Assembly: GCA_012798955.1 (NCBI GenBank)
Contig: JAAZMF010000007.1
Span: 1-38,697 of the forward strand
Source: Bacillota bacterium
GTDB lineage: Bacteria > Bacillota > Limnochordia > DTU087
DNA: 38,697 bases
Direction of reading: 5' to 3'
The notes beneath the pieces are model-generated. The model saw only the letters and a program-made list of their open reading frames with translations. It did no database searches and was not told where the DNA came from. Numbering within the stretch: the first letter of the stretch is position 1; each line of letters opens with the position of its first letter. Shown piece by piece: positions 1 to 38,697 of this stretch. The position numbers and the translations under genes were made by a program.

Positions 1-317
1 ACCCCATTTTCATCTTCAACCTGATTATCTACGATGCGAACAGGCTTGCCTTCAACAGCCCGGTTCAGTAATTCTTCGCCAGCCTGATCCAGCAAACAGA
101 TGCCATGTTGTGCTAAAAGCCGCGGCCCTAAATTTGGGTATCGACCAGAACTGAAGGACTTGGCATTAATCACAGCTTTCACCCGGGCCGCTACCAAGGA
201 CTCTGCCGCAATCTCATCGAGATCCAGATGATCTATGATGGCAATATCACCGGGTTGCAGTCTCTTGACTAGGTTTTTTGTCTTCCTATCTACCCGAGCA
301 ATACCTTGGATTTTCAT
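1..317 (-). CDS. steA: SteA-like protein, N-terminal part (3' end outside window)
   Basis: The first 105 residues are visible, beginning MKIQGIARVDRKTKNLVKRL and containing a GDIAIIDH stretch and a SGRYPNLGPRLLA stretch. These match the N-terminal region of the SteA family, named for a cytokinetic-ring protein of Actinobacteria and common in Clostridia, often annotated as thiamin-pyrophosphokinase-like. The ATG is preceded by GGAGGG at good distance. It lies just downstream of the spo0A terminator, the usual position of this gene in Clostridia (spoIVB-spo0A-steA). Its role in spore-formers is not established; a link to division or the envelope is inferred from the family. The C-terminal part, with its membrane segment, is outside the window. 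The family call is from recognition of the N-terminal motifs. Confidence 0.75.
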   Translation of the reverse strand, partial: MKIQGIARVDRKTKNLVKRLQPGDIAIIDHLDLDEIAAESLVAARVKAVINAKSFSSGRYPNLGPRLLAQHGICLLDQAGEELLNRAVEGKPVRIVDNQVEDENG

Positions 318-333
318 GTTGTGGCCCTCCATA

Positions 334-360
334 TAAAAAACGGGAGAAAAAGCTCTCCCG
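334..360 (-). terminator. Intrinsic terminator after spo0A
   Basis: Read on the minus strand, a seven-base-pair stem CGGGAGA/TCTCCCG with a five-base loop is followed by TTTTTTAT. It sits about 35 bp past the spo0A stop and just before the steA ribosome binding site, so it should end the spoIVB-spo0A transcript. Confidence 0.85.
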
Positions 361-395
361 CCACTAGTATAGCTTGATCTGTCGGCACCTATACC

Positions 396-1223
396 CTAGT
401 TCAAATCCTCTCCCTTAGCCCGTAGCTCCAAACGAATATCATCGGCGATTTTGGCAACAAACGATGAATTGCTGGGGCGCCCCCGATTGGCATCTACCGA
501 ATATCCAAAGGCCCGATGCAAGATCTCCATATCGCCCCTCGACCAAGCAGTTTCAATGGCATGACGCATGGAGCGCTCCACCTTAGCAGATGTAGATTGA
601 TGGTTCTTGGCAACAGTGGGGTATAGCACTTTAGTCATTTGACCTAGTAACTCAACATCGTAGATCACCATAGCGATGGCATCTTTCAGATAACGGTACC
701 CCTTATAATGGGCCGGCACGCCTAGTTCAGTGATGCGCTCCGCGATCATGCGCTCTACTAAGGTGTTACCCAAAGCATCGGTTATCATGTTCTCTGTTAT
801 CCCGGAGTGCTCGGCTATTTGCTCATCTTCATCCTTGGCGATTTTGCCTCCATGGATTGTCTCCCGAATGTGCTTAATTAGAATCTCCCACTCCAATGGT
901 TTCATCAGAAAGCAATCTGCGCCCAATCGTAGGGAACGCTTTAAGAAATCATCAGTGCCAAAAGCTGTCACAACCAAAAACTTGCTCTCTATATCCATCT
1001 CTCTGGCCTGCTCTAGCACAGCAAGTCCATCAAGATAGGGAAGTACCAAATCTAATACGACTAAATCCGGATCCAGGCGGTCGATTTCCCGAAGGGCAGA
1101 GCGCCCATCGTGTACGACGCCTACACAGACCAAATCAGGCTCTTTTTGGATTTCTTGCTGTAGCAATAGACAAAACTGCCGATTTCCATCTACTATGAGC
1201 ACAGTTTGCGCCTTAGCCCCCAC
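396..1223 (-). CDS. spo0A: Sporulation master response regulator Spo0A (Gly in acidic pocket)
   Basis: Spo0A is the phosphorelay-controlled transcription factor that starts sporulation. The N-terminal receiver domain (about 1-125) has the phospho-acceptor Asp in VVLDLVLP, the switch Thr in VVTAFG and the Lys in FLMKPL. A linker is followed by the Spo0A-specific DNA-binding domain (about 150-275), with the recognition-helix region RPSNSSFVAKIADDIRLE. I chose the GTG at 1223 because AGGTGG lies five bases upstream; an in-frame GTG at 1232 falls inside that ribosome binding site. The usual acidic pair (VDDN) reads VDGN here, and the codon is GGA, so the second Asp that helps bind magnesium is missing. 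The gene follows spoIVB closely and ends at a terminator. Family assignment is certain; the effect of the substitution is inferred. Confidence 0.97.
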   Translation of the reverse strand: MGAKAQTVLIVDGNRQFCLLLQQEIQKEPDLVCVGVVHDGRSALREIDRLDPDLVVLDLVLPYLDGLAVLEQAREMDIESKFLVVTAFGTDDFLKRSLRLGADCFLMKPLEWEILIKHIRETIHGGKIAKDEDEQIAEHSGITENMITDALGNTLVERMIAERITELGVPAHYKGYRYLKDAIAMVIYDVELLGQMTKVLYPTVAKNHQSTSAKVERSMRHAIETAWSRGDMEILHRAFGYSVDANRGRPSNSSFVAKIADDIRLELRAKGEDLN

Positions 1224-1254
1224 GTTTACCACCTCACAGTTCTAGGTGGATTTG

Positions 1255-2643
1255 TTATTCGTCGTCGGCTTCTAAGGCTCCTCCCATAGCTGCTACTAAT
1301 TCCATGGTATAACTAAGTGCCTTAGGGGTCTCACCTCCAGATTTGCCATGATCCCAAAGGCCTGCTTCCTGGAGCATCCACTCTAGGAAAACTCCAAATC
1401 CCCGCTCGGGATCGTTAACAAAGACATGGGTCACTGCCCCAACTAAAGCCCCGTCCTGCAATATGGGGCTACCGCTCATACCTTGGATAATGCCTCCCGT
1501 ACGTCCGAGCAACCTTTCATCAACGACTCTTAGGACTATGCCCTTATCATCGGGCCGGTTCTGAGGTGTAACTTTCAATATTTCCACTCGGAAGGCCTCC
1601 ACCTGCTCCCCATCAAGCACCGTGAGGATTTCCGCAGGACCCACCTTGACTTCACTAGCTAGCGCCACCGGCACTTCTCGCTCCCAAGGGGAAGGTGCAG
1701 GGCTTGTGGAAAGTCGCCCAAAGACACCGAACTTCGTGTTCTTTTCAATACTACCTATGGTATCTTTTTCGCTGCGAAAGGTCCCCTTTTTCTCTCCGGG
1801 ATTCCCCCGAGAGCCACGGCGTACCTCACTGATTTGGGCCCGGACAATCCGTCCGTCCTCTATGGGAGCAGGGCCTGTCATACTGGTTGCGATTAGGTGC
1901 CCTAGGGCCCCGTATTTGCCCGAAGGGGCATGGTAAAAGGTCAGTGTTCCCACCCCGGCTGTAGGCTCATCTAAAATCATGCCTAACATGTATCTAGGGC
2001 CCTCACCATTGGCATTGGGGACAGAGCCCACTAGCACTGGTACAAGATTAACCGTAAAGCGATTAGCCCCTCGCTTTACGGTGAAAGCGATCTCCCTTTG
2101 CATTCGACCCATGGTATCAATTAAAGCCGCGACATGGGCGACACTGCGAACAGGCTGCCCGGCGATGGCCTCGATGATATCCCCCGGCAAGATGCCGGCA
2201 TCTCTGGCGGGATAACGCTCAGTACCGTTTACATCTATGACCGGTACAGTGCGACTGACAATTAGGCCCTGGGCGCTTAGCAAAACACCTATGGCTTGGC
2301 CACCGGGACGCACATATAACTTGGGAACTACATCGACAACCATCTGACGGAGGGGAATTACATCCAAAAAACGTAATTCAAGATCTACCCGCCCCAATGT
2401 GGTTGGCCGCAGAGCTAGACCGTCCTCCGTAGGCACTAGCAAGCCCTGGGATCCACTGGGATCTCGTATGGTAAAAAGGGGAAGTACCTGCAAAAGCTGC
2501 TCTTGTCCAGAAAAAAGCCGCATATGTACCGGCGCATTAATTAATGAAGCAAATAGGAACAAAGCCACGGAAATCAAGACTAACAAAGCGAAAGCCTTAA
2601 TAGTGCGTTGCTTGCTACCATCCACCGGCTCCACACTCCTCAT
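1255..2643 (-). CDS. spoIVB: SpoIVB serine peptidase (S55), forespore signal for sigma-K activation
   Basis: SpoIVB is secreted from the forespore and triggers the SpoIVFB-dependent processing of pro-sigma-K. An N-terminal membrane anchor (about 16-36) is followed by a PDZ domain (about 115-195) and the S55 peptidase domain. The catalytic triad is visible: His249 in YGALGHLIA, Asp375 in VVDERLL, and Ser390 in QGMSGSPI, with the Asp-Ser spacing of 15 expected for the family. The C-terminal THVFVNDPERGFGVFLEWML block is typical. The first ATG has a poor ribosome binding site. A GTG at codon 7 has AGGAG ten bases upstream and could be the real start. It lies between the recN terminator and spo0A, the usual order. 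Sigma-G control is expected from the family; no clear promoter was seen. Confidence 0.96.
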   Translation of the reverse strand: MRSVEPVDGSKQRTIKAFALLVLISVALFLFASLINAPVHMRLFSGQEQLLQVLPLFTIRDPSGSQGLLVPTEDGLALRPTTLGRVDLELRFLDVIPLRQMVVDVVPKLYVRPGGQAIGVLLSAQGLIVSRTVPVIDVNGTERYPARDAGILPGDIIEAIAGQPVRSVAHVAALIDTMGRMQREIAFTVKRGANRFTVNLVPVLVGSVPNANGEGPRYMLGMILDEPTAGVGTLTFYHAPSGKYGALGHLIATSMTGPAPIEDGRIVRAQISEVRRGSRGNPGEKKGTFRSEKDTIGSIEKNTKFGVFGRLSTSPAPSPWEREVPVALASEVKVGPAEILTVLDGEQVEAFRVEILKVTPQNRPDDKGIVLRVVDERLLGRTGGIIQGMSGSPILQDGALVGAVTHVFVNDPERGFGVFLEWMLQEAGLWDHGKSGGETPKALSYTMELVAAMGGALEADDE

Positions 2644-2668
2644 CGGGGAAAATCGGCGAAATCAGGCA

Positions 2669-2701
2669 ATAAAAAAAGGGTCTAAGGCGACGCCTGACCC
2701 T
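2669..2701 (-). terminator. Intrinsic terminator after recN
   Basis: On the minus strand AGGGTC pairs with GACCCT around an inner AGGC/GCCT stem, followed by a run of seven T. It lies 30 bp past the recN stop and separates the recN transcript from spoIVB-spo0A. Confidence 0.85.
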
Positions 2702-2730
2702 TATGATTCCCTCGACTTGTAGGAGCTATG

Positions 2731-4467
2731 TTAGGAACTAACCCGCTCATCAAGCAATTGTCGGGCATGTTGGCGACTTACTTCTGAGGCCCCATCTCCC
2801 GCCAACATTCGTGCTAACTCCTGAATCCTAGCCTCAGGCTCAAGAGACTTCACAGTCACATGGGTAGATTGATCACTAACTTCCTTGGTAATGGCCAAAT
2901 GATGGTTAGCCATTCCGGCTACCTGAGGCAAGTGGGTTACACATAACACTTGGCGCTCTGTGGCTAAGGCAGCTAGCTTGGCTCCGACCGCCCGGGCAGT
3001 TTTGCCACCAATACCAGCATCCACCTCATCGAATATGAGTGTAGATACTCCATCTGCAGCAGCGATGGTTGATTTTAATGCCAGCATTAGCCGACTCGCC
3101 TCCCCACCTGATGCAACACGGGCAAGGGGCTTTACATCCTCACCGGGATTAGCTGAAAACAAGAACTCCACATGATCCACACCTCGAGCGGTCACTTGTA
3201 CCATCTTGGTGTCATCGCCTTCCAAGTAGGGCACTCCCATAGTGTCGGCAACTTGAGAGACCTGTATCAAGAAACGGGCATGGGTCAAGTTTAGATCCGG
3301 CAATTCTGCCATGATCCTTTGCTCTAGCTCCTTGGCAACAATTTGACGCATGGCCGACAATTCACTGGCGACCTTACCAAGATCTGTGTTAGCCTTTGCC
3401 AAATCCTCCCGAAGGCGCCCCATGGTAATCTCACTACTTTGCAGTTCTTCCAGCTCACGGGAGACTTTGTCAAAGTAGACAAGAATAGCATCTGTTGTCT
3501 CCCCGTATTTGCGCTCTAGGCGATGGATTAGACTTAGTCTCTCTTCCACCTGATCAAGCCGCCCGGGTTCAGAATCTAATCCCTCGGCATATTCCCGTAA
3601 CTGCCATACAGCCTCTTGGGCATTGGCCGTGGCCGCTCCTACTAACTGAAGTATGTCCTCTAGCCGTTGGTCATGTTTTACTAGCGGTTCTAGTAACTGA
3701 CTAGCTTCACCTAGGCCATCGAGCACACCCTTGGCTTCTACCTCTTGCCCGTAAAGCATTTGGTAAGCTAAGGTGACCCCCTCCCGCAGCTTCTCACCGT
3801 GACGGAGCAATTCCCGTTCTTGCTTTAGCCCAATCTCTTCTCCGGGGGTCAGATGCGCGGCGGCGATCTCATCTACCTGAAACTGCAGTAAATCTATTTG
3901 CCGTAATCGGTCTTGCTCACTCAAAGTCAATCGTTCAAGATCTCGCTCCAGTGCCCTCACTTGCCCATAGGCTTCCTCCACTTGGGCTCGCATCACAGAT
4001 AGTTTGGGGCCACCCATGGCATCCACCATTTCCAGATACTGATGGGGGTCAAAGACCGCTTGATGTTCTTGTTGCCCATGGATTTCCACCAAAAAACTAC
4101 CGATTTCCCGCAAGGCACCCACTGTGGCTAGTCGGCCATTTACCCAGCACTTATTGCGACCTGAACGATGTATCTCCCGGGCCAATATCAGTTCTCCATG
4201 CCCATCATGGGAGAAACCCAATTCCGGTAGTAACTCAAACAGGTTTTTATCCTGGGAGATATCGAAGGTAGCCGCAATCCACGCGGCATCAGCGCCAGTT
4301 CGAATCATCTCAGTGTATGCCCTGCTCCCTGTAAGCATACTAATGGCATCTAGCACAATAGATTTGCCCGCCCCGGTCTCCCCGGTAAGCACAGTCATGC
4401 CCTGCCCAAATTCAAGTTCTAGAGATGTGATCAGCGCGAAATTTTCGATCTGCAGCTGACGCAGCAA
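2731..4467 (-). CDS. recN: DNA repair ATPase RecN
   Basis: RecN is an SMC-like ATPase acting early in double-strand break repair. The Walker A motif GETGAGKS is at residues 29-36. A long coiled-coil region occupies about 150-400, and the C-terminal ABC signature VASGGEASRLMLALK and Walker B LIFDEVDAGIGG follow. The length of 578 residues is normal to slightly long. The start is a TTG preceded by a run of seven G five bases upstream; no better start was seen. It follows argR by 66 bp, the conserved argR-recN order of Bacillota, and is the last gene before a terminator. The family call is secure. Confidence 0.97.
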   Translation of the reverse strand: MLRQLQIENFALITSLELEFGQGMTVLTGETGAGKSIVLDAISMLTGSRAYTEMIRTGADAAWIAATFDISQDKNLFELLPELGFSHDGHGELILAREIHRSGRNKCWVNGRLATVGALREIGSFLVEIHGQQEHQAVFDPHQYLEMVDAMGGPKLSVMRAQVEEAYGQVRALERDLERLTLSEQDRLRQIDLLQFQVDEIAAAHLTPGEEIGLKQERELLRHGEKLREGVTLAYQMLYGQEVEAKGVLDGLGEASQLLEPLVKHDQRLEDILQLVGAATANAQEAVWQLREYAEGLDSEPGRLDQVEERLSLIHRLERKYGETTDAILVYFDKVSRELEELQSSEITMGRLREDLAKANTDLGKVASELSAMRQIVAKELEQRIMAELPDLNLTHARFLIQVSQVADTMGVPYLEGDDTKMVQVTARGVDHVEFLFSANPGEDVKPLARVASGGEASRLMLALKSTIAAADGVSTLIFDEVDAGIGGKTARAVGAKLAALATERQVLCVTHLPQVAGMANHHLAITKEVSDQSTHVTVKSLEPEARIQELARMLAGDGASEVSRQHARQLLDERVSS

Positions 4468-4533
4468 ATCTTACCCCCCCTGTGGAATAATAGGCCTACA
4501 GATGAGCCATTACTAAGAGCACTCTTGAGCAAC

Positions 4534-5013
4534 TCATGAACCATTCTGACGTAGTTTCCTGAATTCCTCCAAAATCGCACCCACCGTTTCCGAGGGTGCT
4601 GCGTTCTTCTCATCTCTGACAATTACCAAGATCGTGTCATCACCGGCAACAGTAGCCAAGATATCAGTCCACTGCAAATCATCAATGGCAGCCGCAACTG
4701 CGTTGGCAGTGCCCGAGAGCGTTTTCAAGATAATCATGTTTTGGCTGTAATCGATCTCCATCACATATTCTTGGAAACTGCGGCGGACCCTCCTGAGAAC
4801 GTCTCCCACCGCCGGTTCAAAGGGTATACCATAGCGGTAATGCCCCTCACCAGTGGGGACCTTCACCAATCTCAATTCCTTTACATCCCGGGATACAGTC
4901 GCCTGCGTAACCACAATGCCTCGCTGGCTCAACATCTCGGCCAATTCCTCTTGGGTTTCAATCTCGTGTTCACGAATAATCTGAAGGATCATTGCCTGCC
5001 GTTTGGTTTTCAT
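4534..5013 (-). CDS. argR: Arginine repressor ArgR/AhrC
   Basis: This is the hexameric arginine-responsive regulator of arginine biosynthesis and catabolism. The N-terminal winged helix (about 1-70) contains the DNA-contacting QATVSRDVKEL. The C-terminal oligomerisation and arginine-binding domain (about 80-150) has GTANAVAAAIDD and the signature VAGDDTILVIVR. The length of 159 residues is standard for the family (about 150). It lies between nadK and recN, the common Bacillota order. The ribosome binding site ahead of the ATG is weak. No clear ARG box was seen in the 112 bp upstream, so autoregulation cannot be judged from the sequence. Confidence 0.96.
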   Translation of the reverse strand: MKTKRQAMILQIIREHEIETQEELAEMLSQRGIVVTQATVSRDVKELRLVKVPTGEGHYRYGIPFEPAVGDVLRRVRRSFQEYVMEIDYSQNMIILKTLSGTANAVAAAIDDLQWTDILATVAGDDTILVIVRDEKNAAPSETVGAILEEFRKLRQNGS

Positions 5014-5125
5014 GAAGCACTAGCCACGCACACTCGCCCATGGCAAGGGTTGTGGCTCACACCCCCCATTCTATCAAGTCTTGCCGATAGCCACCATGTA
5101 TGCTAGGTAGAGTTCTTCGTCCCAG

Positions 5126-6010
5126 TTAGACTTCAGGCTGTGGGGGGTGCAGTGCTGGGTAGTTCAGACGATTCCGTAGCACTTCGTAAAAGCTACGCCC
5201 TCCCAGCTTAATAAATCGAGCATTGAGCTTAGCCCTACGCACCACTACAGATTCCATTGGTGAAAGCTCCACCCCGGCCTGTCCATCGGCTGTAAGCAGA
5301 ACATTGGTTTCTCGATCATTTATCAATCTAATGCGCAATTCATCATCTGGTAGCGCCAAAATCGAACGGGTGGCGAGGCTGTGAGGACAGATAGGTGTAA
5401 TTAGAATCGTCTCCAGACGGGGATGGACAATTGGTCCACCAGCGGAAAGGGAATAGGCGGTAGAACCAGTGGGAGTAGATATGATCAACCCGTCGGCCAA
5501 AAACTCACCGGCTGACACTCCCTCCACTTCAATGGACACATGAATCATCCGGGCAAAAGCCGCCCGGGTGACTACTACGTCATTAACAGCTAGAAACTGT
5601 TCACGCCGTGTATCGCCTTCCACCGTTGCCTCCAAAAGCATGCGCTCTTCGATTGTGTAAGTGCCGGCAAGCAGCTTGCTTAAGGCCACTGTCAAGTCGC
5701 TAGGCTCCACCTCGGTGAGAAATCCCAGGTACCCCAGGTTAATACCAAGCAAAGGTACACCATAGGGGGCCAAAAGCCCCGCCCCGTGCAAAAGCGCTCC
5801 ATCCCCGCCTAACACAACGGCTGCATCTAGAGCCGGCGGAGGTTCGCTGGCAATCACCATGTGGGCATTCCGAGCCCAACCGAGCTGAAGAGCCACATCT
5901 GGAGTCACCCAGATATTTACTCCGAAACCCTCAAGATATGTCCTGGTAGCACGGGCAAGTTCTATGGCTTTAGGTTTCCCAAGATGAGGTAAGATACCGA
6001 TCCGTTTCAC
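5126..6010 (-). CDS. nadK: NAD kinase
   Basis: The enzyme phosphorylates NAD to NADP in the cytoplasm. The GGDG nucleotide-binding motif is at about 68-71, followed by GINLGYLGFLTE, the NDVVVTR motif and the second family signature DGLIISTPTGSTAYSLSAGG. I chose the GTG at 6010 (protein beginning MKRIGILPHLGKP, 294 residues) because GGAGG lies eight bases upstream and this matches the usual N-terminus. An in-frame GTG at 6025 lies inside the ribosome binding site. The gene sits between tlyA and argR, part of the conserved dxs-tlyA-nadK-argR-recN run. No oddities were seen. Confidence 0.96.
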   Translation of the reverse strand: MKRIGILPHLGKPKAIELARATRTYLEGFGVNIWVTPDVALQLGWARNAHMVIASEPPPALDAAVVLGGDGALLHGAGLLAPYGVPLLGINLGYLGFLTEVEPSDLTVALSKLLAGTYTIEERMLLEATVEGDTRREQFLAVNDVVVTRAAFARMIHVSIEVEGVSAGEFLADGLIISTPTGSTAYSLSAGGPIVHPRLETILITPICPHSLATRSILALPDDELRIRLINDRETNVLLTADGQAGVELSPMESVVVRRAKLNARFIKLGGRSFYEVLRNRLNYPALHPPQPEV

Positions 6011-6067
6011 ATTTAGCGCCTCCACCGATCATGCATTCTCCTCTACTGGGGAAATTCCTGCCACCAT

Positions 6068-6880
6068 CTATAGACCAGTTCCAAGCTCTAAGTGCGCTTC
6101 GTTAACTATGTCCCGGCTTAACTTGGCGTAGTCATCTATATGGGGGGCTACTCCCTTTTGCCAATATGCCAAAAATTCCAAATTACCCTCTGGCCCTGCA
6201 ATAGGGGAAAAGGTTAGCCCCAAGAGACCTAGATTAATATCCGCTGCCTCCCTAAGTACTCGGGTAACCACTTCTTGATGTACATCGGGGTCCCTTACCA
6301 CACCTTTTTTGCCTATTTGATCCCGCCTAGCCTCAAATTGTGGCTTAATCAAAGCAATGATCTCACCATCTGGAACGAGTAGCGCCGAGATACCATGGAG
6401 GATCTTAATCAAAGAGATAAACGCTACGTCAACTGTGGCCATATCCACGGGCCCAGGCAGATCATGGGGAAGCACATTCCTGATATTGGTCCGCTCCATA
6501 ACTAATACCCGAGGGTCCTGCCGCAAACGCCAGTCCAATTGACCATAGCCTACATCTATAGCGATAACCCTAGTCACACCATTCTGAAGCAAGCAATCAG
6601 TAAAGCCCCCGGTGGATGCCCCCACATCCACAGCAGATTTCCCTTGGACTACTACCGAGAAAACCTCCAAGGCCTTTGCTAGTTTCAGTCCACCTCGACT
6701 CACGTAGGGGATGGGGTTACCCCTCACTTCAATTTGAGCATCCCTTAAAACAGCAGTACCAGGTTTATCCACCCGATGACCGTCAACGTAAACTATACCT
6801 GCCATGATGAGGCCTTGGGCCCTAGTCCGACTTTCCGCTAACCCTTCGTTAACAAGTAATACATCCAATCGGGTTTTCAT
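6068..6880 (-). CDS. tlyA: TlyA-family rRNA 2'-O-methyltransferase
   Basis: An N-terminal S4 RNA-binding domain (about 1-62, starting MKTRLDVLLVNEGLAESR) is followed by an FtsJ-like methyltransferase domain with the SAM-binding motif DVGASTGGFTDCLL at about 85-98. TlyA proteins methylate ribose 2'-OH groups in 16S and/or 23S rRNA; some annotate them as hemolysin A. The length of 270 residues is standard. The start ATG overlaps the dxs stop (ATGA), indicating translational coupling. The substrate specificity (23S only or both subunits) cannot be read from the sequence. Confidence 0.95.
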   Translation of the reverse strand: MKTRLDVLLVNEGLAESRTRAQGLIMAGIVYVDGHRVDKPGTAVLRDAQIEVRGNPIPYVSRGGLKLAKALEVFSVVVQGKSAVDVGASTGGFTDCLLQNGVTRVIAIDVGYGQLDWRLRQDPRVLVMERTNIRNVLPHDLPGPVDMATVDVAFISLIKILHGISALLVPDGEIIALIKPQFEARRDQIGKKGVVRDPDVHQEVVTRVLREAADINLGLLGLTFSPIAGPEGNLEFLAYWQKGVAPHIDDYAKLSRDIVNEAHLELGTGL

Positions 6881-8775
6881 GAGACTATGGCTTTCTCATC
6901 CAGGCGTGCAAAAGCCCCGATTTGTTCAACGAGATGGTCCACATCTAGTCCTAACGCCTCCAAAAGTATCCCATTTTCCCCATGCTCTACGAAATCGTCG
7001 CCTATGCCAAAGCGCTTGAATTTCACCTTGCCTAACATACTTTCTGCCTCCAACAACTCTAACACAGCGGACCCGAATCCCCCGGCAAGCACATTTTCTT
7101 CTAGTGTGATTACCAAATCAGTACCATGGGCCGCCTCCAATATGGCTGTCTTGTCTAGCGGTTTTACCCAACGGGCATTAATCACACCCACGCTGAGGTC
7201 TTGGTTTGTCAACCTTAGCGCTACTTCAAGAGCCGTTGCAACCATGGAGCCAATAGCTATAATAGTTAAATCCCTTCCCTGGGACATGACTTCGGCTTTA
7301 CCGTATTCAACCTCAGGGCTTTCTCCTACGCCCAACTTTTTTAGAGCACTATCGTGCACTTCACCTCTGGGATATCGCAAAGCGGCGCACCCATCCAGTT
7401 GAAGTGCAAGCTCTAGCATTTCAGCAAGCTCCTTGGAATCTTTGGGAGCCATGATGGGAAGGTTTGGGATCATACGCAGATAACTTAGATCAAATACACC
7501 GTGATGGGTTGGTCCATCCTCCCCCACCAGACCCGCTCGATCGATGGCTAACACCACTGGCAAGTTAGGCAAGCATACATCATGAACAACCTGATCAAAG
7601 GCCCGCTGCAGAAATGTTGAGTAGATAGCTACAACTGGCTTTAGACCACCTGCGGCTAAGCCACCTGCTAAGGTCACGGCATGTTGCTCAGCGATACCAA
7701 CATCGAAAAATCGGTTGGGGAATGTCTCCTTAAATCGAGTTAAGCCAGTACCATCGGGCATAGCCGCAGTAATGGCCACGATTTCTTCATCTTCCCCAGC
7801 AAGCTTGACCAGCGTATCTCCAAATACTCGACTATAGGAAGAAACAGCACCATGATTACCATTGGTAGCTATGGCCGGAGCTGTACCATGGTAAAACACT
7901 GGATTTTTCTCCGAAGGCCCATGGCCCTTTCCCTTCTGAGTAATCACGTGGATTAAAACCGGACCTCTTCTGCGCAGGGCCTCCCGCAATGCCTTCTGCA
8001 ATATGGCCACATCATGGCCATCTACAGGACCGATATAAGTAAAGCCTAACTCCTCAAAGAGCATACCCGGGACAACCAACTGTTTCACTAAGCGCTTGGC
8101 ACGATCAGTTGCCCTAAGCATGGAGTCACCAATGGCGGGTATGCGTCCCAAGATCTGCTCAATCTCTTCCTTGGTGCGATTCAGCGTAGGATCCATACGG
8201 AGTCTAGTCAGATATTCAGAGAGGGCTCCCACGTTGGGAGCAATGGACATCTCGTTATCGTTAAGCACTACTGTCAGTCTTGTGCCCATATGACCAGCGT
8301 GGTTAAGAGCTTCAAAGGCCATACCAGCAGTCAAGGCACCATCTCCCACAACAGCTACAACGTTGTGATCCTCCCGGCGATAGTCCCTAGCTAGCGCATA
8401 TCCCAAGGCGGCCGAGATTGCCGTACTACTATGACCCACTGTAAAAGCATCATAGATGCTCTCATGCCGTGCAGGGAAACCACTAATTCCCTTATACTGG
8501 CGCAAAGTTTGGAAGCGATCCCTACGACCTGTAAGCAATTTGTGGGCATAGGCTTGGTGTCCCACATCCCAGACGAGCTTGTCCGCAGGTGTGTTAAGAA
8601 TGGAATGCAGGGCCACTGTAAGCTCGATGACGCCAAGGCTAGACGCCAAATGGCCCCCCGTCTCCTCTACAACACCGATTATTCGCTCCCTCAGCTCCTC
8701 ACACAAAAGAGTCAGTTCTGGACGGGTCATACGATGTAACTGTTTCGGATGCTCGATTATCTCCAGTAATGCCAC
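6877..8775 (-). CDS. dxs: 1-deoxy-D-xylulose-5-phosphate synthase
   Basis: This is the first enzyme of the methylerythritol phosphate route to isoprenoids; it condenses pyruvate and glyceraldehyde 3-phosphate using thiamine diphosphate. The thiamine diphosphate motif starts at GDGALTAGMA (about 144) and runs to NDNEMSIAPN (about 172-181). The catalytic Glu is in IAEQHAVT (about 363). A transketolase C-terminal domain follows. The length of 632 residues is typical. The start is a GTG with AAGGAG nine bases upstream. It directly follows oapA (16 bp) and overlaps tlyA by four bases. With ispA just upstream of the OLE region, the locus links isoprenoid synthesis to the ribonucleoprotein. Confidence 0.98.
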   Translation of the reverse strand: MALLEIIEHPKQLHRMTRPELTLLCEELRERIIGVVEETGGHLASSLGVIELTVALHSILNTPADKLVWDVGHQAYAHKLLTGRRDRFQTLRQYKGISGFPARHESIYDAFTVGHSSTAISAALGYALARDYRREDHNVVAVVGDGALTAGMAFEALNHAGHMGTRLTVVLNDNEMSIAPNVGALSEYLTRLRMDPTLNRTKEEIEQILGRIPAIGDSMLRATDRAKRLVKQLVVPGMLFEELGFTYIGPVDGHDVAILQKALREALRRRGPVLIHVITQKGKGHGPSEKNPVFYHGTAPAIATNGNHGAVSSYSRVFGDTLVKLAGEDEEIVAITAAMPDGTGLTRFKETFPNRFFDVGIAEQHAVTLAGGLAAGGLKPVVAIYSTFLQRAFDQVVHDVCLPNLPVVLAIDRAGLVGEDGPTHHGVFDLSYLRMIPNLPIMAPKDSKELAEMLELALQLDGCAALRYPRGEVHDSALKKLGVGESPEVEYGKAEVMSQGRDLTIIAIGSMVATALEVALRLTNQDLSVGVINARWVKPLDKTAILEAAHGTDLVITLEENVLAGGFGSAVLELLEAESMLGKVKFKRFGIGDDFVEHGENGILLEALGLDVDHLVEQIGAFARLDEKAIVS

Positions 8776-8791
8776 TTCATGAGTCTCCTTG

Positions 8792-9406
8792 TCATACCTT
8801 TTTCGGGCGGATTTGCCTTCGATTCGTGTCTCGCTTTCTGCCAGAGCCCACTGTGTTCCCTAAACTGGTAATTCTTAGGCCAGTAATTGTCTCCCAAGCA
8901 TATATAACTTTCCCCGCCCCATGCACGATATCACCGGCTTTGGAAATTGCGATATCTTTCCCGAAAGCCTTGCCACCCACAGTCACAGCCGCAACACCTG
9001 ACACAAGTAGTGTTGCCCATACGCCTTGGCTCCATAGACCAACCTCTCGAAAAGCAGCAAAGGCAATACTAGTCCCCACAGCTCCACTTAGGGTACCGGC
9101 TATATCACCGATCATATCATTGCACAACGTAGCTACAGAGGCGGCATTACGTACGATCCACATGGCCTCCTTGGCCCCTAGCACCTTATCTGAAGCCATG
9201 GCATGGAAGGGCACCTCGTCGGCGGCAGTTGCCGCCACACCGATTATGTCAAACAAAATACCTATCAAGACAATAATCACTAGTAAGCCAAGGGCTGGAA
9301 GCAATGGTAGCAAGTTCAATAGACTACTGCTACCGGAGCTAGACACTAGCGAGATCAAAAACGTCCCCAGGACAACTCCCAGAAAACGTCGGACATTCGA
9401 TTTCAA
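8792..9406 (-). CDS. oapA: Probable OLE-associated membrane protein OapA
   Basis: A 204-residue integral membrane protein with about four hydrophobic segments (near 8-25, 32-58, 103-119 and 128-146) and a strongly basic C-terminal tail (about 189-203, GRKRDTNRRQ followed by IRPKK). The segment LFDIIGVAATAADEVPFHAMAS resembles the DUF21 membrane domain of CNNM/CorC-type transport proteins. A DMIGD motif gives a D97-xxx-D101 pair; from memory, a conserved DxxxD pair is functionally important in OapA of Halalkalibacterium halodurans. The start is TTG with GGGGTGGT six bases upstream. It lies directly after the structured RNA at 9430-10085 and directly before dxs, which is the known ole-oapA-dxs order. 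OapA binds OLE RNA and holds it at the membrane. The name rests on context, size and topology; an unrelated DUF21-like protein is the alternative. Confidence 0.8.
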   Translation of the reverse strand: MKSNVRRFLGVVLGTFLISLVSSSGSSSLLNLLPLLPALGLLVIIVLIGILFDIIGVAATAADEVPFHAMASDKVLGAKEAMWIVRNAASVATLCNDMIGDIAGTLSGAVGTSIAFAAFREVGLWSQGVWATLLVSGVAAVTVGGKAFGKDIAISKAGDIVHGAGKVIYAWETITGLRITSLGNTVGSGRKRDTNRRQIRPKKV

Positions 9407-9429
9407 AAATTACCACCCCATGAAGGATC

Positions 9430-9452
9430 AAAAGGCTTGGAGGATCCAAGCC
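9430..9452 (-). terminator. Terminator hairpin at the 3' end of the OLE RNA
   Basis: On the minus strand GGCTTGG, a five-base loop ATCCT and CCAAGCC are followed by TTTT. The seven-pair perfect stem lies 23 bp before the oapA start. The short T-run suggests partial termination, which would give much free RNA with some read-through into oapA and dxs. It may also be the last helix of the RNA itself. Confidence 0.7.
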
Positions 9453-10085
9453 GTGATGGCAAAACCATATTTACAGTAGGTGGCCGCGGGATGAGTAAAG
9501 ATTGTGGCTTTAGGTCCAGCAGGTTTTCCCAACGGTCCTCCAGACCGTTACCAGTCTGGCGATTTCTCCTTTCCGACCGCTTCACCCTGTCACCAAAGGT
9601 GAGGCTGGATTACCACTTAGTCCACACTGTAATCCCCACTCCGCGTCCATAAGGAACAGCCTAGGAGATTTCCTCTACGATCTGCCCCATTTTCTAGCCT
9701 CTTTTGCAGGACCATTTTCAGGTAGCATCGGGTCCATCCTCTTGGCCTTCGAATCAGGACTTGAACCTACCATCCCCATGTGCCCCACGCAAGGCAGGCT
9801 ACACTGCACCCAACACAAAATGCTAAAATGTATCACGTGCAGGTTCACCCCAAGCCGTAGTTTCGCCTAAGTAGGTATTCTCCACGGAATTGGGTCTCCA
9901 CGGTAGCGGGGTCAACGCCTACATGCCTTTGCAGATCGCCCCACTACCTTAACCCCCAGCAGCAACCCCCAACTGGGCGTCAGCGGCCACCACCAAGGAC
10001 TTCATCGATGTGCCATTGACGGATTTTTAGGCCCGTCTTGGAAAATGGGCGTATCGACTAGGATACTGCGCCACCTACTACGATT
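9430..10085 (-). ncRNA. ole: Probable OLE RNA (ornate large extremophilic RNA)
   Basis: This roughly 655-nt stretch has no convincing coding frame but dense base-pairing on the minus strand. A ten-pair helix joins 9948-9939 to 9911-9902 with one G-U pair. A seven-pair helix joins 9635-9629 to 9613-9607, and next to it a six-pair helix joins 9701-9696 to 9606-9601. A nested pair of helices is formed by 9580-9575 with 9537-9532 and 9559-9554 with 9545-9540. A five-pair hairpin joins 10066-10062 to 10055-10051. It has its own strong promoter and a terminator hairpin at its 3' end. The context (ispA upstream; an OapA-like gene, then dxs-tlyA-nadK-argR-recN downstream) is that of OLE RNA, as is the size of about 600-650 nt. 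OLE RNA forms a membrane-bound ribonucleoprotein linked to magnesium, ethanol and cold responses in H. halodurans. The 5' end is inferred from the promoter. Confidence 0.82.
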
Positions 10086-10091
10086 ATCATG

Positions 10092-10120
10092 ATTATAGCA
10101 TAGACGCACAAATGTTACAA
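10092..10120 (-). promoter_or_regulatory. Sigma-A promoter for OLE RNA-oapA-dxs
   Basis: On the minus strand TTGTAA (10120-10115) and a perfect TATAAT (10097-10092) are separated by exactly 17 bases. A TG one base ahead of the -10 box makes it an extended -10. Transcription should start near 10085, right at the beginning of the structured region. It lies 52 bp past the malic enzyme stop and is the best promoter in the window, suggesting strong independent expression of the RNA. Confidence 0.85.
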
Positions 10121-10172
10121 GATCTTAGGCATACCCCAGATACCACCTTGGGTCAAGACTATCCAGCAACCG

Positions 10173-11396
10173 CTATCTGCTGACGGCCCCCTGAATCTTG
10201 GCCTGCAGTTCATCTTCAGACAAAGTAAGACCAGCTACCTTAGTCTTCATGGCTTCCATACCCACTGCCAATGCCACAGCAGGTACAACTCTTGGATCAA
10301 AGGGCTTTGGTATCACGTAATCTGGCGCCAACTCATCAGCTTCCACAAGATCGGCAATAGCCTTGGCAGCAGCGATCTTCATGGCATCATTGATGGTTCT
10401 AGCCCGTACATCTAGCGCTCCCCTAAATATACCAGGAAAACCGAGTACATTATTGACTTGATTGGGAAAATCTGACCTGCCCGAAGCCACCACCTTGGCT
10501 CCAGCCGCCATTGCCCTATCCACAGAGATCTCTGGCTCTGGATTGGCCAATGCAAAAACTATAGGAGCCGGACCCATCGACTGGACCATGGCCTCGGTGA
10601 CAATATTGGCCACCGAAAGACCCACAAACACGTCTTGTCCCTGCATTAGTTCTACCAAATCCCCCTGTATGCCTCGGGGGTTCGTCAGTTGGGCGATCTC
10701 ACTTTGCACTGGGTCCATCCCAGCCATACCAGGGTATAGTGCTCCGTTTTTACCACAGGCAGTTATGTTCCGCACCCCGTAAAGATGCAGAAGACGAATT
10801 ACGCTGGAACCAGCGGCACCTACACCATTAACTAACACCCGCAAGTCCTTTAGATCCTTGCCCAATACCCGGCTGGCGTTGATCAGCCCAGCCAATGTCA
10901 CCACGGCAGTGCCATGCTGGTCATCATGGAAGATAAGCATATCGGATTCTCTTTGTAGCCGCTCTTCGATTTCAAAACACCGCGGGGCGCTAATATCCTC
11001 CAAGTTAATACCAGCAAAGGACGGGGCCAGCTGTTTACAGGTCTCTACAATTGTGTCCACATCTTGCGAGCCGAGGCAAATGGGAACTGCATCTACACCG
11101 GCAAAGAGCTTGAACAAGACTGCTTTACCTTCCATAACTGGCAATGCACCATCAGGCCCGATATTGCCTAAACCCAGCACCGCAGAGCCATCAGACACAA
11201 CTGCGATCATGTTGCCCTTACCAGTATACTCATAAACTAACTCCTTGTCCGCCGCTATCCGCCGACAAGGCTCCGCCACACCTGGTGAATAGGCTAGACT
11301 CAAGTCTGCTTCATTGTCTACTTTTGCTCGGCTAACAACTTCAATCTTGCCTTGAAGCCGTCTATGAAACTCCAACGATGCTGCATAGACATCCAT
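10173..11396 (-). CDS. NAD(P)-dependent malic enzyme (short form)
   Basis: The enzyme oxidatively decarboxylates malate to pyruvate. The 407-residue short bacterial form is seen, with catalytic Tyr36 (LAYSPGVAEPC) and Lys91 (MEGKAVLFK). The metal ligands are Glu133-Asp134 (NLEDI) and Asp158-Asp159 (FHDDQHGT), and the dinucleotide fold has VNGVGAAGSS at about 190-200. Cofactor preference cannot be decided from the sequence. The start ATG has an excellent GGGGGAGGGG ribosome binding site. It lies between ispA and the OLE promoter; I do not recall it as a regular member of the ole neighbourhood. Pyruvate is a substrate of Dxs encoded downstream, but a functional link is only inferred. Confidence 0.95.
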   Translation of the reverse strand: MDVYAASLEFHRRLQGKIEVVSRAKVDNEADLSLAYSPGVAEPCRRIAADKELVYEYTGKGNMIAVVSDGSAVLGLGNIGPDGALPVMEGKAVLFKLFAGVDAVPICLGSQDVDTIVETCKQLAPSFAGINLEDISAPRCFEIEERLQRESDMLIFHDDQHGTAVVTLAGLINASRVLGKDLKDLRVLVNGVGAAGSSVIRLLHLYGVRNITACGKNGALYPGMAGMDPVQSEIAQLTNPRGIQGDLVELMQGQDVFVGLSVANIVTEAMVQSMGPAPIVFALANPEPEISVDRAMAAGAKVVASGRSDFPNQVNNVLGFPGIFRGALDVRARTINDAMKIAAAKAIADLVEADELAPDYVIPKPFDPRVVPAVALAVGMEAMKTKVAGLTLSEDELQAKIQGAVSR

Positions 11397-11438
11397 CTTT
11401 TCCCCTCCCCCATAATCTCCCCTTAAGGCCCGTTACCC

Positions 11439-12341
11439 TTAGTGATCTCGTCCAACGACATATTCTGCCAATTCGCAAAGGACGCGGTTAGTCGGTGCAA
11501 AAGCATCTATGGCAGCCTTAGCCTTCTCCATGGTCTCTTCAGCGAGTTCTCGGGCGCGCTCTAGTCCGTATAAGGATACGTAAGTTGCCTTATCAGACCC
11601 GGAATCACTACCCACCCGTTTGCCTAACTTACTCTCATCTCCGACTACATCGAGAATATCATCTGTGATTTGAAAGCAAAGACCAAAACACTCAGCATAC
11701 TCAGTCACCGCCTCAATCTCGTGGGAACTAGCCCCCGCCAGGAGAGCACCACCCCTAAGCACAGCTTTAAACAAAGCACCGGTTTTGTGGGTATGGATAT
11801 ATTCTAAGATTTCATGGTCGATTGTCTGTCCCTCTGATGCTAGATCAACGGCCTGACCGCCGATTACCCCTCGACTACCAGCGGCCATGGCGAGCTCTTT
11901 GGTCAGGGCAATTACCGTCGCAGCCGGAATCCCCATGTCCGCTAACTGCATCATCACCGCAAAGGTTTCGGTAAGTAAAGCATCACCTGCCAAGACTGCC
12001 AACCCTTCACCAAATACTTTATGGTTTGATGGCTTTCCCCGCCGAAAATCATCATCATCCATACAAGGCAAATCGTCATGGATCAACGTATAGGCGTGTA
12101 GCATCTCGGCAGCAGCAGCAAATCGATAGGTAGCACTCTCTATGAGGGGAAACTTATCTTGGGCCACCATCTCGGCAGCGGCTATGGCCAATAGAGCCCG
12201 TAGCCGCTTCCCTGCACCGATAGTGCTATACCGCATAGCTTCATGGAGTCTCTCGGGATAGGTTGTCTCCGGCGGCAAACAGCCCTTAAGTTCATTTTCA
12301 ATGCTAGGTATATACTTGTCCATGAAACGCTCCAAAACCAT
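11439..12341 (-). CDS. ispA: Farnesyl diphosphate synthase (geranyltranstransferase)
   Basis: A 300-residue all-helical prenyltransferase that adds isopentenyl diphosphate to DMAPP/GPP. The first aspartate-rich motif is IHDDLPCMDDDDFRRGKP (about 88-105), with the two-residue insertion (DDxxxxD) typical of bacterial farnesyl diphosphate synthases. The second is QITDDILD. The GAGKRLRALL motif lies at about 42-51. I chose the ATG at 12341 (MVLERFMDKY) because GGAG lies nine bases upstream, just before the xseB stop; the longer frame would extend into xseB. The order xseA-xseB-ispA is the usual Bacillota arrangement. With dxs beyond the OLE RNA, it provides a partial isoprenoid gene set. Confidence 0.96.
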   Translation of the reverse strand: MVLERFMDKYIPSIENELKGCLPPETTYPERLHEAMRYSTIGAGKRLRALLAIAAAEMVAQDKFPLIESATYRFAAAAEMLHAYTLIHDDLPCMDDDDFRRGKPSNHKVFGEGLAVLAGDALLTETFAVMMQLADMGIPAATVIALTKELAMAAGSRGVIGGQAVDLASEGQTIDHEILEYIHTHKTGALFKAVLRGGALLAGASSHEIEAVTEYAECFGLCFQITDDILDVVGDESKLGKRVGSDSGSDKATYVSLYGLERARELAEETMEKAKAAIDAFAPTNRVLCELAEYVVGRDH

Positions 12342-12345
12342 GGGT

Positions 12346-12606
12346 CTAAACTCCTTTTTGTTCAAAATGATCAAAGGCGATGACCTCCGGGTCTTCACCC
12401 TCCTTTTTGGTAACCAACATAGCTATACGGGTTTCAGCCGCATCTAGCTGTCCGGAACATCGCCGGACGATCTGCACCCCTTCTTCAAAAAGCGCCAGTG
12501 ACTCGGCCAGGGGGACATCCCCCTTTTCCAGTTGCCCAATAATCTCCTCCAAGCGTGCAATGTTCTGCTCGAAGGTCAAATCCTGATCAGCTCCATGCTG
12601 CCCCAT
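12346..12606 (-). CDS. xseB: Exodeoxyribonuclease VII small subunit
   Basis: An 86-residue protein with the family's helical hairpin: LTFEQNIARLEEIIGQLEKGDVPLAESLALFEEG, in which LE..V..LE.G..PL..SL..FE is diagnostic, at about 10-43. It partners XseA in single-strand DNA degradation and mismatch or damage processing. It follows xseA by 32 bp and abuts ispA. The acidic C-terminal tail (EGEDPEVIAFDHFEQKGV) is unremarkable. The assignment is secure from motif, size and neighbour. Confidence 0.95.
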   Translation of the reverse strand: MGQHGADQDLTFEQNIARLEEIIGQLEKGDVPLAESLALFEEGVQIVRRCSGQLDAAETRIAMLVTKKEGEDPEVIAFDHFEQKGV

Positions 12607-12638
12607 AGCCCCACCCCTATCTAGGCTGAATGCGATAT

Positions 12639-13925
12639 CTAGTCAATAGTAGTCAGTCTGTCTAGTCTACTTGGTTTTGTAGCCCCAATTCTGGCCACTA
12701 TGGTCCCGTCTTGAAGCATTACATCCACATCTTCACCAAGTTGCACCTGCTCGATGGACACGATTGGTTGGTGGGTCTCACTATGGGATACAATCCCATA
12801 ACCCCTTCCTACCACTGCCAAAGGGCTAAGACCATCTAGCCGTTGCATGATCATGGCAAGATCTTGCCTTGCCCCAGTTAACTGCCTATCCATGGCACTC
12901 ACTAGCCTATTACTTAACTCATCTAACCGCTGTTGTCTTTCCCGCAAGACACCAACGGGGTTGTAGCTATTTAGCACTCGCTCCAGGTTAGCCACTTTCT
13001 CTTTACCATCCGTGTAGTAGCGGAACCAAGCCCCCTCTAGGCGAATCTCCATATCCTTAAGCTCTTGCTGCAAAGCCGCAGCCAAAGGCACAGCCAACTC
13101 GGCAGCGGCTGAAGGGGTCGGTGCCCTGAGATCTGCAACAAAGTCACAAATCGTCACATCGGTTTCATGACCTACCGCAGAAATCACTGGGACAGGAGAC
13201 CCGAAAACAGCCCGGGCCACCGCTTCTTCATTAAAAGGCCATAGATCCTCTAAAGAGCCTCCACCTCGCCCCACGATAATCACATCACAATCGCCCCACT
13301 TGACTAAGGCATCTATGCTGGCGACAATACTTGCCGCGGCACTCCGTCCCTGAACTAAGGCTGGGGCTATGAGGATCTCGATGCTTGGCATTCTCCTGGT
13401 GAGGATGCTAATCATATCCTGAATGGCTGCCCCTGTGGGCGAGGTAACTATCCCAATTCGCCTGGGTAAGAAGGGAAGCGGTTTCTTGTTTGTTGCATCA
13501 AATAAGCCTTCCTCCGTCAGCTTACCTTTGAGCTGTTCAAAGGCCACATGCAAGTCCCCCACACCCCGGGGCTCAAGGTATTCCACATATAACTGATAAA
13601 TGCCACCGGCTTCATAAATTGTAATAGCACCGGTGGCATATACTTCTAAACCGTCGGTAGGAGTAAAACGAAGGGTACTATTGCGACCTCTAAACATCAC
13701 ACATCGAATACTACTTTGTGCATCCTTTAGCACAAAATACATGTGACCAGAGGTATGGTGTTTGAAATTGGAGATCTCCCCGCATATAGTAACATACTGA
13801 AAAAGCGGCTCCCCTTCCAGGTACCGTTTAAGGATGCGATTGATCTCTGTAACCGTGTAAATTGGCGGACCCTCGACCTTAGGCATCTCTAGACCTAACG
13901 GAATCTGCTGCATATGGTTCATCAC
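12639..13925 (-). CDS. xseA: Exodeoxyribonuclease VII large subunit
   Basis: The N-terminal OB-fold (about 22-115, YTVTEINRILKRYLE to the GEISNFKHHTSGHMYFVLKD block) precedes the catalytic region with RRIGIVTSPTGAAIQDMI, VIIVGRGGGSLEDLWPFNEE and VISAVGHETDVTICDFVADLRAPTPSAAAE. All are standard XseA signatures. A coiled-coil stretch follows. The length of 428 residues is normal. The exact start is uncertain: GTG 13925, ATG 13922 and ATG 13913 are all in frame, and AGGTGA suits the last. It begins the xseA-xseB-ispA run, downstream of two small reading frames. Confidence 0.97.
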   Translation of the reverse strand: MMNHMQQIPLGLEMPKVEGPPIYTVTEINRILKRYLEGEPLFQYVTICGEISNFKHHTSGHMYFVLKDAQSSIRCVMFRGRNSTLRFTPTDGLEVYATGAITIYEAGGIYQLYVEYLEPRGVGDLHVAFEQLKGKLTEEGLFDATNKKPLPFLPRRIGIVTSPTGAAIQDMISILTRRMPSIEILIAPALVQGRSAAASIVASIDALVKWGDCDVIIVGRGGGSLEDLWPFNEEAVARAVFGSPVPVISAVGHETDVTICDFVADLRAPTPSAAAELAVPLAAALQQELKDMEIRLEGAWFRYYTDGKEKVANLERVLNSYNPVGVLRERQQRLDELSNRLVSAMDRQLTGARQDLAMIMQRLDGLSPLAVVGRGYGIVSHSETHQPIVSIEQVQLGEDVDVMLQDGTIVARIGATKPSRLDRLTTID

Positions 13926-13967
13926 CTGACCTAATTTTTCGCCGTGCCGGGGTGCATCTCCTTCCGC

Positions 13968-14048
13968 TCAACTAGGGGTAGTCCCATCGGCAAGCATCAT
14001 GTAATTGGAGAAAGGGCCGACAATGCCGACCCCTTCCCTAGCCCACAC
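13968..14048 (-). CDS. Possible 26-residue microprotein before xseA (tentative)
   Basis: A GTG with GGAGG five bases upstream opens a 26-codon frame that ends 42 bp before the xseA start. The peptide includes GIVGPFSNYMML. I do not recognise it. Support is limited to the ribosome binding site and position; it could equally be a translational leader or chance. Apart from this and the 52-residue gene, I see nothing in the 389-bp interval between xseA and the TsaD-like gene. Confidence 0.18.
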   Translation of the reverse strand: MWAREGVGIVGPFSNYMMLADGTTPS

Positions 14049-14076
14049 AATTTCCTCCGTCCCGCGCTGCCAGTGC

Positions 14077-14235
14077 TTAACCTTCCTTTTTCACTGACTT
14101 GGCCCGTCTGTCGGCCCACACCTGGCCCAAATAGCCTAAAACCAAGCCAACGATCACCCACAACCAATAGCCTGGAGCCACGTAGTTCCCAACCAAGAGA
14201 CCTAGGATGCCGCCAACTAGCAGTTTCCACCACAC
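14077..14235 (-). CDS. Small two-helix membrane protein (52 aa), unknown function
   Basis: A GTG start with GGGGAGG eight bases upstream opens a 52-codon frame. It reads VWWKLLVGGILGLLVGNYVAP, a turn at PGYW, then LWVIVGLVLGYLGQVW and a basic tail with RRAKSVKKEG. This is a textbook double-spanning hydrophobic microprotein with a cytoplasmic positive tail. A 91-codon frame overlapping it (14272-13997) has arginine- and glycine-rich, non-membrane composition and looks spurious. The GGAGG is one base from that frame's in-phase ATG at 14242 but at ideal distance from this GTG. It sits between the TsaD-like gene and xseA. I do not recognise the family; it resembles glycine-rich small inner-membrane proteins of the DUF2273 kind, without enough similarity to assign. 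Confidence 0.7.
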   Translation of the reverse strand: MWWKLLVGGILGLLVGNYVAPGYWLWVIVGLVLGYLGQVWADRRAKSVKKEG

Positions 14236-14314
14236 AAGACATGCCTCCCCTAGAAAGTGGGCTCATGATCAAACAACCTACTAGGAGTGTATGCCAAAAT
14301 CATGTAAGTGATAA

Positions 14315-15265
14315 CTAAAATAGTCTGCTTCTCCATATCCCGTAAGCGGCTATCCCCACAGCATTATCACCGCTAAGTGCAGGGGACGCGAAGGTAACTA
14401 CCACGTCTTCTACTTGAAGGGCCCTTATTAGAAAATCTCGAATATATCCGTTAGCCGCCACGCCCCCAACTACCAATACCCGATCCAGTCCTTTACTGCT
14501 TGTCCCATAGGCAATCAAAGCTGCTAAGCTTTCAGCTAGGCATCTCTCTATCCCCTGGGCCAAGGCCCTGGGATCAGCCCCCGCTTCTAGAGCCCTGGTG
14601 GCAGCAGCCTCAGGACCGGAAAGGTTTAGATCAAAACCCTTAATGGAAATAGGCAACTTGGTTGGGGGTATGCCTGCTTGGCGTCCTTCTCTAGCTAACT
14701 CTTCTAGCACTGGGCCACAAGGAAATGCAAGTCCCATCTTCACACCGAGCCTATCGATCAACTGGCCCGCGTTGATATCAAGGCTGCCCCCAATTTGATC
14801 GATTGTCATATCATCGGCGGTCTCATCTATGGTAACGGAAAGCAGATCCGTTGTCCCTCCCGAGATATGCAAAGCCAAAAACTCTCCAGCCCAAGCTAAA
14901 TTCCGTCCATAGAGACCTGCCCAAATATGCCCGGCTTGGTGGCTAGTAAAGTAGCAGGGCACGTCCCAAGCTAAGGCTAGGCTCTGGGCCAAAGCTTCTC
15001 CTGCCTTAAAAACTGGCATATAGGAATTCTCCACAGAGCGGGGCGCATTGCTTACTGCCACCGCGGCTATCTGCTTTAGGGGTAGGATTTCCCCAAGCAG
15101 CTTAGGGAGATTCCCCACATGCTGGAAAACCGCCTCAGCTTGCCGGAGCCCCCTTTTCCCCAGTGGCACCTCTAGTAATAATCGGCGGTCAACTACTAGA
15201 CCTTTCTCACCTACCACAGCCACAGAAGTGGTGTAACAGCTAGTATCTATACCAAGTGCTTTGAC
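14315..15265 (-). CDS. TsaD/Kae1-like protein (M22 family paralogue) with apparent GTC start
   Basis: This ASKHA-fold protein resembles TsaD, the catalytic subunit of tRNA t6A synthesis, but in Clostridia a second, divergent copy often sits beside nusB and xseA, and this looks like that paralogue. Counting from the GTC at 15265, the N-terminal strand motif ALGIDTSCYTTSVAVV (3-18) is intact. The metal ligands appear as His109 and His113 (SHQAGHIWAG) and Asp300 (SGDNAVGIAAYG), and HISGGTTDLL is a phosphate loop. The Glu of the usual HxEGH is Ala. No ATG, GTG or TTG occurs in frame between the upstream stop at 15301 and the GTG at 15223, which would cut off the first strand. GGGGGA lies seven bases before the GTC. 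The substrate is unknown. Confidence 0.85.
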   Translation of the reverse strand, partial: VKALGIDTSCYTTSVAVVGEKGLVVDRRLLLEVPLGKRGLRQAEAVFQHVGNLPKLLGEILPLKQIAAVAVSNAPRSVENSYMPVFKAGEALAQSLALAWDVPCYFTSHQAGHIWAGLYGRNLAWAGEFLALHISGGTTDLLSVTIDETADDMTIDQIGGSLDINAGQLIDRLGVKMGLAFPCGPVLEELAREGRQAGIPPTKLPISIKGFDLNLSGPEAAATRALEAGADPRALAQGIERCLAESLAALIAYGTSSKGLDRVLVVGGVAANGYIRDFLIRALQVEDVVVTFASPALSGDNAVGIAAYGIWRSRLF

Positions 15266-15309
15266 CGCTACTTCCCCCTTAGAAGGCCGAGCCTCAACCT
15301 ACATTGATC

Positions 15310-15714
15310 CTAACCTCGTCTATCTCGGCTGAACTGCCCCAAAATACCGTTAACAAACCTGCTCGAATCATCATCTCCAAAATCCTTGGCGATCTCCACC
15401 GCCTCGCTAATAGCTACTCCTTCCGGTATCTCGGGACAAAAGAGTAACTCATAAAAGGCAATCCGCAGTATGTTGCGATCAACATTGGCTAACCGCTCTA
15501 GGCTCCAATCTACAGCCCACCGGGAGATGGCTTCATCTATTTGCTCCTGATAGGTCGTTACCCCTTCAACAATAGAACGGGAAAAAACCGCTGTATCCTC
15601 ACTAAGATCATTAAAAGCAATAGCATACATCACCGCCGCATCTGCGGGGATTTTGCCCACATCTACTTGGAAAAGGGCCTGCAGAGCCGTTTCCCTCGCC
15701 TTTCTCCTTTGCAT
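15310..15714 (-). CDS. nusB: Transcription antitermination factor NusB
   Basis: A 134-residue all-helical protein beginning MQRRKARETALQALFQVD, the NusB signature, with LERLANVDRNILRIAFYELLF and IAISEAVEIAKDFGDDDSSRFVNGILG in the C-terminal half (GVAISEAVEIAK is diagnostic). NusB binds boxA RNA with S10 and promotes rRNA antitermination. It lies downstream of DUF2273, amaP and asp23 and upstream of the TsaD-like gene, a common Clostridia arrangement. No oddities were seen. Confidence 0.97.
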   Translation of the reverse strand: MQRRKARETALQALFQVDVGKIPADAAVMYAIAFNDLSEDTAVFSRSIVEGVTTYQEQIDEAISRWAVDWSLERLANVDRNILRIAFYELLFCPEIPEGVAISEAVEIAKDFGDDDSSRFVNGILGQFSRDRRG

Positions 15715-15742
15715 ATCCTCACTTCTCCATAGCTAGACTATA

Positions 15743-15973
15743 CTATCGTCGCCCAGAGGGGAAAATGTCCTCCAGAAAATCCCGGGCTCCCCCCCGCTCA
15801 TCAAGGCGAGCTCCCACCACATAGCCAATCAATAGACACAAGAGCACGAAAATCGCCTTGACCAATCCATACTTGATGGTGAGCGAACCCAGCAGTATGC
15901 CCAACCCCATCCCTATTACTTTACCTTTATTGGCCAGTAGCCAAGCCACGAAAACACCTAGGCGCTCATCCAC
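15743..15973 (-). CDS. DUF2273 small membrane protein
   Basis: A 76-residue protein with two hydrophobic segments (about 17-31 and 37-53) that contain GKVIGMGLGILLGSLTIKYGL and IFVLLCLLIGYVVGARLDE. The G-x-x-x-G-rich first helix and the GxxxGxRLDE end are typical of DUF2273. Members are found next to asp23 and amaP and are thought to take part in the Asp23 envelope-stress complex at the membrane. The position between amaP and nusB supports the call. The biochemical role is unknown. Confidence 0.9.
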   Translation of the reverse strand: MDERLGVFVAWLLANKGKVIGMGLGILLGSLTIKYGLVKAIFVLLCLLIGYVVGARLDERGGARDFLEDIFPSGRR

Positions 15974-16038
15974 TATGCAACACCCCCGTCTTGGCCATCC
16001 AATGGCATATCTCCCAGACAGCCCCGACTAATCCCAAA

Positions 16039-16602
16039 CTACTCGATGCGGGTCTTAGGATCATGCCTGACATCTTTGATATCCACCTTGACTCGGTAGA
16101 CCGGATAGCCGACAGTCTCAAACAGATAGTTTCTAATCCGTGCTTGAATCTCACCGGCAAGGGCCGGAATGCTTAACCCAGCATCCACCTGAGCAATAAC
16201 CCGAATATCCAGTCCTTGAGGGTCAACCCTCACCTCCGGTGTAAGATCCCGTACACCAGCGATATCCCGGGCCGCCCGTTTAATCAAGGCGGTAATAGCC
16301 TTTAGGGAAATCTCCACTTGGCCCAGCTCTGTCTCTTGTATAATCGAGCCTTCATCCTGCTGGTCCCTTACTATAGTGGCGAGAAGATAAAGTGCTGCCA
16401 AGAGCAAGACTGCTCCTATGACAGCTCCATCAAAGGCTGTCTCCCCTAAAGCAACTAGCCAATCGAACAAGGGCCTGCCATGCCAGCCCATGGCAAAGGA
16501 GAAAAAGAGCCCTCCGCTAGCCAGCAAAAATACAGATACTAGGACGGTTATCAACTTGTCTAGCCATTTCACGTTCATGCCCCCCAGACTACCCCTGGGC
16601 AT
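16039..16602 (-). CDS. amaP: Alkaline shock response membrane anchor protein AmaP
   Basis: Two N-terminal membrane helices (about 15-38 and 57-79) are followed by a cytoplasmic Asp23-like domain (about 85-175, with ISLKAITALIKRAARDIAGV and VRVDPQGLDIRVIAQVDAGL). AmaP anchors Asp23 to the membrane in Firmicutes. It follows asp23 immediately. The ATG at 16602 has AAGG seven bases upstream, but an inner ATG (16578) and a GTG (16572, with six G seven bases upstream) are good alternatives, and the first eight residues look unlike the family. The true start is therefore uncertain by about ten residues. Confidence 0.9.
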   Translation of the reverse strand: MPRGSLGGMNVKWLDKLITVLVSVFLLASGGLFFSFAMGWHGRPLFDWLVALGETAFDGAVIGAVLLLAALYLLATIVRDQQDEGSIIQETELGQVEISLKAITALIKRAARDIAGVRDLTPEVRVDPQGLDIRVIAQVDAGLSIPALAGEIQARIRNYLFETVGYPVYRVKVDIKDVRHDPKTRIE

Positions 16603-16606
16603 ACAG

Positions 16607-16999
16607 CTACCTTACCCGGGGCTGTTCCTCAACCCGCTCTTCTACTTGGAGGAAGTTTACGCCTTGAACGTGCACATTAACTTCCACTACTTCAAGTCCT
16701 GTCATCACTTCGATAGCTCGCTTGACATTTTCCTGGATTTTCCAGGCTACATCGGGGATACGCACTCCATATTCCACGATGACAAATAGGTCTATGGCAG
16801 CCTGCTCCTCCCCAACTTCAACCTTAACACCCTTGGCGAGGTTCCGCCGACCAAGCATTTCTGCAAACCCACCGGCTATGCCACCACTCATACCAGCCAC
16901 ACCCTCTACTTCAGTAGCAGCTAGCCCGGCGATGACACCTACAACTTCATTGGCTATTCTTAGTTCTCCCAATTCACTTCTGTCTTTTGTTTCCGGCAT
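16607..16999 (-). CDS. Asp23/Gls24 family envelope stress protein
   Basis: A roughly 130-residue Asp23 domain with the usual LGELRIANEVVGVIAGLAA start, VEGVAGMSGG, and the C-terminal repeat-like VIVEYGVRIPDVAWKIQENVK and VEVNVHVQGV. These proteins form membrane-associated assemblies through AmaP and help maintain the envelope under stress. I placed the start at the ATG 16999 with GAGGTGA five bases upstream; a GTG at 17008 lies inside that site. It sits between accC and amaP. Confidence 0.93.
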   Translation of the reverse strand: MPETKDRSELGELRIANEVVGVIAGLAATEVEGVAGMSGGIAGGFAEMLGRRNLAKGVKVEVGEEQAAIDLFVIVEYGVRIPDVAWKIQENVKRAIEVMTGLEVVEVNVHVQGVNFLQVEERVEEQPRVR

Positions 17000-17042
17000 T
17001 CTACTCACCTCACTACCCTATTTCCCCATAAGAGGTTTCCAG

Positions 17043-18392
17043 CTATTTACCTGCCATGAACTCGCTCTCGATATATCTAGTATGAAAATCACCTTTCCTA
17101 AAGCCAGCATCTCTTAGTAGTCGCAAATGGAATGGTATTGATGTATTGATTCCTCTAATGACCATCTCCTCCAAGGCCACTTCCATGCGACTGATAGCTT
17201 CCTCCCGATTATGACCCCATGTAATCAATTTAGCGATCATGGGATCATAAAATGGACTCACTTCACAACCACCATACAAGGCACTATCAATGCGGATCCC
17301 CATGCCCCCAGGGGCATGGTAGGCAGTCACTACGCCCGGAGATGGCAAAAAGCCCTCTTCGGGGTTTTCTGCATTAATTCGGCACTCTATTGCATGTCCC
17401 CGTAGCGTAATCTCATCTTGTTCGTAGCGAAGCGATTCACCCGCTGCGATGCGCACCTGCTCCTTAACTAGATCAATGCCAGTGACCATCTCTGTTACAG
17501 GGTGCTCCACCTGGATTCTGGTATTCATTTCCATAAAATAGAAATTCCCTTGTCCATCCACCAAGAACTCAATTGTGCCTGCATTAACGTAATCTACTGC
17601 TCTAGCACCGGCAACAGCCATACGACCCATGGTTTCCCGCATCTTTGGAGTAATGGCCACAGACGGGGCCTCTTCTAGTACCTTTTGCTGACGTCGCTGT
17701 AGCGAACACTCCCGCTCACCTAGATGCAGTATGTTCCCATGCTGATCGGCCAAGATCTGAATCTCCACGTGGCGAGGTCGCTCCACGAACTTCTCAATGT
17801 AGACCTCACTGTTACCAAAGGCAGCATCAGCTTCAGAACGGGCTAAATTCAGGGCACGGACTAGATCATCGGAACTAGCTACCACCCTCATGCCCTTACC
17901 TCCACCTCCGGCAGAAGCTTTGACAATTACAGGGTAGCCAATTTCCGTAGCGATCTTCAAGGCCTCTATGTCCGAACCCACAGGCCCATCACTGCCTGGG
18001 ATGACCGGTATGCCTGCCTCCTGCATGGTCCGTTTGGCCTTAGCTTTATCTCCCATACAGTCAATAGTGGCCGGCTTTGGCCCAATAAATACCAGACCGT
18101 GATCTTCACAAATCTCGGCAAACCTTGCCCTCTCCGATAAATATCCATAGCCAGGATGAATAGCATCGGCCCCAGTGAGCAAAGCCGCGCTAATAATGTT
18201 CGGGATATTTAAATAACTCCTGGCTGAATTTGCTGGACCTACGCATACGGCTTCATCGGCCAACTTAACGTGCAATGCATCTGCGTCAGCTTCCGAGTAA
18301 ATGGCTACAGTGCTAATCCCCATCTCCTTACAGGCTCGAATCACTCTCAAGGCGATTTCGCCTCGGTTAGCTACCAATATTCTCTGAAACAC
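17043..18392 (-). CDS. accC: Biotin carboxylase subunit of acetyl-CoA carboxylase
   Basis: The enzyme carboxylates the biotin on AccB using ATP and bicarbonate. The N-terminal fold begins MFQRILVANRGEIALRVIRACKE. The ATP-grasp loop KASAGGGGKGMRVV is near 160-173. The active-site block EMNTRIQVEHPVTEMVTGIDLVKEQ is near 288-312, and the C-terminal ECRINAENP is present. The length of 449 residues is standard. It lies 34 bp after accB. accA and accD are not in the window, as in many Clostridia where they lie elsewhere. No pyruvate carboxylase transferase domain follows, so it is a stand-alone AccC. Confidence 0.97.
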   Translation of the reverse strand: MFQRILVANRGEIALRVIRACKEMGISTVAIYSEADADALHVKLADEAVCVGPANSARSYLNIPNIISAALLTGADAIHPGYGYLSERARFAEICEDHGLVFIGPKPATIDCMGDKAKAKRTMQEAGIPVIPGSDGPVGSDIEALKIATEIGYPVIVKASAGGGGKGMRVVASSDDLVRALNLARSEADAAFGNSEVYIEKFVERPRHVEIQILADQHGNILHLGERECSLQRRQQKVLEEAPSVAITPKMRETMGRMAVAGARAVDYVNAGTIEFLVDGQGNFYFMEMNTRIQVEHPVTEMVTGIDLVKEQVRIAAGESLRYEQDEITLRGHAIECRINAENPEEGFLPSPGVVTAYHAPGGMGIRIDSALYGGCEVSPFYDPMIAKLITWGHNREEAISRMEVALEEMVIRGINTSIPFHLRLLRDAGFRKGDFHTRYIESEFMAGK

Positions 18393-18426
18393 GGCATAAC
18401 CCTCCCCCAGTGGCCCGCTACAGCCC

Positions 18427-18876
18427 TTAAATTTGCTCGATTACGAACAGAGGCTGGCCGTATTCCACTGGTTGGGCATTATCCGCCAAAATCTCCAGCA
18501 CCTTACCTCGCACTTCAGATTCGATTTCGTTCATGAGTTTCATAGCTTCAATAATGCAAAGGGGCTGACCCACCTCAACTATGTCACCCACCCGCACGTA
18601 GGGATCTGCATCAGGTGCAGGCGCTCGGTAAAAAGTGCCCACCATGGGTGCTTCAATGGTCACACGCCCTGCCAAAACATCATCGGTCCCACTATCTGGC
18701 ACTGGTTCCACTGTCGCTGCCTGCACCCCACCCACCCCGACCCCAGATGCAGGGGCAGTAGCGTAGGCGGCCGCCTTTTTTAGAACGAGCTTCGCATCAT
18801 CAAGCTCCCAGACTAGCTCAACAAGACTACTTTCCTCAAGGGCTTTGATCAAAATCTGTATATCATCTAGATTCAC
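18427..18876 (-). CDS. accB: Biotin carboxyl carrier protein of acetyl-CoA carboxylase
   Basis: A 149-residue carrier: an N-terminal AccB domain ([24 protein letters not shown]), an Ala/Pro/Gly/Val linker at about 36-60, and the biotinyl domain with the attachment site Lys113 in [12 protein letters not shown]. The ending [10 protein letters not shown] is typical. The gene opens the accB-accC-asp23-amaP run after a 218-bp gap from spoIIIAH. A TTGACA lies in that gap, but no good -10 follows it. A TTAGTACC element at 19051-19058 resembles half of a FapR operator but lies far upstream. AccB supplies malonyl-CoA synthesis together with AccC. Confidence 0.96.
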
Positions 18877-19094
18877 TGTCTACCATCCTTCTCCAGGCCG
18901 AGATGGGCGGAGCCGCGTCTATATCCTTCCCACCAACTACTAGGTGATACGTTTCTCTGTCAACATCTTGAGAGAATCCCAGTAAAGGCCTAATCTACTA
19001 TTCATTTGATATTCTCGGTTCCTAGGCCCATTCCTGCATACTCTGCCCGGTTAGTACCGAAAACGCCATTCACACCATATCTCCAGGCTCCCCC

Positions 19095-19871
19095 TCAGCT
19101 TCTTTGATCGATAATCCTGATCTTCTCCAAAGTGACACCGGTCATATCACTCACCGTATCACCAATGCGGGCAGCCTCCTCTTCTGTCAACACTGTATCT
19201 ACCATGACCGTAGCACCTGTTTCGCCCAGTACAACAACTGCATCGGGCAACCCTTGTGCCATGAGTAATCCCTCAAGCTCGTTTTCAATTTCGGAGCTTG
19301 ACATAATATCCATAAGTCGAGCTTGGGCACTGGCCTTTTGCTCCTCTGAACTAGTTGTATCGGCCATAATGTCCTGCATAGCTTCTAGTTGCCGGGAGCG
19401 GCTGCGATCCCTATTCCACCTAAACTCGGCAAAAGCCTCTCCCTTAGCCAATGGTTCCACTGCCACCAGAAGTTGGCCCGCCGCGGGGATGGCCAGTTGA
19501 AAATCACTGTTATAAATGGGTAATATGGGTAGGTATTCATCTACAGCATCTAGGGTTACGACCTGCCCAAAGGTCGCGGCCTCCTCTTCATCTTCTAGCC
19601 AACTCATGGGTAGTGGGGCAGGAGGGTCCTCGGCCAAGGCTTCATCGAGAACATCAGCGTCTACACTCTCTTCAATTGATGGCCTAGGGGCCAAGGGCAC
19701 ACGCCTATCTAATCTAGACTGAATTTGACGCCATAGCACCATTCCCTCTCCTCCGCTTTTGAAAACAGGATTCCTGGTTAGAGTCTGCCAAAGCAGCCAC
19801 GCGACCACAATGGCCAAAAGCATCCCTACAAGCCATTTCCGCAAGGTGCTGCGGTCAATTACATAGAACAT
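19095..19871 (-). CDS. spoIIIAH: Stage III sporulation protein SpoIIIAH
   Basis: One N-terminal membrane helix (about 13-30) is followed by an acidic linker and a C-terminal ring-building (YscJ/FliF-like) domain. The diagnostic block FAEFRWNRDRSRSRQLEAMQ (about 148-167), then TTSSEEQKASAQARLMDI, is typical of SpoIIIAH. It forms the mother-cell half of the channel with SpoIIQ in the forespore. The 258-residue length is on the long side because of the acidic, proline-rich linker at about 65-105. Last gene of the spoIIIA operon; no clear terminator was seen after it. Confidence 0.95.
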   Translation of the reverse strand: MFYVIDRSTLRKWLVGMLLAIVVAWLLWQTLTRNPVFKSGGEGMVLWRQIQSRLDRRVPLAPRPSIEESVDADVLDEALAEDPPAPLPMSWLEDEEEAATFGQVVTLDAVDEYLPILPIYNSDFQLAIPAAGQLLVAVEPLAKGEAFAEFRWNRDRSRSRQLEAMQDIMADTTSSEEQKASAQARLMDIMSSSEIENELEGLLMAQGLPDAVVVLGETGATVMVDTVLTEEEAARIGDTVSDMTGVTLEKIRIIDQRS

Positions 19872-19893
19872 GCCATTACCTCCCCATTTAAAC

Positions 19894-20562
19894 CTACTTT
19901 TTCCTTGCCACCACCATCACCCTGTGGGCGGGGATATCCACGGCGGTTGCCACCGCCCGGGCAATCCGCAGCTTAATTCCGGGATTCTTGGCACCATCGG
20001 CCACCACCAACACACCCCCTATCACCGGTCGGTACTCTGACAGGACTATGGGTTTATCGGCAGAGCCCTGACCTTCCCTAACAATCACCACCTTTTCATT
20101 GAAACGTTCGGCTACAACATGGCGCTGGCCACCTTGTTTATCGGTTTCCGTTGTAGTTGTTTTGTCGCCATTGATATCCCTAGCCACCTCTAGGCGAGAT
20201 CCAGTAATCACAGAAACCATAACCTGAACCGTGCCCACACCTTCTATCTGGCTTAACATTTTGGCTAGGCCATTTTCGATATCCTCCTCGAAACTCCGTT
20301 GCCATGAGGACATTCGACTAGTTACAGGCTCAACCACCAATTGGTCCCGGGAGTTTGGCACACTAGACAATGTTGGAGTGATGCGTTTATTTCCAGTAAA
20401 CTGCAGCAACATGGCAGCTATAACGGCAGACACAATTAGGTAGCCGGTCAATTGGCGCTGCCGGGTTGTAAGCGGAATATGCTCCCGCTCATGTTCCTGT
20501 CCCTGCCCCGGACTTGGCTCCCTACGGGGCCACCACTTCTCCCATAGATCCTGCCACTCCAC
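19894..20562 (-). CDS. spoIIIAG: Stage III sporulation protein SpoIIIAG
   Basis: A cytoplasmic basic N-terminus, one membrane helix (about 39-57) and an extracellular ring-building domain with GLAKMLSQIEGVGTVQVMVSV and RPVIGGVLVVADGAKNPGIKLRIARAVATAVDIPAHRV, as in SpoIIIAG. The protein forms a large ring in the intermembrane space between mother cell and forespore. The 222-residue length is normal. It lies 15 bp after spoIIIAF and 22 bp before spoIIIAH. Confidence 0.95.
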   Translation of the reverse strand: MEWQDLWEKWWPRREPSPGQGQEHEREHIPLTTRQRQLTGYLIVSAVIAAMLLQFTGNKRITPTLSSVPNSRDQLVVEPVTSRMSSWQRSFEEDIENGLAKMLSQIEGVGTVQVMVSVITGSRLEVARDINGDKTTTTETDKQGGQRHVVAERFNEKVVIVREGQGSADKPIVLSEYRPVIGGVLVVADGAKNPGIKLRIARAVATAVDIPAHRVMVVARKK

Positions 20563-20577
20563 CTTGCACCGCCCCCG

Positions 20578-21255
20578 TTATCGCAAGATACTTACTGTGA
20601 CTTGGCTCTCATCTATATCATAGAAATCTGCCACCCACGACCCTGCCCGTTCGGCAACTTGTGCATGAACTGTAGGAGAACAAGGGAGCATCATAGAGGG
20701 TGCACCTCCTAAGATGGCAACTGGTTCCACCGGCTCTACGACTGTATGACCCATTTCACCGTCCTGGACTGTAAGGGGTAGCGCATTTTCTTCCCCATCC
20801 ATCCCTTCAGATAGTCGTAGTTGCACGACCACCCTCTCCAGCTCACCTTTGCTGTTAATCTGGCTAACTACCTGGGCTTCGTCTATACCGGTCAATAGGC
20901 TTAACATTGATCCCAATTGACGGTTAGTCTGTTTTTCCATATGTTCCCACATGACGTCGCTTCCCTTCCCTAGTAAATCCCGAGCTCGCTCCTCCAAGGT
21001 AGGAGTGTCCACAGTTGCCCAATAGGCTCCGGCCCCATCTAGATTATATTTATCGAAATTCATCACTAGTTCCTCAAGTCTACCTAAAACACCCTCACCC
21101 ACCAAAGGTCCGATCATTAGCGCTATGAGCAAAAGTCCCACAATAAAACGCAGGAATCCCTTTAGATCACTATCGGGTATTACCATGAGCAAGAGTCCAC
21201 TGACGAGCAGAAATGTCACCAGACCCCTAATCCATTCCATTAGTAACTCAAACAT
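20578..21255 (-). CDS. spoIIIAF: Stage III sporulation protein SpoIIIAF
   Basis: Two N-terminal membrane helices (about 11-27 and 31-53; LVSGLLLMVIPDSDLKGFLR is the family hallmark) are followed by a soluble domain ending FYDIDESQVTVSILR. The 225-residue length is slightly long. It is a component of the SpoIIIA-SpoIIQ feeding-tube complex. It lies between spoIIIAE and spoIIIAG. The C-terminal ring-like domain is recognisable by its position and ending, but is less conserved in the middle. Confidence 0.93.
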   Translation of the reverse strand: MFELLMEWIRGLVTFLLVSGLLLMVIPDSDLKGFLRFIVGLLLIALMIGPLVGEGVLGRLEELVMNFDKYNLDGAGAYWATVDTPTLEERARDLLGKGSDVMWEHMEKQTNRQLGSMLSLLTGIDEAQVVSQINSKGELERVVVQLRLSEGMDGEENALPLTVQDGEMGHTVVEPVEPVAILGGAPSMMLPCSPTVHAQVAERAGSWVADFYDIDESQVTVSILR

Positions 21256-21272
21256 ATCCTCACCCTTGCTGA

Positions 21273-22430
21273 CTAGCGAAGCATTGCTGTTAGGTTGCCC
21301 ATACCCACCAACACAGTAATTGTCAGTAGAAATGCTAGAGTGACAGTCATCACAGCCACAAATATGATGGAGATTATACTACCACAGCTAGCCATGGCTG
21401 CAACTAGCCGGGGGTCACTGATTGGCTCAATCAAAGCAGTAACTATTCGGTAGGTGAATAAAATCGCCAAGACTTTGACTAGGGGAAATGCCACAATAAC
21501 TAGGATGGCACCTAATCCAAAGGCTCCTAGACCATTTTTGATCAAAAGAGAGCCTCCCACGGCTACATCCAGTGCCTGGGCAAAGGTGTTACCTAAGACT
21601 GGCATGACTTTGCCACCTACATACTTGGCCGCTCGAATAGCCACACCGTCTGCTACAGGAGCTAGCATACCTCTGGCAGTAATCATAGCAGCAAAGCCTA
21701 CGAAAGCTCCTCCTAGTATAAGGCTACCAACACGCTCAAAAAGTGTCGCCAGTCGACGAAGAGGAAACCCGGGAAAAGTGTTACCCACCACTCCTAGCAC
21801 AATGGATAATCGCAGCATTGGAAATACTCCATGCTGCACAAGGCTGCTCATCAACCCCACGGAAGCTATTAATATGGGATGCATCAAGGCTACAGTGGTA
21901 AAAGCCCCCACTGCCGCCAGTGTGGTCGAGAGTAAGGGTAAGAGCACATACATAAGGGTGGCCATGGTATCGATTGCCCTAATCCCTACCCCTACTGCGA
22001 GCTGAAAGCTATTAAGCGCTACATGCAACAGTAGCAGAAGGCAGGCCACCATGGGAACATCCAATGCATCGGGGCCTAGAGAAGCAATCTGCAGATTTTG
22101 TAGCAAACCTGACATGATAGCCAAGACCACTAGTCGTGCCAAAAGACGTGAATTGGCCACTACCTCCCGGAAAAGATAACGGGTAAGCGCTCCCAATAGA
22201 TTGCCCCAATCAATACCTTGATTACCTAGAATCAACTGGCCAATATCTAAGGTAGGCAACTGAGCCTGAACTTCCCCATCTAGATTGGCGATTAACCTTT
22301 CCATTTCGCCCATATCCAAAAGATCTAGTTGGGCCTCTACTACCTTGGCCAAAGGGGTGGGTGCCGAAGATGCTGCCGCAGGAACCCCTAGGCAGATGAT
22401 TAACCAAAAGACAAAAAACCACCTAGCCAT
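21273..22430 (-). CDS. spoIIIAE: Stage III sporulation protein SpoIIIAE
   Basis: A 385-residue polytopic membrane protein with a cleavable-type signal peptide (MARWFFVFWLIICLGVPAAA, with cleavage near residue 20) and about seven further hydrophobic segments, including LARLVVLAIMSGLLQNLQIA and YVLLPLLSTTLAAVGAFTTVALMHP. SpoIIIAE is a transporter-like part of the channel that keeps the engulfed forespore active. It lies 13 bp after spoIIIAD. No missing segments or frameshifts were seen. Confidence 0.95.
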   Translation of the reverse strand: MARWFFVFWLIICLGVPAAASSAPTPLAKVVEAQLDLLDMGEMERLIANLDGEVQAQLPTLDIGQLILGNQGIDWGNLLGALTRYLFREVVANSRLLARLVVLAIMSGLLQNLQIASLGPDALDVPMVACLLLLLHVALNSFQLAVGVGIRAIDTMATLMYVLLPLLSTTLAAVGAFTTVALMHPILIASVGLMSSLVQHGVFPMLRLSIVLGVVGNTFPGFPLRRLATLFERVGSLILGGAFVGFAAMITARGMLAPVADGVAIRAAKYVGGKVMPVLGNTFAQALDVAVGGSLLIKNGLGAFGLGAILVIVAFPLVKVLAILFTYRIVTALIEPISDPRLVAAMASCGSIISIIFVAVMTVTLAFLLTITVLVGMGNLTAMLR

Positions 22431-22443
22431 GGCCCCATCCCCC

Positions 22444-22833
22444 TTAGGGCAAGATTCTTGCTAAAGCTTCAACTACACCGAGGATAATGGGCAAGGCGAT
22501 CACCATCACCACGATCTTGCCCGTTAGCTCCACGGCAATAGCCAGACTCTTTTCATTGGCATCCTTGCATATCTGGGAGCCAAAGGCTGTAATATAGGCC
22601 ACCGCCATAGTTCGTAAGAGCACATCGAAATATTGACCACCGATCGCGGTATCCTGCCCCAACTGGTAGAAAACGTGGATAATGTCTCGCAACGGTGCCA
22701 ATACACGAAGCAATATCACTACAGTGAATAGCAGTGCCAGGCCAATGGCATATTCGGGATAGCTTGCCCGCAAGTTTACTTGAATAAACGCTACTACCAG
22801 TGCAGTCAAGATTACTGACACCAAATGCGACAC
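22444..22833 (-). CDS. spoIIIAD: Stage III sporulation protein SpoIIIAD
   Basis: A small protein of about 129 residues with four hydrophobic segments, including VSHLVSVILTALVVAFIQV and the C-terminal VMVIALPIILGVVEALARILP. I placed the start at the GTG 22833, with GGAGGG six bases upstream; the longer frame to 22866 overlaps spoIIIAC. The protein is a membrane part of the SpoIIIA complex and is related to SpoIIIAC. It lies in the standard operon order. Confidence 0.94.
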   Translation of the reverse strand: MSHLVSVILTALVVAFIQVNLRASYPEYAIGLALLFTVVILLRVLAPLRDIIHVFYQLGQDTAIGGQYFDVLLRTMAVAYITAFGSQICKDANEKSLAIAVELTGKIVVMVIALPIILGVVEALARILP

Positions 22834-22846
22834 GCCCATCCCTCCG

Positions 22847-23044
22847 TCAATACCAACGAAAAACACTTTCCACTTGTTGAAACAACTCAGCGATGAGCTG
22901 GACCAGCCAGATCAAAACAAGGACTACACCGGCCAAGCTCAGCATCTGGGCCTGATCCTTGCGTTCGGCCTGCTGCAAAAAAATGTTTAGGATAGATATG
23001 AGAATGCCTACCCCGGCTATCCGATAGATCAGGCTTAGATCCAT
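22847..23044 (-). CDS. spoIIIAC: Stage III sporulation protein SpoIIIAC
   Basis: A 65-residue, two-helix membrane protein (MDLSLIYRIAGVGILISILN, then a turn with AERKDQAQ, then LSLAGVVLVLIWLVQLI). This is the standard length and layout of SpoIIIAC, with the conserved RIAGVGI and ERKDQA. It lies between spoIIIAB (71 bp) and spoIIIAD. It belongs to the SpoIIIA channel of the mother-cell membrane. Confidence 0.95.
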   Translation of the reverse strand: MDLSLIYRIAGVGILISILNIFLQQAERKDQAQMLSLAGVVLVLIWLVQLIAELFQQVESVFRWY

Positions 23045-23115
23045 GTACTACCCCCACCTTTTTGGTATCACCATAAAGACAAGTCTTGTCCCCGCAGGCA
23101 ACAAGAGGCTTCTAG

Positions 23116-23646
23116 CTAGATCAAAACCAAGATCAAGGCTACGCCTGCCGCCCATCCTAAGGCATGGTAGAGGCGAGCTGCATGCTTTTCCACTTGGCGT
23201 GCCGCCGTCTCTTGCCCATGCAACTGCTCCCGGGCAATCGCCAAATGGCGGGCCTGATCACCTCGGGGTGATATCCCCAGATTATGGCCTAGATTAGCCA
23301 AAATCCGTTCATCATCCCGATTGAGCACTAGATACTGCCGAGCATCTAGGAGGGCTTGGCGCCAAGCTACTTCTAGGGGAAGCTCCCCATCCACAAGTAG
23401 GTAAGCGACCTCATGGAACAATCGGTTTACTGGCCGGGGGATAATCCGGGCCAGCTCTCCAAATGCCTCTGGCAAAAACATCATGCCATGATGGATCTCC
23501 GTTTCCAGGCGACTGAGGGCTGCCTGCAAGAGAGCCAACTGTTGGGGGCGATCCCTAACCGAAGCGCCCAATATCCAGCCAACTGAGCCGCTACACACCA
23601 CCACTATCAAACTCAAGACATAACGTAGCAATGTCAACGCTTTCAC
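23116..23646 (-). CDS. spoIIIAB: Stage III sporulation protein SpoIIIAB
   Basis: A 176-residue protein with membrane helices at both ends (about 7-28 and 160-175) and a helical middle. The LLQAALSRLETEIHHGMMFLPEAFGELA block and the CSGSVGWILGASVRDRPQQL start match SpoIIIAB. Its fold resembles GspF-like secretion proteins. It lies between spoIIIAA (48 bp) and spoIIIAC in the usual order. Confidence 0.94.
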   Translation of the reverse strand: MKALTLLRYVLSLIVVVCSGSVGWILGASVRDRPQQLALLQAALSRLETEIHHGMMFLPEAFGELARIIPRPVNRLFHEVAYLLVDGELPLEVAWRQALLDARQYLVLNRDDERILANLGHNLGISPRGDQARHLAIAREQLHGQETAARQVEKHAARLYHALGWAAGVALILVLI

Positions 23647-23694
23647 CCGATCTCTTAGTCATCATATTGGCACAGCTTCCCATATATGCCAATT

Positions 23695-24693
23695 TCAGTA
23701 GAGTGTTTCAATCTTCTCAATGGTCCCCGGCCCCCGGCGTCGGCTGAGTACTACTAGACGCCGGAAAATCCCATGTCGAGCCAACAGACATCCCCCTGGG
23801 CGCAACTGCACATTTTCCCAGGAATCCCCATGGATACTAGCCACAACGGGAATCCCAGCGGCCATGGCCTCGATGATGGCCTCTGCGTCATTTGTTGTAC
23901 CAAGTTCGTCGGTGATCAAGACATCGGGAGCCATTGCCCGAATGGCAAGCATGATACCGGATGTTTTCGGATAACCATTTAGGACATCAGTGCAAGGACC
24001 GACATCCATCTGTGGCTCTCCTTGCCAAGAGGCGGCTATCTCACTTCTCTCATCGACAATCACCACATTATGCCTAACTACGCCACCAGCGCCCCAGGAA
24101 AGCTGCCTCGCTATATCTCGAATCAAAGTAGTTTTTCCGCAGCCTGGCGGTGATACAATCAGGGTTGAGAGAATGCGCCCCTGGTCATCCACTAAGGAAG
24201 GGAGCAAGGTGGCGGCCACCCCCTGTATCTCCCGGGCAATTCGAATATTGAATTGACCCATATGGCGGATGGCAAGGGCATCGCCCTCTTCCACAAAGGC
24301 AGTGCCACTAATACCTACCCGATGACCTCCGTGTAATGTGATGAAACCCTGCAATAACTGATCTTGCACCATATACAAGGAAGATCGTGTCATGAGCTGA
24401 AGGGTTAGGCGACACTCTTCCTCAGTGACGTGGTATCCCTCTTTGGGATCGGCCATGAGCTGGCCATCGGGAGAGACAAAGGCTATGCCTTGACTGTTAA
24501 CTAAAGCTAGGGGCCTTGCTTGGCGAATGCGCAACTCTAGTACATCACGTTGAACGCTAGGAGACAGTCGACCTAAAGGCATCCGTAGGGAGCTAGCCAC
24601 ATAACTGAGAACTTGGCTAAACCCTCGATGCCAGGTATTGCCGTGACCCACACCTACAGCCCAATGGCCGGGATTCATCATCTGATAACCCAC
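23695..24693 (-). CDS. spoIIIAA: Stage III sporulation protein SpoIIIAA, ATPase
   Basis: A secretion-type ATPase that powers the SpoIIIA channel. The Walker A motif SPPGCGKTTLIRDIARQLS begins at about residue 181, Walker B is DVLITDELGTTND, and the DERSEIAASWQGEPQMDVG block between them is diagnostic. The 332 residues are typical. The start is a GTG with GGGGGAGG four bases upstream. It is the first gene of the spoIIIA operon. A CATATAAA at 24720-24713 resembles a sigma-E -10 box, which would suit mother-cell control, but its -35 partner is poor. A terminator-like hairpin lies just upstream. Confidence 0.96.
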   Translation of the reverse strand: MGYQMMNPGHWAVGVGHGNTWHRGFSQVLSYVASSLRMPLGRLSPSVQRDVLELRIRQARPLALVNSQGIAFVSPDGQLMADPKEGYHVTEEECRLTLQLMTRSSLYMVQDQLLQGFITLHGGHRVGISGTAFVEEGDALAIRHMGQFNIRIAREIQGVAATLLPSLVDDQGRILSTLIVSPPGCGKTTLIRDIARQLSWGAGGVVRHNVVIVDERSEIAASWQGEPQMDVGPCTDVLNGYPKTSGIMLAIRAMAPDVLITDELGTTNDAEAIIEAMAAGIPVVASIHGDSWENVQLRPGGCLLARHGIFRRLVVLSRRRGPGTIEKIETLY

Positions 24694-24750
24694 AAAACCT
24701 CCCCCTTGTCCATTTATATGGGGTTCTTAAGCAAACTAGAATCTAGGCTA

Positions 24751-24796
24751 AACAAAAGGACCATATTCTCCACTAATAAATTGGGAACATGGTCCT
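24751..24796 (-). terminator. Hairpin terminator between the CD1247-type gene and spoIIIAA
   Basis: On the minus strand AGGACCAT pairs with ATGGTCCT across a 24-base AT-rich loop, followed by TTTTGTTT. It lies 54 bp past the CD1247-type stop and should insulate the sporulation operon from housekeeping transcription. The long loop makes it weaker than the other terminators in the window. Confidence 0.65.
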
Positions 24797-24850
24797 ATTA
24801 TCTATCTTGTGCTAGCCCATTATCGGAGGGAAGCAAAGTATGCCACTAGG

Positions 24851-25258
24851 CTATACATCCTCCAGATCATCTAGTTCATCAATATCAAGAAAGTCATCAC
24901 CTTTGTAAACTACGCCCCCGCATTCGGGACAAGTCACTTGCACATCATCGTCATAAAGGAAATCTTCCTCAAAACTGACAGATTCGCCACAAGCCGGACA
25001 CTCAATCTCCACATAGTGCTCTTCCTCGTCTTCTCCGTAAATCTCATCTTCGAGATCCATCAAATCACCATCAACGGCCTCAACATACTCGGCCAATTCG
25101 TCAAGACCACTACCTAACACTAGCACAGACCTTCCTAGGTCATCCAAAATGCTAAGCAATTGCTCCCAGACTGCCTTAGTCCCTGGCTCGGTCCCGGACA
25201 AATTGCCCCCCTCCAACAAACCCCTCAAATACGCAATCTTCTCTTGTACAGTTTTCAC
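24851..25258 (-). CDS. CD1247-type N-terminal domain protein with zinc ribbon
   Basis: A 135-residue, very acidic protein. The N-terminal helical part (MKTVQEKIAYLRGLLEGGNL and the LLSILDDLGRSVLVLGSGLDELAEYVEAVDGDLMDLEDE stretch) matches the CD1247 N-terminal domain family of Clostridia. Two CxxC knuckles (CPACG near 88 and CPECG near 113) form a likely zinc ribbon. An acidic tail ends the protein. It lies in the conserved place between efp and spoIIIAA, 41 bp after efp. Function is unknown; the position suggests use in either translation or sporulation, which is only inferred. The layout resembles RNA-polymerase-interacting small proteins, without evidence. Confidence 0.88.
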   Translation of the reverse strand: MKTVQEKIAYLRGLLEGGNLSGTEPGTKAVWEQLLSILDDLGRSVLVLGSGLDELAEYVEAVDGDLMDLEDEIYGEDEEEHYVEIECPACGESVSFEEDFLYDDDVQVTCPECGGVVYKGDDFLDIDELDDLEDV

Positions 25259-25299
25259 CAGTAGCCACTCCCTCCGTAGTTGTTAGTACTAGCTTGCCA

Positions 25300-25857
25300 C
25301 TAGGCCCGGGACAAGTATTCCCCAGTCCTAGTATCAACCTTAATAATGGTACCTTGCTCGATAAAAAGCGGGACTTGCACGATTAAGCCTGTCTCCACAG
25401 TAGCCGGTTTGGTGCCACCGGTCGCTGTGTCACCTCGAAAACCCGGCTCAGTCTCGATAATCTCTAGTTCAACAGCAGTGGGCAAATCAACTCCAATAGG
25501 TGCTCCTTCATAGAGCTGAACCCCAATTACCATGTTCTCAGTCAGGTAGTTGACGGCATCATCTAGGGCACTTGCAGTAAGGCTCATCTGTTCGTAGGTT
25601 TCTGTGTCCATGAAATGGTATTCATCCCCGGCGGCATACAGATACTGCATCTGCTTTGTCTCGATCCGAGCCCTTGGGACCCTTTCACCCGCCCTAAAGG
25701 TGCGTTCTGTTACAGCTCCACTTCGTACATTTCGTAGCTTGGTGCGGACAAAAGCCGCTCCTTTGCCGGGCTTTACATGCAAGAACTCAACTACACTCCA
25801 AACCTCCCCATCGAGCTCTAGAGTCAACCCGGTTCTTAGATCATTTACTGAAATCAC
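25300..25857 (-). CDS. efp: Elongation factor P
   Basis: Three OB-like domains in 185 residues. The first carries the exposed loop [17 protein letters not shown] with Lys32 at the tip, the site modified in many bacteria. The third contains [32 protein letters not shown], the EF-P signature. EF-P relieves ribosome stalling at polyproline. It follows the Xaa-Pro peptidase gene by 46 bp, the common pepP-efp pairing. Whether the Lys is modified cannot be read from this window, as no modifying enzyme is present. Confidence 0.97.
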
Positions 25858-25903
25858 ACATGTTCCTCCTTCAGTACTAACAAGCCCCCCAAAAACCGAA
25901 GGC

Positions 25904-26968
25904 CTAGTTAAGCTCCAATAACTCCTTGGTGCTATGGCTAAGCACCCTATAACCGTCTTGTGTCACCAATACCAAGTCCTCAATTCTCACTCCACCAAAA
26001 CCCGGTAAGTAGATCCCCGGCTCCACAGTGACTACCATGCCGGGCTTTAGGGTCTTGTTGCCTTTGGGAGACAAGCGAGGCTCTTCATGGATTGCAAGGC
26101 CTACACCGTGGCCAAGCCCGTGGCCAAATTGATCCCCGTAACCAGCCTCTTCAATAATCTGCCGGGCAACTCTGTCGATCTCTATACCTGTCTTTCCGGG
26201 CCCTACCGCGGCCAATGCTGAGAGTTGAGCTTCTAGAACAACATCGTATATTGCGCGGCTTTTGTGGCAAGCCTTTCCGATACATACCGTTCTAGTCATG
26301 TCACTACAATAGCCCCCATAGCGGGCACCAAAGTCCATGACAACCAGATCGCCAGGGGCCAAAACCCGCTCTCCCGGCCTAGCATGGGGCAATGCACCAT
26401 TAGGCCCACTAGCCAGAATCACATCAAAAGCCAATCCTTCGGCCCCTTGCCTCCGCATGGCAAACTCCAATTCCAGCGCCAACTCCCGCTCACTTACTCC
26501 CGGCACCATTCTGGGAAGCAGTTGACTCCAAGCAGTATCAGCAATGGCCGCCGCCCTTTCCATGGCCTCAATCTCTGTGGCCTCTTTGAGCATACGAAGC
26601 TCTTCCACAATTTCTTGGGTAGCCACCCACTCCACATCACCTAGTTTCCCTTGCCAATCAGCATACTGCTGGTAGGTGACAACATCGCCTTCAAATCCCA
26701 CCCGCTTTGCTCCCTGCTCTGTGAAGACTTGTCCCAGAGTCTTGATCAGTTCGTCATAGCGCAGTATGGTAAACTCCGGTGATTGATGGGTCGCTTGTTC
26801 AACATAGCGAAAATCCGTGAGCAAAAGCGCAGCAGTGGATGTAATGACTAATGTCCCGGCAGATCCGGTAAATCCACTCAGATAGCGACGATTTTCAGCA
26901 CTAGTGACTACCAAGCAATCTAGCCCTTTTTCCTTTAGTCTATGGCGTAATTTGATCAGTCTATCCAC
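25904..26968 (-). CDS. Xaa-Pro aminopeptidase/dipeptidase (M24B)
   Basis: A pita-bread metallopeptidase that removes residues next to proline. A creatinase-like N-terminal domain is followed by the catalytic domain with the five metal ligands: Asp in [11 protein letters not shown], Asp in YCSDMTRT, His in [15 protein letters not shown], Glu in [11 protein letters not shown] and Glu in [11 protein letters not shown] placed the start at the GTG 26968, with GGGGGAG five bases upstream ([17 protein letters not shown]), giving 354 residues, typical of the short form. The longer frame to 27004 has an Asp/Gly-rich leader unlike the family. It lies between aroQ and efp. Confidence 0.95.
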
Positions 26969-27025
26969 ATCTTCTCCCCCATCCCCAAAATCATCAAACT
27001 CCACTCCCCAACATGATGCAACACT

Positions 27026-27463
27026 TTACCCTTGACCAATAATCTCTACTAATCCTTGCAGTCCCAAGAGATAGCTATTAGGGCCAAAGCCCGCAACTTG
27101 CCCCCTGCACACGGCGCCGGTCACCGACTCATGGCGAAATGGTTCCCTTTGATAGATGTTGGACATATGTACCTCCACCACCGGCAACTCCACCGCGGCT
27201 ATGGCATCCCGAATAGCATAGGCATAATGGGTAAAAGCCGCGGGATTAATCAAGATGCCATCATAGCCAGATCGGCATGCATGGATAGCGTCAATCAACT
27301 CACCTTCGTGATTGCTTTGGAAAAAGTCCACCTGACACCCCAATTCACGGGCTAAGTTGGTAAGCTGCTGCTCAATTTCTGCTAGTGTCATTTCCCCATA
27401 GATATCCCTTTCCCGCTTACCGAGCAGATTGAGGTTAGGTCCATTAATCACTTTTATCCGCAT
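27026..27463 (-). CDS. aroQ: 3-dehydroquinate dehydratase, type II
   Basis: The third step of the shikimate pathway. The 145-residue type II enzyme starts MRIKVINGPNLNLLGKRERDIYGE, with catalytic Tyr22 and Arg/Glu nearby, then FFQSNHEGELID, NPAAFTHYAYAIRDA and VEVHMSNIYQREPFR. All are signatures. It overlaps the end of aroKB by ten bases, indicating coupling, and lies ahead of the peptidase and efp. In many Bacillota aroQ sits just before pepP-efp, as here. Confidence 0.96.
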   Translation of the reverse strand: MRIKVINGPNLNLLGKRERDIYGEMTLAEIEQQLTNLARELGCQVDFFQSNHEGELIDAIHACRSGYDGILINPAAFTHYAYAIRDAIAAVELPVVEVHMSNIYQREPFRHESVTGAVCRGQVAGFGPNSYLLGLQGLVEIIGQG

Positions 27464-29178
27464 GGTAGCCCCTCCTGCTGTATCTTCAGGGCCTCCAATA
27501 GCTCCTGGGGCATGATTACCTCTGCCTCCTTGGCGTTACCTAGTCCATGGAGCAATACAAAGCGCAGCTGCCCTTGCCGGGCCTTCTTGTCACTATTTGA
27601 AGCCTGCACGATGCCTTCCAGAGACAACTCCCCTAGCTGAATGGGCAATCGCCAAGCCCTTAACAAACTGACTACTCGCCTACACTCTTCCTGGGACAAA
27701 TACCCCTTGCGACTAGATAAAATGGCGGCGGTAACCATACCCATTGCGATTGCTTCTCCGTGGGTATATCGGCCATAGCCTGCCACCTGTTCTACTCCAT
27801 GTCCCACAGTATGACCAAAATTCAAGATCTCCCTGTAACCCGTCTCCTTAGTGTCCGCGGCTACTACCTGGGCCTTAATTTCACAGGAACGCTTCACCCA
27901 TTGGGCAATCACCGATTTGGACACACTTTGCTGGGCATGCCTCTCTAAATCTTTCATAAGGTCTGTATCACAGATGAAGGCGCATTTGATCACTTCCGCC
28001 ATACCTGTAAGGAACTGACGGTGGGGCAAAGCTTCTAGGGTATCTAGATCAGCCACAACCATTTCCGGCTGATAAAAGGCACCGATCAGGTTTTTGCCAC
28101 TTGGATGGTTAACTCCTACTTTCCCACCAACAGAGCTATCCACTTGTGCCAAAAGCGTAGTTGGCACCTGGATAAATCTAATCCCTCGCATATAGGTGGC
28201 AGCGGCAAAGCCGGCTATATCTCCAATAACCCCTCCGCCCAAAGCAATTATCCCTGACGATCGGTCCAGGCCCATATCCAATGCCGCCCCATAGATACGC
28301 TCCACCGTGGCAAGATACTTGAACTCCTCACCATCGGGGATGAGCACCGCCTCATAACAAAGACCGGCATCTTCCAAGGATTCCTTTACCCGATCCCCAT
28401 ATAGGGCAAATACTGTAGGATTCGACACGATCAGAGCCTTCTGAAGTTTGGCCTCATGGCGACAGCGCTGCCCAAGATTATCTAAAAGCCCATGGCCAAT
28501 ATGAATTGGATAGGTTCCACCTTCTGCTTTGACTAAGAGGTGGTGGGCTTGCCCCGTCTTCTCGCTCTTTGCTCCATTATCAATGGTCTTTTGCCACCAA
28601 TCGCCAATTTTTTCAGCCACTGCCTTGGGTGACAAGGACCCATCTACTACCAGATCACATTTTGCATAGGCCCATCGGCGTTCATCCTCTAGCCTTTGCC
28701 AATTGGCCATGTACCTACTTCTTGACCCACTCTCTAACCCCTCGGTCGCCCTATCAGGTGCCCCCTTAATCTCGGCGTCGAACTGACCACCCGATCCATG
28801 GCTATCCTGTACTAAAAGTGGCCTCGTCCCGTCAAAGTCAAGACGCTTAGCCGCTGTGTCACTATCTATAGCTAGCCAGATCACTAGATGCTGCTCCATC
28901 AATTCACGGTTAGATTCCCTAAGAATGGCTCCTCCGCCGGTAGAGATTACCCGACTAGGTAGAGCTAGCGCCTCCCGAAGAGCAAGACTCTCTAACTCCC
29001 GAAAGTGGTCTTCTCCATAGCGACTAAAGATCTCCTGCACCGAGGCATTCGCCTCTTCTTCAATTACCTCATCAAGATCGAGGTACTTCATGCCCAATTG
29101 AGCGGCCAAGAGTTTGCCTACTGTGCTTTTTCCAGCGCCCATCATACCCGTCAAAATCAAATTCGGTTCATTGCCCAT
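27454..29178 (-). CDS. aroKB: Fused shikimate kinase-3-dehydroquinate synthase
   Basis: Two shikimate enzymes in one chain. Residues about 1-200 are shikimate kinase, with Walker A GMMGAGKS (11-18), DLDEVIEE, FRELESLALREAL and STGGGAIL. Residues about 214-574 are dehydroquinate synthase, with IALGGGVIGDIAGFAAATYMRG, PTTLLAQVDSSVGGKVGVNH, and metal ligands in GMAEVIKCAFI, FGHTVGHGVE and YTHGEAIAMGM. The kinase has an insert of about 30 residues after TRPLL (about 124-157, Gly/Ser/Asp-rich) in the LID region. I placed the start at ATG 29178, with AGGAG eight bases upstream. It lies 11 bp after aroC. Similar fusions are known, but in the reverse or this order depending on the lineage. Both active sites look complete. 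Confidence 0.95.
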   Translation of the reverse strand: MGNEPNLILTGMMGAGKSTVGKLLAAQLGMKYLDLDEVIEEEANASVQEIFSRYGEDHFRELESLALREALALPSRVISTGGGAILRESNRELMEQHLVIWLAIDSDTAAKRLDFDGTRPLLVQDSHGSGGQFDAEIKGAPDRATEGLESGSRSRYMANWQRLEDERRWAYAKCDLVVDGSLSPKAVAEKIGDWWQKTIDNGAKSEKTGQAHHLLVKAEGGTYPIHIGHGLLDNLGQRCRHEAKLQKALIVSNPTVFALYGDRVKESLEDAGLCYEAVLIPDGEEFKYLATVERIYGAALDMGLDRSSGIIALGGGVIGDIAGFAAATYMRGIRFIQVPTTLLAQVDSSVGGKVGVNHPSGKNLIGAFYQPEMVVADLDTLEALPHRQFLTGMAEVIKCAFICDTDLMKDLERHAQQSVSKSVIAQWVKRSCEIKAQVVAADTKETGYREILNFGHTVGHGVEQVAGYGRYTHGEAIAMGMVTAAILSSRKGYLSQEECRRVVSLLRAWRLPIQLGELSLEGIVQASNSDKKARQGQLRFVLLHGLGNAKEAEVIMPQELLEALKIQQEGLPCG

Positions 29179-29189
29179 CTCTACCACTC

Positions 29190-30428
29190 CTAACCCTTGA
29201 TTTGCCCGGGACAAAGGGAGAGTAGATACTCCTTAAAGCTAGCTTCTATCTCTTTAACCGAATCTCCCCCAAACTTCTCCAAGAAAGCCTCGGCAAGTAC
29301 CCAAGATACCATGGCTTCCCCTACCACAGCCGCGGCCGGTACCGCACATACATCGGATCGTTCAATACCCGCAGCAATAGGCTCTAGGCTATCTAGATCA
29401 ACGGAGGAAAGTGGTTTATAAAGAGTAGGAATAGGTTTCATAGTCGCCCGTACAACTATTGGAGAACCATTGGTCATGCCACCCTCGATACCTCCAGCCC
29501 GATTGGTAGATCGATAAAAGCCACCGGCTGTCGGCCAATGCCTGCCTTGCCAATAGAAAGCCTCTCTTTTGCAGTCAGCCCCCGTTCCATGGTAATGGAT
29601 TTCATCATGGACCTGGGAGCCCGGGCGTAAGCCACTTTCTCGACCCATACCGATCTCCACAGCTTTGATGGCAGGAATGGACATTAAGGCCTGGCCTAGA
29701 CGCCCATCTAGCCTTCGATCCCAATGCACATGACTGCCTAAACCGGCGGGCACATGCTCTGCGATAATTTCGAAAATGCCCCCCAGAGAGTCTCCCGTGG
29801 CCCTAGCATGATCTATGGCAGCCATCATCTGTTCTGTTGCCCTGTCATCAGCGCAGCGTAAGGGGGATGTCTCCGCCTTTTCCCTAATCCAATCCCCACC
29901 TCGCCCCCCATCAGTAGCCATTACATCCCCGATCTGTACCACATGGGAAGAGACAACCATGCCAAAATGCTCCAACAGCCTGCGGGCCACAGCTCCCACC
30001 GCCACCCGCATGGCAGTCTCTCTCGCACTAGCTCGCTCCAGAATATTTCTGGCGTCCTTGGTTCTATATTTTAGCATCCCGGCTAGATCCCCATGACCAG
30101 GCCGTGGCCTAGTCATAGGTTCACTCTCACTAGCCTTTGTAGGAGGTCCGATAGCCATCGTGTCCTGCCAGTTCTCCCAATCCCGATTAACCACTGCAAG
30201 GCCAATGGGGCCACCGAGGGTCTTTCCCCAGCGCACCCCTGACAGAATCTGCACTGTATCGGTTTCAATCGCCATACGGCCACCCCGGCCATACCCTTTC
30301 TGACGTCGGGCTAGTTGCCGATTGACATCATCTTCCACCAGATCTAGATGGGCTGGCATTCCCTCGATAATGCCCATCAATGTAGGGCCGTGGGATTCAC
30401 CTGCCGTCAAAAACCGCAAAACAGTCAT
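29190..30428 (-). CDS. aroC: Chorismate synthase
   Basis: The last step of the shikimate pathway, an FMN-dependent elimination. Signatures are LRFLTAGESHGPTLMGIIEG (start), RRQKGYGRGGRM, RPGHGDLAGMLKY, ARETAMRVAVGAVA and EGGMTNGSPIVVRATMKPIPTL. I favour the ATG at 30428 with AGTAGG six bases upstream, although a TTG two codons earlier is in frame. The length is slightly above average (412 residues). It follows tldE by a few bases and precedes aroKB. No active-site changes were seen. Confidence 0.96.
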   Translation of the reverse strand: MTVLRFLTAGESHGPTLMGIIEGMPAHLDLVEDDVNRQLARRQKGYGRGGRMAIETDTVQILSGVRWGKTLGGPIGLAVVNRDWENWQDTMAIGPPTKASESEPMTRPRPGHGDLAGMLKYRTKDARNILERASARETAMRVAVGAVARRLLEHFGMVVSSHVVQIGDVMATDGGRGGDWIREKAETSPLRCADDRATEQMMAAIDHARATGDSLGGIFEIIAEHVPAGLGSHVHWDRRLDGRLGQALMSIPAIKAVEIGMGRESGLRPGSQVHDEIHYHGTGADCKREAFYWQGRHWPTAGGFYRSTNRAGGIEGGMTNGSPIVVRATMKPIPTLYKPLSSVDLDSLEPIAAGIERSDVCAVPAAAVVGEAMVSWVLAEAFLEKFGGDSVKEIEASFKEYLLSLCPGQIKG

Positions 30429-30435
30429 GATCAAC

Positions 30436-31773
30436 CTACTCTCCGCTAATGGTAATACCTTCCACTAGCAAACTAGGAGAACCTACTGAACCGTAAAATC
30501 TGAGGTCACTGCCTACCACCGTAGCATGTTGGAGCAAGTCCAGTAGATTACCAGCTATAGCCACACCCCTTACCGGGTTGGCAATCTTGCCATCTTCAAT
30601 CCATAGGCCACTAGCACCTACAGAAAATTCACCGGATATAGGGTTAGCTGTATGCATCCCCATCACATTAGTAATATACATACCCCGCTTAATCTGACCT
30701 ATCATGTCTGCCTGGGCCATGGTCCCCGGCTTTAAGTAGAAATTCCTAGGACCAGTGGTAATAGCCCCCTTAAAGGAAGCCCGCACACCGTTGCCGGTGG
30801 ACTCCACCTTGTCCTTGGCCGCACTATAGCTGTTATATAGGTAAGTCTCGAGCCTTCCTCTATCGAGGATGGTCGTATTACGGGAGGGCACCCCTTCATC
30901 ATCAACTGGAGCTGTGGCCAGACCCTGGGGCATCAGTCCAGTATCGATTAGGGTAAGGACCTTTGAGCCCACTTGTTCACCGAGCTTGTCCGCAAAAAGT
31001 GATTTGCCCTTTTGCACGGCCTCAGCCGTTAGCGCAGGGGATAATACCTCCAAAAATTCTGTGGCCACATCAGGGGCAAGGATCACAGGCACTCTACATG
31101 TCTCCACTTGACCTGCACCAAGCATCTCCACTGCCTTGCGGGCGGCCTCTTGGCCAATACAAGTCGGATTTAGCTCATGGAAAATGCGAGAAAAATCGTA
31201 GGACCAGCCCATTTCAGCTTGTCCATTAGCTTCGGCCACAACTAAAACGCTCGCGGCAGCATAAGCTCCTTCATAACCTACATCTACACCCCGAGTGTTG
31301 CAGATACCCACTTGGTAGAACCCGTCGCTATAGGTGGATTGTCGCACTTTGGTTACCCGGGAGTCATAGCCCCTTGCCGCGCTTTCCACAGCTTTGGCCA
31401 ATTCGATTTTCTGATCAACAGGTATGGCGGCCATAGCCGGATCTAAAAGATCCAGAGACTGAACAGGCTTGGGTGAAGGCAAGACATTGTATTCATCGGC
31501 TGATGCGCTTTCCGCACTGGCTTTAGCTAATCTTATGGTATCCTTCAGACTTACATGATCCAAATTAGTGGTAAAAGCTAGACCCAGACGACCTCCATCA
31601 ATAACTCGAATACCTACCCCTGTTTGCTGGGCCTCCCGCAATGTTTCAACTTGGCCATCACTAACTTCCACCCTCAAAGATTTTTGGCTCATGACATAAA
31701 CTTCGATTTCCTGATTGGCTGTCTCTGCTAAGGCTATGACCGACTGGGCTAACTCTTGCATCTCCAAGGTCAT
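30436..31773 (-). CDS. tldE: TldE/PmbA family protein (TldD partner)
   Basis: A 445-residue TldE/PmbA protein. It lacks the HExxxH metal site, as expected for the partner subunit. The C-terminal part has STGNGVRASFKGAITTGPRNFYLKPG and GMHTANPISGEFSVGASGLWIEDGKIANPVRGVAIAGNLLDLL, the family hallmark. With TldD it forms a protease that degrades unfolded peptides and processes some ribosomal natural products. The start overlaps the tldD stop by four bases (ATGA), so the two are coupled. No precursor peptide gene was seen nearby. Confidence 0.95.
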   Translation of the reverse strand: MTLEMQELAQSVIALAETANQEIEVYVMSQKSLRVEVSDGQVETLREAQQTGVGIRVIDGGRLGLAFTTNLDHVSLKDTIRLAKASAESASADEYNVLPSPKPVQSLDLLDPAMAAIPVDQKIELAKAVESAARGYDSRVTKVRQSTYSDGFYQVGICNTRGVDVGYEGAYAAASVLVVAEANGQAEMGWSYDFSRIFHELNPTCIGQEAARKAVEMLGAGQVETCRVPVILAPDVATEFLEVLSPALTAEAVQKGKSLFADKLGEQVGSKVLTLIDTGLMPQGLATAPVDDEGVPSRNTTILDRGRLETYLYNSYSAAKDKVESTGNGVRASFKGAITTGPRNFYLKPGTMAQADMIGQIKRGMYITNVMGMHTANPISGEFSVGASGLWIEDGKIANPVRGVAIAGNLLDLLQHATVVGSDLRFYGSVGSPSLLVEGITISGE

Positions 31774-33170
31774 CTTTGTTCCTCCTCCACGATACCGCCC
31801 ACCACTAACTCCCGAATGCGAATAGTAGGCTGTGCATCACCTACCGGTACCCCCTGCCCATCTTTGCCACACATACCAATGCTAAACCCTAAATCCGTTC
31901 CAACCCGATCGACTAAGTCCAGTGCTTTAGGGCCATTGCCTGTTAGGGTAGCACCCCGGACCGCCTCGCCGATTTTGCCATTTTCGATGAGATATCCATC
32001 GGAGACCTCAAAAACAAAATCTCCGTTGGTAGTATTGACCTGCCCACCGCCCATACGAGTCACTAATAGGCCCCGCTGGGTATCAGCAATAATCGCCTTG
32101 GGATCGTCTTTACCTGACATGATCAAAGTATTGGTCATGCGGGGGATAGGCTTATGCCTATAGGATTCCCGCCTGCCATTACCTGTAGGCATTACCCCAT
32201 CTTTCCGGGCAGTAAGATAATCATACATATAGCCTTTCAGAATACCGTCTTCAATTAACACTGTCCGTTGCCCTTTGTTGCCCTCATCATCAAAGCGATA
32301 GCTACCAAGTTTACCCGCCAGCGTTGCATCATCAATGACAGTAACTAAAGGAGATGCCACTTGCTGCCCGATCTTATTGGCATAGACTGAAATCCCCTTT
32401 TGCACTAGATCCGCCTCTAGACCATGGCCACAGGCCTCATGTACCATAGTACCCCCGGCTTCACCGGCCATCACCACTGGCATCCTGCCTGCCGGTGCCG
32501 GTCTGGCGCCGAGCATCCTAATCGCCCGTCCCGCAGCCCTTAGGGCCAATTCCTCGGGGTCATTTAGCTGAAACAGTTCAAAGCCCATGACACCGCCTAG
32601 GGACTCAAAACCCGTTTGGATTTTTCCACCTTCCATGGCGATGACATTCATAGACAAGTTAGTGCGAATCCGCTCATCGGTAACCCATACCCCTTCACTA
32701 TTGGCTATAGTAATTTTCTGGGTTGCATCTCTGTAGGATACTGTTACCTGTCGCACTCGATTATCAGCTTTTCTAGCCGTCTGATTGACTCGCTTCACCA
32801 CAGCCGCCTTATCGGCGATGGATACTGTCTCGGGTCCCACTAGAATGGGGAGTTCAAAGGAGGGCTTAGTACGGCATAGATCGATTACTACAGACGAATT
32901 TCCCCCCCGGGCAGCCGCAGCTGCGGTCCGAGCCGCTTCCTTGAGCCCCTCCAAAGACAAATCATTGGTGTAGGCATAAGCAGTAGCTTCGCCAACTATG
33001 ACCCGGATTCCAGCGCCAGCATCTGTTCCCGCCGTAACCCGTTCAATCCGATCCTGTTCGCAATATATCTGAGCTACACTGGCCTCTTCGATAAAAACAT
33101 CAGCAAAATCGCATCCCCGCTGTGTTGCCACCTTTAATACACCAGTTAAATCTTCCCTATGTATCTCCAA
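31770..33170 (-). CDS. tldD: TldD metalloprotease subunit
   Basis: The catalytic subunit, with the zinc motif HEACGH in GGTMVHEACGHGLEADLVQKG. The C-terminal MGGGQVNTTNGDFVFEVSDGYLIENGKIGEAVRGATLTGNG matches TldD. I placed the start at TTG 33170 (MEIHREDLTGVLKVA), because AGGAGGG lies six bases upstream and the product (466 residues) matches the usual length. An extension to 33254 would add residues rich in Ser, Cys and His that do not look like the family. First gene of the tldD-to-CD1247-type run, after a terminator. No clear promoter was seen. Confidence 0.95.
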   Translation of the reverse strand: MEIHREDLTGVLKVATQRGCDFADVFIEEASVAQIYCEQDRIERVTAGTDAGAGIRVIVGEATAYAYTNDLSLEGLKEAARTAAAAARGGNSSVVIDLCRTKPSFELPILVGPETVSIADKAAVVKRVNQTARKADNRVRQVTVSYRDATQKITIANSEGVWVTDERIRTNLSMNVIAMEGGKIQTGFESLGGVMGFELFQLNDPEELALRAAGRAIRMLGARPAPAGRMPVVMAGEAGGTMVHEACGHGLEADLVQKGISVYANKIGQQVASPLVTVIDDATLAGKLGSYRFDDEGNKGQRTVLIEDGILKGYMYDYLTARKDGVMPTGNGRRESYRHKPIPRMTNTLIMSGKDDPKAIIADTQRGLLVTRMGGGQVNTTNGDFVFEVSDGYLIENGKIGEAVRGATLTGNGPKALDLVDRVGTDLGFSIGMCGKDGQGVPVGDAQPTIRIRELVVGGIVEEEQR

Positions 33171-33272
33171 ACAGCTCCCTCCTTGGTAGTGCCTGCAACT
33201 GTTGGCCATAATCATCGATATTTCTTTAAAGGATGATGCTTCTCCTCCCCACACCCCTAGCTATTCTTGGAG

Positions 33273-33319
33273 AAAAAACAAAAACCCGGTGAACACCCCC
33301 GCAAGGTGGGCTCTCCGGG
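33273..33319 (-). terminator. Intrinsic terminator after yqeG
   Basis: On the minus strand a hairpin closed by CCCGG/CCGGG, with an imperfect inner stem, is followed by TTTTTGTTTTTT. It lies 19 bp past the yqeG stop and ends the upstream mltG-sigK-yqeG group before tldD. Confidence 0.85.
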
Positions 33320-33337
33320 AGAGGAGTATTGCCTCAC

Positions 33338-33886
33338 TTACCTTGTCCCTCCCTTAGCCAAGCGTCGCCGAGCCGCGGTCTCGCAGATATAACCTTTCCG
33401 ACTAAGGTGGCGAATAATCCGCCGTTCCACCCGGCGCACTACTCTGGTGGCGGCCATCTCCTTAGGAGCTAAAGGCTCAAGGAGGATAGTGTAAAGGCCC
33501 ATGCGATTACCGCCCAAAACGTCTGTAAAAAGCTGATCACCAATCACAACCGTCTCCGTAGCTGTTGTGCCCAAAATCTGTAAGGCTTCCCGGAAGGGTT
33601 TCTTGCGGGGCTTGACAGCCCTGGCGATGACTGGAATTGCCAAAATATCCCCAATGCGCTCCGCCCTCTGCCTTAGGGCATTGCTAGTAAGGCAAATTCG
33701 AAAGCCCTTTGATTTCGCCGTCTCCACCCACAGAATCACTGATGCATCAATGTCTTCGCCAGCCCATGGCAATACAGTATTGTCAATGTCTAATATGATA
33801 CCTTTGCTACCTTGTTCTTGTAGTCTATCAAGATTTACATCCACCAAGGACCTAAGACATAAATCAGGGCAAAGAAATTTGAGCAT
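33338..33886 (-). CDS. YqeG family HAD-type phosphatase
   Basis: A HAD-superfamily hydrolase of the YqeG type (182 residues). Motif I is IILDIDNTVLPW (DxDNT), motif II is LTSNA, a conserved Lys is in AVKPRKKPF, and motif III is VVIGDQLFTDVLGGNRMG. The protein begins MLKFLCPDLCLRSLVDVNLD, as usual. I placed the start at ATG 33886, with GGGAGGGAG six bases upstream. In many Bacillota yqeG precedes aroE/yqeH; here it lies between sigK and the aro cluster. The natural substrate is unknown (phosphatidylglycerophosphate phosphatase has been suggested for relatives). Confidence 0.92.
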   Translation of the reverse strand: MLKFLCPDLCLRSLVDVNLDRLQEQGSKGIILDIDNTVLPWAGEDIDASVILWVETAKSKGFRICLTSNALRQRAERIGDILAIPVIARAVKPRKKPFREALQILGTTATETVVIGDQLFTDVLGGNRMGLYTILLEPLAPKEMAATRVVRRVERRIIRHLSRKGYICETAARRRLAKGGTR

Positions 33887-33969
33887 GGTGCACTCCCTCC
33901 CAAGGATCAAAGCCAAAGCGGGGCCACGGTGGTGAGCCCCGTCCTTGCATAGGGAGTCACCGCAAAAAT

Positions 33970-34680
33970 CTAGCCCCGCACCTCTTCCGATAACATCTCA
34001 TGCTGTAGCTTAGTAATGGCCCTTTTCTCTATCCGTGATACGTAAGAACGGGAAATACCTAGTTTTCGGGAAATCTCCCGCTGAGTTTTGCGGACACCAT
34101 CGGCAAGTCCATACCGCAGCTCTAGGACCTTCTTCTCCCTTGCACCAAGTCCCATAAGCATCTGCCGTAACTTCGCCTGCTCCACCGATAGCTCTACCTG
34201 TTCCAGTACCTCGTCGGGATCGCTCCCTAGTATATCGATTAGGGTAATCTCGTTACCTTCCTTGTCAGACCCTATGGAATCATACAACATGATATCCTTG
34301 CGGACCTTCTTCGTAGACCGTAAATGCATAAGGATTTCGTTCTCAATGCAGCGGGCGGCATAAGTGGCCAGCCGGGTTTTCTGATTCACATCAAAGGTGT
34401 TAATGGCTTTGATCAAGCCAATAGTCCCTATGGAAATAAGATCATCTACATCTTCTCCGGTATTATCAAATTTCTTAACGATGTGGGCCACTAAGCGCAG
34501 GTTTCTCTCCACTAAGACATTTCGGGCTTCGCCATCGCCAGCTTGTAGCCTGTCTAAAAACAACGCCTCTTCTGCCTCCGATAGGGGCAGGGGAAAGGCG
34601 TTACTGTTAGTTACATAGGCCACAAGAAAAACTAGGCCTTCCAGGCAAAATCCAACCAACGCCGCAAGTAGCGAAATCAT
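33970..34680 (-). CDS. sigK: Sporulation sigma factor sigma-K precursor (uninterrupted)
   Basis: The late mother-cell sigma factor. A hydrophobic pro-sequence (MISLLAALVGFCLEGLVFLVAYV, about 1-23) precedes a typical sigma-70 core with LRLVAHIVKKFDNTGEDVDDLISIGTIGLIKAI (region 2) and TQREISRKLGISRSYVSRIEKRA (region 4.2). The pro-sequence is the target of the SpoIVFB protease, activated by SpoIVB, which is also encoded in this window. The reading frame is continuous, so there is no skin element in the gene. The start has GGGGGTGG six bases upstream. It lies between the U32 gene and yqeG. Confidence 0.96.
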   Translation of the reverse strand: MISLLAALVGFCLEGLVFLVAYVTNSNAFPLPLSEAEEALFLDRLQAGDGEARNVLVERNLRLVAHIVKKFDNTGEDVDDLISIGTIGLIKAINTFDVNQKTRLATYAARCIENEILMHLRSTKKVRKDIMLYDSIGSDKEGNEITLIDILGSDPDEVLEQVELSVEQAKLRQMLMGLGAREKKVLELRYGLADGVRKTQREISRKLGISRSYVSRIEKRAITKLQHEMLSEEVRG

Positions 34681-34769
34681 GTAAGGCCACCCCCATATAT
34701 TTGGAGTCTTTCTTATATTATGTGGCCTCCACTTTTTCGTGCCTGTCTTTTTATTCGTTTGTCAAGCCA

Positions 34770-36011
34770 TTAAGCCTGTTCTTGCCCAACTTCCCGTCGT
34801 AACATGGAAAGGGCCGGTGCCTTAGCGGGCAAATCCAGATAGATCACTTGGTTTGCATGGGCCTCAGTCTGAGCCACGCCGTCCTCATCCCACATCTCCT
34901 CAATGATAAACTCTATAGGCGCACCTGTGGGGGCGACTAGTTCCACCTTTTCACCTTGGCGCAGGCGGTTCCTGACAGCCACCCTGCCTTTTCCCTCTGA
35001 GGACTCGGGCAAAATACCCACAAAATCATAATCTCTAATATAGCCACCGCTTACATAAAACTGACCTTCAGGACCGGGGGGGCCAAAATAAAACCCCGTT
35101 GTATAAGGACGATGACTTACTTTATCTAGTTCATCCAGCCACTCCTGACGCGACTGGTAACCATGTGGGTCAGCATGATAGGCATCAAGTGCCGCCCGAT
35201 AGGCCTTAACTACCATGCCCACGTAATAGACACTTTTCATGCGCCCCTCAATCTTTAGGCTACCAATCCCCGCCTTGGCCATGGCCGGAATATGGGCCAA
35301 CATGTTCAGGTCTTTGGAATTCATAATATAGGTACCTTTTTCATCTTCCTCCACAGGGTAATAGTGGCCAGGTCGTTTTTCCTCCATAAGGGCATAGCGC
35401 CAGCGACAGGCCTGGGCACACTCTCCACGATTGGCATCCCGACCAGTCATATAATTAGACAAAAGACAGCGACCCGAGTAAGATATGCACATGGCCCCGT
35501 GGACAAAGGCTTCTAGCTCCACGTTGACCTTGCCACGGATCTCCTGGATCTCTTCCAAGGAGAGCTCCCTAGCCAAGATCACCCGCCTAACACCCATGGC
35601 CTCCCAAAACTGAACAGAACGCCAGTTAGTAACACTAGCTTGGGTAGAAATATGCAAAGGTAAATCAGGGGCAGCCTCCCTGGCGATGGCATATACGGCC
35701 GGGTCGGCAAAAATCACAGCGTCAACACCCAAGTCGGCCAAAGAGCGCAGATAGCTTGCTAAACCCTCTAGTTCGGGGTTATGCAACAAACTATTGACCG
35801 CCACATATACCTTCACGTGGGCGGCATGGGCATACTCCACTAGGCTTGCCATCTCCGTCAATGTGAAGTTACCGGCACTAGCTCTCAAGCTATACTCTTT
35901 GCCACCGACATATATGGCGTCAGCTCCAAAGGCAATGGCTACCTCTGCCTTTTCCCGATTACCAGCCGGAGCCAGCAATTCTATCCTTTGTGCCATAATC
36001 TTTCTATCCAA
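34770..36011 (-). CDS. Peptidase U32 family protein (TrhP-like tRNA hydroxylation protein)
   Basis: A 413-residue U32-family protein starting with IELLAPAGNREKAEVAIAFGADAIYVGG. The family signature is EAFVHGAMCISYSGRCLLSNYMTGRDANRGECAQACRW, with four Cys that could hold an iron-sulfur cluster. MltG-U32 neighbours as in Bacillus yrrL/yrrN/yrrO suggest a TrhP-type role in 5-hydroxyuridine formation at tRNA position 34; this is by homology and context only. The start is TTG 36011, with GGGAGG ten bases upstream; an ATG at codon 6 is an alternative. Only one U32 gene is present here rather than the pair in Bacillus. Confidence 0.92.
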   Translation of the reverse strand: MDRKIMAQRIELLAPAGNREKAEVAIAFGADAIYVGGKEYSLRASAGNFTLTEMASLVEYAHAAHVKVYVAVNSLLHNPELEGLASYLRSLADLGVDAVIFADPAVYAIAREAAPDLPLHISTQASVTNWRSVQFWEAMGVRRVILARELSLEEIQEIRGKVNVELEAFVHGAMCISYSGRCLLSNYMTGRDANRGECAQACRWRYALMEEKRPGHYYPVEEDEKGTYIMNSKDLNMLAHIPAMAKAGIGSLKIEGRMKSVYYVGMVVKAYRAALDAYHADPHGYQSRQEWLDELDKVSHRPYTTGFYFGPPGPEGQFYVSGGYIRDYDFVGILPESSEGKGRVAVRNRLRQGEKVELVAPTGAPIEFIIEEMWDEDGVAQTEAHANQVIYLDLPAKAPALSMLRREVGQEQA

Positions 36012-36068
36012 CTTGTTGCTACCTCCCTGTCACCCACACGCCCTCCCACGAGAGTTTTGCCGAGGGAC

Positions 36069-36088
36069 CCCACGACTTTGGTCGTGGG
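36069..36088. repeat. Perfect eight-pair palindrome after mltG
   Basis: CCCACGAC, the loop TTTG and GTCGTGGG form a perfect inverted repeat nine bases past the mltG stop. No T-run follows on either strand, so it is not a classical terminator. It may be a 3'-end or processing hairpin between mltG and the U32 gene. It also resembles end hairpins of IS200/IS605 elements, but no transposase gene is near. Confidence 0.5.
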
Positions 36089-36097
36089 TAGTTGACC

Positions 36098-37192
36098 CTA
36101 GATTCCATATCGGCTTCGAGCCTGCCGATGCTGGGCAAAAGTCCTGCTAAAAGCATGGGTGCCATCGCCTTTAGCCACAAAGTAAAGATAATCCACATCA
36201 CTGGGTTCTAAGGCCGCGCCTAGGGTGGCAGCTCCCGGGGAAGCAATGGGCCCTGGAGGCAATCCCCTGTACCTGTAGGTATTGTAAGGGGAGTCCATGG
36301 CTAAATCCGAGTAATATAGTTTCCGTGGCGCATCCATAACAAAGTGTACCGTGGGATCAGACTGTAGCGGCATCCCGATTTTCAGCCTATTCCAAAATAC
36401 AGCTGATACCAAGGGAGCCTCCCGTTTAACCATAACTTCCTTTTCAATAATTGAGGCCAGTGTCACTATCTCGTGGAGGGTGAAGCCTTCCGGAATAGGG
36501 GATTCGGCCATGATTTGCCCTGCCACCTGGGTAAATCGATGCACCATACGCTTGATAATCTCTTCTTCAGGCTGATTTCTCACAAAGAAATAGGTATCGG
36601 GAAATAAATACCCTTCTAGGCTAGGCGTGGGCTTTTGAATGGGACTATTATCCCCATATATCAGTCGATCATCTTGTACTAGTTCCAGGAACCGATCCTC
36701 GTCCACAAGCCCAGCCGCGGCCAAGCGTCTAGCAATGGCATAGGTGGTCAGGCCCTCAGGAATAGTAATCCGTACTGTCGTCACTCGCCCGGCCTCCAAC
36801 TGACCCATCACCTGAAGAAGATCCATACCGGGGCTCAAGCGATAGTCACCAGCCTGTAACCGCTGATCAAGACCCAATACCCGGGAGGCCACGACAAAGG
36901 CCTTCTTACTACGGATAATTTTCGCCTCTTCCAGCAAATCCCCGATATCACTACTGGTGTTGCCGGGGGAAACATGGATAATGGTTCCAGCAGCTAACTT
37001 GGCGCTTTTAGGGGGCAAAATCGCCCAAGAAGCAAGTATTGCCAGTCCTAGAGCCCCGACGAGGATCACACCCAATAGCCGGCCTACAAGGTCCATGCTC
37101 CTTGTCCAAATAGACTTTAAATTAGGCATCTTAAAGGGGTTCTCCCCTGATACCGAGGGCCTAAACTGCCCTGCTATCTTGCGCATATACAT
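36098..37192 (-). CDS. mltG: Endolytic murein transglycosylase MltG
   Basis: A membrane-anchored lytic transglycosylase that cuts growing glycan strands. One membrane helix (about 35-57) is followed by a LysM-like subdomain (IIHVSPGNTSSDIGDLLEEAKII) and the YceG catalytic domain, with LEGYLFPDTYFF, LASIIEKEVMVKREAPLVSAVFWNRL (the catalytic Glu in IIEKE) and SPYNTYRYRGLPPGPIASPG. The 364-residue length is typical. It lies in the usual order ruvX, DUF1292, mltG and the U32 gene. No clear ribosome binding site could be read ahead of the ATG beyond a weak AGGTGACAT. Confidence 0.95.
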   Translation of the reverse strand: MYMRKIAGQFRPSVSGENPFKMPNLKSIWTRSMDLVGRLLGVILVGALGLAILASWAILPPKSAKLAAGTIIHVSPGNTSSDIGDLLEEAKIIRSKKAFVVASRVLGLDQRLQAGDYRLSPGMDLLQVMGQLEAGRVTTVRITIPEGLTTYAIARRLAAAGLVDEDRFLELVQDDRLIYGDNSPIQKPTPSLEGYLFPDTYFFVRNQPEEEIIKRMVHRFTQVAGQIMAESPIPEGFTLHEIVTLASIIEKEVMVKREAPLVSAVFWNRLKIGMPLQSDPTVHFVMDAPRKLYYSDLAMDSPYNTYRYRGLPPGPIASPGAATLGAALEPSDVDYLYFVAKGDGTHAFSRTFAQHRQARSRYGI

Positions 37193-37307
37193 GTCACCTC
37201 AAGATCCAAGGTTGCGTACATTCTATCACTATAGCCGGGGAACAGCAATTTAGCAGGGCTTAGGCCCTTTTCAAACATATAGACCTGCATAGCATTGCAC
37301 CCATACC

Positions 37308-37583
37308 CTAATCATCTTCATCAAGGCTTTCGAGGGCTTCTCTTACCCGCTCAAACTCATCATCATCTTCAATAATCACATAAACGTCTTGGCCATCGGC
37401 TTCTTTTTCTATCCGCAAAACTACAACCCCCTCTTCGGGGAATTGCACAGGCAAGAGTAGGGCATAAGCCACCCCTTCAACCTCCACTACCTCGATTAAC
37501 GTAAAATCATGTTCTTGGCCCTCTTCATCTAGCAAAACAATGATCTCTTCATCCATTGGCTCCGGCGATGGTCCTCTAACCAT
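37308..37583 (-). CDS. DUF1292 family protein (YrzB-like)
   Basis: A 91-residue acidic protein with the DUF1292 core (EEIIVLLDEEGQEHDFTLIEVVEVEGVAYALLLPV and a C-terminal acidic tail). Family members lie next to ruvX in Bacillota. I placed the start at ATG 37583, with GAGGGGG seven bases upstream; a GTG one codon earlier and a TTG at 37604 are in frame. Function is unknown. It lies 11 bp after ruvX and about 115 bp before mltG. Confidence 0.9.
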   Translation of the reverse strand: MVRGPSPEPMDEEIIVLLDEEGQEHDFTLIEVVEVEGVAYALLLPVQFPEEGVVVLRIEKEADGQDVYVIIEDDDEFERVREALESLDEDD

Positions 37584-37615
37584 CACCTTGCCCCCTCTCT
37601 GCAATGTGCCTTCAA

Positions 37616-38068
37616 CTATTTGTCTTTGTCTTCTTTGCCTTGTCCATCCATTTCTCTGTAAGCGGAACTATCTAGATAGCTCTGCAAGATGATGGCCGCG
37701 GCCACTCGGTCAATCACCTGGCGGCGCTTTTGCCGACTGAGATCCGCTTCCAGCAGAACTTGCTCTGCCGATGCCGTGGAAAACCATTCATCCCAATAGA
37801 TCACATCAAGACTTAGGGTCTCGCCGATTTTCCTACCCTCGGCTTGAATCTTCTTTGCCTCAGGCCCAATAGCACCGGTGGTCCGCCGGGGCAAACCGAT
37901 GAGCAGTTTCTCCACTTCATACTGGGCGGTCATGCGCCTGAGCTCCTCCATATCCTTACCCCAATCACGGCGTCTGATAACCCCCACTCCCTGTGCAGTT
38001 AACCCCAGTAGATCACTTATGGCAACGCCGATGGTTTTTGTCCCAATATCTAATCCCATAATCCGCAT
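37616..38068 (-). CDS. ruvX: RuvX/YqgF pre-16S rRNA nuclease family
   Basis: A 150-residue RNase H-fold protein (YqgF) with MGLDIGTKTIGVAISDLLG, LLIGLPRRTTGAIGPEA and the C-terminal IDRVAAAIILQSYLD (catalytic Asp). The family acts in 16S rRNA 5'-end maturation and was first named for a Holliday-junction resolvase role. The normally conserved DER motif reads DEW (YWDEWFSTASAE), confirmed in the bases. The gene lies two bases past the ferredoxin-type reductase and ahead of the DUF1292 gene. The last residues are acidic and basic (GQGKEDKDK). Confidence 0.95.
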   Translation of the reverse strand: MRIMGLDIGTKTIGVAISDLLGLTAQGVGVIRRRDWGKDMEELRRMTAQYEVEKLLIGLPRRTTGAIGPEAKKIQAEGRKIGETLSLDVIYWDEWFSTASAEQVLLEADLSRQKRRQVIDRVAAAIILQSYLDSSAYREMDGQGKEDKDK

Positions 38069-38069
38069 C

Positions 38070-38697
38070 CTATATCACCTTAATGGCAAATTCCGGGCAA
38101 TGACCGCCACAATACCCACAAAAAACACAGACAGACGGATCCACCTTTGCCTGACCCTTTACTATGGAAAGGGCTTTAGATGGGCATTGGGCCACACAGG
38201 TTCCACAACCAGTACACCAATCATCAATATGCAACCGACGGGGAATGGAACGGGTGGCTTGTAGCAGAGTGGCAGGAACTGTTTTGCCGTTCATTATATT
38301 CACGTTCATCTCGACTTCAGATATGCTCTTCATCCCCACGGCGATGGAACTTACGCTCTCCAAATTCATAAGAAATCGCAAAGCATCCTCCGCCGTGCCC
38401 ACAAGATGGCCACCACCAAAGGGCTTCATGGCATAGATACCCTTACCGCAAGCGGTGGCAAACTCCATGGCTTCCATCATGTCTTCCTTGGTACCATCAA
38501 TAATACCTATACCCCGGTAATTAATCAATGGACTTATAACATCCATTTCCGGAACTAGTGCCGCCGCCCGCACCCCTTGTACTCGGTGGGTGGAAATCCC
38601 GATGGCCCGGACAATACCCCTCTCTTTAGCTCTAATAAGATACTCCACTGCTTCCCAATGTCCCCGAATGGTCAGCATAGATTCTTGCTCATGGAGT
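38070..38697 (-). CDS. Aldo/keto reductase with C-terminal 2[4Fe-4S] ferredoxin domain (5' part outside window)
   Basis: The visible 209 residues hold the C-terminal part of an aldo/keto reductase (RAIGISTHRV, NYRGIGIIDG, GIYAMKPFGGGHL) followed by a bacterial ferredoxin domain with the two cluster motifs CTGCGTCVAQCP and CVFCGYCGGHCP. The frame stays open through the window edge (LHEQES ahead of the first visible Met), so the gene starts outside and its TIM-barrel N-terminus is missing. Such proteins are common in anaerobes; their substrates are mostly unknown. The gene lies two bases before ruvX. Confidence 0.9.
   Translation of the reverse strand, partial: LHEQESMLTIRGHWEAVEYLIRAKERGIVRAIGISTHRVQGVRAAALVPEMDVISPLINYRGIGIIDGTKEDMMEAMEFATACGKGIYAMKPFGGGHLVGTAEDALRFLMNLESVSSIAVGMKSISEVEMNVNIMNGKTVPATLLQATRSIPRRLHIDDWCTGCGTCVAQCPSKALSIVKGQAKVDPSVCVFCGYCGGHCPEFAIKVI

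Follow-up and report, generated by a model that had tools for sequence, protein, structure and literature searches.

Positions 9464-10090 on the minus strand of the window (i.e. the whole stretch of DNA analysed, 38,697 nt) encode a real, ordinary, full-length OLE RNA of 627 nt. OLE RNAs are large, folded bacterial RNAs that assemble into a complex at the membrane and take part in stress responses, and to our knowledge OLE is among the largest bacterial RNAs without a known biochemical activity in any species. An earlier note, made from the letters alone, had claimed an OLE RNA at this position and was correct: the scan of the minus strand with the Rfam covariance model (cmscan), which it had proposed as a check, gave a significant match to RF01071 over the full model (positions 1-616), with a score of 474.1 bits (gathering score 50) and E = 3.2e-136, and OLE was the sole Rfam family to reach its gathering score within the window. 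The identity of the RNA, its conserved structure, its promoter consensus and its partner genes are established here. The RNA lies in a gap of 766 nt between the start of oapA (9406) and a malic-enzyme gene (10173-11396), which contains no credible gene (as had also been noted), the only open reading frames across it being mechanical antisense frames on the plus strand (8769-9479 and 9437-9652). The bounds proposed earlier (9430-10085) hold in part, since 10085 is near the start expected from the promoter, whereas the OLE model ends at 9464 and positions 9430-9463 are occupied by a hairpin and spacer.

The OLE strand is more stable than its dinucleotide shuffles (z = -3.6, i.e. 3.6 sd below), and the conservation of its base pairs across homologous intervals, which the earlier note had named as a further check, is strong for both the Rfam pairs and the helices P1-P3. 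For the former, 19 OLE RNAs of the window's class were aligned with MAFFT, and the Rfam structure, which is independent of this alignment, was transferred to them through the cmscan alignment. In these sequences 89.0% of cells form standard pairs, compared to 40-47% when the partners are slid, and both sides have changed at 86 of the 157 Rfam pairs, with a covariation score of 0.372 (0.08-0.10 with slid partners). A reading of the interval as chance structure is rejected by the full-model match and the covariation.

The first 53 positions of the RF01071 consensus structure are unpaired, and the domain-closing helices P1, P2 and P3, which the literature likewise draws, were added by RNAalifold. 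By themselves these three helices have 92.1% of cells formed and both-sided changes at 21 of 32 pairs in the 19 sequences, values that favour themselves to some extent because the structure was derived from the same alignment; in the window all 32 pairs form. P1 (11 bp, 10080-10070 with 9484-9474) forms completely in the window and shows both-sided changes at 10 of its 11 pairs. The P2 region (5' strand 10058-10069, pairing with 9656-9664), which is the published OapA-contact region (PMC12054373), has nine nearly invariant pairs that are formed in 100% of the 19 sequences. The 5' strand of P3/P3.1 (10041-10056) pairs with 9678-9694; all of its 12 pairs form in the window, 10 of them show both-sided changes, and the 12 bp of this combined stem equal the length discussed for a proposed membrane-crossing stem (PMC12265935). 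The long helices announced in the earlier note are thereby borne out, P1, P5, P6 and P9 all being supported by covariation.

The motifs to which functions have been assigned in other OLE RNAs (dimer contacts and k-turn region; PMC12286853, PMC9723947) were located as well, the L4 A-run, J4a/5, J6/7 and the GGCC of L9.3 all being near-invariant in the 19 sequences. The A-rich loop L4 (CCUAAAAAUC, 10022-10031), published as an A-A dimer bridge, has an A-run that is invariant in the alignment, and J4a/5 (GGCACAUCGAUGAAGU, 9999-10014), the published k-turn and OapC site, is nearly so. The P5 hairpin (9953-9999; 20 pairs, 96% formed) carries the loop ACGCCCAG, which together with the L6 of the window (GGCAUG) corresponds to the published L5-L6 kissing interaction, while the palindrome GGCC of L9.3 (9744-9747), a published kissing loop between monomers, is again invariant. 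Two 3' hairpins are capped by GNRA-type loops (GUGA and GUAA), which, like the full model match, the covarying structure, the dimer loops, the k-turn region and the position directly upstream of oapA, agrees with the full-length class of RF01071. Variants 1 (TANB77) and 2 (RF39) share the conserved core with the window OLE according to the literature; unlike these, the RNA of the window matches the full-length model and keeps the long P9 and P7/P8-region helices, and its genome has OapB and OapC.

The P6 hairpin (9902-9948) is the published bS21 site. In Halalkalibacterium halodurans a CCUCC anti-Shine-Dalgarno mimic (as CCUCCU) has been reported in P6, and conserved G-C pairs matter for bS21 binding. 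Unlike in H. halodurans, the literal CCUCC is absent from P6 of the window and from 18 of the 19 aligned OLE RNAs; with a single occurrence in 19, the mimic was rejected as a conserved P6 feature of this OLE class. The G-C pairs important for bS21 binding are kept in the window, and judged from these pairs a link of bS21 to this OLE RNA is plausible.

In distal P7 and in parts of P9.3 the RNA does not follow the Rfam consensus pairs, as might be seen in a decaying OLE pseudogene. Against this, 141 of the 157 projected Rfam pairs form in the window in addition to the 32 of P1-P3, the invariant motifs are intact, oapA is open and conserved, and an OLE copy from the same genus is 89% identical, so that decay is extremely improbable.

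As for expression, the earlier note had proposed a dedicated promoter, which is real as a consensus match: TTGTAA, a spacer of 17 nt and TGC TATAAT on the minus strand (10092-10120) agree with the consensus at 10 of 12 positions and include a TG before the -10 element. The promoter ends 1 nt before the start of the model, and because the -10 element ends at 10092, the OLE transcript is expected to start near 10085. A perfect TATAAT recurs in 89 of 111 distinct OLE upstream regions, compared to a mean of 6.1 in shuffled ones, and a -10 element with at least 5 of 6 matches in 103 of 111 (shuffled mean 37.5), at a distance from TATAAT to GCAGTAT of mostly 20-26 nt; as the upstream regions are related and shuffling preserved no more than their base content, the TATAAT contrast is indicative. 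It is unlikely, then, that the RNA is solely a processing product of a long polycistronic transcript and that the promoter match is due to chance, even if polycistronic transcription has been published for H. halodurans (PMC12265935) and a promoter scan returned 4 promoter-like sites where 2.7 were expected, since the recurrence of TATAAT (with the reservation just given) speaks against it. The motif and its recurrence make it probable that OLE is driven by a housekeeping-type promoter of its own, with a start near 10085. An own promoter and a polycistronic transcript can both hold.

On the same strand, 58 nt downstream of OLE, lies oapA (8792-9406; 204 aa, TTG start, with GGGGTGG at 9419-9413 upstream). 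Between the two is a hairpin, GGCTTGGA-TCC-TCCAAGCC, followed by TTTT (9452-9434, minus strand), whose stem (GGCTTGG/CCAAGCC) recurs in members of the window's family directly before the ribosome-binding site of oapA. The 3' hairpin with a T-run that had been noted earlier is thus present and family-recurrent, but its T-run is short. This hairpin may separate oapA expression from that of OLE or tune it. Its position before the oapA start, together with the location of OLE immediately ahead of this gene and in the same orientation, could also be taken to mean that the structured region is a 5' leader controlling oapA (a riboswitch or attenuator) instead of a free-standing RNA. This is very improbable, considering that the whole 616-position OLE model is matched and that P1 closes the RNA on itself without involving oapA. 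Moreover, outside the window's family oapA often follows OLE by ~10-30 nt and the hairpin is absent from the OLE-oapA spacers listed for other families, and in the genomes G022 and G013 the gene after OLE is not oapA.

That the neighbouring gene encodes OapA, as the earlier note had supposed, is borne out by homology, its product being 40-66% identical to the proteins encoded just downstream of OLE in relatives. When genome contigs were scanned for OapA homologues and the best 80 named ones were kept, OLE was found upstream in 74; in the other 6 only 81-636 nt separate the match from a contig end, which leaves no room for a whole OLE. The AlphaFold model of OapA is all-helical (pLDDT 75), and its top four PDB hits are CNNM/CorB/CorC Mg2+ transporters (probability 0.99-1.00, E 0.014-0.57), a modest fold match with TM-scores of 0.42-0.48 normalised by query. 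The CNNM-type resemblance of OapA has been published (PMC11332333). While its best solved folds are the membrane domains of CNNM/CorB/CorC proteins, OapA of the window differs from MpfA/CorC transporters in having no CBS or CorC domains and in scoring below the cut-off of the Pfam CNNM model (E 0.006).

The genome also encodes the other reported partners. A homologue of OapB was located via the map-infA neighbourhood as a 99-aa ORF between these genes, with 7k9b ('OLE-associated protein B') as its sole PDB hit (E 8.8e-8); the Pfam KOW model missed it and returned two ribosomal-type loci on C45 only. The OapC/YbxF homologue is an 82-aa ORF between rpoC and rpsL with the YbxF/L7Ae-like structures 3v7e and 4lck as best hits, YlxQ being a separate gene in the same genome, and bS21 is encoded as well. 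No CNNM match, and hence no MpfA-type transporter, was found in the genome, an absence that is uncertain given that the assembly, a MAG, is broken into 236 contigs and has about 5% contamination. The one CorC_HlyC hit (G000) was rejected as MpfA, the only ORF there being a 211-aa protein without a CNNM match. The presence of OapA-C and absence of MpfA fit the pattern reported for OLE-bearing species, in which MpfA is absent or rare, and H. halodurans likewise encodes OapB, OapC and bS21 and lacks MpfA according to the literature.

The gene order is spoIIIAG/AH - accB - accC - asp23 - nusB - tsaD-like - xseA - xseB - ispA - malic enzyme - OLE - oapA - dxs - tlyA - nadK - argR - recN - spoIVB - spo0A, in which the usual upstream neighbours of ole, ispA, xseB and xseA (11439-13925, minus strand), were assigned by Pfam (ispA, xseB) or by translation and synteny (xseA), and the usual downstream neighbours from dxs to recN (2731-8775, minus strand) by Pfam, translation and synteny. 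As in H. halodurans, isoprenoid, DNA-repair and related genes thus cluster around ole and the oapA that follows it. The complete match of the neighbourhood that had been asserted applies to the cluster and to the adjacent oapA, but not to the malic-enzyme gene (minus strand; Pfam malic and Malic_M), which splits ispA from OLE and, like the hairpin between ole and oapA in the window's family, distinguishes the locus from that of H. halodurans. The malic-enzyme gene is present at the locus in G001, G003 and G004, and absent in G006 and in the loci examined outside the window's family. Elsewhere in the window, a TsaD/Kae1-like protein (14315-15223) whose scores fall well short of the TsaD equivalog cut-offs adjoins nusB and is kept in most relatives examined, and a 586-aa fusion of shikimate kinase to 3-dehydroquinate synthase (27454-29214) adjoins chorismate synthase.

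The suggestion of an extremophilic host was not borne out. Among the best 80 named OapA records, the closest belong to MAGs of unclassified Bacillota, several of which have sample names of a biogas type; next come 'Clostridiales bacterium DTU087' and MAGs of Limnochordia whose sample names are of a soda-lake type. From these records we infer a Limnochordia-like host. OLE is present in 54 of 61 relatives and in 100 of 120 genomes around G051 (a genome with two OLE copies), and in none of 14 controls. Five MAG contigs (G008:C162, G009:C144, G019:C48, G037:C11 and G044:C162) begin or terminate within the OLE gene, a pattern that would be expected if assembly tends to break off at so conserved an RNA.

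The OLE of the window is itself not a case of OLE without OapA. Two other loci, which may be more unusual than the window OLE, raise the question of how strictly the two are tied. G051 has two full-length OLE RNAs, one canonical and a second (L043:8354-8992, G051:C52; 472 bits) that lies outside the canonical cluster and has no oapA; it is followed by an LPG_synthase_TM gene and then by an MpfA-type CNNM + CBS-CorC gene split into two frames, and upstream there is an oppositely oriented cation-efflux gene. Comparison of the second copy with the canonical one gives 88.7% identity, 4 compensated pairs, 9 pairs kept on one side and 8 found in one copy only. The contig with the second copy carries further duplicated genes, because of which assembly error or decay is possible. 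In G013 (99% complete) a full-length OLE (L168:3026-3699, G013:C36) lies directly between ispA and dxs, and no OapA was found at the locus or elsewhere in the genome (E <= 0.01), while one MpfA-type gene is present. In G022, OLE (L171:9839-10471) is followed by dxs and oapA is on another contig (L172:245-793), and in G018 OLE is at a contig end with oapA on a different contig (L169 and L170); because oapA can thus be situated away from OLE, that of G013 could sit in missing sequence. It is quite doubtful that the second copy of G051 and the OLE of G013 show that OLE is not strictly tied to OapA in the window's Bacillota class. Should these copies prove active, an MpfA-type transporter may take the place of OapA as the partner of some OLE RNAs.

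Taken as a whole, the window almost certainly holds a functional full-length OLE RNA gene, and the mechanism best supported for it would combine its own promoter, a two-domain fold, a dimer, OapA anchoring, partner binding and a role in stress and Mg2+ homeostasis. Transcribed from a housekeeping-type promoter near 10085, the RNA would fold into the known two-domain OLE structure. The steps beyond the fold draw on work on H. halodurans and on cryo-EM papers: the RNA would dimerise through L4, L5/L6 and L9.3, OapA (the product of the next gene) would hold it at the membrane, and the particle would be completed by OapC, OapB and bS21, bound to the J4a/5 k-turn, the P13 hairpin and P6, respectively. 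By analogy with H. halodurans, transcription, dimerisation, membrane localisation and a stress role are thus expected in the organism of the window, where the particle would help adaptation to stresses such as cold, alcohol, poor carbon sources and an excess of Mg2+. Since the search of the genome gave no MpfA-type CNNM exporter, the particle may serve mainly in Mg2+ and membrane homeostasis.

The OLE of the window joins thousands of copies on record from other genomes; because OLE has already been reported in 2,822 Bacillota genomes (Fernando and Breaker, PMC11332333), it adds little beyond comparative detail; by itself, this copy leaves the activity of OLE unsolved. What it does contribute is comparative data on a full-length OLE RNA with all reported partners from a lineage far from Halalkalibacterium, which support the helices P1-P3, among them the 12-bp P3 for which a membrane-crossing role has been proposed, and suggest that the RNA has its own promoter.
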